The notes under the pieces: model-generated
The model's input: only the letters and a program-made list of their open reading frames with translations
Databases searched by the model: none
Told to the model about the DNA's origin: nothing
Source of the DNA: Polaribacter sp. SA4-12
Lineage (GTDB): Bacteria > Bacteroidota > Bacteroidia > Flavobacteriales > Flavobacteriaceae
Length of the DNA: 64,000 bases
Direction of reading: 5' to 3'
Assembly (NCBI RefSeq): GCF_002163675.1
Contig: NZ_CP019334.1
Coordinates: 320,001-384,000, forward strand
Position numbers and translations under genes: made by a program
Shown: positions 1 through 64,000 of the stretch, one piece after another
Numbering within the stretch: position 1 is the first letter of the stretch
Layout of the letters: every line of letters starts with the position of its first letter

Positions 1-1298
1 CTGAATTAGAAAAACGTTCTTTTGAAGCTGAATTAGATGATTTAGCAAGTATCATTTATACATCTGGTACAACAGGAGAACCAAAAGGTGTTATGTTAGA
101 TCATCATAACTTTGGTTCCTCTTTAAAAGCACACGAAGCTGAGTTAGATGTAAATGAAAACGACGTTTCTTTAAGCTTTTTACCATTAAGTCATATTTAC
201 GAACGTAGTTGGGTGTTTTTCTGTTTACATCAAGGAATTGAAGTTTATTTTAACCAAGATCCAAAAAAAATAGCCACCGTTTTAAAAGAAGTAAAACCAA
301 CTATAATGTGTACCGTACCAAGAATTTTTGAGAAAATTTTTGCGGCTATTCAAGATAAAAGAAAAGGAGCTTCTCCAACTAAAATGAAGTTAGCAAGTTG
401 GGCTTTAGGAATCGGAAATAAATACCACAACAACCATAATCGTCTTAATAAAAATGTACCATTAAATTTAAAGCTGAAATTTAAAATAGCTGATAAATTG
501 GTGCTTAGTAAATTGCGAGAGGTGTTTGGAGGAAATATAAAATTTATGCCTTGTGGAGGTGCACCTTTAGCTGCAGATATGGTTTCCTTTTTCCATTCTT
601 TTGGGTTAAATATTAAATGTGGTTATGGGTTAACAGAAACTACAGCAACTGTTTCTTTGTTTGGTAATCAATTTTTTGAATTTAATTCTGCAGGAAAAAC
701 GATTCAAGGATCTGAAATTAAAATTGGAGCGAATGATGAGATTTTAGTAAAAGGACCAGGAGTAATGAAAGGGTATTACAAAAAACCTGAAGCAACTGCT
801 GAAGTTTTTGAAAATGGTTGGTTTAAAACTGGTGATGCAGGTAAAATAGACGATTCTGGCAACTTAGTAATTACGGATAGAATTAAAGATTTAATGAAAA
901 CTTCTGGAGGAAAATATATTGCTCCTCAGAAATTGGAAACTGCATTAATTGGCGATTCGTTTATTGAGCAAATTGCAGTAATAGGAGATCAACAAAAATA
1001 TGTTACAGCATTAGCAGTGCCTAGTTTCGAAAATATTAAAAAATATGCTGAAGAGCATAAAATCAGTTTTAAAGATATTGAAGATTTGATTACTCATAAT
1101 CAAATTAAAGATCTATTTGAAAAACGTTTTGAAGAATTACAAAAAGAGTTTTCTAAGTTTGAGAAAATTAAGAAATTCACTTTATTACCAAAAGAGTTTA
1201 GTATTGAAGCCGGAGAAATTACGGCTACTTTAAAACTAAAACGAAAAGTAATTCTAAATAAATATAAAGAGCTTATCGATAAAATGTATGCAGAATAA
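1..1298 (+). CDS. Long-chain acyl-CoA synthetase (AMP-forming), 5' end outside window
   Basis: Activates fatty acids to acyl-CoA through an acyl-adenylate. The reading frame is open from base 3, so the gene is cut by the window edge and the Met at 93 is internal. Just before it lies the ATP/AMP-binding motif YTSGTTGEPKGVM (57-95). Further on are GYGLTETT and the hinge/adenylate region GWFKTGDAGKID followed by RIKDLMKTSGGKYIAPQKLE, all typical of the ANL superfamily. The C-terminus (TATLKLKRKVILNKY) resembles the FadD15/ACSL branch of long-chain ligases rather than short-chain Acs. It converges on topB with a 37-bp gap. The family is secure; substrate chain length is inferred. Confidence 0.9.
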   Translation, partial: ELEKRSFEAELDDLASIIYTSGTTGEPKGVMLDHHNFGSSLKAHEAELDVNENDVSLSFLPLSHIYERSWVFFCLHQGIEVYFNQDPKKIATVLKEVKPTIMCTVPRIFEKIFAAIQDKRKGASPTKMKLASWALGIGNKYHNNHNRLNKNVPLNLKLKFKIADKLVLSKLREVFGGNIKFMPCGGAPLAADMVSFFHSFGLNIKCGYGLTETTATVSLFGNQFFEFNSAGKTIQGSEIKIGANDEILVKGPGVMKGYYKKPEATAEVFENGWFKTGDAGKIDDSGNLVITDRIKDLMKTSGGKYIAPQKLETALIGDSFIEQIAVIGDQQKYVTALAVPSFENIKKYAEEHKISFKDIEDLITHNQIKDLFEKRFEELQKEFSKFEKIKKFTLLPKEFSIEAGEITATLKLKRKVILNKYKELIDKMYAE

Positions 1299-1335
1299 GA
1301 AGTTCTATTATGTTTTAAAATATTAAAAAGGTAAA

Positions 1336-3675
1336 TTATTGACTAATAATCTTTAATACCAATTCTTTAGTCAATGGTTTTCCATTGGCTATTTTTTTGA
1401 TGTTATCAAACGTAAAAACAAAATCGCAACCATTTTTGTAATTAGAACAACCATAAGCTGTTTTTCCTTTTAAAATAGTTCCTTTTTTACATTTCGGACA
1501 CGTAATTTTATCAGAACTCTTCTCGACTGCGCTCGAAGTGACAGTTTGTTTTTTAGGTTCTAATTTTAAGCTGAAATTTTCATCAAAGCGTATCAATCCT
1601 TCAACTTTACCAGAATTTGTTGTAAATCCTTTTAAATTGGTTGTACAACCTTTGTCTATCAATCGAATTAATTGATTTTCAGAAACTTTCTTCCTGTAGA
1701 TTTCAAAAGGAATTTTTAAATCGCAATTGTTTTTATATTCAGAACAACCAAAAGCAGAAGAACCTTTTATTAGCTTTCCTTTTTTACATTTCGGACAGGT
1801 TTTACCAACAACTTCTTTTTTCTTTTTGTCATTTCGACCTTGTGGAGAAATCTTTTGAGACTTATCAACTGCGCTCGAACTGACAGTTGAGTTAGAAGAA
1901 ATTCGTTTTTTAGAAGTATTAGAACGTACTTCATAAACCAATTCATCTACCATTTTTTTCATATTATTTATGAAAGTTCCAGCATTGAATTCTCCTCGTT
2001 CAATTTCTTTTAAACGTTTTTCCCAACGTCCAGTTAATTCAGCAGATTTTAATAATTCGTTATCAATAATATTAATTAAATCAATACCTGTTTGAGTTGG
2101 TAAAACGAGTTTCTTTTTACGTTCAATATATTTTCTTCGGAATAAAGTCTCAATAATACTTGCTCTAGTAGAAGGTCTTCCAATTCCGTTTTCTTTCATT
2201 AACTCACGCAAATCATCATTATCAACTTGTTTTCCAGCAGTTTCCATTGCGCGTAATAAACTAGCTTCTGTAAAGTTTCTTGGAGGTTTTGTTTCCTTTT
2301 CTAAAAACGAAGGTTCGTGTGCTCCTTTTTCTCCTTTTACAAAGGAAGGCAATGTCATTTGTTCGTTTAATTCCTTTTTAATCTTGCTTTCTTCTGTTTC
2401 AAAAGCAACTCGCCAACCTTTGGTAAGAATTTCTTTTCCGGTTGTTTTAAAAGGAACATCAGCAGCTTTACCAATTACAGAAGTATTAGAAACATCAGAA
2501 TCTGGATAAAAAACACCAATAAATCTTCGTGTAATTATATCGTAGACTTGTTGCTGATTGTATTGTAAATTTCCTTGAATTCCTGTAGGAATAATAGCGT
2601 GGTGATCTGTTACTTTTTTATCATCAAAAACACGTTTCGATTTCTTTATTTTCTGTCCTAAAAGCGGTTGTGTTAATGCACTGTAATTTGTCAATTTCGA
2701 TAATATTCCTGCTATTTTAGGATATACATCATTTGGTAAAAAAGTAGTATCAACTCTTGGATACGTAACGACTTTCATTTCGTATAACTTCTGAACCATT
2801 TTAAGCGTTTCATCCGCAGAAAAACCAAACTTATTATTACAATACACTTGTAAACCAGTTAAATCAAACAGTTTTGGCGCGTATTCTTTACCTTTCTTTT
2901 TGGTAACAGAAACAATTTCAAAATCTGATTCTTTAACTTTATTCGCTAAAATTTGTCCATCTTCTTGTTTTAAAAAACGTCCATCTTCATAATTAAAAAG
3001 TGTATTTCTATAGGTAGTTTGTAATTCCCAATAAGGTTGAGGTTTAAAATTCTGAATTTCAACAAAACGATTTACCAACATTGCTAGGGTAGGAGTTTGC
3101 ACTCTACCAACTGATAAAACTTGTTTATAACCACCAAATTTTACGGTGTATAAACGTGTTGCATTTAAACCTAAAAGCCAATCTCCAATGGCTCTTGAAA
3201 ATCCTGCGTAATACAGATTATCATATTGTTCTGCAGGTTTTAAATTCTTAAAACCTTCTTTTATAGCTTCCTCTGTAAGAGAAGAAATCCATAAACGTTG
3301 TACTTCTCCTTTATAGCCACATTGGTTAATTACCCAACGTTGTATTAATTCTCCTTCTGTTCCCGCATCCCCACAATTAATAACAACAGTTGCTTTTTCG
3401 AATAAAGATTTTACAATATTAAATTGTTTTCTAATTCCTGCATCGCCTGTAACTTTCGTATCAAAACGTTCTGGAAGCATTGGTAAATTGTTCAAATCCC
3501 AACTTTTCCAATGAGGTTTATAATCTTTAGGTTCTAAAAGTGTGCATAAATGCCCAAAAGTGTAGGTTACTGCATAGCCATTTCCTTCGTAGAATCCATC
3601 ACGTTTTGTGTTGGCTCCTAGAATATTAGCAATTTCTCTTGCTACACTTGGTTTCTCGGCAATACAGACTTTCAT
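1336..3675 (-). CDS. topB: DNA topoisomerase III (type IA)
   Basis: Type IA topoisomerase that passes single strands through a 5'-phosphotyrosyl break and helps decatenation with RecQ-type helicases. The TOPRIM domain starts at MKVCIAEKPSVAREI, with its acidic motif near residues 103-109 (DAGTEGE; the second Asp of the classical DxDxEGE is Gly, a form I believe also occurs in other TopB proteins). The catalytic Tyr is residue 305 in VVTYPRVDT. GRVQTPTLAML lies near 190-200. The C-terminus has two four-Cys ribbons, each CPKCKKG followed by GCS and CD. The linkers before the two ribbons are encoded by intergenic-type palindromic repeats (separate entries), giving Ser/Lys-rich spacers. At 779 residues it is of normal length or slightly long. 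The start is the only good ATG before the TOPRIM core. Confidence 0.95.
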   Translation of the reverse strand: MKVCIAEKPSVAREIANILGANTKRDGFYEGNGYAVTYTFGHLCTLLEPKDYKPHWKSWDLNNLPMLPERFDTKVTGDAGIRKQFNIVKSLFEKATVVINCGDAGTEGELIQRWVINQCGYKGEVQRLWISSLTEEAIKEGFKNLKPAEQYDNLYYAGFSRAIGDWLLGLNATRLYTVKFGGYKQVLSVGRVQTPTLAMLVNRFVEIQNFKPQPYWELQTTYRNTLFNYEDGRFLKQEDGQILANKVKESDFEIVSVTKKKGKEYAPKLFDLTGLQVYCNNKFGFSADETLKMVQKLYEMKVVTYPRVDTTFLPNDVYPKIAGILSKLTNYSALTQPLLGQKIKKSKRVFDDKKVTDHHAIIPTGIQGNLQYNQQQVYDIITRRFIGVFYPDSDVSNTSVIGKAADVPFKTTGKEILTKGWRVAFETEESKIKKELNEQMTLPSFVKGEKGAHEPSFLEKETKPPRNFTEASLLRAMETAGKQVDNDDLRELMKENGIGRPSTRASIIETLFRRKYIERKKKLVLPTQTGIDLINIIDNELLKSAELTGRWEKRLKEIERGEFNAGTFINNMKKMVDELVYEVRSNTSKKRISSNSTVSSSAVDKSQKISPQGRNDKKKKEVVGKTCPKCKKGKLIKGSSAFGCSEYKNNCDLKIPFEIYRKKVSENQLIRLIDKGCTTNLKGFTTNSGKVEGLIRFDENFSLKLEPKKQTVTSSAVEKSSDKITCPKCKKGTILKGKTAYGCSNYKNGCDFVFTFDNIKKIANGKPLTKELVLKIISQ
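1519..1544 (-). repeat. Partial GTCATTTCGA-family repeat inside topB
   Basis: On the minus strand this reads CTGTCACTTCGAGCGCAGTC and continues into GAGAAG. It matches the GTCA-TTCGA-GCGCAGTCGA intergenic repeat style seen at 6672 and in the topB copy at 1828-1891. It is translated as TVTSSAVEKS in the linker between the two zinc ribbons. Confidence 0.7.
1828..1891 (-). repeat. Complete GTCATTTCGA palindromic repeat read in frame in topB
   Basis: The unit is bounded by GTCATTTCGA (1828-1837) and the inverted TCGAACTGAC at the other end. Its first 29 bases (1828-1856) are an exact reverse-complement match to 51780-51808, an intergenic copy. In topB it is translated into a Ser/Lys-rich linker (STVSSSAVDKSQKISPQGRN) just before the first zinc ribbon, with no stop or frameshift. 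Confidence 0.85.
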
Positions 3676-3680
3676 TTTTT

Positions 3681-4202
3681 TTATTGAAGGATTAAGTATT
3701 CAACATTTAAGATAGAAAATGAAACAATTTGAATAAGCTCTAGAGACTCTTCAGCTTCATAAGTAATAATACAGCTAGAGTTTGCTTCTAACTCTGAACA
3801 ACCATCTTTAAAAGCATAAGAAGTTGTAAAACTATCATTATTTAATTTAGTAGTTAAATAAGGGAGTCCTTTTACTAAATCATTACTTAAATTGTTTATT
3901 TGAATTTTATATGATATTTTACTTGTGTTATTTCCAGTATCTGGAATAACATTTAACTCTAATACTTCATAAGAAAACTCTTCTAATCTAGGTAACTCAG
4001 TAATTGCTTCTGGAACATCAATTTCCGGAAAATCACAAGGAACTTCTTGAGTGATTTCTGGATAGTTAATTATACCATATTGAGATTGTAAATTAAATTC
4101 ATACTGTACAATGATTGTTTTTGTACAGTCATCTTCAGACTCTGATTTACATGATAAAATAAGACAGAAAAGGAAAGAGAATAATAAAGCTATTTTTTTC
4201 AT
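3681..4202 (-). CDS. Putative lipoprotein, unknown function
   Basis: A 173-residue protein with a short signal peptide (MKKIALLFSFLFCLILSC) whose lipobox ends at Cys18, so it is likely lipidated and exported. The mature part is acidic (SESEDDC at its N-terminus) and rich in Ile, Pro and Asn, with three later Cys residues (CDFPE, DGCSE, SSCII). This suggests a small secreted beta-rich domain, perhaps with disulfides. It ends 5 bp before the topB start on the same strand, so the two may be co-transcribed. I recognise no family. Confidence 0.65.
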   Translation of the reverse strand: MKKIALLFSFLFCLILSCKSESEDDCTKTIIVQYEFNLQSQYGIINYPEITQEVPCDFPEIDVPEAITELPRLEEFSYEVLELNVIPDTGNNTSKISYKIQINNLSNDLVKGLPYLTTKLNNDSFTTSYAFKDGCSELEANSSCIITYEAEESLELIQIVSFSILNVEYLILQ

Positions 4203-4212
4203 GTAGATTTTT

Positions 4213-4431
4213 TTAAGAAGTCGAAAGTACTAAAATTATAAATAAAACTATATAAAAAGCAAAACCAAAATATTTAAACTTTCTAGCTTCGATTAATTTA
4301 TTTTCAAACCCAAATTTTTCAAAACGTTCTATTTCAGTATCATTAAATTCTTTTGTTGGAGGTATTCTAGAACCAAAGTTAAATGACATAAAAAAGAAAC
4401 TTAATTTTTCAGACCTTGTTAATGGTTCCAA
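4213..4431 (-). CDS. Small single-TM protein, probably frameshifted near its start
   Basis: A 72-residue reading frame starting at TTG and ending in one hydrophobic helix (FGFAFYIVLFIILVLSTS); unknown function. The TTG start is doubtful. An ATG at 4466-4464, 2 bp after the tex stop, opens a frame reading MTEKEKI and stops. Adding one base to the A6 run at 4453-4448 would fuse it to this frame as MTEKEKNIELRKLEPLTRSEK. I infer a 1-bp deletion in a homopolymer (a real mutation, slippage or a sequence error), with the intended gene at 4213-4466 in an operon with tex. It has no recognised family. Confidence 0.5.
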   Translation of the reverse strand: MEPLTRSEKLSFFFMSFNFGSRIPPTKEFNDTEIERFEKFGFENKLIEARKFKYFGFAFYIVLFIILVLSTS

Positions 4432-4468
4432 TTTTCTTAATTCTATATTTTTTCTTTCTCTGTCATGT

Positions 4469-6592
4469 TTACTTCACCAAAGCCAATTGAATTCTTTTTC
4501 TTACAACATCAACTTCTAATACTTTTACAAGAATTTGCTGATTTAAAGACACAATTGTATTTACATCTTTTACAAAAGTATCTGATAAATTAGAAACGTG
4601 AATTAAACCACTTTCTTTAATTCCAATATCTACAAAACAACCAAAATTGGTAATATTATTTACAATTCCAGGTAAGATTTGTCCGCTTATTAAATCTGCA
4701 ATTGTTTTAATATTTTGATCAAAAGAAAACATTTTTGCTTTTGCTCTTGGATCAACACCTGGTTTTTCTAATTCCTTAATAATATCTTCTAGCGTAGGTA
4801 AACCAATGGTTTCAGAAATATAATTTTTCAAAGTAATCTGTTGAAGAATTTCTTTATTTCCAATAAAGTCGGCAACTTTCTTTTTGTTGTCTTTCGCCAT
4901 TTTATCAACCAAACCATAACTTTCTGGATGCACTCCAGAATCATCTAACAGATTCTTAGCATTTTTAATTCGTAAAAAACCAGCAGCTTGTTCAAACGCT
5001 TTTCCGCCTAAACGAGGTACTTTTTTGATGGCAGTTCTAGAAGTAAAAGAACCGTTTTCGTTTCTATAATTCACGATGTTTTCTGCAATTTTTGGTCCAA
5101 TTCCAGAAACATAACTCAATAAAGATTCACTTGCTGTATTGATGTTTACACCAACCGTATTTACACAACTTTCTACAACTGTGTCTAAAGATTTTTTCAG
5201 TTTAGTTTGATCAACATCGTGCTGATATTGGCCAACTCCAATCGATTTTGCATCAATCTTTACCAATTCAGCCAAAGGATCTGCCAATCTTCGTCCAATA
5301 GAAACAGAACCACGAACAGTAACATCGTAATTAGGGAATTCATCTCTTGCTATTTTAGAAGCCGAATAAATTGAGGCGCCAGCTTCACTCACAACAAAAA
5401 TTTCAATGTCATTCTTAAACTGAATTTTCTTTACTAATTGTTCCGTTTCTCTTGAAGCTGTTCCGTTTCCAATAGCAATGGCTTCAATTTTATAAGCATC
5501 AGCCAAAGAACTAATTTTCTGAATTGCTTCTATAGCATTGTTTTGTGGAGCGTGCGGATAAATATTCTCATTATGTACTAAATCTCCTTGTTCGTTTAAA
5601 CAAACCACTTTACAACCAGATCTAAAACCTGGGTCGATTGCTAAAATTCTTTTCTCTCCCAACGGAGCGCCTAATAATAACTGCTTTAAGTTTTTAGCAA
5701 AAACAGTAATTGCAGCTTCATCTGCTTTTTCTTTTGCAATAGACAATGCTTCGTTAGATAAAGAAGGAAATAATAAACGTTTATAAGCATCAGCGATTGC
5801 CAATTCAATTTGTTCTGAACATTCATTTTTAGAACGAATAATTCGGTCTTCCATTTTCTGAAGTACTCTTTCCTTGTCAATTTCTATTTTAACACGAATA
5901 AAACCTTCGTTTTCTGCTCTTAAAATAGCTAATAATCTGTGCGATGGAATTCTGCTTAAAGATTCGTTCCAGTCAAAATAATCTTTGAATTTCTGAGCTT
6001 TTTCATTATCAATTTCTTTCTTAATTACTTTGGATGAAATTGTAGAATAACGTTCTAATTCTCGTCTAATATTATTTCTAATATCTGTTCGTTCGTTAAT
6101 CCATTCTGCGATGATAAAACGAGCACCTTCTAAAACATCTTCAATGGTTTCAACTTCGTTGGATGTATATTTTGATGCAGTGTGTTCTAAATCATTTACA
6201 CGCTGACTCATAACCATTTTTGCTAATGGTTCTAAACCTTGTAAACGTGCAGTTTCTGCTTTGGTTTTACGTTTCTTTTTAAAAGGTAAATACAAGTCTT
6301 CTAAAGAAGTTAAATCTCTAGAGCTGTTTACTTTTTGAGTTAATTCATCCGTTAAAACATTTTGTTCTTCTAATGCTTTTAAAATGGCTTTTTTTCGTTT
6401 TTCTAAGGCTTCAAAAAGTTCTTTAAATTTTACAATATCACCGATTTGAACTTCATCTAAATTACCAGTCATTTCCTTTCTATATCTTGATATAAAAGGA
6501 ATTGTAGCATCTTCATTTAATAATGAAATGGTGTTTTCTACAGATTTTGAAGGAAGTTGAGTTTGCTGAATTATATATTGAAGGATTTGCAT
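4469..6592 (-). CDS. tex: Tex-family RNA-binding transcription accessory protein
   Basis: A 707-residue homologue of Tex/YhgF, a nucleic-acid-binding protein linked to transcription and tolerance of toxic gene expression. Domain order is right for the family: an N-terminal helical Tex region, a YqgF/RNase H-like domain with RILAIDPGFRSGCKV (about 315-330), helix-hairpin-helix motifs (LLSYVSGIGPKIAENIVNYR) and a C-terminal S1 domain (GIVNNITNFGCFVDIG, SGLIHVSNLSD). It starts at MQILQYIIQQTQLPSKSVENT. The next gene downstream begins 2 bp past the stop if its frameshift is repaired. A terminator hairpin for the upstream GNAT gene lies in front. Family assignment is secure; the exact cellular role is not known from sequence. 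Confidence 0.95.
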   Translation of the reverse strand: MQILQYIIQQTQLPSKSVENTISLLNEDATIPFISRYRKEMTGNLDEVQIGDIVKFKELFEALEKRKKAILKALEEQNVLTDELTQKVNSSRDLTSLEDLYLPFKKKRKTKAETARLQGLEPLAKMVMSQRVNDLEHTASKYTSNEVETIEDVLEGARFIIAEWINERTDIRNNIRRELERYSTISSKVIKKEIDNEKAQKFKDYFDWNESLSRIPSHRLLAILRAENEGFIRVKIEIDKERVLQKMEDRIIRSKNECSEQIELAIADAYKRLLFPSLSNEALSIAKEKADEAAITVFAKNLKQLLLGAPLGEKRILAIDPGFRSGCKVVCLNEQGDLVHNENIYPHAPQNNAIEAIQKISSLADAYKIEAIAIGNGTASRETEQLVKKIQFKNDIEIFVVSEAGASIYSASKIARDEFPNYDVTVRGSVSIGRRLADPLAELVKIDAKSIGVGQYQHDVDQTKLKKSLDTVVESCVNTVGVNINTASESLLSYVSGIGPKIAENIVNYRNENGSFTSRTAIKKVPRLGGKAFEQAAGFLRIKNAKNLLDDSGVHPESYGLVDKMAKDNKKKVADFIGNKEILQQITLKNYISETIGLPTLEDIIKELEKPGVDPRAKAKMFSFDQNIKTIADLISGQILPGIVNNITNFGCFVDIGIKESGLIHVSNLSDTFVKDVNTIVSLNQQILVKVLEVDVVRKRIQLALVK

Positions 6593-6612
6593 TTTTTTAT
6601 TTGAATTTTATC

Positions 6613-6650
6613 AGAAAAAAGAAACCTCATAAAAATGAATTTATGAGGTT
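6613..6650 (-). terminator. Rho-independent terminator after the GNAT gene
   Basis: An 11-bp stem AACCTCATAAA/TTTATGAGGTT with a 6-base loop, followed on the minus strand by a T-rich run. It lies between the GNAT gene (6770-7285) and tex, so it should end the GNAT/FAH transcript and separate it from tex. Confidence 0.75.
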
Positions 6651-6671
6651 GCTAATATAATAGATTTTTGT

Positions 6672-6692
6672 CTCCTTGAGCGCAGTCGAAAG
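6672..6692 (+). repeat. Fragment of the GCGCAGTCGA intergenic repeat
   Basis: CTCCTTGAGCGCAGTCGAAA resembles the half-repeat in topB (1519-1544). It is a single half unit without a clear partner arm. Confidence 0.45.
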
Positions 6693-6769
6693 GTTAAAAA
6701 GTTCTTGAAACTTCGTTTGCTACTTTCAATCAAAAAAATATTTTGATTTCAGCAATGCTCGAACAGACA

Positions 6770-7285
6770 TTAAGAAATTACTTTCTCAAAAGCCAATCTT
6801 TTTGCATTGTAATTAGTGTAAATAACGCCACAATATTTGTAACCCAATTTTTTAATTAAAGATTGCATTCCGATATTTTCTTCATGTGTATCAATCTTTA
6901 AACTTTCTATGTTTTTTTCTAATAACTGTAAATGAAATTCATGAAACATAAAAGTAGCCAAACCAAATTTTCTAAATTCTTTTTTGATTGCCATTCTATG
7001 AATAACACCATAAATTTTAGATTCATCGATAATCCAATTTCCATCAATAACTTTATAGGTTGGTTCTGGATTTGTGGTAAACATAGAAGTTGCTATTACT
7101 TGATTTTCATCATTTATAACAACATAACTTTCGCCTTTTAGAGTATCATTTTTTACTTGTTCAGTATTTGGATATCCGTTTTGCCATTGATCAATATTTT
7201 GAGAAGCTAAATACGTTTTAGCATCATCAATAATGATCATAATTTCAGGAATATCTTCAATTTTAGAAAGGCGGATTTTCATCAA
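6770..7285 (-). CDS. GNAT-family N-acetyltransferase
   Basis: A 171-residue Gcn5-related acetyltransferase; the substrate cannot be read from sequence. It starts MKIRLSKIEDIPEIM (a second Met right after the first). The acetyl-CoA-binding region is around IHRMAIKKEFRKFGLATFMFHEF (residues about 93-115), which keeps the beta4 strand and an R/Q-x-x-G-x-A variant (RKFGLA). It ends with the usual GYKYCGVIYT strand. It lies 6 bp after the FAH-family gene, so the two are probably co-transcribed, and a terminator follows it. It could act on small molecules or protein N-termini. Confidence 0.85.
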   Translation of the reverse strand: MMKIRLSKIEDIPEIMIIIDDAKTYLASQNIDQWQNGYPNTEQVKNDTLKGESYVVINDENQVIATSMFTTNPEPTYKVIDGNWIIDESKIYGVIHRMAIKKEFRKFGLATFMFHEFHLQLLEKNIESLKIDTHEENIGMQSLIKKLGYKYCGVIYTNYNAKRLAFEKVIS

Positions 7286-7291
7286 AAAAAA

Positions 7292-7903
7292 TTAAATCAT
7301 TTTAAAATCTAATAGTAATTCACCATTAACAGAGCATTGTAAATGATCTCCTTTAAAGATTTTACCTTTACCAAGAGCAGGTGTTCCTGTAAAGATTAAA
7401 TCTCCAGGTTGTAATGTCATGTATTCAGAAATAAACACAATAATATCAGCAAAATCATTAATCATAAATGCTGTATTACTTTTTTGTTTTTCTTCACCAT
7501 TAATTTTTAAATCAAAATCAATATCTGCTAAATTATAATCAGAGACTGGTTTAAAACTAGAGATTGGTGCAGCACCATCAAAACCTTTTGCAAATTCCCA
7601 AGGGTGTTTTGTTTCTCTTGCATTTTTAAGAATATCTGTAGCAGTATAATCGATACCAACTGCAATTTCAGAAATGTAAGAGTTTGCTTCTTCTTTAGAA
7701 ATATTTTTTCCTTCTTTTCCTATATTAACAACTAATTCAACTTCGTAAACTAATTCATTGGTAATGCTACTTGGGTATTCAACATCACAATTAACAGCTA
7801 AGCTAGATTCTGGTTTAGAGAAGATGAATTTTTTACCTTTCTTTTTTTCTTCAATGTCTTTTAAATCAGTAACGTAATTACTTCCTATACCTAATATTTT
7901 CAT
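7292..7903 (-). CDS. Fumarylacetoacetate hydrolase (FAH) family protein
   Basis: A 203-residue single-domain FAH-superfamily enzyme. Members cleave or isomerise acylpyruvate-type compounds using a divalent metal. Characteristic segments are YEVELVVNIGKEGKN (metal-binding E-x-E region), VGIDYTATDI, KGFDGAAPISSF and the C-terminal LQPGDLIFTGTPALGKGKIFKGD. Its size fits the YcgM/FAHD1-type short forms (acylpyruvase or oxaloacetate decarboxylase), which is my best guess. It starts at MKILGIGSNYV; the GNAT gene follows 6 bp later on the same strand. Confidence 0.88.
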   Translation of the reverse strand: MKILGIGSNYVTDLKDIEEKKKGKKFIFSKPESSLAVNCDVEYPSSITNELVYEVELVVNIGKEGKNISKEEANSYISEIAVGIDYTATDILKNARETKHPWEFAKGFDGAAPISSFKPVSDYNLADIDFDLKINGEEKQKSNTAFMINDFADIIVFISEYMTLQPGDLIFTGTPALGKGKIFKGDHLQCSVNGELLLDFKMI

Positions 7904-7936
7904 TTTTTAATATGTTTTTGTTCTTCAAGTAAAAGT

Positions 7937-7978
7937 AAAAAAAATCCACCAAAAAAACAGTAGTTTCTTGGTGGATTT
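7937..7978 (-). terminator. Rho-independent terminator of lysA
   Basis: The stem AAATCCACCAA pairs with TTGGTGGATTT, with a 14-base loop, and a run of T follows on the minus strand. It sits directly downstream of the lysA stop. Confidence 0.8.
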
Positions 7979-7999
7979 AATATTGTTTATTTATAGTTT

Positions 8000-9256
8000 T
8001 TAAGCTTCTATATTTTCTTTAGCAGCAACTTTTTTAGACGTTTTATCACTAGATAAATCAACAACTACTTGGTTGTGTAGTAAATCTTGAATTGTTTGTC
8101 TTTTTCTAATTAAGTAATCTTCACCTTTATAAACCATAACTTCTGCAGGAATATAACGTGAGTTATAATTAGAAGCCATTGAGAAACAATAAGCACCAGC
8201 ATTGTGGAAACATAAAACATCTTCTTCAGAAATTTCTGAAATTCTTCTGTTAGAAGCAAATGTATCTGTTTCGCAAATATAACCTACAACAGAATAATAA
8301 CGATCTCTTCCTGTTGGATTTGAAATGTTTGTAATATGGTGATAAGAATCATACATCATTGGTCTTACTAAATGATTAAAGCCAGAATCTACATGTGCAA
8401 ATACGGTAGAAGTTGTTTGTTTTACAACATTTACTTTTGCAAGAAAAGAACCCGCTTCAGAAACCAAAAATTTACCAGGTTCAAACATTAATGTAATGTC
8501 TTTTCCATATTCTACACAAAATTCATTGAATCTTTCTGATAATTGCAAACCTAATTGCTCAATATCTGTAGAAATATCTCCTTCTTTATAAGGTACTTTA
8601 AATCCACTTCCAAAATCGATAAAATCGATGTTTTCGAATTGTTTAGCAACATCAAATAAAATATCTGAAGCACGTAAAAAAGTATCGATATCTAAAATAT
8701 CAGAACCTGTGTGCATGTGAATTCCATTGATATTCATCCCCGTATTTTCTACAACACGTTTAATATGTGGTACTTGGTGGATTGAGATTCCGAATTTAGA
8801 ATCGATATGTCCAACAGAAATTTTAGAATTTCCACCTGCCATAATATGTGGGTTTATACGCACACAAACTGGAATGTCTGGATGTTTTTGTCCGAATTGT
8901 TCTAAAATAGAAAGGTTGTCAATATTAATTTGAACACCCAATTTTGCTACTTCTTCAATCTCTGTTAAAGAAACGCCATTTGGAGTATAAATAATGTCAT
9001 GAGGTTCAATACCAGTTGTTAAACATAATTGTACTTCTTGATAAGAAACGGTGTCTAAACCAGAACCTAAATCTTTAAAGAACTTTAATATATTGATGTT
9101 AGAAAGTGCTTTTACAGCATAATTCAACTTTAAACTTTTAACGCTGCTAAAAGCATTTGTTAATCTGTTGTATTGCGATTCTATTTTATCTGTATCGTAA
9201 ACATATAAAGGACTTCCGTATTTATTTGCTAACGCTGTAAGTTGTGAGTTTTCCAC
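8000..9256 (-). CDS. lysA: Diaminopimelate decarboxylase
   Basis: Last step of lysine synthesis: decarboxylation of meso-diaminopimelate, PLP-dependent. A fold-III alanine-racemase-like protein of 418 residues. The PLP Lys is residue 49 in LNYAVKALSN. Other family marks are HMHTGSDI (HxHxGS-type), IDFGSGFKVPY, the glycine-rich phosphate-binding region, FEPGKFLV and the C-terminal catalytic segment CETDTFASNRR with AGAYCFSMASNYNSR. It starts MENSQLTALANKYGSPLYVYD. It has its own promoter (TTG-N18-TACTTTTG) and terminator, so it is probably a single-gene unit divergent from parE. The C-terminal tail (DKTSKKVAAKENIEA) is charged and not conserved in the family. Confidence 0.95.
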   Translation of the reverse strand: MENSQLTALANKYGSPLYVYDTDKIESQYNRLTNAFSSVKSLKLNYAVKALSNINILKFFKDLGSGLDTVSYQEVQLCLTTGIEPHDIIYTPNGVSLTEIEEVAKLGVQINIDNLSILEQFGQKHPDIPVCVRINPHIMAGGNSKISVGHIDSKFGISIHQVPHIKRVVENTGMNINGIHMHTGSDILDIDTFLRASDILFDVAKQFENIDFIDFGSGFKVPYKEGDISTDIEQLGLQLSERFNEFCVEYGKDITLMFEPGKFLVSEAGSFLAKVNVVKQTTSTVFAHVDSGFNHLVRPMMYDSYHHITNISNPTGRDRYYSVVGYICETDTFASNRRISEISEEDVLCFHNAGAYCFSMASNYNSRYIPAEVMVYKGEDYLIRKRQTIQDLLHNQVVVDLSSDKTSKKVAAKENIEA

Positions 9257-9280
9257 TTTATTTCATTTTATATCTGACGT

Positions 9281-9309
9281 CAAAAGTACTAAAATTGTTG
9301 AGTAAACAA
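9281..9309 (-). promoter_or_regulatory. Probable lysA promoter
   Basis: On the minus strand TTG (9309-9307), 18 bp, then TACTTTTG (9288-9281) fits the Bacteroidota consensus TTG-N17-23-TAnnTTTG. It lies 25 bp upstream of the lysA start. Confidence 0.65.
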
Positions 9310-9390
9310 TCAATTGTTTAAAAATATAACATATTGTTTTTTTTTGTGATTTTTGCGTTTATAAGGTATAAAAAAACCGTTGAAATAATG

Positions 9391-9424
9391 TTGATAACTA
9401 ATTAGCAGAGCTATTTTATTTTTG
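9391..9424 (+). promoter_or_regulatory. Possible parE promoter
   Basis: TTG at 9391 and TATTTTTG at 9417-9424, spacing 23 bp, at the long end of the Bacteroidota range. It would give a leader of about 50 bases before parE. Confidence 0.4.
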
Positions 9425-9478
9425 CTCGTTTAATGCTATTTTAGCAAGGCTTCAAACCTACTAACAGTAAGAGATTTC

Positions 9479-11341
9479 ATGAGTCAAGAAACAAAATATA
9501 CAGAAGATAATATCAGGTCTTTAGACTGGAAAGAGCATATAAGAATGCGTCCAGGAATGTACATTGGTAAATTAGGAGATGGTTCTTCTGCGGATGATGG
9601 AATCTACATTCTTGTGAAAGAAGTTTTAGATAATTCCATTGACGAATATGTAATGGGAGCTGGTAAAAATATCGAAATTTCTATACAAGGAAGTAAAGTT
9701 ACAGTTAGAGATTACGGACGTGGAATCCCTTTAGGGAAAGTAGTTGACGTGGTTTCTAAAATGAATACTGGTGGTAAATATGATTCAAAAGCATTTAAAA
9801 AATCGGTAGGTTTAAATGGAGTTGGTACAAAAGCAGTAAATGCACTTTCATCGTTTTTTAGAGTAGAATCTTCACGTGATGGAAAATCAGCTTCAGCAGA
9901 ATTTAGTCAAGGAAACTTAGAAAATCAAGAATTTTTAGAAGAATCTTCAAGAAGAAAAGGAACAAAAGTTTCTTTTATTCCTGATGAAGCCATTTTTAAG
10001 AATTACAAATACAGAAATGAATATGTAGCAAAAATGCTAAAGTATTATGTGTATTTGAACCCTGGATTGACCATTATTTTTAATGGAGAAAAATTCTTTT
10101 CAGAAAATGGATTGAAAGATTTATTGGAAGATAACAACAATAAGGATGATATGTTGTATCCAATAATTCATTTAAAAGGCGATGATATAGAAGTTGCCAT
10201 AACGCATAGTAAAACACAATACTCAGAAGAATATCATTCTTTTGTAAACGGACAACATACAACACAGGGAGGAACGCATCAAGCTGCATTTAGAGAATCT
10301 GTTGTAAAAACAATTCGTGAATTTTATGGTAAAAACTTTGAAGCTTCTGATGTTCGAAAATCTATTATTTCTGCAGTTGCTATTAAAGTAATGGAGCCCA
10401 TTTTTGAAAGTCAGACAAAAACAAAATTAGGTTCTACAGAAATGGGAGGAGACTTACCAACTGTAAGAACGTATATTAATGATTTTGTAAAAACAAAGCT
10501 TGATAATTATCTGCATAGAAATACAGATGTTGCAGATAGTCTTCATAGAAAAATTGTTCAAGCAGAGAAAGAAAGAAAAGAACTTTCTGGAATTCGAAAA
10601 TTAGCAAAAGACAGAGCTAAAAAATCGAGTTTACATAATAAAAAATTAAGAGATTGTAGAGTCCATTTAGGTGATATAAAGAAAGAAGCTCATTTAAATT
10701 CAACTTTATTTATTACAGAGGGAGATTCCGCTTCTGGTTCTATTACCAAATCTAGAAACGTAAATACACAAGCTGTTTTTAGTTTAAAAGGGAAGCCTTT
10801 AAATTCTTACGGTTTAAGTAAGAAGATTGTGTATGAAAATGAGGAATTTAATCTTTTGCAAGCAGCTTTAAATATAGAAGACGGTTTAGAAGATTTACGT
10901 TATAACAATATTGTAATTGCAACAGATGCCGATGTCGATGGAATGCACATTCGTTTGTTGTTAATTACATTTTTCTTACAGTTTTTTCCAGAGTTGATAA
11001 AAGAAGGACATTTATATATTTTAGAAACGCCATTATTTAGAGTTCGTAATAAGAAACAAACATTTTATTGTTATTCTCAAGAAGAAAAACAAGTAGCGAT
11101 TGGTAAATTAAGAGGAAAACCAGAAATAACTCGATTTAAAGGTTTGGGTGAGATTTCACCTAATGAATTTGTACATTTTATTGGTGATGACATTCGTTTA
11201 GATCCTGTAATGCTAGACAAAGAAATGTCTATTGAAAGTATGTTAGAATTCTATATGGGAAAAAACACACCTGATAGACAGAAATTTATTATTGAGAATT
11301 TAAAAGTAGAGTTGGATACGATAGAAGATGAAGAAATATAA
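9479..11341 (+). CDS. parE: DNA topoisomerase IV subunit B (type IIA)
   Basis: ATPase subunit of the decatenating type IIA topoisomerase. It has a GHKL ATPase domain ([54 protein letters not shown]), a transducer domain, and a TOPRIM domain with [10 protein letters not shown] (Glu near residue 413) and [12 protein letters not shown] (about 481-492). The C-terminus keeps [12 protein letters not shown]. At 620 residues it is of ParE rather than extended GyrB size, and its partner parC lies 1 kb downstream. The 64-residue membrane protein overlaps its last 14 bases. The start ATG precedes [21 protein letters not shown]. Confidence 0.95.
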
Positions 11342-11522
11342 TAAAAAGTTAATTAAGAATATTTTTACAGTAGTATTCGTTTTGGTATTAATATTCTGGT
11401 TGTTTCAAATTGATTGGAATAATTTTTCTAGTAGAGCAAATTCAGGAGCTTTCTTTGGCGTTTTAGCAGGTGCACTGTTTATCATTTCATTGCAAATTAA
11501 AAATAAAGTACCAAAAGAGTAA
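11328..11522 (+). CDS. Small two-helix membrane protein
   Basis: A 64-residue protein with a basic N-terminus ([11 protein letters not shown]), a first hydrophobic helix ([17 protein letters not shown]) and a second ([18 protein letters not shown]). It starts inside the last codons of parE (14-bp overlap), so translation is probably coupled to parE. The topology would put both ends in the cytoplasm. No family is recognised. The overlap and the clean hydrophobic pattern support a real gene. Confidence 0.65.
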
Positions 11523-11532
11523 GCGTGAATAT

Positions 11533-11559
11533 TGGAGGTCACAATTTGTGAGCTCCAAT
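11533..11559 (+). promoter_or_regulatory. Palindrome 1 upstream of the ORF6N gene (candidate operator)
   Basis: A 27-bp palindrome: left arm TTGGAGGTCACAA, one central T, right arm TTGTGAGCTCCAA; 12 of 13 pairs match. A related, weaker palindrome follows 21 bp later. Both sit in the 94-bp spacer ahead of the ORF6N gene. Confidence 0.55.
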
Positions 11560-11580
11560 TTAGAGAAAAGGAAAATCAAC

Positions 11581-11605
11581 TTGAAGTCGCAATTAGCGTC
11601 CTCAA
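11581..11605 (+). promoter_or_regulatory. Palindrome 2 upstream of the ORF6N gene (candidate operator)
   Basis: A 25-bp imperfect palindrome: TTGAAGTCGCAA, central T, TAGCGTCCTCAA; 9 of 12 pairs match. Shape and core (GTCxCAATT) resemble palindrome 1. It ends 11 bp before the ORF6N start codon, where a bound protein would block transcription or translation. Confidence 0.45.
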
Positions 11606-11616
11606 GATTATAAAAA

Positions 11617-12156
11617 ATGAAAGAAGAAGAAAGTTTATTAATTCCTGATGAGATTATTACTAACAAAATCTATTTGATTCGAAATCAAAAAGTAATGTTA
11701 GATAGCCATTTAGCGGAATTATATCAAGTAGAAACAAAAGTATTGAAAAGACAAGTTCGTAGGAATATAAATCGTTTTCCGGATGATTTTATGTTTGAAA
11801 TCACAAAAGAAGAATACGAATCTTTAAGGAGTCAATTTGGCACCTTAAAAAGAGGAGAGCATTCAAAATATCTTCCAATAGTCTTTACAGAACAAGGAGT
11901 TGCTATGTTATCGAGTGTTTTAAATAGCGATAGAGCAATTGCAGTGAATATTAAAATTATTAGAATTTTCTCTAAAATGAGAGAATTATTAACTGATAAT
12001 GTAAGTTTACGATTAGAAATAGAAGAAATTAAAAAGAAAGTGACCAATCAAAGTAAAAATATAGAATTAGTATTTTCGTATTTAGATGAATTGATTGAAA
12101 AGAAAGAAGAGAAAACAGAAAGAACAAAAATTGGGTTTAAAAAGGATAAAGGTTAA
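11617..12156 (+). CDS. ORF6N domain-containing protein
   Basis: A 179-residue protein with an N-terminal ORF6N domain (phage KilA-N/RhuM-like, proposed DNA binding): IPDEIITNKIYLIRNQKVMLDSHLAELYQV, then VLKRQVRRNINRFPDDFMFEIT, LPIVFTEQGVAMLSSVLNSDRAIAVNI. A C-terminal helical, probably coiled-coil region follows (LRLEIEEIKKKVTNQSKNIELVFSYLDELI) and then a basic tail. It sits between parE and parC, outside any recognisable prophage, with two palindromes before it and a mobile-type repeat after it. Such genes are common as isolated accessory units in Bacteroidota. Function is unknown; a DNA-binding regulator is likely. Confidence 0.85.
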   Translation: MKEEESLLIPDEIITNKIYLIRNQKVMLDSHLAELYQVETKVLKRQVRRNINRFPDDFMFEITKEEYESLRSQFGTLKRGEHSKYLPIVFTEQGVAMLSSVLNSDRAIAVNIKIIRIFSKMRELLTDNVSLRLEIEEIKKKVTNQSKNIELVFSYLDELIEKKEEKTERTKIGFKKDKG

Positions 12157-12181
12157 AAGCAAATAGTTAGCAGATAGTTTT

Positions 12182-12267
12182 GCGTTAGGGATTGAAGTGG
12201 AAATCCTTTTTTATTTTTCATAAAAAAGATTACAACGTAAAGCCTGACCTTTTTAGGGAACGCCCAA
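12182..12267 (+). repeat. GCGTTAGGGATTGAAG-family intergenic repeat, copy 1
   Basis: Begins GCGTTAGGGATTGAAGTGG and ends AGCCTGACC-N5-AGGGAACGCCC. The outer ends GCGTT/AACGC are inverted. An inner AT-rich hairpin (ATCCTTTTTTAT versus ATAAAAAAGAT) lies in the middle. Copies 2 (26810-26894) and 3 (55070-55220, inverted) share the same ends. Confidence 0.75.
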
Positions 12268-12280
12268 ATAAAGAAATAGA

Positions 12281-12312
12281 CAGTTAAACGATTAAACAAT
12301 TAAACGTTTAAA
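12281..12312 (+). repeat. Period-8 GTTTAAxx array before parC
   Basis: AGTTAAAC/GATTAAAC/AATTAAAC/GTTTAAAA units follow one another at 8-bp spacing, ending just before the parC start. The reverse strand reads as GTTTAAxx units like those at 47399, 50861 and 56229. Confidence 0.6.
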
Positions 12313-12316
12313 AAGA

Positions 12317-15070
12317 ATGAGTGAAGAAATAAACGAAAACGAACACGAAGAAGAATTAAATAATTTAGAAGAACAATCTGATGAGTTAAATAATCAGACG
12401 GATTCTGTAGAAACCATTACCAAAGTTACAGGAATGTACAAGGAGTGGTTTTTAGATTATGCTTCGTATGTAATTTTAGAAAGAGCAGTACCTTCTTTAG
12501 AAGACGGATTAAAACCTGTGCAGCGTAGAATAATGCATTCTATGAAAGATTTAGATGATGGACGTTACAATAAAGTAGCGAATATTGTTGGTCATACCAT
12601 GCAATATCACCCACATGGTGATGCTTCTATTGCTGATGCTATGGTGCAAATTGGTCAGAAAGAATTACTGATTGATATGCAAGGAAACTGGGGTAATATC
12701 TTAACTGGAGATCGTGCAGCGGCATCAAGATATATTGAAGCTCGTTTATCAAAATTTGCATTAGACGTTGTTTTTAATCCAAAAACTACGGATTGGAAAA
12801 TGTCTTATGATGGTAGAAGAAAAGAACCGATTGATTTACCTGTAAAGTTTCCATTATTATTGGCGCAAGGAGCAGAAGGAATTGCGGTAGGTTTATCAAC
12901 CAAAGTATTGCCACATAATTTTATTGAACTGATTGATGCTTCTATCAAATATTTAAAAGGAAGAAGTTTTAGAATATTACCAGATTTTTTAACGGGTGGA
13001 ATTGCAGATTTTACCAATTATAATGATGGAGTTCGTGGAGGAAAAGTACGTGTTCGTGCTAAAATTGCGCAACTAGATAAGAAAACGTTGGTTATTAATG
13101 AAATTCCGTTTTCTACCACAACTACAACTTTAATTGATAGTATTTTAAAAGCGAATGATAAAGGGAAGATTAAGATAAAAAAAATTGAAGATAATACGGC
13201 TGCAGAAGTAGAAATATTAGTGCATTTGCCTCCAAATGTTTCTCCGGATAAATCGATTGACGCTTTGTATGCTTTTACAAATTGCGAAACGTCTATTTCT
13301 CCTTTATCTTGTACTATTGAAGACAATAAACCTGTTTTTGTTGGTGTTTCTGAAATGCTAAAACATTCTACAGATTTAACGGTTGATTTGTTAAAGAAAG
13401 AATTAGAAATTCAGTTAAACGAATTAGAAGAACAATGGCATTTTTCATCTTTAGAAAGAATTTTTATTGAGAATAGAATCTATCGAGATATTGAAGAAGA
13501 AGAAACTTGGGATGGCGTAATTGAGGCGATTGATAAAGGATTAAAACCACATATTAAACATTTAAAACGTGCAATTACTGTTGAGGATATTACACGTTTA
13601 ACAGAAATTAGAATTAAGAAAATATCAAAATTTGATATTGATAAAGCGAAACAATTTATAGAAGGTTTAGAAGAGAAAATAGCAGTTGTAAAAGATCATT
13701 TAGCAAACCTAATTGAATATGCTGTAAATTATTTTAAACGCTTAAAAGAAACCTACGGAAAAGGAAAAGAGCGTAAAACCGAAATTAGAATTTTTGATGA
13801 TATTGTTGCCTCAAAAGTGGCAATGAATAACGCAAAACTCTATGTAAATAGAGAAGAAGGTTTTATTGGTACTTCTTTAAAAAGAGATGAGTTTGTTACA
13901 GATTGTTCTGATATTGATGATATTATTATCTTTAGAAGAGATGGTGTAATGACTGTAACAAAAATAGATTCTAAAACCTTTGTGGGTAAAGATATTATTC
14001 ATGTTGCTGTCTTTAAAAAGAAAGATAAAAGAACGGTTTATAATTTTATGTATAAAGATGGTGCAAAAGGACCTTCTTATATGAAACGTTTTAATGTTAC
14101 CTCTGTTACAAGAGATAAAGAATACGATTTAACCAACGGAAATAAAGGTTCTAAAGTTTTATATTTTACAGCAAATTTAAATGGAGAAGCAGAAGTTGTT
14201 AGTATAAACTTGCGATCTGTTGGTAGTGTTAAGAAATTGAAATGGGATATTGATTTTGCTGATTTATCAGTAAAAGGAAGAGCGGTTAGAGGAAATTTAA
14301 TTACAAAACATACTATTAAATCTGTAGATTTTAAATCTGAAGGAGTTTCTACCTTAAAGCCTCGTAAAATTTGGTTTGATGATGCTGTTCAGCGTTTAAA
14401 TGTTGATGAAAGAGGAGAGTTGTTAGGAGAGTTTAGAGCAGAAGATAAATTATTGATTATTACTCAAAGTGGAAAAGCAAAAGCTGTAAAGCCAGATTTA
14501 GCAATGCATTTTGATGATGATATGATTGTTTTAGAAAAATGGAAACCTAATAAACCTATTTCTGCCATTTATTTTGATGGAGAAAAAGAGCGTTATTATG
14601 TAAAGCGTTTTTTAATGGATACAGCAGACAAAGAAGAAACTTTTATTTCGGAGCATCCAAAATCGCAATTAGAAATAGTGTCAACAGATTATAGACCACT
14701 TGCAGAAATTCAATATTCTAAAAGAAGTTTAGAAAACGAAGAAGTTAATTTTGAAGAATTTATTGCTATTAAAGGAATTAAAGCTCAAGGAAATCAATTA
14801 ACTACAGATAAAATTAAGAACGTAAATTTATTAGAGTCTTTACATTTTGAAGAACCAGTAGAAGAAATTACAGAAGAAATTGAGGTTGTAGATGAAGAAG
14901 TTATTGAAGAATTATTGCCAATTGATATTCCTGTAATTACGACTAATAAACCTGTTTTAGAAGAACTTTCTGCCGCAGAAAAAGCGCAAATAGCTTTGAG
15001 AAAATCGATTGCAAGAAAGAAAGCAGAAGAGAAGAAAAAATCTGACGAGGACCAAACAAAGTTGTTTTAA
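12317..15070 (+). CDS. parC: DNA topoisomerase IV subunit A (type IIA)
   Basis: DNA-cleaving subunit of topoisomerase IV; partner of parE upstream. The catalytic Tyr is residue 139 in AASRYIEARLSKFA. The winged-helix/tower region starts at YASYVILERAVPSLEDGLKPVQRR and includes YHPHGDASIADAMV and NWGNILTGDRAAASR. The C-terminal half forms a GyrA/ParC-type propeller. At 917 residues it is longer than typical ParC (about 750) because of an acidic N-terminal extension (residues 1-35) and a C-terminal acidic then Lys-rich tail (from about 860). A period-8 repeat array ends a few bases before the start. The racemase gene follows 3 bp later. Confidence 0.93.
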   Translation: MSEEINENEHEEELNNLEEQSDELNNQTDSVETITKVTGMYKEWFLDYASYVILERAVPSLEDGLKPVQRRIMHSMKDLDDGRYNKVANIVGHTMQYHPHGDASIADAMVQIGQKELLIDMQGNWGNILTGDRAAASRYIEARLSKFALDVVFNPKTTDWKMSYDGRRKEPIDLPVKFPLLLAQGAEGIAVGLSTKVLPHNFIELIDASIKYLKGRSFRILPDFLTGGIADFTNYNDGVRGGKVRVRAKIAQLDKKTLVINEIPFSTTTTTLIDSILKANDKGKIKIKKIEDNTAAEVEILVHLPPNVSPDKSIDALYAFTNCETSISPLSCTIEDNKPVFVGVSEMLKHSTDLTVDLLKKELEIQLNELEEQWHFSSLERIFIENRIYRDIEEEETWDGVIEAIDKGLKPHIKHLKRAITVEDITRLTEIRIKKISKFDIDKAKQFIEGLEEKIAVVKDHLANLIEYAVNYFKRLKETYGKGKERKTEIRIFDDIVASKVAMNNAKLYVNREEGFIGTSLKRDEFVTDCSDIDDIIIFRRDGVMTVTKIDSKTFVGKDIIHVAVFKKKDKRTVYNFMYKDGAKGPSYMKRFNVTSVTRDKEYDLTNGNKGSKVLYFTANLNGEAEVVSINLRSVGSVKKLKWDIDFADLSVKGRAVRGNLITKHTIKSVDFKSEGVSTLKPRKIWFDDAVQRLNVDERGELLGEFRAEDKLLIITQSGKAKAVKPDLAMHFDDDMIVLEKWKPNKPISAIYFDGEKERYYVKRFLMDTADKEETFISEHPKSQLEIVSTDYRPLAEIQYSKRSLENEEVNFEEFIAIKGIKAQGNQLTTDKIKNVNLLESLHFEEPVEEITEEIEVVDEEVIEELLPIDIPVITTNKPVLEELSAAEKAQIALRKSIARKKAEEKKKSDEDQTKLF

Positions 15071-15073
15071 AAT

Positions 15074-15763
15074 ATGAAAAAAATAGGATTAATAGGAGGA
15101 ATAACTCCAGAGTCTACCATTTTATATTACCGAATTTTAAATCAATTAAATTCGAATAATTTAGGACAACCTCATTCTGCAGAAGTTGTGATTAACTCAT
15201 TTGATTTCGGTAAAATTGCTCAACTTCAAAAAGAAAATAGATGGGATTTGTTAAATGATATTATGGCAGAAGCCGGTAAGAATCTAGAAAATGCTGGCGC
15301 TAATTGTATTTTAATCTGTGCAAATACCATGCATTTATGTATAGATGCAGTTAGAAATGTAGTTACAATTCCTGTGATTCATATTGCTGAAGCAACATCA
15401 AAAAGTATTATTGAAAAGAAGCTTAAAAAAGTAGCTTTATTAGGAACAAAATATACAATGGAAAAAGATTTTTTTATTGATATTTTGACATCCTTTGGTA
15501 TAGAAACAATTATTCCTGAATTAGAAGATAGAGATATTATTCATACTATAATTTATGATGAACTTTCTTTAGGTGAAATGAATCCTGTTTCAAAAGAGAA
15601 GTATTTAAAAATTATAGATAGATTGATTAAAAGTGGAGCAGAAGGTATTATTTTAGGATGTACAGAAATTCCTTTATTAATACAACAAGAAGATGTTGCT
15701 GTTCCTGTTTTTGATACTACAACAATTCATGCTACTGCTGCTTTTGAGTTTTCAACGAAATAA
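15074..15763 (+). CDS. Aspartate/glutamate racemase family protein
   Basis: A 229-residue PLP-independent amino-acid racemase (RacX/YgeA-like). The two catalytic Cys are visible: Cys82 in ILICANTMH and Cys196 in GIILGCTEIPLL. The N-terminus (MKKIGLIGGITPESTILYYR) is the usual family start. Substrate (Asp, Glu or another amino acid) cannot be read from sequence. It starts 3 bp after the parC stop and so shares its transcript, although no functional link to topoisomerase is apparent. It converges on the PduO-like gene. Confidence 0.9.
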   Translation: MKKIGLIGGITPESTILYYRILNQLNSNNLGQPHSAEVVINSFDFGKIAQLQKENRWDLLNDIMAEAGKNLENAGANCILICANTMHLCIDAVRNVVTIPVIHIAEATSKSIIEKKLKKVALLGTKYTMEKDFFIDILTSFGIETIIPELEDRDIIHTIIYDELSLGEMNPVSKEKYLKIIDRLIKSGAEGIILGCTEIPLLIQQEDVAVPVFDTTTIHATAAFEFSTK

Positions 15764-15794
15764 CATCAGCATAATATTACTTAAAACTAAATGA

Positions 15795-16364
15795 TTAATA
15801 GCTTTTACTAATAAAAGGAGTTTCTTTAAAACCAGTTACTTTATTGATTAGAATTGTGGCTGTAAAAAAATAGTTGCAAAGTAAATTTGCGAATTTTGGT
15901 AAAATATCTGCAACTTCTTTGTTCTCATTATTGTGGATAATTACCATTAATCTAATTGCTTTTTTAGAAATCGAAGAACACTGATTCAATATTCCTACAG
16001 GAGATTTTCCTCCTGGTAAAACAAAGCTAGAAATAGCATCTTCAACAACTATTTTCATATTTCTATAATGATCTAATAATTGTTGATGATCATTTTCTGT
16101 AATAGCAAGTTTTCCTCTAATAGAACCGTTAAGATGATAACAAAGAGGCAATAACCAATCTAGTTCTTGTCCTAGGTTTTCTAAATCTTTACTATTAGGA
16201 TATTCTAATTTTAATATTGAAAGTTCATCAATAGCCCAAGCAACCATACGTGTAAGTTGGTCCGTTTCTATTTCATAATCACAAAGAGAAGACTCTTCAT
16301 ACATAAAAGGATAACAAAGCTCATCAATATTAGATTTTGGTCTTAGTTTTTTCATAAAAAACAA
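15795..16364 (-). CDS. PduO-like cobalamin adenosyltransferase-related protein
   Basis: A 189-residue helical protein. The segment SSFVLPGGKSPVGILNQCSSISKKAIR (residues about 113-139) and the later FANLLCNYFFTATIL resemble the C-terminal helices of PduO-type ATP:cob(I)alamin adenosyltransferases (FVLPGG, then CRRAER in the family). The usual N-terminal KTGD-x-G-x-T ATP motif is missing, so enzyme activity is uncertain. It is the last gene of the minus-strand B12 cluster, starting 1 bp after the stop of the BtuF-like gene; a second Met (MKKLRPKS) is 3 codons in. It may be a divergent adenosyltransferase or a cobalamin-binding relative. Context supports a B12 role. Confidence 0.55.
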   Translation of the reverse strand: MFFMKKLRPKSNIDELCYPFMYEESSLCDYEIETDQLTRMVAWAIDELSILKLEYPNSKDLENLGQELDWLLPLCYHLNGSIRGKLAITENDHQQLLDHYRNMKIVVEDAISSFVLPGGKSPVGILNQCSSISKKAIRLMVIIHNNENKEVADILPKFANLLCNYFFTATILINKVTGFKETPFISKSY

Positions 16365-16365
16365 C

Positions 16366-17502
16366 TTAATTTAATTTTCTGTAGAAAGTAAATTCATATT
16401 CTTTGAGTAATTCTGGTTGTACAATTTTAATCAAGTCTTTTAAGACTAAATCAGGTCTAGTAGGAGCTAATTCATAATAAATAATACCGCCCGTTTTACC
16501 TTTTAAACTTATTGGTGTATAAATGTTATCGTTCTTAAAAGCATCGAATTCTGTATATAAAGGATTGCTTTTTATCAATTGTTCTTTTGTTGTATAATGA
16601 GCAGGAGCAAGCCAAAGATCTGCATTTTGTCCTTTATCAAAAACACTTTCAAAACTTAAAGATAAACTTCCTTTTCCTTTGGTATCTTTCCATAGATACT
16701 TAAAGTTTGCATCTTTAAAGAAGGTAGCAACAAAACTTTCACCTCCTGGTAAATTCCAAATATCTTTGCTCATAATAGCACCAGAAAGAATTGTAGGTTT
16801 TTTATCAGATTTTAAAGCAATTTTTTTAGCGTCTAAATAATTACTTTCTATAACTTTAAAAATACTGTCAGCTTGTTTTTCTTTATCAAATAAAACGCCA
16901 AAAAACTTAATCCACTCTGCTCTTCCTAATGGAGTTTCTTCTAGCCAATCTCCATTATACATTACAGGAATTCCTGCTTTTTGAATGGTGGTTAAAGATT
17001 TATCTGCAGATGAAATACTATAACCAACAACTAATTCTGGTTGTAAATCTAATAGAATTTCGGTATTTAAAGAAGTTTCTTTTCCAACCTCAGTAATTTT
17101 TCCTGCATCAATTAAGGCTCTTGTTTTTTCTGAAGAAACAAATTTAGAATATGGAAAACCAACAATTGCAGTCTCTTCATTCAATAACTCTAACATAGGT
17201 ATGTGAGTTGTTGAGGTTACTACTATTTTTTCAATTGGAACTTCAATATTTAAGTCTGTATACTTAATATTTTTGGTAGAATTTTTATTATGAATTTCAT
17301 ATTCAAATATATCATCAGAATTTTGATAACTAGCTTTTATTATTAGTTTTTTTGTTCCATTATCATTTATAATGTCAAAACCTTTTGCATATTTAATGGT
17401 ACTTTCTGATTGTACTTTTTTATCAACTTTAACAACTTCTTTTTTACAAGAAATAGAGATCAATAAGAATAATAAAATCGGAATTAAATTTACTTTTTTC
17501 AT
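16366..17502 (-). CDS. BtuF-like substrate-binding lipoprotein, paralogue 1
   Basis: A periplasmic-binding-protein lipoprotein of the helical-backbone (TroA/FecB/BtuF) type, 378 residues. Signal peptide [19 protein letters not shown] with lipidation at Cys19. The two-lobe fold is indicated by [24 protein letters not shown] (first lobe) and [15 protein letters not shown], then a bridging helix ([13 protein letters not shown]). Location among cob genes suggests cobamide or cobinamide binding, but siderophore or heme proteins share the fold. It overlaps guaC by 4 bp. A paralogue lies on the other side of guaC (18683-19795); shared blocks include NGDWLEE, GRAEW-KFFGVLF and [15 protein letters not shown] endings. 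No permease or ATPase is in the window. Confidence 0.8.
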
Positions 17503-18539
17503 TTCGTATACACTTGATTTTCTTGTTCTTGAACTCTAATAAAAGTGGTTCTTTTTGTTAAGTTTTTTAATCTACTAGCTCCAACATAAGTACATGTAGA
17601 CCTAATTCCTCCTAAAATATCTATAATGGTATCATCTACATTTCCTCTAAAAGGAATTTCAACAGTTTTTCCTTCGGATGCTCTGTAATTTGCAACACCA
17701 CCAACATGTTTTGTCATTGCTGTTTCTGAACTCATTCCGTAGAAAATTTTGAATTTCTCTCCATCTTTTTCAATCAATTTCCCACCACTTTCTGTGTGAC
17801 CAGCAAGCATTCCTCCAAGCATAACAAAATCTGCAGCTCCACCAAAAGCTTTAGAGATATCTCCAGGAGTTTTACAACCACCATCAGAAATAATTTGCCC
17901 TCCCATACCGTGAGCTGCATCTGCACATTCTATAATTGCAGATAATTGTGGATAACCAACGCCTGTTTTTACACGAGTTGTGCAAACAGAACCTGGACCA
18001 ATACCAACTTTAATGATATCTGCACCTGCTAATAATAATTCTTCCACCATTTCTCCTGTAACAACATTACCAGCAATAATTACTTTATTTGGATGGTTTT
18101 TACGCATTTTTTTGACAAAATCTACAAAATGTTCTGAGTATCCGTTAGCAACATCAACACAAATAAAATTTATTTGAGGGAATTCAGATAAAATTTGTTT
18201 TACTTTTTCTGAATCATCTTTACCTGTTCCTGTACTTACAGCAATATTCTTTAATGTTTTTTCATCAGCTTTTGATGCAAATTCTTTCCATTCATCCAAA
18301 GAATAATGTTTATGAATTGCTGTAAAAAGATTGTGTTTCCCTAAAGTTTCTGCCATTTCAAAAGTACCAACAGTATCCATGTTTGCAGCCATAATCGGTA
18401 TTCCTTTCCAAACAACATCACTATGTAAAAAAGTAAATTCTCTTTCTAAAGTTACTTGTGAACGAGATTTTAATGTAGATCGTTTTGGGCGAATCATAAC
18501 ATCTTTAAAACCTAATTTTAACTCATTTTCTATTCTCAT
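17499..18539 (-). CDS. guaC: GMP reductase
   Basis: Reduces GMP to IMP with NADPH in purine salvage. A TIM-barrel protein of 346 residues. The thioimidate Cys is residue 186 in [20 protein letters not shown], the same number as in characterised GMP reductases. There are no CBS domains, which separates it from IMP dehydrogenase. Other marks are the N-terminal [62 protein letters not shown], and a C-terminal [25 protein letters not shown]. It is inserted between two btuF-like paralogues and has its own promoter with an inverted repeat over the -33 region. The 4-bp overlap implies that the downstream btuF-like gene is co-transcribed. Confidence 0.95.
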
Positions 18540-18561
18540 TTCTTACAATTTAATTAAGTGA

Positions 18562-18610
18562 TAAAGGTATTAAATTTGGAAACGATTTTACAAGATTGTT
18601 TGTAAAAATC
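18562..18610 (-). promoter_or_regulatory. guaC promoter with an overlapping inverted repeat
   Basis: On the minus strand TTG (18593-18591), 21 bp, TACCTTTA (18569-18562), one base off TAnnTTTG. An inverted repeat GATTTTACAA (18584-18593) / TTGTAAAAATC (18600-18610) covers the -33 element and could be an operator. I do not know the regulator. Confidence 0.45.
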
Positions 18611-18682
18611 ATTTTAATTTGAATAAAAAAAGGAATGCTATTTAAATAAAGAGCTATAACTTAAAGTTATTAAATAGAACTT

Positions 18683-19795
18683 CTAATTCATTTTCTCAAA
18701 GAAAGTCAAGGTGTAATTAGGCAACAAATCTGGATTTGTAATTTTAATAATGTCTTTTAAAACCAAATCGGGTCTTGTTGGAGATTTTTCAAAATAAATA
18801 AGACCTCCAGTTGCTCCTTTTTTTGTTGCATATGTGTAAATTTCTTTTTCTTTAAAAGCAGTAAATGAATTGTAATATTGGTTAGACCTTAACATGTCTT
18901 CTTTATTCTCAAATAAACCACAACCAATCCAGAATGTAGCATCTTTTCCTTTGTCTAAAACGCTTTCAATACTTAAAGGTAAACTACCATTTCCTTTCGT
19001 GTTTTTCCATAAGTAGTTTGTATTTGCATCTTTAAAATAGGTAGCAATAAAGCTTTCTCCAGCAGGCATATACCAAGTGTCTTTAAATAAATTTCCAGAT
19101 ATAATTGAAGGAAATCCCCCCCCTTTTAAAGCTATTTTTTTAACAGCTAAATAATTGTTTTCAATAATATTAAAAAGGCTATCAGCTTCTTTTTCTTTGT
19201 TAAATAAAACACCAAAAAACTTTACCCATTCTGCGCGTCCTAATGCTGTTTCTTCTAGCCAATCTCCGTTGTAAATAACAGGAATTCCGTTTCTCTCAAT
19301 TGTTTTATATGATTTATTATTTCCATTTAACCCAAAACCAATTACAAGCTCAGGAGCTAATTCTATTAACCTTTCTGTATTAATAGTTTGTTCATTACCA
19401 AGTTCTATGATTTTGCTATCTGCAATTCGTTTTCTTGTTTTTTCTGATGAAATAAAATTTGTTTGTGGAAATCCTTTTAAAAAATTTTCAGTACCAATTT
19501 GTTCTAACATTGCTATGTGTGTAGTACTTGTTACCACAATGTTTTTAATTGGTATTTTCAATTCATTTTTACTAAGATCTGTTTTATTACCAAGTAGGTA
19601 TGTAAATTCGTGTTTCGCGTTTTGATAAGGTTTTTTAATGATTAATTTTTTTTGATTACCAATTGTAACGATATCAAATCCTTTAGCATATTTTATGGTG
19701 CTTTTTACAGATTTATTTACTGTTTTTTGATCCGACTTATTTTGACAAGAAAAAAAGAAACTACTTATAATTAAGAGCGATAAAATGTGTTTCAT
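18683..19795 (-). CDS. BtuF-like substrate-binding lipoprotein, paralogue 2 (contains poly-G tract)
   Basis: A 370-residue paralogue of the protein at 16366-17502. Signal peptide MKHILSLLIISSFFFSC, lipidated at Cys17. Shared blocks: [59 protein letters not shown]. The likely ligand is a corrinoid, from its place directly before cobC in transcription-linked order. Residues KGGGFPSII are encoded across a G8 run (minus strand; 19116-19123), striking in such AT-rich DNA, where paralogue 1 has SDKKPTIL. A one-base slip would truncate the protein near its middle. It starts 1 bp after the cobC stop. Confidence 0.8.
   Translation of the reverse strand: MKHILSLLIISSFFFSCQNKSDQKTVNKSVKSTIKYAKGFDIVTIGNQKKLIIKKPYQNAKHEFTYLLGNKTDLSKNELKIPIKNIVVTSTTHIAMLEQIGTENFLKGFPQTNFISSEKTRKRIADSKIIELGNEQTINTERLIELAPELVIGFGLNGNNKSYKTIERNGIPVIYNGDWLEETALGRAEWVKFFGVLFNKEKEADSLFNIIENNYLAVKKIALKGGGFPSIISGNLFKDTWYMPAGESFIATYFKDANTNYLWKNTKGNGSLPLSIESVLDKGKDATFWIGCGLFENKEDMLRSNQYYNSFTAFKEKEIYTYATKKGATGGLIYFEKSPTRPDLVLKDIIKITNPDLLPNYTLTFFEKMN
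19116..19123 (+). repeat. C8 (minus-strand G8) homopolymer tract in a btuF-like gene
   Basis: Eight consecutive C on the plus strand within an open frame in strongly AT-rich DNA. Such tracts are classical slipped-strand sites. The tract is absent from the paralogous gene. Confidence 0.75.
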
Positions 19796-19796
19796 T

Positions 19797-20324
19797 TTAA
19801 TATTTTATTTCTAAAACCTGTGAATATTGTAATTTTAAATCAAAGGATTTTTCTAATGAAGTTTTTTTGATAAAAGAATATAAGCTTCTAATAACACCAG
19901 CATGCGTTATAATAACAACTTTTTTATGCTTTTGTTTGGCTATATCTAATAAGAAATCAGTAGTTCTGGCATGTAAATCTAAATAAGATTCTCCATTTGT
20001 AGTGGCGACCTTTACAAAGTTATTCATCCAATGATCTAATTCTTCTTTATTGATATCGTTCCAATTTTGTAACTCCCAATCTCCAAAATCTAACTCTTTT
20101 AGGCGATCATCAAAAATGACTTTATTTGAAAGCTTTTCTGCTAGTTTTTTACATCTTTTAAGTGGACTACTATAGTAAATGATTTCATCATTATTTACAG
20201 ATACCTCCTTAATAATAGGTTTTATTTCCTCTAAAAAAGTATCAGTAATATCAAGGTCAGCCTGTCCATAACAAATTCCTTTTGCTATTTTAGGAGTTGT
20301 GTGTCTAATTAGTATAATTTCCAT
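19797..20324 (-). CDS. cobC: Alpha-ribazole phosphatase (histidine phosphatase family)
   Basis: Removes phosphate from alpha-ribazole-5'-phosphate in nucleotide-loop assembly of cobalamin. A 175-residue histidine phosphatase with the phospho-His motif LIRHTTPK (His8), the second-arm YYSSPLKRCKKLAEKL, the ELDFGDWE segment and a second catalytic His in VVIITHAGVIRSL. The family alone could also be a phosphoglycerate mutase-type enzyme, but the order cobU-cobT-cobS-cobC makes the assignment strong. It overlaps cobS by 16 bp, implying translational coupling. Confidence 0.88.
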   Translation of the reverse strand: MEIILIRHTTPKIAKGICYGQADLDITDTFLEEIKPIIKEVSVNNDEIIYYSSPLKRCKKLAEKLSNKVIFDDRLKELDFGDWELQNWNDINKEELDHWMNNFVKVATTNGESYLDLHARTTDFLLDIAKQKHKKVVIITHAGVIRSLYSFIKKTSLEKSFDLKLQYSQVLEIKY

Positions 20325-21091
20325 AAAACAAGTATAAAAAGATAAAAAACAACTTCAGCAACTTGCTGTAAAGCACCAGCACAATCACCAGTTTGACCAC
20401 CAATCCATTTCTTAAAAAAGCCTCCTAAATACCAATACGATATTAATAATGGTAAAAGGCTTAGAAAAACCCAATAATTTTTAAAAAATAAAAGTGGTAA
20501 AATTCCAAAAAAGAAAGAAATTGCTAAAGATTTTGGACTCATTTGAGTTGTTGTTGGTTTTATTTTAGAACTATCAATATCTCTAACATAAGGATGTGTG
20601 TAGAGTAGGATAGTAGCTATAAAACGACTAATTGCATGACCAGAAATAATAAGGAGTGGAATATTTATAGTAGAAACGCTTAATGCTTCTATTGCTAAAA
20701 ATTTTAAAATCAGAATAGAAAATAACCCAATAACACCAAAAGTTCCTAATCTAGAATCTTTCATTATTATTAAAATTTTTTCTTTGGTCCAACCACCACC
20801 AAAACCATCGCAACTATCTGCAAAACCATCTTCATGAAAAGCTCCGGTTGTCCAAACAGAAGCAATCATACTTAATGCAATAGCAATTTCTATAGTAAAA
20901 AGAAACGTTGATATGTAATAAACAAGAGCAGCAATTGATCCTACTAAAATACCAACTAAAGAAAAATATCTATTACTTTTATTTAGTGTTTCTGACGAAT
21001 GATTTACCCATTTAGGACAAGGTATCCTTGTAAAGAAAAGTATTGCAGTTAAAAAATAATGGATTTCTTTTTTCATAGATTTAAGCTTCAC
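20309..21091 (-). CDS. cobS: Adenosylcobinamide-GDP ribazoletransferase (cobalamin synthase)
   Basis: An integral membrane enzyme that joins AdoCbi-GDP and alpha-ribazole (phosphate) to make AdoCbl (phosphate). 260 residues with about six hydrophobic segments. Signature motifs are FFTRIPCP near the N-terminus, FHEDGFADSCDGFGGGWTKE with the metal-binding acidic cluster, MKDSRLGTFGVIGL, and GGQTGDCAGALQQVAEV near the C-terminus. It overlaps cobT by 11 bp and cobC by 16 bp. The start MKLKSMKKEIHYFL could equally be the second Met. Confidence 0.95.
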   Translation of the reverse strand: MKLKSMKKEIHYFLTAILFFTRIPCPKWVNHSSETLNKSNRYFSLVGILVGSIAALVYYISTFLFTIEIAIALSMIASVWTTGAFHEDGFADSCDGFGGGWTKEKILIIMKDSRLGTFGVIGLFSILILKFLAIEALSVSTINIPLLIISGHAISRFIATILLYTHPYVRDIDSSKIKPTTTQMSPKSLAISFFFGILPLLFFKNYWVFLSLLPLLISYWYLGGFFKKWIGGQTGDCAGALQQVAEVVFYLFILVLWKLY

Positions 21092-22118
21092 TTACATTAG
21101 CACTTTCAAAAGTTGCCATTTCATTTAAAAATTGAACAGAAGATTTTATAATAGGAAATGCAACTGCAGCACCAGTACCTTCTCCCAAACGTAAACCTAA
21201 ATTTAAAACAGGTTTTACCTTTAGAAAATCTAATACTTTTTGATGTCCTTGTTCACCAGATGTATGCGTAAAAACACAATAATCTAATACATTTTTATCA
21301 ATAGCATTTGCCGCTAATAATGCAGATGTAACAATAAAACCATCTATTAAAATAGTCATTTTTAAAGCAGCAGCTTCTAAAATAGCGCCAGCAATCATTA
21401 CAATTTCGAAACCACCAAAAGTTGCGAGTGCTTCTGTTGGCGAGTCTATATTTTTTATATGTTTTTGGTAAACCTCTTTTAAAATTGTCTTTTTTTGTTG
21501 AAGACCTTTATCATCTAATCCAGTTCCTTTTCCAACACAATCTTCAATATTAATTGCTGTAAAATAACTCATTAAAAGTGCAGCAGAAGAAGTATTTCCA
21601 ATTCCCATTTCACCAAAACCAATCGTATTACAGTTTTTATGAAACAATGTATTTACAATTTCTTTTCCTTTTTCTAAGGTTGAATTACATTGCTCAGTTG
21701 TCATGGCTTTTTCTAAAGAAAAATCCTTTGTTCCCTTTGCAATTTTTGCTGAAATTAATTCATTATTTTGATCAAAATCGACATTTACACCGGCATCAAC
21801 AATTTTTAAATTGATACTATTTTGTTTGCAAAAAACATTAATTGCTGCGCCACCATTTAAAAAATTGAACACCATTTGTTGTGTTACTTCTTGTGGATAT
21901 GGGCTTACACCTTTCGTTTTTGTAATTCCATGATCTCCTGCAAACACAACAATTGTTGGTTCTGTAATTTTTGGAGTTAGTGTGTTTTGTATGCTTCCTA
22001 TTTTAATTGCAATAGTTTCTAAAAGTCCTAAAGAACCTAAAGGTTTTGTTTTAAAATCTATTTTTTTTTGAAGTGCTATTTGTATTTCTTTACAAAGAGG
22101 TTTAATTGTTGAAGTCAT
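21081..22118 (-). CDS. cobT: Nicotinate-nucleotide-dimethylbenzimidazole phosphoribosyltransferase
   Basis: Makes alpha-ribazole-5'-phosphate from NaMN and the lower-ligand base. At 345 residues, of standard length. Motifs include KTKPLGSLGLLE, VFAGDHGITKTKGVSPYPQEVT, FLNGGAAINV, GFGEMGIGNTSSAALL, and the catalytic Glu313 in LRLGEGTGAA near the C-terminus. It lies 3 bp after cobU in the same direction. No lower-ligand synthesis gene (bluB or bza) is visible in the window, so DMB may be taken up or made elsewhere. Confidence 0.96.
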   Translation of the reverse strand: MTSTIKPLCKEIQIALQKKIDFKTKPLGSLGLLETIAIKIGSIQNTLTPKITEPTIVVFAGDHGITKTKGVSPYPQEVTQQMVFNFLNGGAAINVFCKQNSINLKIVDAGVNVDFDQNNELISAKIAKGTKDFSLEKAMTTEQCNSTLEKGKEIVNTLFHKNCNTIGFGEMGIGNTSSAALLMSYFTAINIEDCVGKGTGLDDKGLQQKKTILKEVYQKHIKNIDSPTEALATFGGFEIVMIAGAILEAAALKMTILIDGFIVTSALLAANAIDKNVLDYCVFTHTSGEQGHQKVLDFLKVKPVLNLGLRLGEGTGAAVAFPIIKSSVQFLNEMATFESANVSEA

Positions 22119-22121
22119 GTT

Positions 22122-22625
22122 TTATTTTAATTTTAGAGGTAATCCAGAAACCATAAAAGTGGCTTTGTTGGCTTTGTTTGCAATAAATTGATTTACCCAA
22201 CCTTGTAGTTCTGTAAACTTTCTACCAGATTCGGTTGTAGCATGTAATCCCATGCCTATTTCGTTAGAAATAATGATGATGTTGGCATCTATTTCTACTA
22301 ATTTTTCTATTTCTATTTTGGCTAGTTTTAAACATTCTTCAATATCATATTTTGTGTCAACATAAAAATTTGTTAGCCACAAAGTAACACAGTCTATAAC
22401 TACAGTTGCTTTATCAGGAATAACTGCACTAATATTTTTTTCTTCTTCAATGGTTGTCCAGCGTTCATCTCTATCAGAAATATGTCTTTTTACTCTTGCT
22501 TTAAAGTCTTCGTCCCAAATTCTAGAAGTTGCCAAATAATAAGGATTTTTAGAAATGTCTTCCGCCATTTTTTGAGCAAAACTACTTTTGCCAGAACGTT
22601 CTCCTCCAGAAATATAATGAATCAT
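22122..22625 (-). CDS. cobU: Adenosylcobinamide kinase / adenosylcobinamide-phosphate guanylyltransferase
   Basis: Bifunctional enzyme that phosphorylates adenosylcobinamide and transfers GMP to it. The P-loop GGERSGKSSFAQ lies at the N-terminus. The next conserved blocks are YLATSRIWDEDFKARVKRHISDR (with the guanylylated His) and VVIDCVTLWLTNF, then IIISNEIGMGLHATTESGRKF. I place the start at 22625 (MIHYISGGERSGKS, 167 residues), because the family starts directly before the P-loop; an upstream Met at 22649 would add eight unconserved residues. It is the first gene of the minus-strand cob run. TAACCTTTG at 22655-22647 is a possible -7 element. No cobalamin riboswitch is seen on this strand. 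Confidence 0.94.
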   Translation of the reverse strand: MIHYISGGERSGKSSFAQKMAEDISKNPYYLATSRIWDEDFKARVKRHISDRDERWTTIEEEKNISAVIPDKATVVIDCVTLWLTNFYVDTKYDIEECLKLAKIEIEKLVEIDANIIIISNEIGMGLHATTESGRKFTELQGWVNQFIANKANKATFMVSGLPLKLK

Positions 22626-22649
22626 AATTTTAAAAATATATAAATGCAA

Positions 22650-22995
22650 AGGTTAGAAACATTTCTTTAAAAAGTAAAGGATATTTTAATTACTATGTAA
22701 AACTATTGATTTAAAAATACTTAAAAATGATTTTTTCTCTTTTGGTTTAAAGGGAAACTAAAGGGTTTGTGATATCGATTTATAAGAAATTATAGTGGAA
22801 TTACTTTTTAGATAAAATAAGTTCTTATCGTTGTAAGTTAGAATACAGGTTTTTTCTGCTCAAATAATCTTCTGCGAATACTTTATTAAATTGAATACAA
22901 TGTTTCTCTAAAATGATTTATTCAGAACTGTTAAAAATAGTTAAATAATTAGCATATAAATTTAAAAATAGTGGTTTTTAATTATTAAAATAATC
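22650..22995. other. Intergenic region between cobU and the riboswitch
   Basis: About 350 bp of AT-rich DNA between the divergent cobU and btuB transcripts. I see promoter-like sequence at both ends but no ORF, hairpin with a T-run, or second B12 box. Nothing further is recognised. Confidence 0.5.
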
Positions 22996-23003
22996 TACAT
23001 TTG
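22996..23003 (+). promoter_or_regulatory. Probable -7 element for the riboswitch/btuB transcript
   Basis: TACATTTG matches TAnnTTTG exactly and lies just upstream of the conserved riboswitch core. The -33 box is less clear (GTGG near 22971). Confidence 0.55.
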
Positions 23004-23011
23004 CAGAAAAT

Positions 23012-23200
23012 TAGGGTTTTGTTCTTTCTGAGAACAAATTAAAAGGGAATTCGGTTAAATACCGAAGCTGTTCCCGCAACTGTAAGTTTATGCTGAATTT
23101 ATTTCAGCACTTCATTAGAAGATGTTATTAGCTCTTTTACCACTGACATATATGTTGGGAAGGTATAATAACATAAAGCAAGCCAGGAGACCTGCCTCGA
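23012..23200 (+). ncRNA. Cobalamin riboswitch
   Basis: Contains the conserved core segments in order: AAAAGGGAA (23041-23049), the P-stem GGT-x-A-TACC, GCTGTTCCCGCAACTGTAAG (about 23067-23086) and the B12 box AGCCAGGAGACCTGCC at 23181-23196. It lies 44 bp ahead of the BtuB-type receptor start. This architecture is known to bind coenzyme B12 and to shut off uptake genes when B12 is plentiful. No clear intrinsic terminator follows, so control may be at translation initiation. 5' and 3' edges are approximate. Confidence 0.95.
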
Positions 23201-23243
23201 TTTTTAAACAATTAAAACTTTCGGGATAAAGGTTAAATGGATT

Positions 23244-25112
23244 ATGAAGAAACACTTACTTTTTACAACTTTTTTTGTTATTACACATGCTATTTTGGCT
23301 CAAAACGATTCTATAAGAACAGTTTTGAAAGAAATTATTGTTGTTGCTGATAAAAAAATAGAAAACTCTAAAGGATATAAAATTCAGGTATTAAACGATT
23401 CTATTATCACTAAAAATACAGAATCATTTACTTCACTTTTACGTTTTAACTCTTTAATTTATTTAAAAGAATATGGCTCTGGAGGTACAAGTACAGCTAG
23501 TTTTAGAGGTACAAGTTCTTCTAATACAGCTGTTATTTGGAACGGGATAAATATAAATTCTGTTAATAATGGTCAAACAGGTTTTAACTCATTAACTGTT
23601 AGTTTATTTGATGCGATTGATGTTAGAAGCGGAGGAGGAAGTATTGAGTATGGTTCTGGTGCTGTTGGTGGTACAATCCATTTAAATGATCAATTATTAT
23701 ACAAGTCTAAGAAAGTAATTGTGAATCAATTTGTGGGTTCAATAGGTAGTTTTAGCACTTATAATACTTTATATAAGTTTAAATTATCTACAGAAAAGTT
23801 AGCCTTAAAATTAGGAATGTCTTATAATGAATCTGAAAATGATTATAAATTATTAGGTACCGATTTAAAAAACTTTAATGGTGCATATAATAACTTCAAT
23901 ATGAGTATTGGGTTAGCTTATAAGTTTAATCCAAAATCACAACTTAAATTTTATAGTACAAGTTATGTGGGTAAACGTTTGTTTTCTGGAGAGTTACCAA
24001 ATCCATCAGGAGCAAATGATAAATACAAAGATTTCAATAATAGAAATCTCCTAGTGTATAATTATCAGAATAATAAGTTTAATCACGAATTGAAATTAGC
24101 TTTTTTAACGCAAGAATATCAGTTTTTTGATAATAAATTAGTAGATGATTTTAATTTTGGAAAATCGAAACGTTATTTGATTAATTATGATGTAGCTTAT
24201 AAAATTTCATCAATAAATGCGAAGATAACATCCTATTCTGAGTATGAATCTGTTTTTGGTAAAACAGATCAAATTAGAGAAAAAAATAGAAGACAGTTTT
24301 CACAATCATTTATCTATAATCAAAATATTTTAAATACAGTTTTCTTTGATTTAAAGGTGAGAAAAGACTTTAATTCTGATTATAATGTTCCTAATAGTTA
24401 TTCTTTAGGGATGAAAGCCAAGGTGCTTAAAAATATTTCTTTGAGAGCGAATGCCTCTAAAAATTATAGAGTACCAACTTACAATGATTTGTATTGGCCA
24501 GGTCAAGGAAACGTAAATTTAATTCCAGAAACAGCAGTTCAGGGTGAGTTTGCAGTAATTTATAAGAAAAAGAAATTTTCTGCAGATTTGGGAGTATTTT
24601 ACATTTCTGCTAAAGATAAAATTGTTTGGACACCAAATGGAGATTCTAGTAGACCAGGTATATGGACGCCAATTAACCTTTCTAATGTAGCAAACAAAGG
24701 AGTAGAACTTAGTCTTTCTTATGCTAAAAACTATAACAATCATTTTATTGATTTTAGAGCAAATTATAGTTACACCGAAGCTAAAGATAAAGATACTCAA
24801 AGGTTTTTAATTTTTGTACCTAAACATCTGTTTAATGGAAGTTTTGGGTATTCTCATAAAAGAATCAGTTTTTTCTATCAACAATTATTCACAGGAGAAA
24901 TTTTTACTACAGAAAGTAATTCTAAAGATTTTATGCTTCCTAGTTTTTTTGTTGGAAACCTTGGAGGAGATTATAGAATTACAAAAAACATAAAAAAAGA
25001 AATTACGATTGGTTTTAAAATTAATAATGTGTTCGACAAAAATTATGTTACGCAACCAAGAAGACCAATGCCAAACAGAAACTTTAATTTAAATATAAAC
25101 TATAAATTTTAA
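23244..25112 (+). CDS. btuB: TonB-dependent outer-membrane receptor, BtuB type
   Basis: A corrinoid uptake channel of the outer membrane, 622 residues. Signal peptide MKKHLLFTTFFVITHAILAQ; then a plug domain with TASFRGTSSSNTAVIWNGI and YGSGAVGGTIHL (about 80-150), and a beta barrel ending in the aromatic C-terminal strand (NFNLNINYKF). There is no N-terminal carboxypeptidase-regulatory domain, unlike SusC-type receptors, which fits BtuB. The assignment rests mainly on the cobalamin riboswitch directly upstream and the BtuG-like lipoprotein 3 bp downstream. The ligand could be any cobamide. Confidence 0.9.
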   Translation: MKKHLLFTTFFVITHAILAQNDSIRTVLKEIIVVADKKIENSKGYKIQVLNDSIITKNTESFTSLLRFNSLIYLKEYGSGGTSTASFRGTSSSNTAVIWNGININSVNNGQTGFNSLTVSLFDAIDVRSGGGSIEYGSGAVGGTIHLNDQLLYKSKKVIVNQFVGSIGSFSTYNTLYKFKLSTEKLALKLGMSYNESENDYKLLGTDLKNFNGAYNNFNMSIGLAYKFNPKSQLKFYSTSYVGKRLFSGELPNPSGANDKYKDFNNRNLLVYNYQNNKFNHELKLAFLTQEYQFFDNKLVDDFNFGKSKRYLINYDVAYKISSINAKITSYSEYESVFGKTDQIREKNRRQFSQSFIYNQNILNTVFFDLKVRKDFNSDYNVPNSYSLGMKAKVLKNISLRANASKNYRVPTYNDLYWPGQGNVNLIPETAVQGEFAVIYKKKKFSADLGVFYISAKDKIVWTPNGDSSRPGIWTPINLSNVANKGVELSLSYAKNYNNHFIDFRANYSYTEAKDKDTQRFLIFVPKHLFNGSFGYSHKRISFFYQQLFTGEIFTTESNSKDFMLPSFFVGNLGGDYRITKNIKKEITIGFKINNVFDKNYVTQPRRPMPNRNFNLNINYKF

Positions 25113-25115
25113 ACA

Positions 25116-26165
25116 ATGAGAATTAATAAATTACTAGCAGCCTTAGTATTTGGAGCAATTGCATTTACTTCATGTACAGATGACTCACCAAGTTTACCAA
25201 GAGGTGATTATGATGGAGGAGTATTAATTAGTGGAGAAGGTAGTGGTGCTGGTACAGGTTCTGTTTCTTTTGTATCTGATGATTATGAAACTGCAGAAAA
25301 TACAATTTACAAAAAAGTAAATTCGACAGAATTAGGAACTTATTTACAATCAATGGCTTTTGATACTGATAACGCTTTTATTGTTGTAGATAACCAGAAC
25401 ACGATTACTGTTGTTGATCGATATTCATTTATAAAAGAAGCTACAATTTCTGAAGAACTAGCAACTCCTAGGTTTATGACAGTTGCAGATAACAAAGGGT
25501 ATGTTACAAACTGGGGTACAACGGAAGCTTATGTTGCTGTTTACGATCTTACTAGTTATGATTTTATCAAGAAAATAAACATTGGTAGTGGGCCAGAAAG
25601 AATTATTGAAAGTAATGGAAAATTATATGTTTCTCACAAAGGAGGTTGGGGATCTAATAATATAATTTCTGTAATTGATATTGCCACAGAAGGTGTAGAA
25701 GAAATTACTGTAAGCGATAAACCAGATGAAATGTTCTTTAATAACAATGGACAATTAGTTGTTTTATCAGAAGGAGCTGTTCAATATGATGCTAGCTGGA
25801 GTGTTATTGGTAATACAATAGGAAGTATTATTACAATAAATGTTTCTAACAATACAATTGTTAGTGAATTAGATTTTGCAAGTGGAGAACATCCTTCTTT
25901 AATGGTATTAGAAAATAATACAATTTATTATGCTTTAAGTGGTAAAATTTATTCTATAGACGTAGATGCTACTAGTTTATCTACTACAGAAATAGTTACT
26001 GCAGAAGGTTATTTATACGGAATTGAAGTAGAAGGTAATTCATTATTTACTTTAAACGCAAGTTTTACTGATGAAAGCACGCTTAATGTGTTTGATATTA
26101 CTACTAAAGTAAAGACTCAAACGAAGTCTGTTGCAATAGGAGCTTCAAAAATATATTTTAATTAA
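25116..26165 (+). CDS. BtuG-like surface beta-propeller lipoprotein
   Basis: A 349-residue lipoprotein (MRINKLLAALVFGAIAFTSC, lipidated at Cys20) followed by acidic TDDSPS, compatible with a Bacteroidota surface-export signal. The mature part looks like a YncE/DUF5074-type propeller, with repeated blocks such as NKGYVTNWGTTEAYVAVYD, NGKLYVSHKGGWGSNNIISVID and NNTIYYALSGKIYSIDVD. In Bacteroides, BtuG is a propeller lipoprotein that captures cobalamin with very high affinity and hands it to BtuB. The same pairing here, under a B12 riboswitch and 3 bp from the receptor gene, makes BtuG function likely. Sequence identity to BtuG was not tested. Confidence 0.8.
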   Translation: MRINKLLAALVFGAIAFTSCTDDSPSLPRGDYDGGVLISGEGSGAGTGSVSFVSDDYETAENTIYKKVNSTELGTYLQSMAFDTDNAFIVVDNQNTITVVDRYSFIKEATISEELATPRFMTVADNKGYVTNWGTTEAYVAVYDLTSYDFIKKINIGSGPERIIESNGKLYVSHKGGWGSNNIISVIDIATEGVEEITVSDKPDEMFFNNNGQLVVLSEGAVQYDASWSVIGNTIGSIITINVSNNTIVSELDFASGEHPSLMVLENNTIYYALSGKIYSIDVDATSLSTTEIVTAEGYLYGIEVEGNSLFTLNASFTDESTLNVFDITTKVKTQTKSVAIGASKIYFN

Positions 26166-26229
26166 GAAAAATCTTTTGAAAAAGGAAAGTATGTGACGTC
26201 CTGAAATAGCGTTACAAAGTTAATAAACT

Positions 26230-26261
26230 AAAGGTAGTGATTTTATATCACTGCCTTTTTT
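26230..26261 (+). terminator. Hairpin with T-run inside the IS remnant
   Basis: AAGGTAGTGAT pairs with ATCACTGCCTT, followed by T6. It can serve as a plus-strand terminator shortly after the btuG-like gene. It may originally have been the end of the transposase transcript. Confidence 0.65.
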
Positions 26262-26269
26262 GATTTTAT

Positions 26270-26508
26270 TGATGCATTTGATTAGGAGTGAGCATATAAT
26301 TAGATAAATGTTGCCTAAAATTATTGTATATTTTTATATCATTTTGCACTATCTTTTTTTTAATTTTGTATTATACTAATCAATATTGAATTCTTGTTTT
26401 ATTATTCCATTTATTCTTTCTGTAATTGTATTTTCATAAGAATCATATTGTTCAGCTATTCTTGGTATTATTTTATTCTTATCTAATAATATTGACATCC
26501 CATTTCTG
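26270..26508 (-). pseudogene. IS3-family transposase OrfB fragment
   Basis: The C-terminal part of an IS3-group integrase-core transposase (after the second catalytic Asp, containing the catalytic-Glu neighbourhood YENTITERINGIIKQEF), read on the minus strand. It is broken by a stop after QEFNID and resumes in another frame as NDIKIYNNFRQHLSN to its natural end at TPNQMHQ. The upstream part of the domain is mutated beyond confident reading. Confidence 0.75.
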
Positions 26509-26760
26509 ATTGTCTATTGATAATCAAAGTTACTAGACTCTTTTAATCAAGTGAGAATAGTAGAAGCAGTATTGAATTCCGTACTTATTTAAAGCTCTTG
26601 TTATGGTTAATAATCATTGTTATATTTCTTGAACAATCTGTAGTTTTAAACTTAAACTGTAATCCTTTTGTGTTTGCTTTTTGTAATTTGAATCTTGTAT
26701 CTCAATAAGTAAATAGTGTTAAATGTGACACTATTTCAGGTCGAGACGATTTATAAAGTA

Positions 26761-26793
26761 AAAACTCGTTCAAGAAATTGAACGAGTTTTTTT
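26761..26793 (+). terminator. Strong Rho-independent terminator
   Basis: A perfect 13-bp stem AAAACTCGTTCAA/TTGAACGAGTTTT around a GAAA loop, with a T7 run. It is probably the original end of the btuB-btuG transcript before the IS landed between gene and terminator. Confidence 0.85.
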
Positions 26794-26809
26794 ATGGATT
26801 TGAGTGAGA

Positions 26810-26894
26810 GCGTTAGGGATTGAAGTATTTGTTTGAGCTCTTTTTTCTTTTTCGGAAAAAAAGCGAGTACGGAAAGCCCGTTTAAACGCCCAAA
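26810..26894 (+). repeat. GCGTTAGGGATTGAAG-family intergenic repeat, copy 2
   Basis: Starts GCGTTAGGGATTGAAG, holds an inner hairpin (GAGCTC-TTTTTTC with GAAAAAAAGC) and ends GAAAGCCCGTTTAAACGCCC. Same ends as copies 1 and 3. It lies between the terminator and the convergent barrel-protein gene. Confidence 0.75.
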
Positions 26895-26902
26895 TTTAAA
26901 TT

Positions 26903-29362
26903 TTAAAATTCTCCATCACCACCAGAATTTTCTCTTTGACCAGATTTTCTTCCTCTCTGATTTTTCTTCTGATTAAATCTGTATGTAAAATTCAAAGATA
27001 TTTGACGCATTCTTCTTTGAAACGTTTGATCTGTAATATTTGTTGGGTTTTCTCTACTTGGAGCATAACTTTCAACTTGGTATTTTCTGGTGTTAAATAC
27101 ATCACTAACATTAAAAACTAAGGTTCCTTTGTCTTTTAAGATGTCTTTACTAAATGCTAAATTTGCAGATAAAATACCTTTTACATTACTTTGAGCATCG
27201 TTTTTAGGGCCTCTATAAAATATTCTTGTTTGTGATTGAATGTTCCAAGGAAGTGTAATTTTTGCATCGAAACGTGTAAACCAAGAATTATTTTTTGCGT
27301 CGAAATTTTGAGTGACTGGAGTACTAACGTTTGTTGCTAAATCGGTAACATTATAAACGTATTCTCCTTTTGTTTCGAATTGATAAAAGTTGAAACTACC
27401 AGATAATTTTACTTTTTTACTGGCATTGTAGTTTGCTGTAAACTCAAAACCAGATCTATCTTCTGATGATAAATTAATGGGTTGTCTTACTAAAATGTTG
27501 GTTTCTTTACCATTGATAATTCTAACTTCTTGACTATTAATTCTAGCAATATTGTTTGTTGAATGTTGGTAATAGATAGATGAATTCAGAGTTAATTTCC
27601 CCCATTTATTTAAATATCCTAAGTCGAAAGAGTTTGTATATGTTGGGTCTAAATCTACATTTCCTTTAGAAATAACGGTTTCACTTGCTCTGTTTTCAAA
27701 CGGATTTAAATATCTAGAACGTGGTCTTCTTAATCTTCTACTATATCCTAAAGTAAAACTTTGATCTTCTGTTAATTCATATCCGAAATTTAATGTAGGA
27801 AACAAATCGGTATATTTTTTAGTATAATCTTCGTTTGTATTAATTAACTTAATATCGATGTTTGTTATTTCTGCCCTTAAACCTAACAAGTATGAGAATT
27901 TGTTGATCTTACTCCCAAATTGTGTGTAGAAAGCATTTACATTTTGTGTGAATTCTAGGTTATTAGAAGGATTGTATTCTGGATCTAAATTAGGAGCGAT
28001 TACTAAATAATCTGAAGTTAAGTCTTGAAAACTTCCACGATAACCTGCTTCAAATTGTGAGTTTTTACCAATTGGTAAAACATAATCTGCTTGTAATAAG
28101 TTGTCTAATGAAAGCTCATTTGTAGCATTTGTTTCTGGATTAGTGTCAATAATAATTGCGTTTTCAATTTCTCTATTTGCACTGTGCTGAAAGTCTAACG
28201 TTAATTTATGTCCGTTTTCATTAAAGTTATTGGTGTAGTTTAAAGAAAATTGAATTGTTTGATCTATTTCGTCTTCATCTTGAATACGAGTAGAATTGTA
28301 TAAATTAGTATTAGAAGGATCAAAAGAACTGATATTATTGGTCGATATATTTTGTCCATCAGAATCTCTTAAAAAGATAGTACCAGTAATAGAACTCTTT
28401 TTATTTAAAAAATATTCTAATCCAAAATTACCATTAAAGCCTTTTCTAAATCGCTCATTATCTCTGTTTTCTATTCTTAAACTGTCTATACTTCCATTAG
28501 ATAAATAAGTAATATCAGAATTATAAACTCCAGGACCACCATTGTCACTATAGCCAAAGTTTGAAAAAATGTTTATTTTTTCTGTACGTAAATTTAAGTT
28601 TACAGCCGTTTGATAATTTTTTGGATCACCAACAGTAACACTTATAGAACCATTAAAACCAGAAGCTTTTCCTTTTCTTAAAATGATATTTAAAATCCCT
28701 GCTGTACCTTCAGAATCATATCTTGCAGAAGGAGAAGTTATAACTTCAACTCTTTCAATAGCATCAGAAGGTAATTGTTTTAATGCATCTGCACCACTCA
28801 AACCGACTAAAGCAGAAGGTTTACCATCAATTAAAATACGAACATTTTCACTTCCTCGTAAACTTACAGTCCCTTCAGGATCAACATCTACAGAGGGTAC
28901 ATTGTCTAAAACATCTGATGCAGTACCACCTTTTACAGTCATATCTTTACCAACATTGTAGATTTTTTTATCTAAACGAATTTCTACGGTAGATTTTTCT
29001 GCAATTATAAATACTTCATCTAAACTGCTTGCGTCTTCCGTTAATTTTATGATTCCAAGATTTTTGTTTGATGAAATTTCTTGAACGGCTAATTTTATCG
29101 TTTTAAAAGAAATATACTCAACACTAATTTCATATGTTCCCTTTGGAGTTGAAATTTTAAAAGCTCCTGTTTCATCTGTAATTCCACCTGAAATTTTCTG
29201 TGTTCTGGTGTTTTTTAAAACAATAGTTGCATATTCTAAAGGTTGATTTGTTTTTGCATCAACAATTTTACCTGTTATTGAAACTCCTTTTTGAGATGGC
29301 CTTTGTGCCAATAAGAAGGTTGATGTTAATAAGCATAATAGTAAGAGTAATGGTTTTTTCAT
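26903..29362 (-). CDS. TonB-dependent-receptor-like outer-membrane barrel protein
   Basis: An 819-residue outer-membrane protein. Signal peptide MKKPLLLLLCLLTSTFLLAQ, a CarboxypepD_reg-like domain (VSITGKIVDAKTNQPLEYATIVLKN, about 27-110), a plug domain (GGTASDVLDNVPSVDVDPEG, IERVEVITSPSARYDSEGTAGILNI) and a large barrel of the OMP_b-brl_3 type. The C-terminus is low-complexity (QRGRKSGQRENSGGDGEF) rather than a typical aromatic barrel end. Relatives are common in Bacteroidota, often of unknown ligand. It is alone on the strand, with a possible promoter element CAACTTTG about 60 bp upstream. No linked SusD-type gene is present, so I do not assign a substrate. Confidence 0.85.
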   Translation of the reverse strand: MKKPLLLLLCLLTSTFLLAQRPSQKGVSITGKIVDAKTNQPLEYATIVLKNTRTQKISGGITDETGAFKISTPKGTYEISVEYISFKTIKLAVQEISSNKNLGIIKLTEDASSLDEVFIIAEKSTVEIRLDKKIYNVGKDMTVKGGTASDVLDNVPSVDVDPEGTVSLRGSENVRILIDGKPSALVGLSGADALKQLPSDAIERVEVITSPSARYDSEGTAGILNIILRKGKASGFNGSISVTVGDPKNYQTAVNLNLRTEKINIFSNFGYSDNGGPGVYNSDITYLSNGSIDSLRIENRDNERFRKGFNGNFGLEYFLNKKSSITGTIFLRDSDGQNISTNNISSFDPSNTNLYNSTRIQDEDEIDQTIQFSLNYTNNFNENGHKLTLDFQHSANREIENAIIIDTNPETNATNELSLDNLLQADYVLPIGKNSQFEAGYRGSFQDLTSDYLVIAPNLDPEYNPSNNLEFTQNVNAFYTQFGSKINKFSYLLGLRAEITNIDIKLINTNEDYTKKYTDLFPTLNFGYELTEDQSFTLGYSRRLRRPRSRYLNPFENRASETVISKGNVDLDPTYTNSFDLGYLNKWGKLTLNSSIYYQHSTNNIARINSQEVRIINGKETNILVRQPINLSSEDRSGFEFTANYNASKKVKLSGSFNFYQFETKGEYVYNVTDLATNVSTPVTQNFDAKNNSWFTRFDAKITLPWNIQSQTRIFYRGPKNDAQSNVKGILSANLAFSKDILKDKGTLVFNVSDVFNTRKYQVESYAPSRENPTNITDQTFQRRMRQISLNFTYRFNQKKNQRGRKSGQRENSGGDGEF

Positions 29363-29463
29363 GTGTGTCTTTGAATAGTTATTCAGTTAAGACAACAAAG
29401 TTGATGTTAAGTTTAAACAGGATTAGTTAAAGAAAAGTTAAAGAAAATATAAAAAAGTTAAAA

Positions 29464-29805
29464 CTAAATTATTGATAAAATATTTTCTGGAGGTCTACCA
29501 ATAACTGCTTTGTTATTATTGATAACAATTGGGCGCTCTATTAACTTAGGATTTTCAATCATTGCTTTGATAATCTCTTCGTCAGACAATTCTTTTCCTT
29601 TAAATTCTTCTTTCCAGATTTTCTCTGTTTTACGAACTAATTGAATAGGAGTGATGCCTAATAAGCTGATAATCTCTGTCAATTCTTTTTCTGAAGGAAC
29701 ATCTTCTAAATATTTTACTATTTTGAATTCTTTTCCTGATTCTTCTAATACTTGAACTCCTTGTCTAGATTTACTACATCTATTATTGTGGTATATTTTT
29801 ATCAT
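29464..29805 (-). CDS. ArsC/Spx-family protein (arsenate reductase-like)
   Basis: A 113-residue thioredoxin-fold protein. The nucleophilic Cys10 sits in YHNNRCSKSRQ, matching the ArsC CSKSR motif; PIQLVRKTEKIWKEEF and the ERPIV loop (third Arg of ArsC-type enzymes) also match. It fits glutaredoxin-dependent arsenate reductase, but many housekeeping YffB/ArsC-like proteins look the same and no ars transporter or regulator is near. It is transcribed alone, in the same direction as prfB, with a hairpin between them. Confidence 0.82.
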   Translation of the reverse strand: MIKIYHNNRCSKSRQGVQVLEESGKEFKIVKYLEDVPSEKELTEIISLLGITPIQLVRKTEKIWKEEFKGKELSDEEIIKAMIENPKLIERPIVINNNKAVIGRPPENILSII

Positions 29806-29822
29806 AAATAAGCCCCTTTTAA

Positions 29823-29839
29823 TTTCCCCGAAGGGGAAA
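29823..29839 (-). terminator. Hairpin downstream of prfB
   Basis: TTTCCCC/GGGGAAA with a 3-base loop, about 85 bp past the prfB stop. There is no long T-run, so it may be a repeat or an attenuated terminator. Confidence 0.4.
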
Positions 29840-29922
29840 AATACTCTGCTGGGAATTGAGTATTATTTTTGTATTTATTTTTGTCATTTTAAACACAACC
29901 GTGTTTCCTCCCTTTGAGAAGA

Positions 29923-31026
29923 TTAAGATGGGCTTTCTTTTTTCTGCCCATTTAACATTAAATATGCTTTTAAAAACGGGTTAATATCTCCATTCATTAC
30001 GTTATCTACATTACCTGTTTCGTAAGCTGTTCTAACATCTTTTACTAATTTATAAGGATGCATTACATAATTTCTAATTTGACTTCCCCATTCGTTTTTT
30101 AGCTTACCAGATTCAATTTCATCTCTAGCAGCTTGTTGTTTTTTTAATTCAATTTCATACAATTGAGATTTCAACATCTTCATTGCTGTTGCTCTATTAT
30201 CGTGCTGAGAACGAGAGTTTGAACAAGAAATCTGAATTCCTGAAGGTTTATGTGTCAGTTGAACTTTGGTTTCTACTTTATTTACATTCTGACCTCCAGC
30301 GCCACTAGATCTTGCAGTTACAATCTCTATATCAGCAGGGTTTATTTCTATTTCTATAGAATCATCAACTACAGGAAAAACATAAACCGAACCAAAAGTT
30401 GTGTGACGTTTTCCGTTAGAATCAAAAGGTGAAATTCGTACCAATCTATGAACGCCATTTTCTCCTTTTAACCAACCAAAAGCGTAATCGCCTTCAATTT
30501 CTATGGTAATTGTTTTAATACCAACAACATCTCCTGCTTGATAATTCAATGTTTTTAGTTTAAAACCTTGCTTTTCTGCCCACATTGTATACATTCTAGA
30601 CAACATTTCTACCCAATCGCAACTTTCTGTTCCTCCAGCTCCGGCGTTAATTTGTATGGTTGCAGATAAAGAATCTCCTTCTTCAGAAAGCATATTTCTA
30701 AACTCTAAATCTTCTAAAAAAGAACTTGTTTCGTCAAATTGTTGGATTACTTCATCTTCTTCAACTTCTCCTTCTTTATAAAACTCGTATAAAATATTTA
30801 CGTCTTCATTTAATGTGATGGTTTTTTTATAATCGTCCACCCATTTTTTTTTGAAACGTAGTTCTTTCATGAAAATTTCTGCTTCTTTAGGATTGTTCCA
30901 AAAATCTGGATTTACCGTTTTCTCTTCTTCATTCGCAATTTCAATCAGTTTTTTATCAATCTCTAAATAAGATTTTAATTTTTCGATTCTAGAGGCAATA
31001 TCTTTAAGTTGGTCTTGTGTAATCAT
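29923..31026 (-). CDS. prfB: Peptide chain release factor 2
   Basis: Recognises UGA and UAA stop codons and releases the peptide. The GGQ motif is clear in [20 protein letters not shown], and the anticodon-like SPF tripeptide in [16 protein letters not shown] marks RF2. I set the start at 31026 ([21 protein letters not shown]), the normal family N-terminus; the longer frame to 31119 adds 31 unconserved residues. Many bacteria regulate prfB by a programmed +1 frameshift at an in-frame UGA near codon 25; here that place reads SYLEIDKK in zero frame with no UGA, so that autoregulation is absent. A TATTTTTG -7 element lies about 10 bp upstream of this start. It diverges from the threonine aldolase gene. 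Confidence 0.95.
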
Positions 31027-31128
31027 AGGTTGAACAAAAATAAATGAATTTTTAAGACTTCTTGTTTTAAAAGCTGATAGATATTTTATAGATTTATCAA
31101 AAAATAATTTTACCAACAAAATAGCTTT

Positions 31129-32148
31129 ATGATTATTGACCTAATTTCTGATACAGTAACAAAACCAACACCTAAAATGTTGGAAGCAATGATGAATGCC
31201 AAAGTTGGTGATGACGTTTTTAAAATGGATCCAACAACAAACGAATTGCAAGAAAAAGCTGCAGCGATGTTTGGTATGGAAGATGCATTGTTTTTCCCTT
31301 CAGGAACGATGGCAAATCAAACTGCAATAAAATTACACACGCAACCAGGAGATAAATTATTTTGTGATAAATATGCACATGTGTATAATTATGAAGGAGG
31401 AGGAGCAGCATTTAACTCTGGAGTAACTTGTAAATTAATTGATGGAAATAGAGGAATGTTTACAGCTAAACAATTGGAAGATGCTATAGGAGGTCGTTCA
31501 GATATTCATGTTCCGTATTCGAGTTTGGTTTGTATAGAAAATACTACAAATAAAGGAGGAGGAGCTTGTTGGGACTTTTCTGAATTAGAAAAATTACAAA
31601 AAGTATCAAAAGAAAATAATTTAGCTTTTCATTTAGATGGAGCACGTTTATTTAATGCTTTGGTAGAAAAAAATGAAACTCCAAAACAATATGGAGAATT
31701 GTTTGATACCATTTCAATTTGTCTTTCTAAAGGTTTAGGAGCGCCAATTGGTTCTATTTTATTAGGCTCTAAAGAACATATTGCAAAAGCATTAAGAGTT
31801 CGGAAATTGTTAGGTGGAGCAATGAGACAAGTTGGTTTTTTAGCAGCAGCAGGAATTTATGCGCTAGATAATCATGTAGAAAGATTAGCTGAAGATCATC
31901 AAAAAGCAAAAGAAATAGGACAAGTTTTAGAATCAGTTTCATATGTTACAAAAGTAGAAACGATTGAAACCAATATTGTAATTTTCTATGTTGATGAAAA
32001 AATAGGTGATACAAATTTCATCAAAAAAATGGAAGAAAAAAATATTCTGTTAACTCCAATGGGAGAAGGAAGAATACGAATAGTTACCCATTTAGATTAT
32101 ACAAATGAAATGCACGAAATTCTTTTAAATGAATTGAAAAATTTTTAG
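31129..32148 (+). CDS. ltaE: Low-specificity threonine aldolase
   Basis: PLP-dependent cleavage of threonine/allo-threonine to glycine and acetaldehyde. 339 residues, fold-I. The N-terminus [19 protein letters not shown] and [18 protein letters not shown] are typical. [10 protein letters not shown] provides the Asp that contacts the cofactor, and the PLP Lys lies in [15 protein letters not shown]. The gene is divergent from prfB and converges with the barrel-protein gene, overlapping its end by 4 bp. The start ATG leaves almost no leader before MIIDLISD. Confidence 0.93.
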
Positions 32149-32636
32149 AAATAAAATCGAACTATTGGTGAAAATGGAGATGCATATACACTTTTATTTT
32201 CATCATATAGTACATCATATCTAAAACCTATTGCAAACCTTCCTTTGTTATAAGCAGCCCCAAAATACAAAGCAGGGAAATTAGAGTTAAAAGTATTAGA
32301 ATTAGCACCGTTTTTTTGTTTTGCAAAAGAGTGTTCAAATTCTCCAGAAAGTTGAATTCCTACTTTTGGTATTTGGTATAAAGAAATGATACTTCCTCCA
32401 TAAACATTGGTTGTAGTACTTCCAATTTCACTATAAGTATAATTTAGACCTGCTCCTAAAGAGAAGCCGTTATCAAAATCATAAACTGCACTTGGTGAAA
32501 TACCGATAGTTGTTTGATTACCAAAACTCAGAGCAAAACCACCTCCATAACGAACGTGTTTCCAAAAATCTGATTTTTCTTGAGAAACCATTGTAAAAGA
32601 GATACTTAAAAATAAAAGTAGAATAGACTTTTTCAT
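32145..32636 (-). CDS. Outer-membrane beta-barrel-like secreted protein
   Basis: A 163-residue protein with signal peptide MKKSILLLFLSISFTMVSQ and alternating hydrophobic/aromatic strands (HVRYGGGFALSFGNQTTIGI, GFSLGAGLNYTYSEIG, GRFAIGFRYDVLYDE) ending in VRFYF, a typical barrel C-terminus. Proteins like this in flavobacteria are sometimes labelled alpha-ketoglutarate decarboxylase, which nothing here supports. It is the third gene of a minus-strand trio with an ECF sigma factor and a membrane protein, so it may be a target or part of that envelope-sensing unit. Confidence 0.7.
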   Translation of the reverse strand: MKKSILLLFLSISFTMVSQEKSDFWKHVRYGGGFALSFGNQTTIGISPSAVYDFDNGFSLGAGLNYTYSEIGSTTTNVYGGSIISLYQIPKVGIQLSGEFEHSFAKQKNGANSNTFNSNFPALYFGAAYNKGRFAIGFRYDVLYDENKSVYASPFSPIVRFYF

Positions 32637-32644
32637 AAAACAGT

Positions 32645-33259
32645 TTAATTTGTGCTGTCTAATTTAGCTAATTCTTTGTAATTTCTATTTAATTTTCTCA
32701 ATAAAATTCCATAAAGTAATTGATAAAACAACCATAAAACGCATAATATCAATAATGTAGCTATTAAAGTAGAAACAATAATAAGTAATAATTGTTTGGT
32801 ATTTAAGTCATCAAAATTCAAGTTAATAGAAGCTATGGATACAACCATCATTACTAAAACCATGTATCCTAAATTAAAAATAACATAGTTTCTAACTGTT
32901 TTTCTAGTCCTTAAAATTTTCTTCATTAAAACCTTGGTAGATTCTGTCGCAGAAATTCTTTGGTAATTCTGGTAAAACTTCGCTAAAAAATAGAAGAGTA
33001 TTATGTATGCAGCGATTTGAGAATAGAATACAAAATTCTCTATTCCTAATTTTTCATACTCTCTCATGGCTTCATCCATATCTATGAAAAAATACATAGA
33101 ATTTAAAACTACAAATTCTAAAATTCCAATAATAAATATCCACTTCACAATAGAAGAAGAATTTGACTGTGCCATTTTGTAAATTTCAATTGAAGAAACT
33201 TTATTAGTATCTTCTGGTTGATTATCCCAGGCTTTTTTATAATTATCTAATAAATCCAT
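32645..33259 (-). CDS. Four-TM membrane protein, possible anti-sigma partner
   Basis: A 204-residue protein: an N-terminal soluble segment (MDLLDNYKKAWDNQPEDTNKVSSIEIYKMAQSN is split by charge and helix breaks), then four hydrophobic helices (about 38-58, 80-98, 125-147, 155-185). The N-terminal DNYKKAWDNQ-type start is common in genes that directly follow ECF sigma genes in Bacteroidota. It begins 4 bp after the sigma-factor stop. I infer a membrane partner or anti-sigma role from position only; it has no recognisable zinc anti-sigma motif. Confidence 0.6.
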   Translation of the reverse strand: MDLLDNYKKAWDNQPEDTNKVSSIEIYKMAQSNSSSIVKWIFIIGILEFVVLNSMYFFIDMDEAMREYEKLGIENFVFYSQIAAYIILFYFLAKFYQNYQRISATESTKVLMKKILRTRKTVRNYVIFNLGYMVLVMMVVSIASINLNFDDLNTKQLLLIIVSTLIATLLILCVLWLFYQLLYGILLRKLNRNYKELAKLDSTN

Positions 33260-33263
33260 GATA

Positions 33264-33758
33264 TTATGGGTTTAAAATGTTTTTTAATTTTTCTTTTGCT
33301 CTATTCATTTTAACTCTTGCATTTACACTAGATATACCTAGTGTTTCAGATATTTCCTTATAAGGTTTATCTTCAAGATATAAGAATATGAGCGCTTTAT
33401 CAATATCATTCAACTTATGAATTGCTTTGTACAATGCTTTTAATTGAACTTCTTCTGTATCATCATAATCAGTTGCTTTTATTTTATAAGCAAAGTCACT
33501 AATGTCTTGTGTTTTAATAGTTCTTGTAGACTTTCTATACAACGAAATTGCTGTATTTAAAGCAACTCTATACATCCATGTACTAAATTTAGAATCTCCT
33601 CTAAACTTTGGATAGTTTTTCCAAAGCTGAATGGTTATTTCTTGAAACAAATCATTATGAGCACTTTGGTTTGTAGTATAAACCCTACAAATTTTATGTG
33701 CTATATTTTGGTTTTGTTCAAAGTCCGATAAAAATTTAGTCTCTAAATCTTTTTGCAC
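33264..33758 (-). CDS. ECF-type RNA polymerase sigma factor
   Basis: A 164-residue sigma-70-family factor with regions 2 and 4 only. Region 2: HNDLFQEITIQLWKNYPKFRGDSKFSTWMYRVALNTAISLYRK. Region 4: LNDIDKALIFLYLEDKPYKEISETLGISSVNARVKMNRAKEKL, the HTH that reads the -35 box. It is first in a minus-strand operon with a membrane protein and a barrel protein. Its leader, read on the minus strand, contains GTGTAACATTTAATACATTT, the kind of sequence often seen before ECF operons in this group, suggesting autoregulation. It diverges from the CarH-like gene across 120 bp. Confidence 0.92.
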   Translation of the reverse strand: MQKDLETKFLSDFEQNQNIAHKICRVYTTNQSAHNDLFQEITIQLWKNYPKFRGDSKFSTWMYRVALNTAISLYRKSTRTIKTQDISDFAYKIKATDYDDTEEVQLKALYKAIHKLNDIDKALIFLYLEDKPYKEISETLGISSVNARVKMNRAKEKLKNILNP

Positions 33759-33856
33759 TTGTGTAAATTAGTTAGTTATCTATAAGTAGCGTAAATGTAT
33801 TAAATGTTACACTTTTTTATAAAAAATATTTTAGTTTGTAAATTTTTATTAAATTT

Positions 33857-33863
33857 GTTGAAC
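33857..33863 (+). promoter_or_regulatory. GTTGAAC site overlapping the carH-like promoter
   Basis: The sequence TAAATTTG (33850-33857) fits a -7 element and runs directly into GTTGAAC, 16 bp before the TTG start. GTTnAAC recurs at the crtI promoter (34817-34823) in the same position relative to the -7 box, and twice in the palindrome at 38988-39011. Candidate shared operator. Confidence 0.4.
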
Positions 33864-33878
33864 TAAAAATAAAATATA

Positions 33879-34772
33879 TTGAACAATATTAAACAAGATT
33901 TTACAATTAAAGACCTTGAAAATATTTCTGGTATAAAAGCACATACCATTCGTATTTGGGAAAAGAGGTATAATTTGTTAACGCCTAAAAGAACAGAAAC
34001 AAATATTCGTTTCTATTCTAATGAAAATTTACAGAAACTTTTAAATATTGTTTTATTAAACAATAATAATTTTAAAATTTCTAAGATTGCTAAAATGTCT
34101 GACGAAGAAATCATCCTAGAATCTCGGGAAATGGCATTTAATAGTTTAAATAATGATGAAGCAATCAACTCTTTTAAACTAGCAATGTTTCAGTTTGATA
34201 AAGTTTTGTTTAATAATACCTATAATAACCTTTTACTAAACATGACATTTAGAGAAGTTTTTAAAGATGTTTTTATTCCATTTTTAGATCATATAGGTTT
34301 ATTATGGCAAACAGACACTTTAATTCCTGCACATGAGCATTTTATATCAAATTTAATCGCACAAAAAATTCAAATTAATACAGAGAAACTTCAATATAGT
34401 GTTTCTAATTCTGCAAAAACCTATGTATTATTTCTTCCAGAAAATGAAATTCATGAATTGGGTTTATTGTATTTAAATTACGAATTAACTTTAAGAGGAA
34501 ATAATACCATATATTTAGGACAAAGTCTTCCTTTAAATAATTTAGATTATTTTTTAAAAGGTGATAAAGAGTTTTGTTTTATAACGTCAATGACAATAAT
34601 GCCTTTCGATGCTAAAGTTGAAGAATATTTTAAAGAAATTGATGGGATATTAAAAGGTGTAAAACATCAATTAATAGCTACAGGTAATAAAACAAATTTA
34701 GTAAGCAATCTTAATTTTGAATCAAATATTAAACTCTATAAGTCTGTATCGGACTTGTTAAAAGAATTATAA
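33879..34772 (+). CDS. CarH/LitR-like MerR-family B12-binding regulator
   Basis: A 297-residue regulator: an N-terminal MerR winged helix (FTIKDLENISGIKAHTIRIWEKRYN, residues 8-32) and a C-terminal cobalamin-binding unit. The helical cap has Trp143 and Glu153-His154, reproducing the W-x9-EH motif by which CarH senses adenosylcobalamin and light. The Rossmann part has ENEIHELG with His192, the likely lower axial ligand. Start is TTG at 33879; no in-frame Met precedes the HTH. It directly precedes crtI-crtB-crtZ-crtY on the same strand. Known CarH tetramers bind DNA in the dark and fall apart in light, derepressing carotenoid genes. The same role here is inferred. Confidence 0.88.
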   Translation: MNNIKQDFTIKDLENISGIKAHTIRIWEKRYNLLTPKRTETNIRFYSNENLQKLLNIVLLNNNNFKISKIAKMSDEEIILESREMAFNSLNNDEAINSFKLAMFQFDKVLFNNTYNNLLLNMTFREVFKDVFIPFLDHIGLLWQTDTLIPAHEHFISNLIAQKIQINTEKLQYSVSNSAKTYVLFLPENEIHELGLLYLNYELTLRGNNTIYLGQSLPLNNLDYFLKGDKEFCFITSMTIMPFDAKVEEYFKEIDGILKGVKHQLIATGNKTNLVSNLNFESNIKLYKSVSDLLKEL

Positions 34773-34787
34773 TTTTTTTTTAATTCG

Positions 34788-34826
34788 TTTGTTTTGTTTG
34801 ATATTTTATTACATTTGTTAAACAAA
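34788..34826 (+). promoter_or_regulatory. crtI promoter with overlapping palindrome
   Basis: TTTG (34788-34791), 18 bp, TACATTTG (34810-34817): a full Bacteroidota promoter 17 bp before the crtI start. The palindrome TTTGTTAAACAAA (34814-34826, perfect around the central A) covers the end of the -7 element and the start site, a good place for a repressor. Confidence 0.6.
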
Positions 34827-34833
34827 ATAGAAA

Positions 34834-36300
34834 ATGAAAAAAAATATTCACATTATAGGCTCTGGTTTTTCTGCTTTATCAGCTTCTTGTTACATGGCAA
34901 AAGCTGGTTACAACGTTACTGTTTTAGAGAAAAATGATACTCTAGGGGGAAGAGCAAGACAGTTTAAAAAAGACGGATTTACTTTTGATATTGGTCCTTC
35001 TTGGTATTGGATGCCAGATGTTTTTGAACGTTTTTTTGCAGATTTTGGTAAAAAACCTTCAGATTATTATATTCTAGATAAATTAAATCCTGGTTATGAA
35101 GTTTATTTTGGAGAGAATGATTCCGTTAAAATTTCAAGCGAATTAAAAGAGATTTACGATTTATTCGAAACTACAGAAAAAGGAAGTGCAAAACATTTAA
35201 AATCCTTTTTAGATTCAGCTAAATCTAATTATGATACAGCTATAACAGATTTGGTTTATCAACCAGGAGTTTCACCATTAGAATTGGTAAATACAACAAC
35301 CATTGCAAGAGTTTCACAGTTCTTTTCTACGATTAGAAAACAAGTCAGAAAAAATATTAAGAGTAATAAATTAATCAAAATTTTAGAATTCCCAGTTTTG
35401 TTTTTAGGAGCAAAACCAAATAATACGCCTGCATTTTACAATTTTATGAATTATGCAGATTTCGGACTTGGAACTTGGCATCCAAGAGGAGGGATGTATA
35501 CTGTTATAGAAGGTATGGTTTCTTTAGCAGAAAGTTTAGGTGTAAAATTTGAAACAAATGCTAATGTTGAAAAAATTATAACAAACACATCTGAAGAAAT
35601 AACAGGTTTACTTGTAAATGGAGAAACGATAGCTGTTGATTTAGTTTTAAGTGGCGCAGATTATCATCATACAGAAACTTTATTAGATGAAAAGTTAAAA
35701 CAATATTCAGAAAAATATTGGGATAAAAAGACATTTGCTCCTTCATCATTGTTGTTTTATGTTGGTTTTGATAAAAAAATAGAAAATGTAAGTCATCACA
35801 CTTTATTTTTTGATACAGATTTTGATGCGCATGCAAAAGAGATTTATGACAATCCACAATGGCCAACAGATCCTTTGTTTTACGCAAATTTTACATCAAT
35901 TACAGATAAAACTTCAGCACCAGAAGGCAAAGAAGCTGGGTTTTTCTTAATTCCTTTAGCTCCAGGAATAGAAGATACAGAAGAATTAAGAGAAGAGTAT
36001 TTTCATAAAATAATGGATAGATTTGAGAAATTAACAAATCAAGAAGTAAAAAGTCATGTATTGTTTAAAAAATCATTTTGTGTAAACGATTTTAAAAAGG
36101 AATACAATTCTTATAAAGGAAACGCTTATGGAATGGCAAATACGCTGTTACAAACTGCATTTTTAAGACCAAAAATAAAAAGTAGTAAAGTAGATAATTT
36201 ATATTTTACAGGACAATTAACAGTTCCAGGTCCTGGAGTTCCTCCGGCTTTAATATCAGGAAAAATTGCGTCAGAATTAATAATTAAAAGTCAAAACTAA
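34834..36300 (+). CDS. crtI: Phytoene desaturase
   Basis: FAD-dependent, CrtI-type stepwise desaturation of phytoene to lycopene. 488 residues. The N-terminal dinucleotide fold is HIIGSGFSALSASCYMAKAG, VTVLEKNDTLGGRARQF, then FTFDIGPSWYWMPDVF. The C-terminal signature is YFTGQLTVPGPGVPPALISG. It starts 62 bp after carH under its own promoter and is followed by crtB after 1 bp. Position before crtB, crtZ and a lycopene cyclase supports the lycopene-forming role over ketolase-like or diapophytoene desaturase relatives. Confidence 0.95.
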   Translation: MKKNIHIIGSGFSALSASCYMAKAGYNVTVLEKNDTLGGRARQFKKDGFTFDIGPSWYWMPDVFERFFADFGKKPSDYYILDKLNPGYEVYFGENDSVKISSELKEIYDLFETTEKGSAKHLKSFLDSAKSNYDTAITDLVYQPGVSPLELVNTTTIARVSQFFSTIRKQVRKNIKSNKLIKILEFPVLFLGAKPNNTPAFYNFMNYADFGLGTWHPRGGMYTVIEGMVSLAESLGVKFETNANVEKIITNTSEEITGLLVNGETIAVDLVLSGADYHHTETLLDEKLKQYSEKYWDKKTFAPSSLLFYVGFDKKIENVSHHTLFFDTDFDAHAKEIYDNPQWPTDPLFYANFTSITDKTSAPEGKEAGFFLIPLAPGIEDTEELREEYFHKIMDRFEKLTNQEVKSHVLFKKSFCVNDFKKEYNSYKGNAYGMANTLLQTAFLRPKIKSSKVDNLYFTGQLTVPGPGVPPALISGKIASELIIKSQN

Positions 36301-36301
36301 T

Positions 36302-37144
36302 ATGAAAGAATTATTCGACAGTGTTTCTAATGATTGTAGTAAGTTGGTTACTAAAAAATATAGTACTTCATTTTCTTTGGCTGTAAAAATGTTATCGCCA
36401 AAAATTAGAACAGATATTTATAATATTTATGGTTTTGTACGTTTTGCTGATGAAATTGTAGACACGTTTCATGACTATAACAAAGAGGTTTTAATGGAAC
36501 ATTTTGAAAAGGATTATTATCTTGCAAAAGAGCAAGGAATTAGTTTAAATCCTATTTTAAACTCTTTTCAAAAAACGGTAAATAGATATAATATTCCTGA
36601 TGAAATGGTGCAAGCTTTCTTAAAAAGTATGAAAGCAGATTTATTCAAAACTGAATACCAAACAAAGGCAGAATATGATGAATACATTTATGGCTCTGCA
36701 GATGTTGTAGGTTTAATGTGCTTAAAAGTTTTTGTAGATGGGGATAATGATAGATATGAAGAGTTAAAAGATGCAGCAATGCGTTTAGGTTCTGCTTTTC
36801 AGAAAGTAAATTTTTTACGTGATTTAAAAGACGATTTTGAGGTTTTAAATCGTTCTTATTTTCCTAATGTAGATTTAGGTAAATTAGATGCAGCTTCTAA
36901 ACAACTAATTATTGATGAAATTGAGAAGGATTTTGATTTTGCTTATAAAAATGGAATCCTTAAATTGCCAGTAGAAGCAAAATTTGGTGTTTATATGGCT
37001 TTTAGGTATTACAGAAGGTTGTTAAAAAAGTTGAAATCTGTTCCGTCAGAAAAAATCATGGATACTAGAATTCGAATTTCAGACCCAATGAAAATTAATT
37101 TATTGGCAAGAAGCTATGTGAAATATAAATTAAATATTCTTTAG
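36302..37144 (+). CDS. crtB: Phytoene synthase
   Basis: Head-to-head condensation of two geranylgeranyl diphosphates to phytoene. 280 residues, squalene/phytoene synthase family. The two Asp-rich motifs that hold Mg-diphosphate are D50EIVD54 (in YGFVRFADEIVDTF) and the RDLKDD motif at 173-178 (in KVNFLRDLKDDFEV). YSTSFSLAVKML near the N-terminus is also conserved. The ATG is 1 bp beyond the crtI stop, so the genes are tightly coupled. Squalene synthase is ruled out mainly by context. Confidence 0.95.
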   Translation: MKELFDSVSNDCSKLVTKKYSTSFSLAVKMLSPKIRTDIYNIYGFVRFADEIVDTFHDYNKEVLMEHFEKDYYLAKEQGISLNPILNSFQKTVNRYNIPDEMVQAFLKSMKADLFKTEYQTKAEYDEYIYGSADVVGLMCLKVFVDGDNDRYEELKDAAMRLGSAFQKVNFLRDLKDDFEVLNRSYFPNVDLGKLDAASKQLIIDEIEKDFDFAYKNGILKLPVEAKFGVYMAFRYYRRLLKKLKSVPSEKIMDTRIRISDPMKINLLARSYVKYKLNIL

Positions 37145-37179
37145 AACACATTAAATAGTAATTTTATTATTATAAATAA

Positions 37180-37629
37180 ATGATTTACATATTAATAACT
37201 TTAGCCGTTTTTTTATTGATGGAATGTGTAACATGGGGTACACATAAATTTGTAATGCATGGTTTTGGCTGGTACTTGCACGAAGATCATCATCAACCAA
37301 AATACCAAGGAATCTTTGAGAAAAATGATGCTTTCTTTGTGGTTTTTGCAATACCAAGTATTTTACTTTTCTATTTTGGTACGTATACAGCACATACATA
37401 TTTATTCTTTATAGGTTTAGGAATTCTATTTTATGGAATAGCTTATTTTATGGTGCATGATGTTTTAATTCATCAACGTTTTAAATGGTTTAAAAATACA
37501 AATAATCGATATTTAAGGGGATTGAGAAAAGCGCATAAAATTCATCATAAGCATTTAGGAAAAGAAGAAGGAGAATGTTTTGGAATGTTATTTGTACCTT
37601 TTAAATACTTTAAAAAACCAAAAATATAG
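37180..37629 (+). CDS. crtZ: Beta-carotene hydroxylase (CrtZ type)
   Basis: A membrane di-iron hydroxylase that adds 3-OH groups to beta-carotene, giving zeaxanthin. 149 residues with several hydrophobic helices. The His boxes are all visible: WGTHKFVMHGFGWYLHEDHH, then MVHDVLIHQRF, and KAHKIHHKHLG (HxxHH-type). It lies 35 bp after crtB and its stop overlaps the GTG start of the cyclase (TAGTG), so translation is coupled. The fatty-acid hydroxylase superfamily includes sterol enzymes, but the carotenoid operon decides. Confidence 0.94.
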   Translation: MIYILITLAVFLLMECVTWGTHKFVMHGFGWYLHEDHHQPKYQGIFEKNDAFFVVFAIPSILLFYFGTYTAHTYLFFIGLGILFYGIAYFMVHDVLIHQRFKWFKNTNNRYLRGLRKAHKIHHKHLGKEEGECFGMLFVPFKYFKKPKI

Positions 37630-38303
37630 TGTTTTTATACCTGCTTTTAAATATTGGCTCTGTTAGTATTCCATTTTTATATTCTTTCGAGAAAAAAATG
37701 CGATTCATAAAACATTGGAAAGCAATTTTGGCATCTTTAATAATTGTTGCCACCGTTTTTTTAATTTGGGATGCTATTTTTACAGCAAATGGAGTTTGGG
37801 GTTTCAATCCAGATTATCACTTAAATATCTTACTTTTTGGAATGCCGATAGAGGAGTGGATGTTCTTTTTTTGTATTCCTTATGCAAGTATTTTTATTCA
37901 TTATTCTTTAGCTTATTTTAAACCAACTCTTTTAATTCCAGAGAAAGCTACCAAAGCAATTACGCTCTTTTTTATTGTACTTTTAATTCCTGTTGTTTTT
38001 TTTAATACAGACAAATCCTACACTTTTGTAAATTATAGTTTTCTAGTTTTTGTTTTGTTGATGGGCTTCTTTTACGGAATAAAATACTTACAAAGATTCT
38101 ATATTGCTTTCTTAATCATTTTAGTGCCGTTTTTTATAGTAAATGGTATTCTTACAGGAACAGGAATTGAAGAACCTGTGGTTTGGTATAACAACGCAGA
38201 AAACCTTAGGATTCGCTTAATAACAATACCTATAGAAGATATTGGGTATGCATTTACAATGATTTTTGGGAACTTATTACTAATTGAGAGGTTTAAAAAG
38301 TAA
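37629..38303 (+). CDS. Lycopene beta-cyclase, CrtYcd type
   Basis: An integral membrane lycopene cyclase that makes the beta-ionone rings of beta-carotene. 224 residues, about six or seven hydrophobic helices; two similar halves correspond to the CrtYc and CrtYd subunits of actinobacterial and archaeal enzymes. Family marks are IWDAIFTANGVWGFNP, GMPIEEWMFFFCIPYASIFIHY and the second-half IPIEDIGYAFTMIFGN. It starts at GTG 37629, overlapping the crtZ stop by one base. It is unrelated to the soluble FAD CrtY of proteobacteria. Last gene of the carotenoid operon. Confidence 0.92.
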   Translation: MFLYLLLNIGSVSIPFLYSFEKKMRFIKHWKAILASLIIVATVFLIWDAIFTANGVWGFNPDYHLNILLFGMPIEEWMFFFCIPYASIFIHYSLAYFKPTLLIPEKATKAITLFFIVLLIPVVFFNTDKSYTFVNYSFLVFVLLMGFFYGIKYLQRFYIAFLIILVPFFIVNGILTGTGIEEPVVWYNNAENLRIRLITIPIEDIGYAFTMIFGNLLLIERFKK

Positions 38304-38354
38304 TAGATTTTCACTTGTTTCTATAACAATTATCTCCTTTAGATATCTTAAATA

Positions 38355-38384
38355 TTGATTTTTTATTTTTAATAATTAACTTTG
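38355..38384 (+). promoter_or_regulatory. Promoter of the Crp/Fnr-type gene
   Basis: TTG (38355-38357), 19 bp, TAACTTTG (38377-38384), an exact fit to the Bacteroidota consensus. It implies transcription start near 38390 and argues for the ATG at 38406 rather than the TTG at 38382. Confidence 0.65.
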
Positions 38385-38405
38385 TTAAATACAATTAATG
38401 AACTA

Positions 38406-38981
38406 ATGATATTTGATTTATTAAAAAAAAACATCAGCAACCACATCCAACTTTCTGAATCTGAAATAGGTGAATTTTGCAAAAACTGGCATCCAAAATC
38501 AATTCAAAAAAAAGATTTTCTATTACGTCAAGGAGAAATATGCAAGTTCGAAGGTTTTGTGGTAGAGGGGTGTTTTAGAATTTTTTCTATAGATAAAAAA
38601 GGAAATGAAAACACCCTTTATTTTGCAGCTAAAGATTGGTGGCTGATGGATATAGATAGTTTTACCAACCAAGTTCCTTCGCATTTAAATATTCAAGCAT
38701 TAGAAGATAGTAGCGTACTATTAATTAATAGAACTGATAAGCTATCACTTTACGAATCTATGCCAGTTATAGAAAAATTATTTAGAGTAATGTCTCAGAA
38801 AGCCATAGTAGCTTGGCAACGTAGACTTATTCGTAATCATAGTCTTTCGGCAAAAGAACGTTATGTTCATTTTACGACCAACTATCCAAATATTGCTTCA
38901 AAACTTACAGATAGACAAACTTCTAGTTATTTAGGAATTACTCACGAGTTTTTGAGTAAAATAAAACGTTCAAAAAAATAG
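38406..38981 (+). CDS. Crp/Fnr-family transcriptional regulator
   Basis: About 191 residues: a cyclic-nucleotide-binding-like beta-roll (KDFLLRQGEICKFEGFVVEGCFRIF, ENTLYFAAKDWWLMDIDSF) and a short C-terminal HTH (TDRQTSSYLGITHEFLSKIKRSKK), the small-HTH form common in Bacteroidota. I start it at ATG 38406 (MIFDLLKKN), because the consensus promoter's -7 box overlaps the TTG at 38382. The cAMP-contacting Arg-Ser-Ala motif is not evident, so the effector is unknown. It follows the carotenoid operon and precedes a palindrome, a GlcG-like gene, a propeller-Dabb gene and an SDR, which it may control. Confidence 0.85.
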   Translation: MIFDLLKKNISNHIQLSESEIGEFCKNWHPKSIQKKDFLLRQGEICKFEGFVVEGCFRIFSIDKKGNENTLYFAAKDWWLMDIDSFTNQVPSHLNIQALEDSSVLLINRTDKLSLYESMPVIEKLFRVMSQKAIVAWQRRLIRNHSLSAKERYVHFTTNYPNIASKLTDRQTSSYLGITHEFLSKIKRSKK

Positions 38982-38987
38982 TTTTTC

Positions 38988-39011
38988 AATTGTTGAACTT
39001 GTTCAACAATT
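38988..39011 (+). promoter_or_regulatory. Perfect 24-bp palindrome between the Crp-like and GlcG-like genes
   Basis: Arms AATTGTTGAAC and GTTCAACAATT around a TT centre; every pair matches. It is 60 bp upstream of the GlcG-like start and 6 bp after the Crp-like stop. No T-run follows, so an operator is more likely than a terminator. Each arm holds GTTnAAC, also found at the carH and crtI promoters. Confidence 0.55.
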
Positions 39012-39071
39012 TTCTCACTTTAGTTTATAAGTTTTGTAATCGTATTTATTTAAACAAAAATATTTAGATTT

Positions 39072-39560
39072 ATGAACTTATTTAAGCAAATGAAAATTGC
39101 AATAATTACAGTTGTACTAGCATTTATTCCTAATTTAGTAAATGCACAGATAACAAACGATATTACTCATGAAGAAGCTTTAGAAGTAATGTTAGCTGCA
39201 AAGAAAAAAGCAGAAGCTGATGGTGTTCTGGTAAATATTGCTGTTGTTGATGCTGGAGCAAATCTAAAAATATTTATAAGAATGGATGAGTCTTTTTTAG
39301 GAAGTATAGATGTGGCTATTAAAAAAGCCAAAACTGCACGTTATTTTAATATAGATACAGGTAAATTAGGAGAACTTACACAACCAGGAGGAATTATATA
39401 TAATATTGAATTGTCAAATGGAGGGTTGGTAACTTTTCCTGGGGGAATCCCGATTAAAAATAAAGATGGCAAAATTATTGGAGCTATTGGAGTAAGTGGA
39501 GGTACTATAGAGCAAGACAGAGAAATAGCCACTTTTGGTGCAAAATCTATAATTAAATAA
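39072..39560 (+). CDS. GlcG/HbpS-family heme-binding-type protein, exported
   Basis: A 162-residue protein with signal peptide MKIAIITVVLAFIPNLVNAQ (a second Met at codon 7 is the more likely start of the peptide) and a GlcG/HbpS domain: THEEALEVMLAAKKKAEADG, VNIAVVDAGANLKIFIRMD, FPGGIPIKNKDGKIIGAIGVSGG. HbpS of Streptomyces binds heme outside the cell; many relatives have no known ligand. It is followed 16 bp later by the propeller-Dabb gene, and they are likely one operon with the SDR. Confidence 0.85.
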   Translation: MNLFKQMKIAIITVVLAFIPNLVNAQITNDITHEEALEVMLAAKKKAEADGVLVNIAVVDAGANLKIFIRMDESFLGSIDVAIKKAKTARYFNIDTGKLGELTQPGGIIYNIELSNGGLVTFPGGIPIKNKDGKIIGAIGVSGGTIEQDREIATFGAKSIIK

Positions 39561-39576
39561 TATAAAAAGTAAAATA

Positions 39577-41106
39577 ATGAAAAGTATAAAAAGTTATCTT
39601 CTAATTTGCATATTGTTTTTATCTCAAGTTGGCGTATCTCAGAATGTAGATGATTTAATGTTGTATAGAAAAGATTTTAAAAATACAACTGGTAAAAATA
39701 CAGTTTCTATTACTAGTTATATAAAGAATGGAACGCATTATGTTTATGCTGGAGGTTTTGGAAATGTAGATGTATTTAGCTTAAATGAAAAAGGATCATT
39801 AACAGCCATTAGCAATCACGAATTATATAAGCAAAAAGGACCAGCAAGAGGAATGGTTGCAGACAATATTAATGGAACAGATTTTCTTTTTGTGGCTAAT
39901 AAATTTGGAAATGTAATTGAAACATTCAAGATATTAGAAAATGGATCTTTAAAACAGGTAGCTTTAGTTGAAGATACTGAGAATATGCATTTAGCAGTTG
40001 GTATTACTTTACAGGTCGTTCATATGAAAAAAACCTCTTATCTTTTTGTTGGAGGTTTAGAGAAAGAAACACCAGGTTTAAGTTCTTTTAAAATTGAAAA
40101 TGATGGAAAGTTAACTCATGTGAAATCTATGAAAGATAATGATAAAATTCATACAGATGGTATCATTGGTATGTATACACATAAAGTTAATGGAAAAACT
40201 TTCTTATACACTGGAGGTTTTCAAGACAATGGAGTGAGTAGTTTTAGAGTATATGAAAATGGGAAATTTAAAAATGTCAATAATATTAGTGATAATGATA
40301 CTAATAGGTATCTGACAGGAACTTATCCTTTGACTGGAGTAACTTTAGGGAGTAACAAATATGTTATTGTTGGACACAGACATCACAAATATTACACAAG
40401 AAAAGGGTTTATTAAAAAGACAGATTTCGTGTATCATGGAGATGGAGTTAGTATTTTTAAAGTCAATAAAAAAGGTGCTTTAGTTCCACATTTTGTTTTA
40501 AAAGATGATGAAATTACAAAATTAAAAGGTCAAACCAGAATTGAAGTTGTTTTAATAAAGAATAATGAAGCTGTTTTGGCAGTAGGAACTAGGAAAGATG
40601 ATAGTATTCAGTTACTTAAATTAACCGAAGATGGTATTTTGAGTCCAATCAATTATTTAGAAATAGGATTTGGTATTTATTATGGATTGAGATCTCATAA
40701 AATTGGAGAAGAAAATTTTCTAATTGCTGGTGCTTTTAACTATGGTTTACAAAAAATTGCTACTTATAAAGTATCTCCAAAGATTGATAGAAAAGGAAAA
40801 GTTTTAAGGCATATGGTTAACTTAAAATACAAGGAAGATGCAACTGAAAAGCAAGTAAATGATGCAGTAAATGCTTTTGTAAATCTTCAAAACAAAATAC
40901 CAGAAATTGCGAATTTAAAATGGGGTATAAATGATAGTACAGAAGGTCATACGAAAGGTTTAACGCACTGCTTTACGTTAACTTTTAAGGATGAAAACGC
41001 AAGAGAAATATATCTTTTTCATAAAGAACACCTAAATATGGTTAAGAAAATAGGACCTATTATAGCAGATGTTTTGGTGTTAGATTACTGGACAAAAGAA
41101 AAATAA
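39577..41106 (+). CDS. Exported beta-propeller protein fused to a C-terminal Dabb domain
   Basis: 509 residues. Signal peptide MKSIKSYLLICILFLSQVGVSQ, then a seven-bladed-propeller-like region with repeats of the type HYVYAGGFGNVDVFSLNEKG, FLFVANKFGNVIETFKILENG and FLYTGGFQDNGVSSFRVYENG, reminiscent of the lactonase/YVTN class. Residues about 405-505 form a stress-responsive A/B-barrel (Dabb) domain: VLRHMVNLKYKEDATEKQ, LKWGINDSTEGHTKGLTHCF, FHKEHL. Dabb domains are usually stand-alone cytosolic dimers, so a secreted propeller fusion is unusual. Function unknown. It is 3 bp upstream of the SDR gene. Confidence 0.75.
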   Translation: MKSIKSYLLICILFLSQVGVSQNVDDLMLYRKDFKNTTGKNTVSITSYIKNGTHYVYAGGFGNVDVFSLNEKGSLTAISNHELYKQKGPARGMVADNINGTDFLFVANKFGNVIETFKILENGSLKQVALVEDTENMHLAVGITLQVVHMKKTSYLFVGGLEKETPGLSSFKIENDGKLTHVKSMKDNDKIHTDGIIGMYTHKVNGKTFLYTGGFQDNGVSSFRVYENGKFKNVNNISDNDTNRYLTGTYPLTGVTLGSNKYVIVGHRHHKYYTRKGFIKKTDFVYHGDGVSIFKVNKKGALVPHFVLKDDEITKLKGQTRIEVVLIKNNEAVLAVGTRKDDSIQLLKLTEDGILSPINYLEIGFGIYYGLRSHKIGEENFLIAGAFNYGLQKIATYKVSPKIDRKGKVLRHMVNLKYKEDATEKQVNDAVNAFVNLQNKIPEIANLKWGINDSTEGHTKGLTHCFTLTFKDENAREIYLFHKEHLNMVKKIGPIIADVLVLDYWTKEK

Positions 41107-41109
41107 AAG

Positions 41110-41826
41110 ATGAACAATTTAAAAAATAAAAAAGCCATTATTACTGGTGGAGGTAGAGGTTTGGGTAAAGCAACTGCAATTGCTTTTGCAAAAGAAGGAA
41201 TTGATGTAGCTATTACAGGAAGAAAAGAAAGTACTTTGCAAAAAACAGTTGAGGAACTCAAAGAATTAGGTGTTAAAGCAACATATACTGTTTTTGATGT
41301 TGGTAATTATGAGAATGTAAAAACGAATATCAAAAGAATTATTGAAGATTTAGGAGGTGTTGATATTTTAGTTAATAATGCAGGAATTGCAGGAATAGGT
41401 TCTTTTTTGGATATGTCAGTTGAAAATTGGGAAGCCATAATTCGCATTAATTTAATGGGAATGTATTATGTTACCAAAGAAGTTTTACCCTATTTAGTTG
41501 AGCAAAAAGAGGGAGATATTATTAATATTTCCTCAACAGCAGGTCTAAATGGAAATCCAGATATATCAGCTTATTGCGCTTCCAAATTTGGTGTGATTGG
41601 GATGTCAGAATCTCTGATGAAAGAAGTAAGAAAATATAATATTCGAGTAAATACTTTAACGCCAAGTACCATAGAAACAGAAATGACTCTTGAGTTAGAA
41701 ATGATGGAGAAAGGCTCTAAAAACGTTTTACAACCACAAGATTTTGCAGAATTAATAATAGCTGGTTTAAAACTTCCAAGAAGAGCAATGTTGAAAGGTG
41801 CTTCCTTATGGTCTACTAATCCTTAA
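41110..41826 (+). CDS. Short-chain dehydrogenase/reductase (FabG-like)
   Basis: 238 residues of the classical SDR fold. The NAD(P)-binding motif is AIITGGGRGLGKATA (TGxxxGxG), then VDILVNNAGIAG, the catalytic Ser in INISSTAGLNG and the YxxxK pair in YCASKFGVIG. It is FabG/3-oxoacyl-ACP reductase-like, but the substrate is unknown. It starts 3 bp after the propeller-Dabb gene and is probably co-transcribed with the GlcG-like gene. It converges on a decayed esterase gene. Confidence 0.9.
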   Translation: MNNLKNKKAIITGGGRGLGKATAIAFAKEGIDVAITGRKESTLQKTVEELKELGVKATYTVFDVGNYENVKTNIKRIIEDLGGVDILVNNAGIAGIGSFLDMSVENWEAIIRINLMGMYYVTKEVLPYLVEQKEGDIINISSTAGLNGNPDISAYCASKFGVIGMSESLMKEVRKYNIRVNTLTPSTIETEMTLELEMMEKGSKNVLQPQDFAELIIAGLKLPRRAMLKGASLWSTNP

Positions 41827-41837
41827 ATAAAATTAGG

Positions 41838-42735
41838 CTATAAACTTTGTAACCAATCATACAGTCTATTAGACCAAGTGGATATTCTGCCTTTGTCAAT
41901 TGCAAATGCATATCCATGTCCACCTTTGGATAGATATGCATTTCAGCAGGAATATCTTTATTATGTAAAGCTTTATAAAAATCTAAACTATTTTCTACAG
42001 GAGCAGCTTTATCATCAGCAGAATGTGCTAAAAAAGTTGGTGGCGTATTTTGAGTTACATTCAATTCATTAGAAAATTTGATTTTTAGGTTTTCGCTGGC
42101 ATTTATTCCTAATAAATTATTTTGTGAACCTTTATGTGCGTATTTATCCTGCGTAGAAATCACAGGGTAAATCAACATCATAAAGTTTGGTTTTGCAGAT
42201 ATAGTATCTAAGGGTTGTTCTTTAAAATTGTTTGGAGTATCAAATAAAGTACCAGCACTCGCTGCTAAATGACCTCCATCAGAAAAACCCATAATTCCTA
42301 TTTTATTGGGATGAATTCTCCATTTTTTTGCATTAAATCGTACCTACCTAATAGCTCTTTGTGCATCTTGCAGAGGAGCTTCATAAAGTGAAATTAGCGA
42401 TTTAGACCTACTAGGCAATCTTGACTTTAAAACAAATGCCGTAATTCCTTTGCTGTTAAACCATTTGGCAACATCTGTTCCTTCCTAATTATAAGATAAA
42501 ATTCTGTAGACTCCTCCAAGATAAATGATTACAGATTTGTCAGAAATATTTTGTTTAGAGGGTAAAAAGATTTCTAAAGTAGGTTCTTTTACCAAAGCTA
42601 TTTTTTTATACCATCAATTGTAGTAACCTCTTTTTCTTCAGTAGGAATATGATCCCAAAGATTTATAATTTTTTTTTGAGTAAAGTTAGGAGTTGTCAAA
42701 ATTAAAAAAAGCATAAGAGTGAAAAGAAACTTCAT
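41838..42735 (-). pseudogene. Decayed alpha/beta hydrolase (secreted esterase) gene
   Basis: Starts at 42735 with a signal peptide (MKFLFTLMLFLILTTPNFTQ). Pieces in several frames join into one esterase of the BD-FAE/acetyl-xylan-esterase type: KSVIIYLGGVYRILSYN (oxyanion region), WFNSKGITAFVLKSRLP, the nucleophile IMGFSDGGHLAAS, FLAHSADDKAAPVENS (Asp) and GGHGYAFAIDKGRISTWSNR (His). Damage: a missing base in the A7 run at 42601-42607, in-frame TAG at 42487-42485 and at 42346-42344, and a missing base near 41937 shifting the C-terminus out of frame. Repaired, it would end at 41838. The intact neighbours suggest recent loss. Confidence 0.88.
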
Positions 42736-42774
42736 AATTAAATTGTACTTTCTATAATTTCTTAATTTAATTAT

Positions 42775-43506
42775 TTAAAAATAAATATCAACCATTTTTC
42801 GCCAATATCTGGCTTTATGTGCTTCTTCATCCCATTCAAATAATTGATGAGAAATTCCTTTTTCATTTAAAATATCACAAAGTTTATAATTGCTTTGCAA
42901 AAAAGAATCTTCTTCTCCTATGGCCAAAACAATATCCATTTTATCGATTTGTTCAATTAAAATAGGGTCAGTTATATTTTTTAAATATTGATTTGGCATA
43001 TTGAAATAAACAAATTGATTATGAAAACCACTTAGTAAATCTTTGAAATAACCTTTACATTTGGTTAAATCGTATCTACCACTCATACCTATAACTTTAC
43101 AAAATAATTCTGGATGGCGCATAGCAACATTTACTGCGTGGTAAGCGCCCAAACTACAACCTGCAGAAATAACATTTTTGTTTGGGTTGATTAAATTAGC
43201 AAGAGGAAGCACTTCTTCTATAACATATTTTTCGTACTGAATGTGTCTGTGAATTCGATAATCTGGGTGATTTAAACTATTATAAAAAGATTCTAAATCT
43301 ACACTGTCTATACAAAATACTTGCAATTCTCCTTTAATAATTTTGTGCTTTAAAGCAGCAATTACATTCCAGTTTTCATAGTCGAAAAAGCGTCCCATTC
43401 TTGGTGGGAAAAACAAAACTTTAGCACCAGAATGCCCAAAAATAAGAAGTTCCATTTCTTTTTCAAGGTTATGACTATGCCATTTATGATATTCTCTTTT
43501 CATCAA
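42775..43506 (-). CDS. Putative esterase (alpha/beta hydrolase)
   Basis: 243 residues, resembling the esterase-D/YbbA-like group. The nucleophile elbow is ISAGCSLGAYHAVNVAM with Ser in GCSLG. A candidate Asp lies in VLAIGEEDSFLQSN and His in EWDEEAHKARYWRKM near the C-terminus. No signal peptide, so cytoplasmic. N-terminal MKREYHKWHSHNLEKEMELLIFG is typical of this family, annotated in many bacteria as a starch-synthase-adjacent or general esterase. The SGNH hydrolase gene lies 26 bp upstream on the same strand. Substrate unknown. Confidence 0.82.
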   Translation of the reverse strand: MMKREYHKWHSHNLEKEMELLIFGHSGAKVLFFPPRMGRFFDYENWNVIAALKHKIIKGELQVFCIDSVDLESFYNSLNHPDYRIHRHIQYEKYVIEEVLPLANLINPNKNVISAGCSLGAYHAVNVAMRHPELFCKVIGMSGRYDLTKCKGYFKDLLSGFHNQFVYFNMPNQYLKNITDPILIEQIDKMDIVLAIGEEDSFLQSNYKLCDILNEKGISHQLFEWDEEAHKARYWRKMVDIYF

Positions 43507-43532
43507 ACATCTTTTTTGGTTAAGTTACTCTA

Positions 43533-44153
43533 TTATAATAATTTTTCGAGTAATTTTCTAGGAAATATTTCAGGTTGTTTTTCTAATGCGTTTAACAATA
43601 CTGCATAACCTTTAGCATTAAAATGTAACCCATCTTCTTCAAAAAAGATAGCATCAGGATTTCCTTTTTTATCTAAAAGAGCATCATAAATATCAACATA
43701 ATAACAATGATCACTTTTAGACATTAATCTTTTTATACAATTATTAGTATAATGAATACTTTCCATTAGATGTATACGATTAATACTAGGTTTTATGGAG
43801 ATTACAGTACACTTTATATCTCCATATTTTTTTCTGATTTTTGATAAAAGATTCTCTAAGAACAACAAAACTTCTTCTGGATGTCTTCCGTCTCCTAGAT
43901 CATTATCTCCTGCATAAATTAATATTGCATCTATATCTTCAATATTTTTAAAAATACGATCGAAATACCAAGTGCATGCTGCTAAAGTAGAACCTCCAAA
44001 ACCTAGGTTTAGTGGAGAATATTCTTTAAAAATAGAAGTTAACTCACTCCATAAAGTAAATGTTGAGCTGCCATAAAAAACTAATTTAGGATTGTATTTT
44101 AATCCTTGAATATCATTTTCTAATCGCTCTAAATCCTCCTGATACCAACACAT
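43533..44153 (-). CDS. SGNH/GDSL-family hydrolase
   Basis: 206 residues. All four SGNH blocks can be seen: Ser in VFYGSSTFTLW (block I), Gly in NLGFGGSTLAAC (block II), Asn in YAGDNDLGDG (block III), and the Asp-His pair in DGLHFNAKGY (block V). No signal peptide, so probably intracellular. Related enzymes remove acyl groups from sugars, lipids or phospholipids. It is co-directional with the putative esterase that follows 26 bp later. Substrate unknown. Confidence 0.88.
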   Translation of the reverse strand: MCWYQEDLERLENDIQGLKYNPKLVFYGSSTFTLWSELTSIFKEYSPLNLGFGGSTLAACTWYFDRIFKNIEDIDAILIYAGDNDLGDGRHPEEVLLFLENLLSKIRKKYGDIKCTVISIKPSINRIHLMESIHYTNNCIKRLMSKSDHCYYVDIYDALLDKKGNPDAIFFEEDGLHFNAKGYAVLLNALEKQPEIFPRKLLEKLL

Positions 44154-44646
44154 AAAATACTTTTTTGAAAAAATAATTAAAGTTTAAATATAAAATTTTA
44201 ATGTGATTAAAGTTACTTTAATTACAAACGATTTATAAAGTAAATTGTTTTTTTGTTCCTGCTATAAAAATGGTATTAGATTTCTTTAATAATTATATCT
44301 GATTAATAGTAAACTATACAAAAAGCAGTAATAATTTTCATTCTTTGAAAGAGTATTTGAGTAATCATAAATTATTCTTTAAGAGTAAAAATAAATCTCT
44401 TTAATTTAGATTAAATATTCATAAAGAGTCTACCTTTGTAGCCCCAATAATTTTATATAAAAAACCATACAAATCAAACTTTAGTTTGGTGTTAAAAAAA
44501 AGAATTTTATTCATTAATAATATTCTACCTAAGGTTGTAAGTTTTTAGGTTATTGTCGTCTATTAGAGCGAATCTATATTTGTTGTAATATTCTAATTGT
44601 AACAAATTAAATAAGAACGTTTTTTTAATTTATAAAAAATAAATAA
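44154..44646. other. 493-bp intergenic region with promoter and long leader
   Basis: Plus-strand TACCTTTG at 44431-44438 is an exact -7 element, which would give a leader of about 200 bases before the metallophosphoesterase gene. The leader contains CAAACT-TT-AGTTTG (44475-44488), an inverted repeat. I see no riboswitch I recognise and no ORF. 44154-44400 is featureless AT-rich DNA. Confidence 0.45.
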
Positions 44647-45432
44647 ATGAAGTATTTAAGAATACTAATGCTAAGCCTAGTGTCTGTTTTTACAGCTTGT
44701 GATCACCCTTTTGAATTTAGTGTTTATGAAGCAAATGTAAAAAGCAACCAACAAAATACGACTGTTAAAAATTTGAAGTTATTGGAGGGAGTTTCAGTAA
44801 ATTCTAAAGAATTTAAATTCGCTTTTATTTCTGATGTTCATTTTTTTTATGATCAACTTACAGATGTAGTTAATGATATAAATAAAAGAGATGATATTAA
44901 ATTAGTAATTTTTGGAGGTGATATTGCAGACCAAGCCTTATTAAGAGAATATGAGATTTTTCATGATATAATGTCAAATCTTAAAAAACCTTACTTAACA
45001 GTTATTGGTAATCATGATTATAATAATAATGGAGAAGTCATCTATAAAAAAATGTTTGGAGATTATAATTACTCATTTGAATTTAATAATAACAAGTTTG
45101 TTCTTTTTGATGATGTGGTTTGGGAAAGTGATAAAGAGTTAGATTTTGATTGGTTAACATCAGAATTAAAAGATAATGCAAATTATAATCAAGTATTTGT
45201 AATTGCTCATATTCCTTATCATGGAGATCAATTTGATGATGAATTAGCAGAGAAGTATAAAACCATAATGTTAGAAAATAACGTTCCATTATCTATACAT
45301 GGACATACGCACACTTTCGATTATGAAGAAGGAGATGTAAATTATTTAACTGCTCCAGCTGTTAAAGAGAGTGCGTATAATATTGTATCTGTAAAAGATA
45401 AAAGTTTTAGTGTTGAATTGATAGAATTATAA
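44647..45432 (+). CDS. Calcineurin-like metallophosphoesterase lipoprotein
   Basis: 261 residues. Signal peptide MKYLRILMLSLVSVFTAC with lipidation at Cys18, so anchored outside the cytoplasm. The phosphoesterase metal ligands appear in order: FISDVHFF (DxH), FGGDIAD (GGD), VIGNHDYN (GNHD), VIAHIPYHG (H), and IHGHTHTF (GHTH). Binuclear metal phosphatase or phosphodiesterase is expected; the substrate is unknown. It has a long leader with its own promoter and is followed 5 bp later by a barrel-like protein, which suggests a paired cell-surface function. Confidence 0.88.
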   Translation: MKYLRILMLSLVSVFTACDHPFEFSVYEANVKSNQQNTTVKNLKLLEGVSVNSKEFKFAFISDVHFFYDQLTDVVNDINKRDDIKLVIFGGDIADQALLREYEIFHDIMSNLKKPYLTVIGNHDYNNNGEVIYKKMFGDYNYSFEFNNNKFVLFDDVVWESDKELDFDWLTSELKDNANYNQVFVIAHIPYHGDQFDDELAEKYKTIMLENNVPLSIHGHTHTFDYEEGDVNYLTAPAVKESAYNIVSVKDKSFSVELIEL

Positions 45433-45437
45433 ATTAA

Positions 45438-46034
45438 ATGAGAATTAAAGAGATATTTATAGTATCAATAATAGTATTGTTTTTTAACAATTCTTACGCA
45501 CAAGAAGCTATTTCAGTGAAAGAAAAATCTTGGTATGTACCAGATTATGTAAAAACACAATTTGCAGGAAACATAGGTCTTGTTTCTGTAGGTGCAGGTT
45601 ATCAGTTATTTGATAAAGTTTTATATACAGAGTTATTATATGGTTTTGTGCCAAAATCAGCATCTAAAGCAGATAATATTCATTTAATTACTATAAAGAA
45701 CACGTTTCCTATTTATAGAAAAAAAATTGGTGATAACTTAACAATAACTCCAATTGCAGGTATAGCAACAACTTTAGACATAGGTACTAATACATTTACA
45801 ACGCTACCAAGTAAATATCCTGATGGATATTATTTTCCTACTGCTGTACATTTTACGTTGTATGGAGGAGCTTTAGTTCATAAAGATTTTAAGAAACCAA
45901 AATTTTTTAAAGGAGTCGATTTTTATTTAGAATTCGGAACCGTAGAAACGTATTTATGGTATGCACTTACTATTAGTGAAGTTGATTTAATAGACGTTTT
46001 TAGTGCTGATATTGGTGTGAATTTTTACTTCTAA
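45438..46034 (+). CDS. Exported, probably outer-membrane protein
   Basis: A 198-residue protein with signal peptide MRIKEIFIVSIIVLFFNNSYAQ. The mature part has alternating-pattern strands (GNIGLVSVGAGYQLF, VLYTELLYGFVPKSA, FPTAVHFTLYGGALV, VDFYLEFGTVETYLW) ending in ADIGVNFYF, a barrel-type C-terminus. No family is recognised. It starts 5 bp after the metallophosphoesterase gene and ends before a bidirectional terminator, so the two form a two-gene unit. Confidence 0.65.
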   Translation: MRIKEIFIVSIIVLFFNNSYAQEAISVKEKSWYVPDYVKTQFAGNIGLVSVGAGYQLFDKVLYTELLYGFVPKSASKADNIHLITIKNTFPIYRKKIGDNLTITPIAGIATTLDIGTNTFTTLPSKYPDGYYFPTAVHFTLYGGALVHKDFKKPKFFKGVDFYLEFGTVETYLWYALTISEVDLIDVFSADIGVNFYF

Positions 46035-46060
46035 TTAGAACCATAAAACACAATAAAGTA

Positions 46061-46095
46061 AAAAGCCCAAATTCATAATGAATTTGGGCTTTTTA
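46061..46095. terminator. Bidirectional terminator between the barrel protein and argH
   Basis: AAAAGCCCAAATTCAT pairs with ATGAATTTGGGCTTTTT; A-run on the left and T-run on the right let it work on both strands. It separates convergent transcripts. Confidence 0.85.
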
Positions 46096-46111
46096 TTATT
46101 TGAAATCAAAT

Positions 46112-47389
46112 CTATTTTTTAGGATATTTTGCTGCAATTTTATCCAAAGATAAATTGTGAATACTACCAACATGTGAATGTTGCTTTCCTAAATCTGGTT
46201 TGTAAGTCCCTGCTTGTACTTGTCCGCCAATTTTTTGATATGCTTCTCTAAAAGACATTCCTTCAACCACTAAATTATTAATACTATCTACAGTAAACAA
46301 ATACTGATATTTTTCATCATTCAAATCGATATCTTTTACAATTACTTGCTGAATTGAGTAATTCAAAATGTCTAAAATATCCTTAACATCTTCAAAAGCA
46401 TTGATGATATTTTCTTTTAACAATTGGTAATCTCTGTGATAACCAGTTGGTAAATTGTTAGTAATCATTACCATCTCTGTGTGTAAAGCCTGAATTTTAT
46501 TACATTTTCCACGGATTAATTCAAAAACATCTGGGTTTTTCTTGTGTGGCATAATGCTACTTCCAGTTGTTAATTCATCAGGAAAAGTTAAAAAATTAAA
46601 ATTCTGACTCATATATAAACAAACATCCATTGCAAAACGAGACATTGTATTACACAAACCTCCTAAAGCAGATGATATTGAACGCTCACTTTTTCCTCTA
46701 CTTAATTGTGCTGCAACCACATTGTATTTTAAGGTAGCAAATTCTAATTCTTTAGTTGTTAATTCTCTGTCGATTGGGAAAGAGCTTCCATAACCAGCAG
46801 CAGAACCTAAAGGATTTTGATCTACAACTTTTGATACTGCATTTAACATATAAACATCGTCAATTAATAGTTCTGCATACGCAGAAAACCATAATCCGAA
46901 TGAAGAAGGCATTGCCACTTGTAAATGTGTATAACCAGGTAATAAACTTTCTTTATGCGTTTCTGCTAAACCTAAAAGTGTATCAAAAAGTGTTTTTGTT
47001 TTATCATTTATAACTGATAAATTTTCTTTGTAATATAATTGTAAAGCAACTAAAACCTGATCATTTCTAGAACGAGCAGTATGAATTTTCTTACCAACTT
47101 CTCCTAATTTATTGGTTAATTCCCATTCAATTTTAGAGTGTACATCTTCAAAAGATTCTTCTATAGTGAAAATTCCTTTTTCAATATCAAGAGCTAATTC
47201 GTTCAATCCTCTTTTTAGATCTTTCAATTCATCAGCAGTTATAATACCAATAGATTCTAACATAATTGCATGTGCAATAGATGCTTGAACATCATATTTT
47301 GCAATGTGCATGTCTATTTCTCTATCATTACCAACTGTAAATTTTTCTATTTGTTGATCTATTGAAAATCCTTTATCCCAAAGTTTCAT
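46112..47389 (-). CDS. argH: Argininosuccinate lyase
   Basis: Last step of arginine synthesis: splits argininosuccinate into arginine and fumarate. 425 residues, fumarase/aspartase superfamily. The signature loop is TTGSSIMPHKKNPDVFE with the catalytic Ser; other marks are DVHSKIEWELTNKLGEVGKKIHTARSRNDQV and LPGYTHLQVAMP with the conserved His. It starts MKLWDKGFSIDQQIEKFTVGND. It is the last gene of the arg/pro run, after a short period-8 repeat spacer and the unknown gene 47455-47976. A strong terminator follows. Confidence 0.96.
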   Translation of the reverse strand: MKLWDKGFSIDQQIEKFTVGNDREIDMHIAKYDVQASIAHAIMLESIGIITADELKDLKRGLNELALDIEKGIFTIEESFEDVHSKIEWELTNKLGEVGKKIHTARSRNDQVLVALQLYYKENLSVINDKTKTLFDTLLGLAETHKESLLPGYTHLQVAMPSSFGLWFSAYAELLIDDVYMLNAVSKVVDQNPLGSAAGYGSSFPIDRELTTKELEFATLKYNVVAAQLSRGKSERSISSALGGLCNTMSRFAMDVCLYMSQNFNFLTFPDELTTGSSIMPHKKNPDVFELIRGKCNKIQALHTEMVMITNNLPTGYHRDYQLLKENIINAFEDVKDILDILNYSIQQVIVKDIDLNDEKYQYLFTVDSINNLVVEGMSFREAYQKIGGQVQAGTYKPDLGKQHSHVGSIHNLSLDKIAAKYPKK

Positions 47390-47398
47390 ATGAAAATT

Positions 47399-47438
47399 GT
47401 TTAATCGTTTATTTGTTTAATCGTGTAATTGTTTTAAT
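47399..47438 (+). repeat. Period-8 GTTTAAxx array between argH and the unknown gene
   Basis: GTTTAATC/GTTTATTT/GTTTAATC/GTGTAATT/GTTTTAAT in direct tandem at 8-bp spacing. Same unit as at 12281, 50861 and 56229. Confidence 0.65.
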
Positions 47439-47454
47439 AGTATAAATTTAGAAA

Positions 47455-47976
47455 CTATTTCCAGAATTTCCACCATTTTTTTAACTCAATATTTTTATTA
47501 AAACTATATTGAATTACTTTTTCTTCTAATTCTATATCAAAAAACCTTTTACCAAGTAGAACTTCAATCTGATTCCAGATAATTTCGGAAGTATCTTCAG
47601 ATTCTTTTTCAACTGCTAATTCTTTTCCAGAATCTTCCATTCTTTCTTCATTAGCTTCTATAATTGAGCGTTTCTCTATTCCTTTTTCTGTATAATTTAT
47701 TTTGAAAACCATTGAAGTTTCTGAAAGTGCAAATGTTAAAACATTATCATTTTCTAATTTAAATGATTCTTCACATTTTTCCATACCGATAAAAATAAGT
47801 GTTCCATTTTTAGTAAAATAAACATTACAAATATTATCATCAATCCAATTTTCAGAAGCAGTTTCGAAATCAATTTCATTGCCTTTTTTTAAATTCCAAC
47901 CAAGTTGATTACAAAGACTTTCAAAATCATTTTCATAATTTTTATTGATAGCAATTCCCGAAATATTATACCCCAT
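47455..47976 (-). CDS. Hypothetical protein inside the arginine cluster
   Basis: A 173-residue, acidic, apparently cytoplasmic protein. There is no signal peptide or TM helix. The first part (MGYNISGIAINKNYENDFESLCNQLGWNLKKG) and the strand-rich middle suggest a small alpha/beta domain; an acidic stretch (NEERMEDSGKELAVEKESED) precedes a C-terminal segment ending in aromatic KKWWKFWK. It lies 2 bp after argE and before argH. I recognise no family. A role in arginine metabolism is possible only by position. Confidence 0.6.
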   Translation of the reverse strand: MGYNISGIAINKNYENDFESLCNQLGWNLKKGNEIDFETASENWIDDNICNVYFTKNGTLIFIGMEKCEESFKLENDNVLTFALSETSMVFKINYTEKGIEKRSIIEANEERMEDSGKELAVEKESEDTSEIIWNQIEVLLGKRFFDIELEEKVIQYSFNKNIELKKWWKFWK

Positions 47977-47978
47977 AG

Positions 47979-49046
47979 TTATGTAATTACACGATTCAAA
48001 AGTTCAACATAAATCTGTATTCCTTCTTCAATTTCTGCAAGATAAATAAATTCATCAGCAGAATGCGAACGTGTGCTATCTCCTGGTCCTAATTTTAAAG
48101 ACTGACAAGATAATACAGCTTGGTCAGATAGTGTTGGAGAACCGTATGTTTCTCTTCCCATTGCAATTCCTGCTTTTACCAAATCGTGTTCAATAGAAAT
48201 AGAAGAGGAGTTTAATTTTAAACCTCTAGGTGTTATTTTTGTACAAGGTGATTCTCTTTGTAGAGTATCTGCAATTTCTTGATTAGAATATGCATCATTT
48301 ACACGAACATCTACGACTAAATCTACGTGACCAGGAACAACATTGTGTTGAGAACCTGCATTAATTTGAGTAACTGTCATTTTTACATCACCCAAAGCAT
48401 CAGAAGATTTTTCGAACTTATAATCTTTAAACCATTGTAAAACTTCAATGGTATTATAAATTGAATTATTATCATTTGGATGCGCTGCATGACTTGGTGT
48501 TCCATCAACTTCTGCATCAAAAACTACCAAACCTTTTTCTGCAACTGCTAAATTCATTAAAGTTGGCTCACCAACAATTGCCACATCAATATGTGGAATG
48601 ATAGAAAGCATGCTATTTAATCCATTTGGTCCACTGTTTTCTTCTTCAGCAGAAGGAACAATTACCAAGTTGTATTTTAGATTTTCTTCAGCATAAAACT
48701 TAGTAAAAGTTGCAATTAAAGAAACCAAACATCCTCCAGCATCATTACTTCCTAAACCATATAATTTACCATCTTCTACAATCGCTTTATAAGGATCTTT
48801 TGTGTATTTAGAATTTGGTTTTACAGTATCGTGATGAGAGTTTAAAAGTAAAGTTGGCTTACTCTCGTCAAAATACTTATTAGTTGCCCAAATGTTGTTA
48901 TTTGTTCTCTTAAACGGAATTTCATATTGATTGAACCATCCTTCAATCAATACCGCAGTTTTATCTTCTTCTTGTGAGAAAGACTGTGTTTCTATTAAGT
49001 TTTTTAAAAGTGATATTGCGTCTTCTGTTAATTTTTCTAACGTCAT
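47979..49046 (-). CDS. argE: M20-family N-acyl-ornithine deacylase
   Basis: 355-residue zinc peptidase-like deacylase. Metal ligands: NSHHDTVKPN (HxD), the DAGG segment after GLGSNDAGG, PSAEEENSGPNG with the catalytic Glu, and a final His in STRSHSADEFIYLAE. In this cluster it should remove the acetyl or succinyl group from N-acyl-citrulline or N-acyl-ornithine; in Bacteroidota, deacylation of acylcitrulline is expected because carbamoylation precedes it. It starts 1 bp after the argB stop. Confidence 0.92.
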   Translation of the reverse strand: MTLEKLTEDAISLLKNLIETQSFSQEEDKTAVLIEGWFNQYEIPFKRTNNNIWATNKYFDESKPTLLLNSHHDTVKPNSKYTKDPYKAIVEDGKLYGLGSNDAGGCLVSLIATFTKFYAEENLKYNLVIVPSAEEENSGPNGLNSMLSIIPHIDVAIVGEPTLMNLAVAEKGLVVFDAEVDGTPSHAAHPNDNNSIYNTIEVLQWFKDYKFEKSSDALGDVKMTVTQINAGSQHNVVPGHVDLVVDVRVNDAYSNQEIADTLQRESPCTKITPRGLKLNSSSISIEHDLVKAGIAMGRETYGSPTLSDQAVLSCQSLKLGPGDSTRSHSADEFIYLAEIEEGIQIYVELLNRVIT

Positions 49047-49047
49047 A

Positions 49048-49824
49048 TTATAAAGTTATCGTTGTAAAATTATCATTTTCATTTGTTAACATTGTGGTGT
49101 TTCCCATATTTACTTTGTGAACTCCATTTTTTAGAGCATCAAAGCAATTTTCTAATTTTGGTAACATTCCATCAGTAATAATTTTATCCTCTAATAATTC
49201 TTGATATGTCTTAGAGTTGATCAATTTTACCACAGAGTTTTTATCATTAAAGTCTCTTAAAACACCATTCAATTCAAAACAATAATAAATTGAGGATTCA
49301 TAGATTTCGCTCATTCCAACTGCAATTGTACTTGCAATTGTATCAGCATTTGTGTTTAGTAATTGTCCATTTCCATCATGTGTAATTGCACAAAAAACAG
49401 GTGTAAAATCAGCTTTAATTAATTTATCAATAGAATTATGAGCTACTTTTTTAACATCACCTACAAAACCAAAATCGACTTCTTTTATAGGTCTTTTTTC
49501 TGATTGAATACTGTTGATGTCTGCACCAGTTAAACCAATGGCATCAATATGTAAAGCTTGTAATTTTGCAACCACATTTTTGTTTACCAAACCACCGTAA
49601 ACCATGGTAATTACTTCTAAAGTTTCAGCATCAGTAATACGCCTACCATTTATCATTTTAGATTCTATACCTAATTTAGAAGCAATGTGTGTAGCACGTT
49701 TACCACCTCCATGAACAAGGATTTTCTTTCCCTCTAAATTAGCAAACAATTTTAGAAAAGCATTTAAAGAAGTTTCATCTTCAATAATGTTTCCTCCAAT
49801 TTTTACGATTGATAGTTTTTCCAT
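49048..49824 (-). CDS. argB: N-acetyl(succinyl)glutamate kinase
   Basis: Second step of the acylated ornithine pathway, amino-acid-kinase fold. MEKLSIVKIGGNIIEDE, then KKILVHGGGKRATHIASKLG (substrate loop) and GLTGADINSI, LLNTNADTIASTIAVGM, GMLPKLENCFDAL. I start it at 49824: the frame runs on to an ATG at 49842, but those six codons are made from the end of an intergenic palindrome. The protein then has 258 residues, normal size. Arg feedback inhibition cannot be judged; the N-terminal helix of Arg-sensitive enzymes appears absent. Confidence 0.94.
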   Translation of the reverse strand: MEKLSIVKIGGNIIEDETSLNAFLKLFANLEGKKILVHGGGKRATHIASKLGIESKMINGRRITDAETLEVITMVYGGLVNKNVVAKLQALHIDAIGLTGADINSIQSEKRPIKEVDFGFVGDVKKVAHNSIDKLIKADFTPVFCAITHDGNGQLLNTNADTIASTIAVGMSEIYESSIYYCFELNGVLRDFNDKNSVVKLINSKTYQELLEDKIITDGMLPKLENCFDALKNGVHKVNMGNTTMLTNENDNFTTITL

Positions 49825-49837
49825 TTTTCGTGTATCT

Positions 49838-49901
49838 GTCATTGCGAGGAACGAAGCAATCTCTTTATAAATAGGCAGATTGCTTCGTGCCTCGCAATGA
49901 C
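49838..49901. repeat. GTCATTGCGAGGAACGAAGCAATCT palindrome between argF-type gene and argB
   Basis: Left arm GTCATTGCGAGGAACGAAGC continuing to AATCT; right arm AGATTGCTTCGTGCCTCGCAATGAC; loop about 14 bases. It is the widespread Bacteroidota palindrome of this consensus. It overlaps the extended argB frame and can fold into a long hairpin in the arg transcript. Confidence 0.8.
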
Positions 49902-49909
49902 GTTCGTTT

Positions 49910-50854
49910 TTATTTTTTGTTCTCTAATATTTTCTTTAAAACCAATTGTGCAGCAAAAGTTCTATTATTTGCTTGTTCAATAACTAAAGAACTATCGCTA
50001 TCTAAAACAGCGTCTTCTACTACAACATTTCTTCTCACAGGTAAACAGTGCATAAATTTAGCATCTCCAATTTTGTCTTTGGTAATCATCCAATCAAAAT
50101 CTGTTTTTGTGATTTTCCCATAATCATCATAAGAACTCCAGTTTTTAGTGTACACAAAATCTGCATCTTTAAAAGCTTCTTCTTGATTATGAAAAATAGG
50201 TGTGTCTTTTGTTATTTCTGGATTTAAATTATATCCTTCAGGATTTGCAATTACAAATTCAACATCCATTTTTTGCATTGCTTGTACAAAGCTGTTTCCA
50301 ACTGCGTGAGGCAATGTTTTTACATGTGGTGCCCAACTTAAAACTACTTTTGGTTTCTTTTTTGTTGCATTTTCAGAAATAGTAATCGCATCTGTCAAAC
50401 CTTGTAAAGGATGACCAGTAGAACTTTCCATATTTACAATTGGCACAGAAGCAAATGCTACAAACGATTTTAAAACGTGTTCAGATTCATCTTTTTCTTT
50501 GTCAGTTAATGTAGGAAAAGCTCTTACAGCAATTATATCACAATATTGAGAAACTACTTGTGCAGCTTCTTTAATATGCTCTGCAGTATTACCATTCATA
50601 ACAGTTCCATCGCCAAATTCAATTCCCCAAGCATCACCAGAAACGTTCATTACAATAGGATCCATTCCTAAATTTAAAGCAGCTTTTTGCGTACTTAAGC
50701 GCGTACGTAGACTCGAATTAAAGAATAACAATCCTAATGTTTTGTTTTTTCCTAATTCACTATTTTTTAAAGGGTTTGCTTTAATTTCTTTGGCTTCATC
50801 AATCCAAGAATTGATATCGTCAATGTCGTTAATGGATGTGTAATTATTCATCAT
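49910..50854 (-). CDS. N-acetyl- or N-succinylornithine carbamoyltransferase
   Basis: A carbamoyltransferase of 314 residues, closer to the AOTC/SOTC type than to classical ArgF. Carbamoyl phosphate loop: FFNSSLRTRLSTQKAA (SxRTR). HPLQGLTDAI supplies the second site, and MHCLPVRRNVVVEDAVL the C-terminal loop. The residue before the conserved EH of MNGNTAEH is Ala91. If this aligns with Glu92 of the Xanthomonas acetyl enzyme (Pro90 in the Bacteroides succinyl enzyme), it points to succinylornithine. It lies upstream of argB, separated by a palindromic repeat. Confidence 0.88.
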   Translation of the reverse strand: MMNNYTSINDIDDINSWIDEAKEIKANPLKNSELGKNKTLGLLFFNSSLRTRLSTQKAALNLGMDPIVMNVSGDAWGIEFGDGTVMNGNTAEHIKEAAQVVSQYCDIIAVRAFPTLTDKEKDESEHVLKSFVAFASVPIVNMESSTGHPLQGLTDAITISENATKKKPKVVLSWAPHVKTLPHAVGNSFVQAMQKMDVEFVIANPEGYNLNPEITKDTPIFHNQEEAFKDADFVYTKNWSSYDDYGKITKTDFDWMITKDKIGDAKFMHCLPVRRNVVVEDAVLDSDSSLVIEQANNRTFAAQLVLKKILENKK

Positions 50855-50860
50855 TTTTAT

Positions 50861-50934
50861 GTTTAAGCGTTTAATTGTTTAATTGTTTAAAAGTACCCAG
50901 ACGATTACACAATTAACCATTTAAACAGTTACAC
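50861..50934 (+). repeat. Period-8 array with inverted second half, proB/carbamoyltransferase spacer
   Basis: Forward units GTTTAAGC/GTTTAATT/GTTTAATT/GTTTAAAA, then a 12-base centre around GTACCCAGACG, then inverted units (GATTACAC, AATTAACC, ATTTAAAC, AGTTACAC). It fills the spacer upstream of the carbamoyltransferase gene and could form a long, imperfect hairpin. Confidence 0.65.
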
Positions 50935-50938
50935 TTTT

Positions 50939-51703
50939 TTACTTTATTTTTGTAAACGGAACTTTATCATCAAAAGCATTTGTGATAAAATTATCTTCCA
51001 AACCGTTCACGATCCACGTTTCTATGTTTGCGTTTTTACTTATTTCTGCTGCTTCAATTTTAGAGCCCATTCCACCACTTCCATGTGAAGATTTAGAATT
51101 AACAACCTCTTTCTTTAAAGCATCAAAATCAGTAACTTCTTTAATAGTTTCAGGAGTATTATTTTTCATAGATTCCTTTGTGTAAATTCCATTGGTATTT
51201 GTCGCAATTATCAACAAATCAACATCTAATAGAGTAGCCGTTAAAGCCGCTAATTTATCATTATCACCAAACTGAATTTCATCTGTTGCAACAGTATCAT
51301 TTTCGTTGATAATAGGAATGTAATTATTGTTTACTAAAACATTTATGGTATTTACAATATTGGTTTTACTTTGTTGTTTTTCAAAATCTGAATAGGAAAG
51401 TAAGCATTGAGAGCTCAATAAACCATATTCTCTAAAAATTTCTTGATAAATTCTAATTAAATGTGGCTGACCAATAGAAGCTAAAGCTTGTTTTACAAAA
51501 ACTTCCTCTTGTTTACTCTCTAATTTTACAAACTGTTTTGCAACTGCAATAGCACCAGAACTAACAATAATAAACTCACAAGTATCTTTGAGTTTTGCAA
51601 TCTGATTTGCAATATCCTCAATCTTTCCTCTCGAAATATTATCCGTTTCTCTGGTAAGTGTATTAGAACCTACTTTTAGTAAAATGCGTTTCTTTTTTTG
51701 CAT
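50939..51703 (-). CDS. proB: Glutamate 5-kinase, short form without PUA
   Basis: First step of proline synthesis. 254 residues: only the amino-acid-kinase domain (RILLKVGSNTLTR, EFIIVSSGAIAVAKQF, IPIINENDTVATDEIQFGDND, SHGSGGMGSKIEAAEIS). The C-terminal PUA domain of the 367-residue Escherichia coli enzyme is missing, which may change oligomer state and proline inhibition. It lies downstream of proA; a repeat-filled spacer separates them. The start MQKKKRILLKVGSN is unambiguous. Confidence 0.94.
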   Translation of the reverse strand: MQKKKRILLKVGSNTLTRETDNISRGKIEDIANQIAKLKDTCEFIIVSSGAIAVAKQFVKLESKQEEVFVKQALASIGQPHLIRIYQEIFREYGLLSSQCLLSYSDFEKQQSKTNIVNTINVLVNNNYIPIINENDTVATDEIQFGDNDKLAALTATLLDVDLLIIATNTNGIYTKESMKNNTPETIKEVTDFDALKKEVVNSKSSHGSGGMGSKIEAAEISKNANIETWIVNGLEDNFITNAFDDKVPFTKIK

Positions 51704-51734
51704 TACAATTATTTACGATTTTTTATATTTATTA

Positions 51735-51808
51735 GTCATTTCGAACGAAGCTTTTGCAATGTTGAGAGATCTAAACTCTAAAAGATTTCTCCACAAGGTC
51801 GAAATGAC
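51735..51808. repeat. GTCATTTCGA palindromic repeat between proA and proB
   Basis: Perfect 10-bp end arms GTCATTTCGA (51735-51744) and TCGAAATGAC (51799-51808). The last 29 bases are identical (inverted) to the repeat read in frame in topB (1828-1856). Confidence 0.85.
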
Positions 51809-51853
51809 ATTTATTTCCTGCCAACTGCGACTGAAAACTGTCAACTAAAATAT

Positions 51854-53050
51854 TTAACTTCTCACTTGTCCGTTTCCATGAACATACCATTTATTAGTTA
51901 CCAAATGCTGTAAACCAATAGGTCCACGTTGGTGTAATTTATCTGTACTTATTGCTAATTCGCCACCTAAACCTAACTGACCTCCATCTGTAAAACGAGT
52001 GGAAGCATTATGATAAACAACAGCAGTATCTACGTTTTCCATAAATACTTTTGCTTTGTCAATATCTTTGGTGATGATTGCAGACGAATGTCCACCAGCA
52101 TATTTATTTATCATTGCAACTGCAGCTTCATTCGAAGCAATTTCACCAATCACAATTTTATAATCTAAAAACTCTTCATACCAAACTTCGTTTGATGAAA
52201 TCTCTTCTAAATTATGATTTTTAGAAACAACAGCATCCCCTAAAACCTGAATTTTAGCATCATTCAGGTTTGAAATTAATTTGTTGATGAATTCCTCTTT
52301 ATTTGCTAAGTTTTCATCAATTAAAACTTTATCAACTGCATTACAAGCAGATATTTTTGATTTTCCGTTTAAAATTACATCAATAGCAATATTTAAATCA
52401 GCTTCTTTATGAACATACACAAAGTTGTTTCCACGTCCGCTAATAATAACCGGACAAGTAGCATGTAATTTTACAAAAGCAATTAAACGTTCTCCTCCTC
52501 TTGGTACAATTAAATCTACTTTTTGAGTTGGTTTTTCTAAAAATGCTTGTGTTTCTGTTCTATTGAATTGTAAATATTCTACCCAATCTGTAGAAGCATT
52601 GTGTTGTTTTAAAGCTTGATGCCATAATTCAACAATCTTTAAATTAGATTGTAAAGACTCTTTACCACCTTTTAATAATATTTTATTTCCAGATTTAAAA
52701 GCAATTCCTGCAGCTTCAACAGTTACATCTGGTCTAGATTCGTAAATAATTAGAATCGTTCCAAAAGATGCCGTTTTATTATAAACTTGCATTCCATTAT
52801 CATGCTTAAAACTAAAACGTTCTACACCAACAGGATCTTCTTGAGAAGCTAAATGTTTAGCAGCAGCAATCATTTCATCAACTTTAGTGTCATCTGCCTT
52901 TAAGCGATCAAACATAGAAATGTCATCACCTTTATACGCTTCTAAATCTTTTTTATTGATGCTGATAATTGCGTCTCTTTCTTTTTCAAGAAGTTCAGCC
53001 ATTGTTAGCAAAACATTGTTTCTTGTTTCTATAGATAATAATGTGTTCAT
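51854..53050 (-). CDS. proA: Glutamate-5-semialdehyde dehydrogenase (gamma-glutamyl phosphate reductase)
   Basis: Second step of proline synthesis, NADPH-dependent reduction of gamma-glutamyl phosphate. 398 residues, aldehyde-dehydrogenase fold. Markers: GTILIIYESRPDVTVEAAGIAFKSGN, VPRGGERLIAFVK, the catalytic Cys in GKSKISACNAVDKVLI, and the C-terminal NASTRFTDGGQLGLGGELAIST. Gene order proA then proB is the reverse of the common proBA. It starts 14 bp after argD, so the glutamate and ornithine branches share a transcript. Confidence 0.95.
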   Translation of the reverse strand: MNTLLSIETRNNVLLTMAELLEKERDAIISINKKDLEAYKGDDISMFDRLKADDTKVDEMIAAAKHLASQEDPVGVERFSFKHDNGMQVYNKTASFGTILIIYESRPDVTVEAAGIAFKSGNKILLKGGKESLQSNLKIVELWHQALKQHNASTDWVEYLQFNRTETQAFLEKPTQKVDLIVPRGGERLIAFVKLHATCPVIISGRGNNFVYVHKEADLNIAIDVILNGKSKISACNAVDKVLIDENLANKEEFINKLISNLNDAKIQVLGDAVVSKNHNLEEISSNEVWYEEFLDYKIVIGEIASNEAAVAMINKYAGGHSSAIITKDIDKAKVFMENVDTAVVYHNASTRFTDGGQLGLGGELAISTDKLHQRGPIGLQHLVTNKWYVHGNGQVRS

Positions 53051-53064
53051 CTGTTTTTCTGTCT

Positions 53065-54198
53065 TTATTGTTTATCTAAAGCATCTACTAAAGCTTCAAA
53101 AAACTGATTGATATGATCTTTTCTTAGTGTTAAAGGAGGTAAAATTCTTAACAAATTTTTATTCATTGCTCCACCAGTAAAAATGTGATAATCGCAAATT
53201 AATTTCTTGCGTAAATCTCCAACTTCAAAATCGAATTCGAGACCAAGCATTAATCCTTTTCCCTTAATATTTTTTATCTGCGGAATTGTCTTTGCAATTT
53301 TCATGAAATAACAAGACATTTCATTTACATTATCTATCAAGTTTTGTTCTTCAATAACATTTAAAACTGATAATCCAGCAGCACAAGCCAAATGATTTCC
53401 ACCAAAAGTGGTACCTAACATTCCGAATTTAGCTTCAATAGAAGGATGAATTAAAATTCCTCCAATCGGAAAACCATTTCCCATTCCTTTTGCAATAGAA
53501 ATAACTTCTGGAGTTACATTGTAATATTGAAAAGCAAAAAACTTTCCAGATCTTCCATAACCAGACTGAACTTCATCAGCAATTAAAAAAGTGTTGTTAG
53601 CTTTACAAAGTACATCAACTTGTTCAAAAAATTCAGCAGTTGCTTGGTCTAAACCACCAACTCCTTGAATAAATTCTAGAATAACAGCACAAACATCTCC
53701 TTTTTCAAGTTCTGTTTTTACACCATCAATATCATTTAAATCTAATATTGTAACTTGTTGTTGTGCGTTAATAGGTGCAATAATATTTTTATTATCTGTT
53801 GCAGCAACAGCAGCAGAAGTTCTACCGTGAAAACCGTTTTTAAAAGCAACAATTCTAGATTTTCCTGTTTTAAATGAAGCCAGTTTTAACGCATTTTCAT
53901 TTGCTTCAGCACCAGAATTACATAAAAATAATTCGTAGTCTTTACAACCAGAAAGTGCTTCTAATTTATCAGCTAATTTAACTTGTAAAGGATTTTGAAT
54001 TGCATTTGAATAAAACCCTAATTTAGAAACCTGATTGGTAATTGCCTCCACATATTTGGGATGTGCATGACCAATTGAAATTACAGCATGACCACCATAT
54101 AAATCTAAATATTCAGTTTTGTTTTCATCATAAACATAAACTCCTTTCGCTTTTACGGGTGTAACATCGTACAATGGATAAACGTTAAATAATGGCAT
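53065..54198 (-). CDS. argD: N-acetyl(succinyl)ornithine aminotransferase
   Basis: PLP enzyme, class III aminotransferase, 377 residues. YLDLYGGHAVISIGHAHPKY, CNSGAEANENALKLA (phosphate site), VILEFIQGVGG, FLIADEVQSGYGRSGKFFAF (cofactor Asp) and the PLP Lys in VISIAKGMGNGFPIGG. Ornithine aminotransferase (RocD) is a close relative, but the neighbours argC, argB and the carbamoyltransferase fit ArgD. It follows proC after 4 bp on the minus strand. Confidence 0.92.
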   Translation of the reverse strand: MPLFNVYPLYDVTPVKAKGVYVYDENKTEYLDLYGGHAVISIGHAHPKYVEAITNQVSKLGFYSNAIQNPLQVKLADKLEALSGCKDYELFLCNSGAEANENALKLASFKTGKSRIVAFKNGFHGRTSAAVAATDNKNIIAPINAQQQVTILDLNDIDGVKTELEKGDVCAVILEFIQGVGGLDQATAEFFEQVDVLCKANNTFLIADEVQSGYGRSGKFFAFQYYNVTPEVISIAKGMGNGFPIGGILIHPSIEAKFGMLGTTFGGNHLACAAGLSVLNVIEEQNLIDNVNEMSCYFMKIAKTIPQIKNIKGKGLMLGLEFDFEVGDLRKKLICDYHIFTGGAMNKNLLRILPPLTLRKDHINQFFEALVDALDKQ

Positions 54199-54202
54199 GT
54201 TG

Positions 54203-54994
54203 TTAATTTTTTATTTGGTTAATTTTATCAAATGATTTATTGATACCTTTAATTAAAGAAGAGCTTAAACCTTGGTGTTCCATTTCGTTTAAACCTTCAA
54301 TAGTACAACCTCCAGGAGTTGTAACTCTGTCTATTTCTGCTTCTGGATGATTACCAGATTCTTTTAATAAAGTAGCAGCACCAAAACAAGTTTGCATTGC
54401 TAATTCATGTGCTTCATCAGCTTCAAAACCTAATTGAATTGCACCTTGAGTTGTTGCTCTAATTAAACGCATCCAAAAAGCAATTCCGCTTGCACAAATA
54501 ACGGTTGCAGCTTGTAATTGTTCCTCAGGAATTACCATAGATTGCCCTAAACTATTAAAAATAGTCTTGGCTAATTCTATTTTTTCTTTTCCTTTCTCAT
54601 TTGCAGAGATACAAGTCATAGACTGTCCTACAGAAGCAGCAGTATTAGGCATTGCTCTAATTATAAAATGTTTCATACCAATTATCGTTTCAATTTTTGA
54701 TAATGAAAAACCTGTAATTACAGAAATTACTATTTGATCCTTTTTAAACTTATATTTTAATTTATCTAAAATTCCTTTTAAGTGTCTTGGTTGAACCGCA
54801 AAAATTAAAATATCAGAATTTTTAACAGCTTTTTCATTATCAGAAGTTATTGTTACTTCATCATAAAGGTCAAAATGATTAATTGATTTTGTATTTCGTT
54901 TTGTTAAATACAAAGAGCTAACTACCTTATTTTTTAATAAACCTTTTGCGATAGATTGTCCTAAACTTCCTGCTCCAATAATTGCTACTTTCAT
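54203..54994 (-). CDS. proC: Pyrroline-5-carboxylate reductase
   Basis: Final step of proline synthesis, NAD(P)H-dependent. 263 residues. N-terminal Rossmann motif MKVAIIGAGSLGQSIAKGLL, then FAVQPRHLKGIL, HFIIRAMPNTAASVGQSMTCI and the C-terminal dimer region TTPGGCTIEGLNEMEHQGLSSSLI. It sits between argC and argD. With proA and proB downstream, all proline genes are in the arginine run. Confidence 0.95.
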   Translation of the reverse strand: MKVAIIGAGSLGQSIAKGLLKNKVVSSLYLTKRNTKSINHFDLYDEVTITSDNEKAVKNSDILIFAVQPRHLKGILDKLKYKFKKDQIVISVITGFSLSKIETIIGMKHFIIRAMPNTAASVGQSMTCISANEKGKEKIELAKTIFNSLGQSMVIPEEQLQAATVICASGIAFWMRLIRATTQGAIQLGFEADEAHELAMQTCFGAATLLKESGNHPEAEIDRVTTPGGCTIEGLNEMEHQGLSSSLIKGINKSFDKINQIKN

Positions 54995-55069
54995 AATTGC
55001 TAGTTGTTGTTTGTTAGTGGTTTTGTTGTTATTAGTTGTGTTGTTTGTTGTTTTGCTGTGTTTTTATTT

Positions 55070-55220
55070 GGACGTTACCACAAGGGTCGCGCTTTACATT
55101 ATATCTTTTTATGCAGAATTTAGTTAAGATTCTGCTTATTTATAACAAAAGCAATTTAATAAACCTAAAGATACAGATTCAAGTTCTGCATAAAAAGGAT
55201 GCCATTTCAATCGCTAACGC
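55070..55220 (-). repeat. GCGTTAGGGATTGAAG-family intergenic repeat, copy 3 (long form)
   Basis: On the minus strand it starts GCGTTAGCGATTGAAATGG and ends with AAAGCGCGACCCTTGTGGTAACGTCC, matching the two ends of copy 1. It is longer because the inner hairpin arms (ATCCTTTTTATGCAGAACTT and its partner at 55105-55124) are separated by about 60 bases. It fills the argC-proC spacer. Confidence 0.65.
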
Positions 55221-55233
55221 AACAGCGTTACTA

Positions 55234-56217
55234 TTAAAAATAATTTGCCTTTAAATTTAAACCTAAAGTTTCTTCAAAATCATACATTAAATTCATATTC
55301 TGTATTGCTGCTCCAGAAGCACCTTTTAATAAATTATCAATGGTACTTGTAATTAATAATTTATCACCGTGTTTTTCTAGACCAATGATACATTTATTAG
55401 TATTTACAACTTGTTTCATATGCACATCAGTATCAGAAACAATTGTAAAAGCAGCGTCTTTATAATAATCTTTATACATTTTTTTTGCTTCCTCAATACT
55501 ACCATCAAATTTTGTGTAGGTAGTTGCAAAAATTCCTCTTGAGAAATTTCCTCTATTCGGCATAAAGTTAATTTCTGAATTAAAATCGCTTTGTAATTGA
55601 TTCACAGTCTGGTTAATTTCACCCAAATGCTGATGATTAAATGCTTTATAATGTGAAAAATTATTATCTCTATATGTAAAATGCGTTGTTGCAGATAATG
55701 AAGTTCCTGCTCCAGTAGCACCAGTTACAGCATTAATATGAATATCATTTTGCAACAATCCATTTGCCGCTAAAGGCAAAATTGCTAATTGCAAAGCAGT
55801 TGCAAAACAACCAGGGTTTGCAATATGTTTCGCTGTTTTTATAGCTTCTTTATCTAATTCTGGTAAACCATAGACAAATTCTTTACCATCGAAATTTTTA
55901 TGAGCAAGTAATCTAAAATCGTTACTTAAATCAATGATTTTTGTGTTTTCAGAAAAAGAAGTTTTTTCTAAAAAAGCAGTTGAGTTTCCATGGCCTAAGC
56001 ATAAAAATAACACATCAACATCCCTATTAATTTCGCTTGTAAAATTGATTTCTGTATCACCAATTAAATCTTGATGTACTTTATATAATTTGTTACCAGC
56101 ATTAGAAGTACTGTACACAAAATTGATGTTTGTTTCTGGGTGATTTAATAATAATCTTATTAATTCGCCAGCTGTATAACCTGCACCACCTATAATTCCT
56201 ACTTCTAAATTTTTCAT
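55234..56217 (-). CDS. argC: N-acetyl(succinyl)-gamma-glutamyl-phosphate reductase
   Basis: Third step of the acylated ornithine pathway. 327 residues. N-terminal VGIIGGAGYTAGELIRLLL (NADP site), DLSNDFRL, the catalytic Cys in ANPGCFATALQLAILPL, GATGAGTSLSATTHFTYR with catalytic His later in NFMPNRGNFSRGIFATTY. It is downstream of argG with a repeat-filled spacer. Confidence 0.95.
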   Translation of the reverse strand: MKNLEVGIIGGAGYTAGELIRLLLNHPETNINFVYSTSNAGNKLYKVHQDLIGDTEINFTSEINRDVDVLFLCLGHGNSTAFLEKTSFSENTKIIDLSNDFRLLAHKNFDGKEFVYGLPELDKEAIKTAKHIANPGCFATALQLAILPLAANGLLQNDIHINAVTGATGAGTSLSATTHFTYRDNNFSHYKAFNHQHLGEINQTVNQLQSDFNSEINFMPNRGNFSRGIFATTYTKFDGSIEEAKKMYKDYYKDAAFTIVSDTDVHMKQVVNTNKCIIGLEKHGDKLLITSTIDNLLKGASGAAIQNMNLMYDFEETLGLNLKANYF

Positions 56218-56228
56218 TCTTTAAAATT

Positions 56229-56319
56229 GTTTAAAAGTTTAACTGTTTAATGGTGTAAAAGTCTGTTCTAGAACTTAGCTATTGCACAATTAAACAATTC
56301 AACAATTACTCGTTTACAC
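56229..56319 (+). repeat. Period-8 array with inverted second half, argC/argG spacer
   Basis: Forward GTTTAAAA/GTTTAACT/GTTTAATG/GTGTAAAA, a 25-base centre with TTCTAGAA, then inverted units (CACAATTA, AACAATTC, AACAATTA, CTCGTTTACAC). Same design as at 50861-50934. Confidence 0.65.
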
Positions 56320-56324
56320 AAATT

Positions 56325-57500
56325 TTAATTATTTACTTGTCTATATATTTTATTCTGATTTCCTAAAATCTTAATGAAACCTTTAGCATCATCAGCTGTC
56401 CAAGCTTTATTTTCTTCACCATAAGTACTAAACTTACTAGACATTAAATCATGATCAGAAATAATTCCGTCTAAAGAAAAATGATACGGTTTTAAAGTTA
56501 CAACAACATTTCCAGAAACCATTTTTTGAGAACTTTGTAAAAAAGCTTCCGTATCTCTCATTACAGGATCTAAATATTGACCTTCATGCAAATGCATTCC
56601 GTAAAAACTAGATAAGTATTCTTTGTGCTGTAATTGCCATTTTGTTAAGTTGTGCTTTTCTAATAAATGATGTGCTTTTACTGTAATTAAAGCAGCAGCA
56701 GCTTCAAAACCAACTCTTCCTTTTGTACCAACAATTGTATCTCCAACATGAATATCTCTACCAATTGCATATTTTGAAGCAATATCATTTAGATTTTCAA
56801 TATTTACTTCTGGGTTGTTAGATTCACCATTTAAAGCAATAAATTCACCATTTTTAAAAGTCAATGTTACTTTTTCTTCACCTTCTTTTTCTAATTGTGA
56901 AGGATACGCTTCACTTGGTAAAGGAAGTTCAGATTTTAAGGTTTCAACTCCACCAACACTTGTTCCCCAAAGACCTTTATTTACTGAATATTTAGATTTC
57001 TCCCAAGGCATGTCAATTCCTTCAGATTTTAAATAATCTATTTCTTCTTGTCTTGTTAATTTTCCATCTCTAATTGGCGTAATAATTTTAATTCCAGGAG
57101 CCAATGTTTGAAAAATCATATCAAATCTTACTTGATCATTTCCTGCACCAGTACTTCCATGAGCAATATATTCTGCTCCAATACTTTTTGCATATTCTAC
57201 AATTTCAATTGCTTGAATAATTCTTTCAGCACTTACAGAAAGAGGATATGTACTGTTTTTTAGTACATTTCCAAAAATTAAATACTTTACTACCTTATTG
57301 TAAAAAGTTGCAACAGCATCAATATTTTTATAGGTAGAAACTCCCATTTTATAGGCGTTACTTTCTATATGTTTAATTTCTTCTGTTGTAAAACCACCTG
57401 TGTTTACACTTACTGCATGTACATCATATTCTTTTGATAAACTTACTGCACAATAAGATGTGTCTAAACCACCACTATAAGCAATTACTAATTTTTTCAT
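56325..57500 (-). CDS. argG: Argininosuccinate synthase
   Basis: Joins citrulline and aspartate with ATP. 391 residues. The N-terminal PP-loop is VIAYSGGLDTSYCAVSL; EYIAHGSTGAGNDQVRFD (citrulline/aspartate site), then SKYSVNKGLWGTSVGGVETL, and the C-terminal multimer region. Its start overlaps the stop of the upstream GNAT gene by one base, so the two are translationally coupled. Confidence 0.96.
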   Translation of the reverse strand: MKKLVIAYSGGLDTSYCAVSLSKEYDVHAVSVNTGGFTTEEIKHIESNAYKMGVSTYKNIDAVATFYNKVVKYLIFGNVLKNSTYPLSVSAERIIQAIEIVEYAKSIGAEYIAHGSTGAGNDQVRFDMIFQTLAPGIKIITPIRDGKLTRQEEIDYLKSEGIDMPWEKSKYSVNKGLWGTSVGGVETLKSELPLPSEAYPSQLEKEGEEKVTLTFKNGEFIALNGESNNPEVNIENLNDIASKYAIGRDIHVGDTIVGTKGRVGFEAAAALITVKAHHLLEKHNLTKWQLQHKEYLSSFYGMHLHEGQYLDPVMRDTEAFLQSSQKMVSGNVVVTLKPYHFSLDGIISDHDLMSSKFSTYGEENKAWTADDAKGFIKILGNQNKIYRQVNN

Positions 57501-58114
57501 TATTTATCTTTTTTTAGAAACAAGTTCTGTTTAATATTTTTTAATCTTTTAAAAACGCTTTCTTTAATTTTTTCTGGTTTCTCCTTATTTTGATTTTTAG
57601 GATCAAACAACATACCAGTACACAAACACATTTTTCTTTCTGTTCTTGTTAAAACATCGTAATTTCTACACGTTTTACAACCATCCCAGAAAGTTTGATC
57701 ATCTGTTAATTCAGAAAAAGTAACGGGTTTATAACCTAAATCGCTATTTAGTTTCATTACAGGCAAACCTGTTGTGATACTAAATACTTTTGCATTTGGA
57801 AACTTGGTTCTTGAATGTTTAAATATTACCTCTTTAATTTGTTTTGCTAATCCTAAATTTCTAAAATCTGGATGTACAATTAACCCTGAATTGGCAACAA
57901 ATTTTCCATGTCCCCATTTTTCAATATAGCAAAACCCTGCAAATTTGCCATTTTCTAAAGCAATTACAGCATTACCATTTTCCATTTTAGTGGCTATATA
58001 TTCAGGTTTTCTTTTAGCAATCCCTGTTCCTCTAACTTGAGCAGCATCTTCTATGGTTTTACATATAATATCTGCGTAAACGGTATGTGATTTGTTAGCA
58101 ATTACAATTTCCAT
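57500..58114 (-). CDS. GNAT acyltransferase at head of arginine cluster (candidate ArgA function)
   Basis: 204 residues. The GNAT core is SGLIVHPDFRNLGLAKQIKEVIFKHSR (acetyl-CoA site with R-N-x-G-x-A). It then departs from the usual fold: a Cys cluster CKTCRNYDVLTRTERKMCLC could bind a metal, followed by a basic C-terminal tail (KNIKQNLFLKKDK). Its one-base overlap with argG and its place at the head of the operon, with no other ArgA or ArgJ in the window, suggest it acylates glutamate to start the pathway. This is inference; sequence alone does not show the substrate. Confidence 0.75.
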   Translation of the reverse strand: MEIVIANKSHTVYADIICKTIEDAAQVRGTGIAKRKPEYIATKMENGNAVIALENGKFAGFCYIEKWGHGKFVANSGLIVHPDFRNLGLAKQIKEVIFKHSRTKFPNAKVFSITTGLPVMKLNSDLGYKPVTFSELTDDQTFWDGCKTCRNYDVLTRTERKMCLCTGMLFDPKNQNKEKPEKIKESVFKRLKNIKQNLFLKKDK

Positions 58115-58235
58115 TGCATTGTGTTTTTATGTTATAAAATTGTTGTTTGTTTTGTTTGAAAGTAGAATCGGACTCACCTAAATTCCATAATAGTTTAAAC
58201 ACCCAAAGGGCGAATAATAAAACTGCTTCGTACAT
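58095..58235 (-). CDS. Candidate 46-residue membrane peptide overlapping the GNAT start
   Basis: ATG at 58235 opens a frame ending TAA at 58095, overlapping the GNAT start by 20 bp. It reads MYEAVLLFALWVFKLLWNLG (one hydrophobic helix), then a polar part and a Cys-containing end (TQCNGNCNC). Upstream is an A-rich region that could serve as ribosome site (AAAAAATAACA). It has no Arg codons, so a classical Arg attenuator is unlikely. Coding status is uncertain. Confidence 0.35.
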   Translation of the reverse strand: MYEAVLLFALWVFKLLWNLGESDSTFKQNKQQFYNIKTQCNGNCNC

Positions 58236-58616
58236 TGTTATTTTTTATAATAACTGAAGGTTGCAAGTAAGTTTTGTAAGAAAGATTCACGATAAAAAAA
58301 TAAATGGTTAAATACTGTAATAAGTTGACTTGTAGCTAAAGTAGAATATTAGCGACGGCGGTTGCGCAAGCGCAAGCTGGGAACTATTGTAGTACATAAT
58401 TTATTTCTTCTTGAAGTAATCATATGGCTAAAGTATATCTTTTTTAAAAAGTATTATCATAAGTGCAACTCTTTTTTAGAAGTTTTATCAAATTTAAACA
58501 AAATTCGATTTTGAGTTAAAAATAAATCAATAGAATAGACAAATAATTCATTTTTGATAATTTTAAATAGACAACAATGTTCTTTATGATAAATTAGAAA
58601 GTAGCTTAAAACTAAA
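58236..58616. other. Intergenic region between arginine cluster and nnr
   Basis: About 380 bp. It must hold the arg cluster promoter on the minus strand, but I do not find a clean consensus. A GC-rich island (GGCGGTTGCGCAAGCGCAAGC, split here: TTGCGC-AA-GCGCAA at about 58361-58374) forms a small hairpin unlike its AT-rich surroundings. No tRNA, riboswitch I can name, or further ORF. Confidence 0.4.
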
Positions 58617-60104
58617 TTATTCAGTTTCAATTTTTAAATAATTGATAATATCTGAAGCAATTAATGCATTTTCCCCTTTTTGTTTGTTAGCATCATCTCC
58701 TGCTTTTCCATGAAAATATACGCCAATTAAAGAAGCTTTAATTGAAGTGTAACCTTGCGCCAATAATCCTGTAATTATTCCTGTAAGAACATCTCCGCTT
58801 CCGCCAGTTGCCATTCCAGAATTTCCAGAAGTATTAAAAAAAAGGACTCCTTCTGAATTACAAATACACGTATTTGCACCTTTTAAAATAACAATACATT
58901 TATGTTCTTTTGCAAACTGTTTTTGTTTCTCAAAACATTCTATAGTGGTTTTCCATTTACCAACTAATCTTTCAAATTCTTTTGGATGTGGAGTTAAAAT
59001 TGAGTTTTTGGGTAATAACTTCATTAATTCTCTATTCTCAGAAATAATATTTAAAGCATCAGCATCAATAACCAATGGAACTTTTGTTGATTCAAAAAGT
59101 TGTTTTAATACTCCTTTTGTGGAATTGTTTTTCCCAATTCCTGGACCGATTCCAATAGAATTATAAGAAGAAATGTCAGGTAGTTTAGAAATATAGGTTT
59201 TCTTTTTATCTGTTAAACACATTGCTTCTGGCGTTGAAAATTGCAAAATATCGTATCCACAATTTGGAATATAAGTTGTTAAAAGTCCGGTGCCAGATTT
59301 TAAACAAGCTTGAGAAGCCAAAACTGCAGCTCCGATTTTTCCATAAGAACCTGCAATAATTAACGAATGACCAAATGTACCTTTATGTGAATGTTTCTCT
59401 CTTTTTTTTACAATTTTAGAAATTGTACCATCTAAAACAAAATGATTGGTTGGTAGTTCTTGAATAAAATCTTCATCTAAACCTATGTTTATTACTTTCC
59501 AATCTTTAATATATTGATTACTTTCTTTAAAGAAAAAAGAGAGTTTTGGTCTTTGAAAACTAATTGTAATATTAGATTTTACAATGAAATCAGAATCGGG
59601 TAATTTATCACAATATAAACCAGAAGGTATATCAACAGAAAAAACATATTTTTTTGCTGCATTTGTATTTTTGATAGTATTTGCAGCTAAACCCTCAATT
59701 TTTCTAGTTAGACCAGAGCCAAAAAGAGCATCAATTATAATGTCAAATTTTTTAAAATCGAACAAATCATCTTTTGTTTCAATAATTGTTACTTCCGCTA
59801 GTTTGTTAAAATTGGTTTTACAATCATTAGAAAGATTTTTAGTGGTTTTTATTAAAATTGCTTTTGCAAAATATCCTTTAGCTTGTAATATTCTTGTAAT
59901 TGCAAAACCATCTCCACCATTATTGCCAATTCCACAAACAACTGCAATTTTTTGATCTTTGTAAATACTGTTTTCAATAGCATTTACAAAAGCAATCGAT
60001 GCTCTCTCCATTAATTCTAAAGAAGAAATGCATTCTTTTTTAATCGTATTATTATCGGTTTTTCTTGTTTGATTTGCCGATATTATTTTTTTGAGATCGA
60101 ACAA
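58617..60104 (-). CDS. nnr: Bifunctional NAD(P)HX epimerase/dehydratase
   Basis: Repairs hydrated NAD(P)H. 495 residues: an N-terminal YjeF_N epimerase (SSLELMERASIAFVNAI, AVVCGIGNNGGDGFAITRIL, DIIIDALFGSGL, FSVDIPSGLYCD) and a C-terminal ribokinase-like ADP-dependent dehydratase from about residue 230 (KGTFGHSLIIAGSYGKIGAAVLAS, IGPGIGKNNST, VIDADALNIISEN, LTPHPKEFERLVG, NSGMATGGSGDVLTGIITGL). Single gene, minus strand, divergent from the DUF2141 gene. Confidence 0.96.
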   Translation of the reverse strand: MFDLKKIISANQTRKTDNNTIKKECISSLELMERASIAFVNAIENSIYKDQKIAVVCGIGNNGGDGFAITRILQAKGYFAKAILIKTTKNLSNDCKTNFNKLAEVTIIETKDDLFDFKKFDIIIDALFGSGLTRKIEGLAANTIKNTNAAKKYVFSVDIPSGLYCDKLPDSDFIVKSNITISFQRPKLSFFFKESNQYIKDWKVINIGLDEDFIQELPTNHFVLDGTISKIVKKREKHSHKGTFGHSLIIAGSYGKIGAAVLASQACLKSGTGLLTTYIPNCGYDILQFSTPEAMCLTDKKKTYISKLPDISSYNSIGIGPGIGKNNSTKGVLKQLFESTKVPLVIDADALNIISENRELMKLLPKNSILTPHPKEFERLVGKWKTTIECFEKQKQFAKEHKCIVILKGANTCICNSEGVLFFNTSGNSGMATGGSGDVLTGIITGLLAQGYTSIKASLIGVYFHGKAGDDANKQKGENALIASDIINYLKIETE

Positions 60105-60295
60105 AATTTAAGTTTTAAAGTGAACTTAAAGTTACATTTTTTTAACAAGATACTTGCTTTTAGATGCTAAATAGTATCAAATTATACTCGAAATTACAAT
60201 TCATCCTAAAAAAAATACAACTCGGTATTCTTTAATTTTAAAAACTATCCTTGTGTTGCATATTTGTATCATAATTAACCATTAAAACAAAAATT

Positions 60296-60709
60296 ATGAA
60301 ACTTATAGTAGCAATTTTAACGACAACAATTTTATTTATTACAAACTCAATAACTGCTCAAAACAATACAATTACTGCAACAGTTATAAATGTAACTTCA
60401 GATACAGGTAAAGTAGGATATGCATTATATGACAAAACTAATTTTAGAATGAAACCAATACAAGGTGCAGCATCTAAAATTGTAAATGGAAAAAGTGTTG
60501 TAGTTTTTGAAAACGTAGCAGCAGGAGAATATGCAATTATCTGTTATCACGATAAAAATAATAATGATAAAATGGATTTTGAAGCGAATGGAATGCCTTT
60601 AGAAGATTATGGTGCTTCTAATAATGTAATGAACTTTGGTCCACCAAAATTTGAAGATGCTAAATTTACTATTATTGATAAAAATGTATCTTTAGAAATA
60701 AAATTTTAG
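60296..60709 (+). CDS. DUF2141-family exported protein
   Basis: 137 residues. Signal peptide MKLIVAILTTTILFITNSITAQ, then a DUF2141 beta-sandwich: GKVGYALYDKTNF, VFENVAAGEYAIICYHDKNNNDKMDFEANGMPLEDYG. It includes the D-x-N-x-D-type calcium-like loop DKNNNDKMD. Function of the family is unknown; exported. It sits 31 bp upstream of the histidine kinase gene and may be part of the same transcript. CATATTTG at about 60260 is a near -7 element. Confidence 0.88.
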   Translation: MKLIVAILTTTILFITNSITAQNNTITATVINVTSDTGKVGYALYDKTNFRMKPIQGAASKIVNGKSVVVFENVAAGEYAIICYHDKNNNDKMDFEANGMPLEDYGASNNVMNFGPPKFEDAKFTIIDKNVSLEIKF

Positions 60710-60740
60710 TAAGTTTATTTTATAATATTAATTTCAGCAT

Positions 60741-62102
60741 ATGAAAACACCAAACACAAATATCTTTAAAAAATTAAAAAGCGATTTTATCGTTTGTACA
60801 AAGCTTACTGTGGTTTTAGGAATTATTTTTATCCTTATAAATCAGGCGTTTACTGTTAAAGGTATGAGTATGGTGTTTTTAATTTCTGCAATGTATTCTT
60901 TTACTTTAGGTTTAGGAAACGGAATTATTAATGAATACTTAAACTCGAAATGGGATTGGGTTAAAGAAACCAATAAAAGAGTTTGGATTGGTATGTTTAC
61001 CACCATTATATATACTGGTATTGCTGTTTTAATTATTCATTACATTCAATATATAATGCTTTTCGGACACAAGTTTGAAGACTTTTTTAGTGGGAATTTA
61101 GTTTATGTACATTTATTTGCTTTTATCTTTTCATTAGGAGTTGCTGCTTTTTTTCATGCCAAAGGCTTTATGGATAAATGGAAATCTGCAATGACGCAAG
61201 AGTCTACACAACAACAAATTGTTGCAAAAACAGAAACAGCAAAGTTTGAGTCTTTAAAGAATCAATTAGATCCACATTTTTTGTTTAATAGTTTAAATGT
61301 ATTAACGAGTTTAATTGGTGAAAATCCAAATCAGGCAGAGAAATTTACCACAAAATTATCTAAAGTATATCGATATGTTTTAGAACAAAGAAATAAAGAT
61401 TTAGTACCCATTGAAGAGGAATTAAAATTTGCAAAAACATATATGGAATTGTTAGGAATGCGTTTTGAAGATGCCGTTAAGTTTAACATTCCAGATTCTA
61501 TAAGTAATAATGAGTTAAAAATTGTGCCTTTATCATTACAGCTTTTGTTAGAGAATGCCGTAAAACACAATGTGGTTTCTACTTCAAAACCTTTAACAAT
61601 CAATATTTACGAAGAAGACACTTATTTAATTATAGAAAATAATGTAAATCCTAAAGAAGCAATAGGGAAAAGCACCAAAGTTGGTTTGCAAAATATTGCT
61701 GATAGATATGGATTGATCACTCAAAAAGGAGTGAAAATAGAAAATAACAATAAAACTTTTAAGGTGAGTTTACCGCTCCTTTATAAAATGAACGATATTA
61801 TGTACACAGAAGATTTAGAAAATAGCAACTATGTAAAAGCAGTAGAAAGAGTAGAAAAACTGAAAGAGTTTTATCAAAATTTAGCTTCATACTGTTTGGT
61901 AATTCCTTTTTTAATTTTTATCAATTTACGTTTTTCACCAGGTTTTCACTGGTTCTGGTTTCCAATATTTGGATGGGGAATGGGATTAACTTTCCACTTT
62001 TTAGAAGTGAATAATTACAATATTTTCTTAGGAAAAAATTGGGAAGACAAAAAGATTAAAGAAATGATGGATAAAGAGAATCAACATAACAGAACAAGAT
62101 AA
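60741..62102 (+). CDS. LytS-type sensor histidine kinase with C-terminal 2TM domain
   Basis: 453 residues. Four N-terminal TM helices (about 20-37, 42-62, 82-107, 118-140), then a His_kinase domain with the phospho-acceptor His179 in NQLDPHFLFNSLN, N-box LLLENAVKHN (268-277) and G-box VGLQNIADRYG (314-324). After the ATPase core comes a full 2TM domain (362-444: KAVERVEKLKEFYQNLASY, HWFWFPIFGWGMG, GKNWEDKKIKEMM). The same domain makes up the five following genes. The cognate regulator is presumably the LytTR-type gene at 63896. Its stop and the next ATG overlap (TAATG). Confidence 0.92.
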   Translation: MKTPNTNIFKKLKSDFIVCTKLTVVLGIIFILINQAFTVKGMSMVFLISAMYSFTLGLGNGIINEYLNSKWDWVKETNKRVWIGMFTTIIYTGIAVLIIHYIQYIMLFGHKFEDFFSGNLVYVHLFAFIFSLGVAAFFHAKGFMDKWKSAMTQESTQQQIVAKTETAKFESLKNQLDPHFLFNSLNVLTSLIGENPNQAEKFTTKLSKVYRYVLEQRNKDLVPIEEELKFAKTYMELLGMRFEDAVKFNIPDSISNNELKIVPLSLQLLLENAVKHNVVSTSKPLTINIYEEDTYLIIENNVNPKEAIGKSTKVGLQNIADRYGLITQKGVKIENNNKTFKVSLPLLYKMNDIMYTEDLENSNYVKAVERVEKLKEFYQNLASYCLVIPFLIFINLRFSPGFHWFWFPIFGWGMGLTFHFLEVNNYNIFLGKNWEDKKIKEMMDKENQHNRTR

Positions 62103-62425
62103 TGGAAAAAGAATTCACTAAAGAACAGCAATATGTTCTGGCTCGTAAAAGAGTAGAAAAGATTAGTAAGTTTTATAAACATTTAGCGAGTTACATTGTT
62201 GTAAATATATTTTTAACTGCTATTTTTATTGTAGGTGATATGAATGATGGAGATTCTTTTAAAGAAGCTTTTACAGATTACCATAATTATAAAATTTGGT
62301 TGTATTGGGGAATCGGAATTGCTTTTCAGGCTTTAAATACTTTTGGTTTAAATCTGTTTATGAGTAAAGACTGGGAAGAGAAAAAGATTAAAAAATACAT
62401 GGACGAACAAGATAATAGAAGGTAA
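62102..62425 (+). CDS. 2TM domain protein 1
   Basis: 107 residues, the 2TM domain alone: basic N-terminal helix (EQQYVLARKRVEKISKFYKHLASY), TM1 (IVVNIFLTAIFIVG), a loop of about 26 residues (DMNDGDSFKEAFTDYHNY), TM2 (WLYWGIGIAFQALNTFGL) and the SKDWEEKKIKKYMDE end. This copy and copies 4 and 5 have the long, acidic loop; copies 2 and 3 have the short HWFWF loop. ATG overlaps the kinase stop by one base. Confidence 0.85.
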   Translation: MEKEFTKEQQYVLARKRVEKISKFYKHLASYIVVNIFLTAIFIVGDMNDGDSFKEAFTDYHNYKIWLYWGIGIAFQALNTFGLNLFMSKDWEEKKIKKYMDEQDNRR

Positions 62426-62427
62426 TT

Positions 62428-62715
62428 ATGGATTCTAATCAAATACAACAACAGCGTTATTTGAAAGCTCAAAAGAGAGTAAAAGACATTAAAGGGTTTT
62501 ATACGCATTTAACAATTTACTGTTTAATTATACCCGTAATTATTTTTATGAATTTAAAATTTGAACCTCATTTTCATTGGTTTTGGTTCTCTGTTTATGG
62601 TTGGGGTTCTGGACTTTTTATTCATTGGTTAACCGTTTTTGGATTCAAGTTATTAGGAATTGGAAAAAATTGGGAAGAGAAAAAAATTAAAGAGTTTATG
62701 AACGAGAATAATTAA
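62428..62715 (+). CDS. 2TM domain protein 2
   Basis: 95 residues. YLKAQKRVKDIKGFYTHLTIY helix, TM1 (CLIIPVIIFMNL), short loop KFEPHFHWFWFSVYGWGSG, TM2 (LFIHWLTVFGFKLLG), IGKNWEEKKIKEFM end. It is of the short-loop type and closest to copy 3 and to the kinase's own C-terminal domain. It begins 2 bp after copy 1. Confidence 0.85.
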   Translation: MDSNQIQQQRYLKAQKRVKDIKGFYTHLTIYCLIIPVIIFMNLKFEPHFHWFWFSVYGWGSGLFIHWLTVFGFKLLGIGKNWEEKKIKEFMNENN

Positions 62716-62719
62716 GGTT

Positions 62720-63028
62720 ATGCAACAAAATTTCACAAAAGAACAATCATATATTAAGGCAAAAAAGAGAGTTAAAGATATAAAAGGATTCTATATCCAT
62801 TTCTCTGTTTATTGTATTGTAATTCCTATAATAATTGCAGTAAACTTACTGTTTTCTCCAGGTTTTCATTGGTTTTGGTTTTCGTTATTAGGTTGGGGAG
62901 TTGGTGTTTTCTTTCACTGGATGGCTGTTTTTGGGTTTAGAAAAATAGGTTTTGGAAAAGATTGGGAAGAAAAAAAGATTAAAGAATTAATGGAAGAACA
63001 ACAAAAAAAGGACAGAAACCATGGATAA
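62720..63028 (+). CDS. 2TM domain protein 3
   Basis: 102 residues. SYIKAKKRVKDIKGFYIHFSVY helix, TM1 (CIVIPIIIAVNLLF), short loop SPGFHWFWFSLLGWGVG (nearly identical to the loop in the kinase), TM2 (VFFHWMAVFGFRKIG), GKDWEEKKIKELM end. It overlaps copy 4 by 8 bp. Confidence 0.85.
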   Translation: MQQNFTKEQSYIKAKKRVKDIKGFYIHFSVYCIVIPIIIAVNLLFSPGFHWFWFSLLGWGVGVFFHWMAVFGFRKIGFGKDWEEKKIKELMEEQQKKDRNHG

Positions 63029-63356
63029 TAAATTTAGACAAGAAGACAGTTTTTTAAGAGCTAAAAAGAGAGTGAAAGCTATAAAAGGGTTTTATGTTCA
63101 CTTAATTGTTTATGTTTTATCAAACATTTGTATTAGTGGAATTATCATATGGGGATTAATGGAAAGTGGTTATCGTTTTGAAGATACTCTTTCTAATTTC
63201 GGAGTGTATTCTACTTGGGTTTTCTGGGGAATAGGAATGTTTTTTCACTGGTTAGGCGTTTTTGGTTTTAAGTCTTTAGGCTTTGGTAATGATTGGGAAG
63301 AAAAGAAAATTAAAGAATTGATGGACAAAGAAGAGCAACGTAATAAAAATATGTAA
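63021..63356 (+). CDS. 2TM domain protein 4
   Basis: 111 residues. SFLRAKKRVKAIKGFYVHLIVY helix, TM1 (VLSNICISGIIIWGL), long loop (MESGYRFEDTLSNFGVYS), TM2 (TWVFWGIGMFFHWLGVFG), FGNDWEEKKIKELMDKEEQR end. Its start lies inside the end of copy 3. Confidence 0.85.
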   Translation: MDNKFRQEDSFLRAKKRVKAIKGFYVHLIVYVLSNICISGIIIWGLMESGYRFEDTLSNFGVYSTWVFWGIGMFFHWLGVFGFKSLGFGNDWEEKKIKELMDKEEQRNKNM

Positions 63357-63360
63357 AGCG

Positions 63361-63672
63361 ATGGAAAACCTAAGTGAGAAAAAATTATTAAGAGCAAAAC
63401 TAAGAGTAGAAGAAATTAAAAAATTCTACAAACACGTTGTTACTTATATATTGGTAAATTTGTTTTTAGCTTTTGTTTGGAATTTCTCTTTTAAAATATT
63501 TGGAGATTTTAAAGTCAGTAATCAATTTGATGGAGATGGTTTTACGCACATTCCTATTTGGTTGGTTTGGGGAATATTTTTAGTATTTCATGGTTTAAAA
63601 ACTTTCGGATATCTTAATTTTTTTGGTAAAGATTGGGAAGAAAGAAAGATTAAAGAATTTATGGAAGAGTGA
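63361..63672 (+). CDS. 2TM domain protein 5
   Basis: 103 residues. KLLRAKLRVEEIKKFYKHVVTY helix, TM1 (ILVNLFLAFVWNF), long loop with GDFKVSNQFDGDGFTH, TM2 (IWLVWGIFLVFHGLKTFGYL), FGKDWEERKIKEFM end. It is the last of the array; a repeat-rich spacer of 223 bp separates it from the response-regulator gene. Confidence 0.85.
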   Translation: MENLSEKKLLRAKLRVEEIKKFYKHVVTYILVNLFLAFVWNFSFKIFGDFKVSNQFDGDGFTHIPIWLVWGIFLVFHGLKTFGYLNFFGKDWEERKIKEFMEE

Positions 63673-63673
63673 A

Positions 63674-63877
63674 GTTAGTTGTAAAGTTTCAAAGTAACAA
63701 AGTAACATAGGTTTAAAGGTTCAAAGGTCGTTTATGTCATTCCGAAATGAGCTTTTTTAAGCGATTGAGGAATCTTAATAATTAATAATAACAAACAAAT
63801 ATTAGACTGAACTTGTCGAAGTCCAGTAATCAAAAATTTCAATAATCTATTAATCTAGCGATCCAATAATCTATTTA
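63674..63877 (+). repeat. Repeat-rich spacer before the response regulator
   Basis: Holds three repeat types: a period-8 array GTTTCAAA/GTAACAAA/GTAACATA (63688-63712), a GTCATTCCGA repeat with GGAATCTT end (63736-63776) and a second period-8 array AATAATCT/ATTAATCT/AGCGATCC/AATAATCT (about 63841-63873). It resembles spacers elsewhere in the window and may space or insulate the regulator gene. Confidence 0.55.
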
Positions 63878-63895
63878 AAAATAATATATAAAAGA

Positions 63896-64000
63896 ATGAA
63901 CGTATTAATAATTGAAGATGAAAAGCCAGCAGCAAGAAGGCTAAATAGAATGTTAGCAACATTAGATTTAGAAGTTCAGCAAATGTTACATTCTGTAGAA
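63896..64000 (+). CDS. LytTR-type response regulator, 3' part outside window
   Basis: The first 35 residues of a receiver domain: MNVLIIEDEKPAARRLNRML, with the acidic pocket Glu7-Asp8-Glu9. IIEDEKPAARRL at the N-terminus is typical of LytR/AlgR-family regulators paired with LytS-type kinases. The LytTR output domain is not seen because the window ends. Start ATG at 63896. Confidence 0.85.
   Translation, partial: MNVLIIEDEKPAARRLNRMLATLDLEVQQMLHSVE

Follow-up and report, generated by a model that had tools for sequence, protein, structure and literature searches.

Why does a histidine kinase of Polaribacter sp. SA4-12 end in a 2TM membrane domain that is repeated in five separate genes directly downstream, ahead of a LytTR-type response regulator? 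These genes lie at the end of the window, the whole stretch of 64,000 nucleotides that was analyzed. The evidence below points, with a probability of roughly 0.6, to an autoregulated cell-envelope two-component system in which the small 2TM proteins serve the kinase tail as inducible partners.

Organization and conservation of the operon

All features of the operon are on the forward (+) strand. The first gene (60296..60709) encodes a DUF2141 protein (PF09912) of 137 aa whose N-terminus appears signal-like by eye. It is followed by the gene for the membrane histidine kinase (453 aa, 60741..62102), in which Pfam placed a His_kinase domain (PF06580) at residues 167-245 and a C-terminal 2TM domain (PF13239, E 1.2e-27) at residues 366-444 (61836..62072). 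The five small 2TM proteins are encoded at 62102..62425, 62428..62715, 62720..63028, 63021..63356, and 63361..63672, and match PF13239 at E 2.9e-21 to 3.6e-29. The kinase gene and these five genes are tightly packed, with successive spacings of -1, 2, 4, -8, and 4 nt. The regulator gene, encoding 251 aa, runs past the end of the window, which holds its first 105 nt (63896..64000); Pfam analysis of the full gene from the genome (L007:9897-10652) identified Response_reg and LytTR domains. The order given in the original prediction, a kinase with a 2TM tail, five 2TM genes, and a LytTR regulator, was thus confirmed in both coordinates and Pfam domains. All six 2TM domains scored 75.8-101.1 bits, compared to a curated PF13239 cut-off of 24.8, and they are the only six in the genome at E ≤ 0.001. 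In the five small proteins 2TM was the sole Pfam domain above cut-off, with no match to LiaI-LiaF-TM, PspC, or Toastrack. Nothing reached Rfam gathering scores within 58000-64000, and a sigma-70 scan gave 28 matches where 26.9 were expected.

The association of kinase and 2TM genes was assessed in 55 loci fetched through similarity to the kinase. These loci yielded 51 operons in which both kinase and regulator were seen, and all 51 contained at least one separate 2TM gene. Adding 43 loci reached through 2TM matches or from the Polaribacter genome itself brought this to 94 of 94 operons, though 51 is the fair count because some of the added loci were chosen by their separate 2TM gene. The set of 94 operons, 22 labelled Polaribacter and 9 Tenacibaculum, comprises loci with both kinase and regulator and excludes L111, L112, and L131-L150 other than L147. 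Chance clustering, which the original prediction had named as the case that would undo a link between kinase and 2TM genes, can therefore be rejected. A DUF2141 gene was found upstream in 47 of the 55 loci.

The kinase and its tail

Although Pfam reported no HATPase match in the kinase, the protein has an ATP-binding domain: in Foldseek its core aligned (E 2.3e-06) to the kinase domain of GanS, and the residues at what we take to be the N-box and G-box positions of this domain were invariant in an alignment of 53 kinases (the window kinase, 9 of the 120 listed matches, and 43 loci). The motif DPH179FLFN, containing the conserved phosphoacceptor histidine, was also invariant across the 53 kinases. 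The N-terminal sensor of LytS-type kinases is the 5TM-5TMR_LYT domain. Pfam found no such domain in this protein, which is therefore better described as a LytTR-partner kinase than as a LytS-type sensor. A structure model of the kinase (pTM 0.41) contained four long helices in the N-terminal membrane part; weak 2TM matches in the N-terminal parts of kinases were excluded from the domain set. The loop of the tail was 26-28 residues long in all 104 tail domains from 103 loci, one kinase (L036) having two 2TM tails.

Divergence of the small 2TM proteins

The loop between the conserved Y and the WG motif is 27 residues long in the kinase tail and 37, 27, 27, 37, and 40 residues long in proteins 1 to 5. 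Within the window, long loops contain 3-5 acidic residues and short loops 0-1. The two loop types that had been proposed therefore hold, in length (27 versus 37-40) and in acidity, while the strict alternation proposed with them is ruled out by the observed order of short, long, short, short, long, long. A tree of 159 2TM domains from 50 listed loci, inferred from a short alignment with 81 of 156 inner branches open, grouped proteins 2 and 3 with kinase tails and placed protein 5 in a separate clade. In the same tree the clades of copies 1, 4, and 5 hold the same place in the operon across genera. With long loops defined in this analysis as those of at least 29 residues, a long-loop copy was the last 2TM gene ahead of the regulator in 90 of the 94 operons. 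The long class is uneven, in that a copy of at least 29, 32, or 36 residues was present in 91, 79, and 55 of the 94 operons, respectively.

The small 2TM genes were under purifying selection, with dN/dS of 0.05-0.33 in 12 comparisons of proteins 1, 2, 4, and 5 of the window with three relatives, at dS of 0.6-2.5, which is partly saturated. Together with the place-keeping clades, this disfavors recent or neutral duplication. The number of separate 2TM genes ranged from 1 to 6 among the 94 operons, so most copies are dispensable somewhere, which counts against a role as partners of the kinase tail.

At eight loci two 2TM domains were fused into a single ORF. Such fusions, like the two-tailed kinase, count in favor of the small proteins as partners of the tail. 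All eight fusions joined two short-loop domains and none joined a short to a long one, so they give no direct hint of contact between the tail and a long-loop partner. The model of a natural fused pair was weak (pLDDT 69, pTM 0.55), and claims about an interface were dropped for this reason.

2TM domains were also found outside of kinase operons. The six window domains resemble PF13239 in all exceeding the family cut-off; they differ from another lineage in being tied to a kinase, while that second lineage, from the same bacterial family, was fused to or encoded directly 5' of dihydrofolate reductase in 11 of 11 checked loci. Ends resembling RVK..K.FY and GK.WE, which in the window had been taken as a sign of contacts between copies, also occur in the dihydrofolate-reductase-linked proteins and, in other families, in 2TM proteins that stand alone. 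Such ends are therefore a family-wide 2TM signature and no argument for contacts, and the deduction made from them is ruled out.

The dihydrofolate-reductase-linked lineage indicates that the 2TM module is not kinase-specific, and this, like the variable copy number, would suit a model in which the separate 2TM genes arose by tandem duplication of an all-purpose membrane anchor and serve in tethering only. However, the separate copies have no soluble domain to tether, the four copies that could be tested are under purifying selection, and at least one separate copy has been retained in every one of the 94 operons, which makes a pure anchor quite improbable.

A DNA box shared by the operon and envelope genes

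Upstream of the operon, before the promoter box, is a direct repeat with the layout of a LytTR site, ACARTTCRTC-N11-ACARYTSRGT, a pattern built from operon upstream regions only. In the window, repeat 1 (ACAATTCATC, 60196..60205) and repeat 2 (ACAACTCGGT, 60217..60226) start 21 bp apart, and the promoter -7 box (ANNTTTG) is located at 60260..60266, the start of NANNTTTG being 42 nt after that of repeat 2. The spacer between the repeats was 11 nt in 45 of 48 upstream regions, and the distance from repeat 2 to the -7 box was 42 nt in 42 of the 48. The consensus of the Bacteroidota promoter -7 element is TANNTTTG. LytTR sites consist of two repeats of 9-11 nt, 11-13 nt apart, in the part of the published account consulted (PMC4847170). 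The box matches this layout and is predicted to be a LytTR-type binding site. Neither the box nor the gene set behind it featured in the original prediction.

A search of the 4-Mb Polaribacter genome for the repeat with its -7 box, at up to 3 mismatches, returned 4 sites, versus 0 in the reversed control. These precede the operon, an outer-membrane TonB-plug protein, a second DUF2141 protein, and a Toastrack (DUF2807) protein. Dropping the -7 box gave 12 sites versus 3 in the control, and the same four were the only ones with fewer than 3 mismatches.

Across the genomes of 60 Flavobacteriaceae genera there were 136 box sites versus 2 in the control, and the box occurred in 44 of 45 genomes with the kinase compared to 2 of 15 without it (Fisher p 2.7e-10). 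Kinase status was re-checked by protein search in 28 of these genomes: the kinase was confirmed in all 13 that had been known by ORF length alone, and the 15 scored as kinase-less gave no match at E ≤ 1e-60. Among 198 Bacteroidota genomes, 3 of which are also in the 60-genus set, the box was found at up to one mismatch in 18 of 20 kinase genomes versus 2 of 178 others, with 0 in the control (p 2e-21). Among the exceptions, G010 carries the kinase yet showed no box within 2 mismatches, and a 3-mismatch box precedes its small 2TM genes; the two f2 genomes had no box at up to one mismatch; the kinase-less G005 and G054 had one 2-mismatch box each; and one genome outside the Flavobacteriaceae (G170) had one box at 1 mismatch. 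In a distant genome (G104) the same box is followed by three adjacent genes, for a 2TM protein, a kinase with no tail, and a LytTR regulator.

The 136 sites were divided among positions upstream of the operon (40), behind the kinase (8), and elsewhere (88, including 3 in the Polaribacter genome). Sixty of the 85 elsewhere sites from other genomes were fetched, the remaining 25 being two-mismatch sites that were left out. The box recurred before the same targets as in the Polaribacter genome, namely TonB-plug (24 sites), DUF2141 (16), and DUF2807 (9) proteins, and the other fetched sites preceded one kinase, one TPR-like protein, seven other proteins, and, in two cases, no ORF. With start codons assigned by rule (the longest ATG frame within 330 nt), 57 of 58 were at most 70 nt from the -7 box. 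One fetched site proved to head the G009 operon, and another, in G014, lies 2.5 kb upstream of the kinase tail, before an extra DUF2141 gene. The box headed the operon in 40 of the 44 genomes placed, plus G009. These sequence patterns strongly suggest a regulon, and autoregulation, through a shared DNA box.

A second kinase-regulator pair adjoins five loci (L039, L041, L045, L069, and L073), so these bacteria do have further LytTR regulators, one of which might own the box, with the operon merely one target. This is very improbable given the co-occurrence of box and 2TM kinase in both genome sets and the box at the head of the operon itself.

The boxes also bear on whether the small 2TM proteins are instead outputs, which the kinase would induce during envelope stress to protect the membrane, with the tail only docking the kinase to the patches they form. 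LytTR-type boxes put the 2TM genes among the targets, and an extra box lies between the kinase and the first small 2TM gene in 8 of the 60 genera (and, in the 198-genome set, in a ninth genome, G189). The remaining targets are envelope-type proteins, and a copy number of 1-6 is as seen with dosage-type effectors. On the other hand, the kinase itself carries the 2TM domain as a fusion, no operon with both kinase and regulator in view lacks a separate copy, and the place-keeping clades of copies 1, 4, and 5 suit regulators better than bulk protectants. A role purely as outputs is thus unlikely, though less so than either of the alternatives above.

Proposed mechanism and relation to known systems

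In the preferred reading, with the 2TM proteins as inducible partners of the tail, membrane or envelope state would be sensed by the N-terminal membrane part of the kinase together with its C-terminal 2TM tail. Going by the protein families, the kinase would then phosphorylate the LytTR regulator. The regulator very probably binds the two direct repeats just upstream of the promoter and activates its own operon and the genes for the TonB-plug outer-membrane protein, the DUF2141 proteins, and the Toastrack (DUF2807) protein. Because the operon would be activated by its own regulator, output of the small 2TM proteins would scale with the signal. These proteins may insert beside the kinase tail and adjust the kinase, the short-loop proteins as copies of the tail domain and the long-loop proteins as its complements, and such adjustment would give the system built-in feedback, for which we lean toward damping. 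A more specific version, tentative and somewhat short of even odds, is a family-wide envelope-response system of the Flavobacteriaceae in which inducible copies of the kinase tail and its partners form a membrane assembly that incorporates the kinase. Short-loop proteins would then lengthen the tail or compete with it, and long-loop proteins would cap it; the LytTR regulator would set the dose, and the number of 2TM genes would tune the gain of the switch.

The system resembles LytS/LytTR systems such as BtsS/BtsR and YpdA/YpdB in its PF06580 kinase core, its LytTR regulator, and a site in which 11 nt separate two 10-nt repeats. It differs from them in the C-terminal 2TM tail of the kinase, which lacks a LytS-type sensor domain by Pfam, and in the 1-6 separate 2TM genes and usual DUF2141 gene of the operon. 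The lia operon is autoregulated, as is proposed for this one. Like the Lia (LiaIHGFSR) and PSP/Toastrack systems, this operon encodes small membrane proteins with a kinase and a regulator, and its putative regulon includes a Toastrack protein (in the Polaribacter genome and at 9 of the 60 fetched sites), DUF2807 being assigned to Toastrack in the portion of PMC11237479 consulted. The same portion describes HAMP kinases and winged HTH regulators, whereas PF06580 and LytTR are found here (PMC11237479), and by Pfam the 2TM domain is not LiaI-LiaF-TM.

The literature search found no paper naming PF13239, no title naming Flavobacteriaceae for "2TM domain-containing protein", and, in the titles and abstract openings searched, no report of a regulon or system of this kind. 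The 2TM protein met in Flavobacterium-related literature is, in the excerpt consulted, DUF4191, a different 2TM protein (PMC9425974). In Sphingomonadales and Qipengyuania DUF2141 is a neighbor of the carotenoid gene crtG, according to the sections consulted of two reports (PMC5989583, PMC9241875).

The kinase of a widespread, uncharacterized system can now be named jointly with its partners, its DNA box, and its targets, which gives a testable context to the 2TM family, to DUF2141, and to DUF2807. If the proposed mechanism is true, kinase-induced copies of the kinase's own membrane tail would be a distinctive way of setting the gain of a two-component switch.

Organization of the operon and its upstream signal

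The operon at the end of the window begins with a DUF2141 gene (60296-60709), which is followed by the gene for the 2TM-tailed histidine kinase (60741-62102), five separate 2TM (PF13239) genes (62102-63672), and a LytTR regulator gene, which begins at 63896 and runs past the end of the window. The intergenic spacings from the DUF2141 gene to the fifth 2TM gene are 31, -1, 2, 4, -8, and 4 nt, and 223 nt (63673-63895) separate the fifth 2TM gene from the regulator. This gap contains a short inverted repeat, and among relatives it varies from 0 (locus L053) to about 2 kb (1969 nt, L088). In loci L039, L041, L045, L069, and L073, the operon lies directly upstream of another kinase-regulator pair, which has no 2TM genes.

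Two 10-nt direct repeats with an 11-nt spacer were found 5' of DUF2141 in 45 of the 48 upstream regions. In 42 of the 48, a -7 box lies 42 nt from where the second repeat begins; the rest include regions shortened by a wrong start codon. LytTR sites are described as two repeats of 9-11 nt that are 11-13 nt apart (PMC4847170), and the repeat pair of the operon fits that layout. In the strain's own genome, the pattern with the -7 box gave four sites at ≤3 mismatches, and the reversed control gave none. Without the -7 box there were 12 sites versus 3 for the control, and the same four sites were those with 0-2 mismatches.

The first of these sites precedes the operon. The others precede a 718-aa protein with CarboxypepD_reg and TonB-plug domains; a second DUF2141 protein, whose downstream neighbor is a 207-aa protein with sub-threshold TPR-like matches; and a DUF2807 protein encoded 3' of a PadR gene and a PspC-LiaI/LiaF-Toastrack gene. 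Because the pattern was built from operon upstream regions only, these targets are independent findings. The gene run of the DUF2807 target (L168:8199-12210) encodes DUF4870, PadR, PspC/LiaI-LiaF/Toastrack (with a HAAS match just under the cut-off), DUF2807, and DUF4440 proteins, and after it come an HlyD-type protein and two ORFs that, judged by eye, resemble the permease and ATPase of an ABC system.

Distribution and targets of the box

Across 60 Flavobacteriaceae genera there were 136 sites versus 2 for the control, and a site was present in 44 of the 45 kinase genomes (the kinase status of 13 was re-checked) versus 2 of the 15 without the kinase (p 2.7e-10). Among 198 Bacteroidota genomes, at ≤1 mismatch, 18 of the 20 kinase genomes had a site (G189 and G001 through one between the kinase and the first small 2TM gene) versus 2 of the 178 others, G104 and G170, and the control had none. 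In G104 the box is found at a 2TM gene, after which a tailless kinase and then a LytTR regulator are encoded; the box overlaps the 2TM frame if this opens at TTG, and by our own arithmetic is ~80 nt 5' of the first ATG. The three parts thus occur as separate genes, in this order, downstream of the same signal. Divergent from this set is a gene for a TonB-type outer-membrane protein (L133:5423-8005; OMP_b-brl_3, Plug, CarboxypepD_reg).

One of the two kinase genomes lacking a box at ≤1 mismatch, G071, has, before separate 2TM genes, a three-mismatch box in which the distance to TACATTTG differs from the usual one by one nt. The kinase genome G010 had no box at two mismatches; a three-mismatch box with a fitting -7 box lies between its kinase and first small 2TM gene. 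Eight genomes of the 60 genera have an extra box after the kinase gene and ahead of the first separate 2TM gene, so the small 2TM proteins themselves are predicted to be targets.

Targets were assigned for 60 retrieved sites that lie outside the operon bins: 24 TonB-plug, 16 DUF2141, 9 DUF2807, 1 kinase (the G009 operon), 1 TPR-like, 7 other genes, and 2 with no ORF. The start codon was ≤70 nt from the -7 box in 57 of 58 (median 31). A PF00144 beta-lactamase-family (penicillin-binding-like) protein is behind the box in two genera (L207, L229). In one case (L254/L255, G023:C1:164745-164903), TonB-plug and DUF2141 genes are transcribed away from a shared intergenic region that carries a box in each direction, a hint that their products cooperate.

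Kinase tail and separate 2TM proteins

The kinase has a PF06580 core in which the DPHFLFN motif is invariant; this core, which precedes the 2TM tail, is similar to the GanS kinase domain. In the AlphaFold2 model of the kinase, four long helices in the N-terminal part are interpreted as membrane helices. Block means were 83-91 for tail residues 371-420 but only 45-65 for the last 30 residues, and the model as a whole had a pTM of 0.41; it therefore does not fix where the tail sits. Because the core is cytoplasmic, both ends of the tail must be cytoplasmic, with the loop on the outer side of the membrane. Their ends being the same, the separate 2TM proteins most likely adopt this topology too.

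The loop, counted from the conserved Y to the WG motif, was 26-28 residues in all 104 tail domains. Among the separate copies in kinase loci, 118 domains were short-loop (26-28) and 188 had longer loops (29-44), the latter an uneven class with peaks at 32 and 37. In the tree, kinase tails cluster with many short-loop copies, including window copies 2 and 3 (support 86), and nine other copies with 28-residue loops stand apart (support 85). One group holds most long-loop copies (support 87), and window copy 5 and its relatives form another (support 96). Copies 1, 4, and 5 were each placed with other Polaribacter copies, and copies 4 and 5 with Tenacibaculum copies too.

The smallest operons, 17 of 94, have one separate 2TM gene. 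The last gene before the regulator is a long-loop copy (29 or more) in 90 of the 94, and L036, L086, and L100 have no long-loop copy. Two separate 2TM domains are naturally fused in eight loci, all short-short with no short-long fusion seen, and the L036 kinase carries two tails. Neighboring 2TM domains therefore tolerate linkage, a hint that they may be adjacent.

A second Flavobacteriaceae 2TM lineage is fused to dihydrofolate reductase (L092, L093, L096, L098, L102) or directly 5' of it (L094, L095, L097, L099, L103, L148) in 11 of 11 checked loci, suggesting a membrane-held reductase. The tie of this lineage to dihydrofolate reductase shows that the 2TM domain is not specific to kinases.

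Proposed role of the system

Several observations count against the reading given here: the variable 2TM copy number, the weak structural models, the missing short-long fusion and uneven long-loop class, the two kinase genomes without a strict box together with G010, the boxes in G005, G054, and G170, which have neither the kinase nor its unfused form, and the reductase-linked lineage. From the DNA patterns, we strongly infer autoregulation and a shared regulon. An action of the small 2TM proteins on the kinase is plausible, because the operon is conserved, fusions occur, the tail is the same domain, and these genes are placed behind the box.

In the Lia system, LiaF restrains LiaS. This system is the closest working analogue: its kinase and regulator genes are accompanied by genes for small membrane proteins, and it involves a Toastrack protein (PMC11237479). 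DUF2807/Toastrack-type proteins are among the targets here. The operon system is not a Lia member, since the kinase, regulator, and small-protein families differ. It is from its targets only that an envelope signal is suggested for the system.
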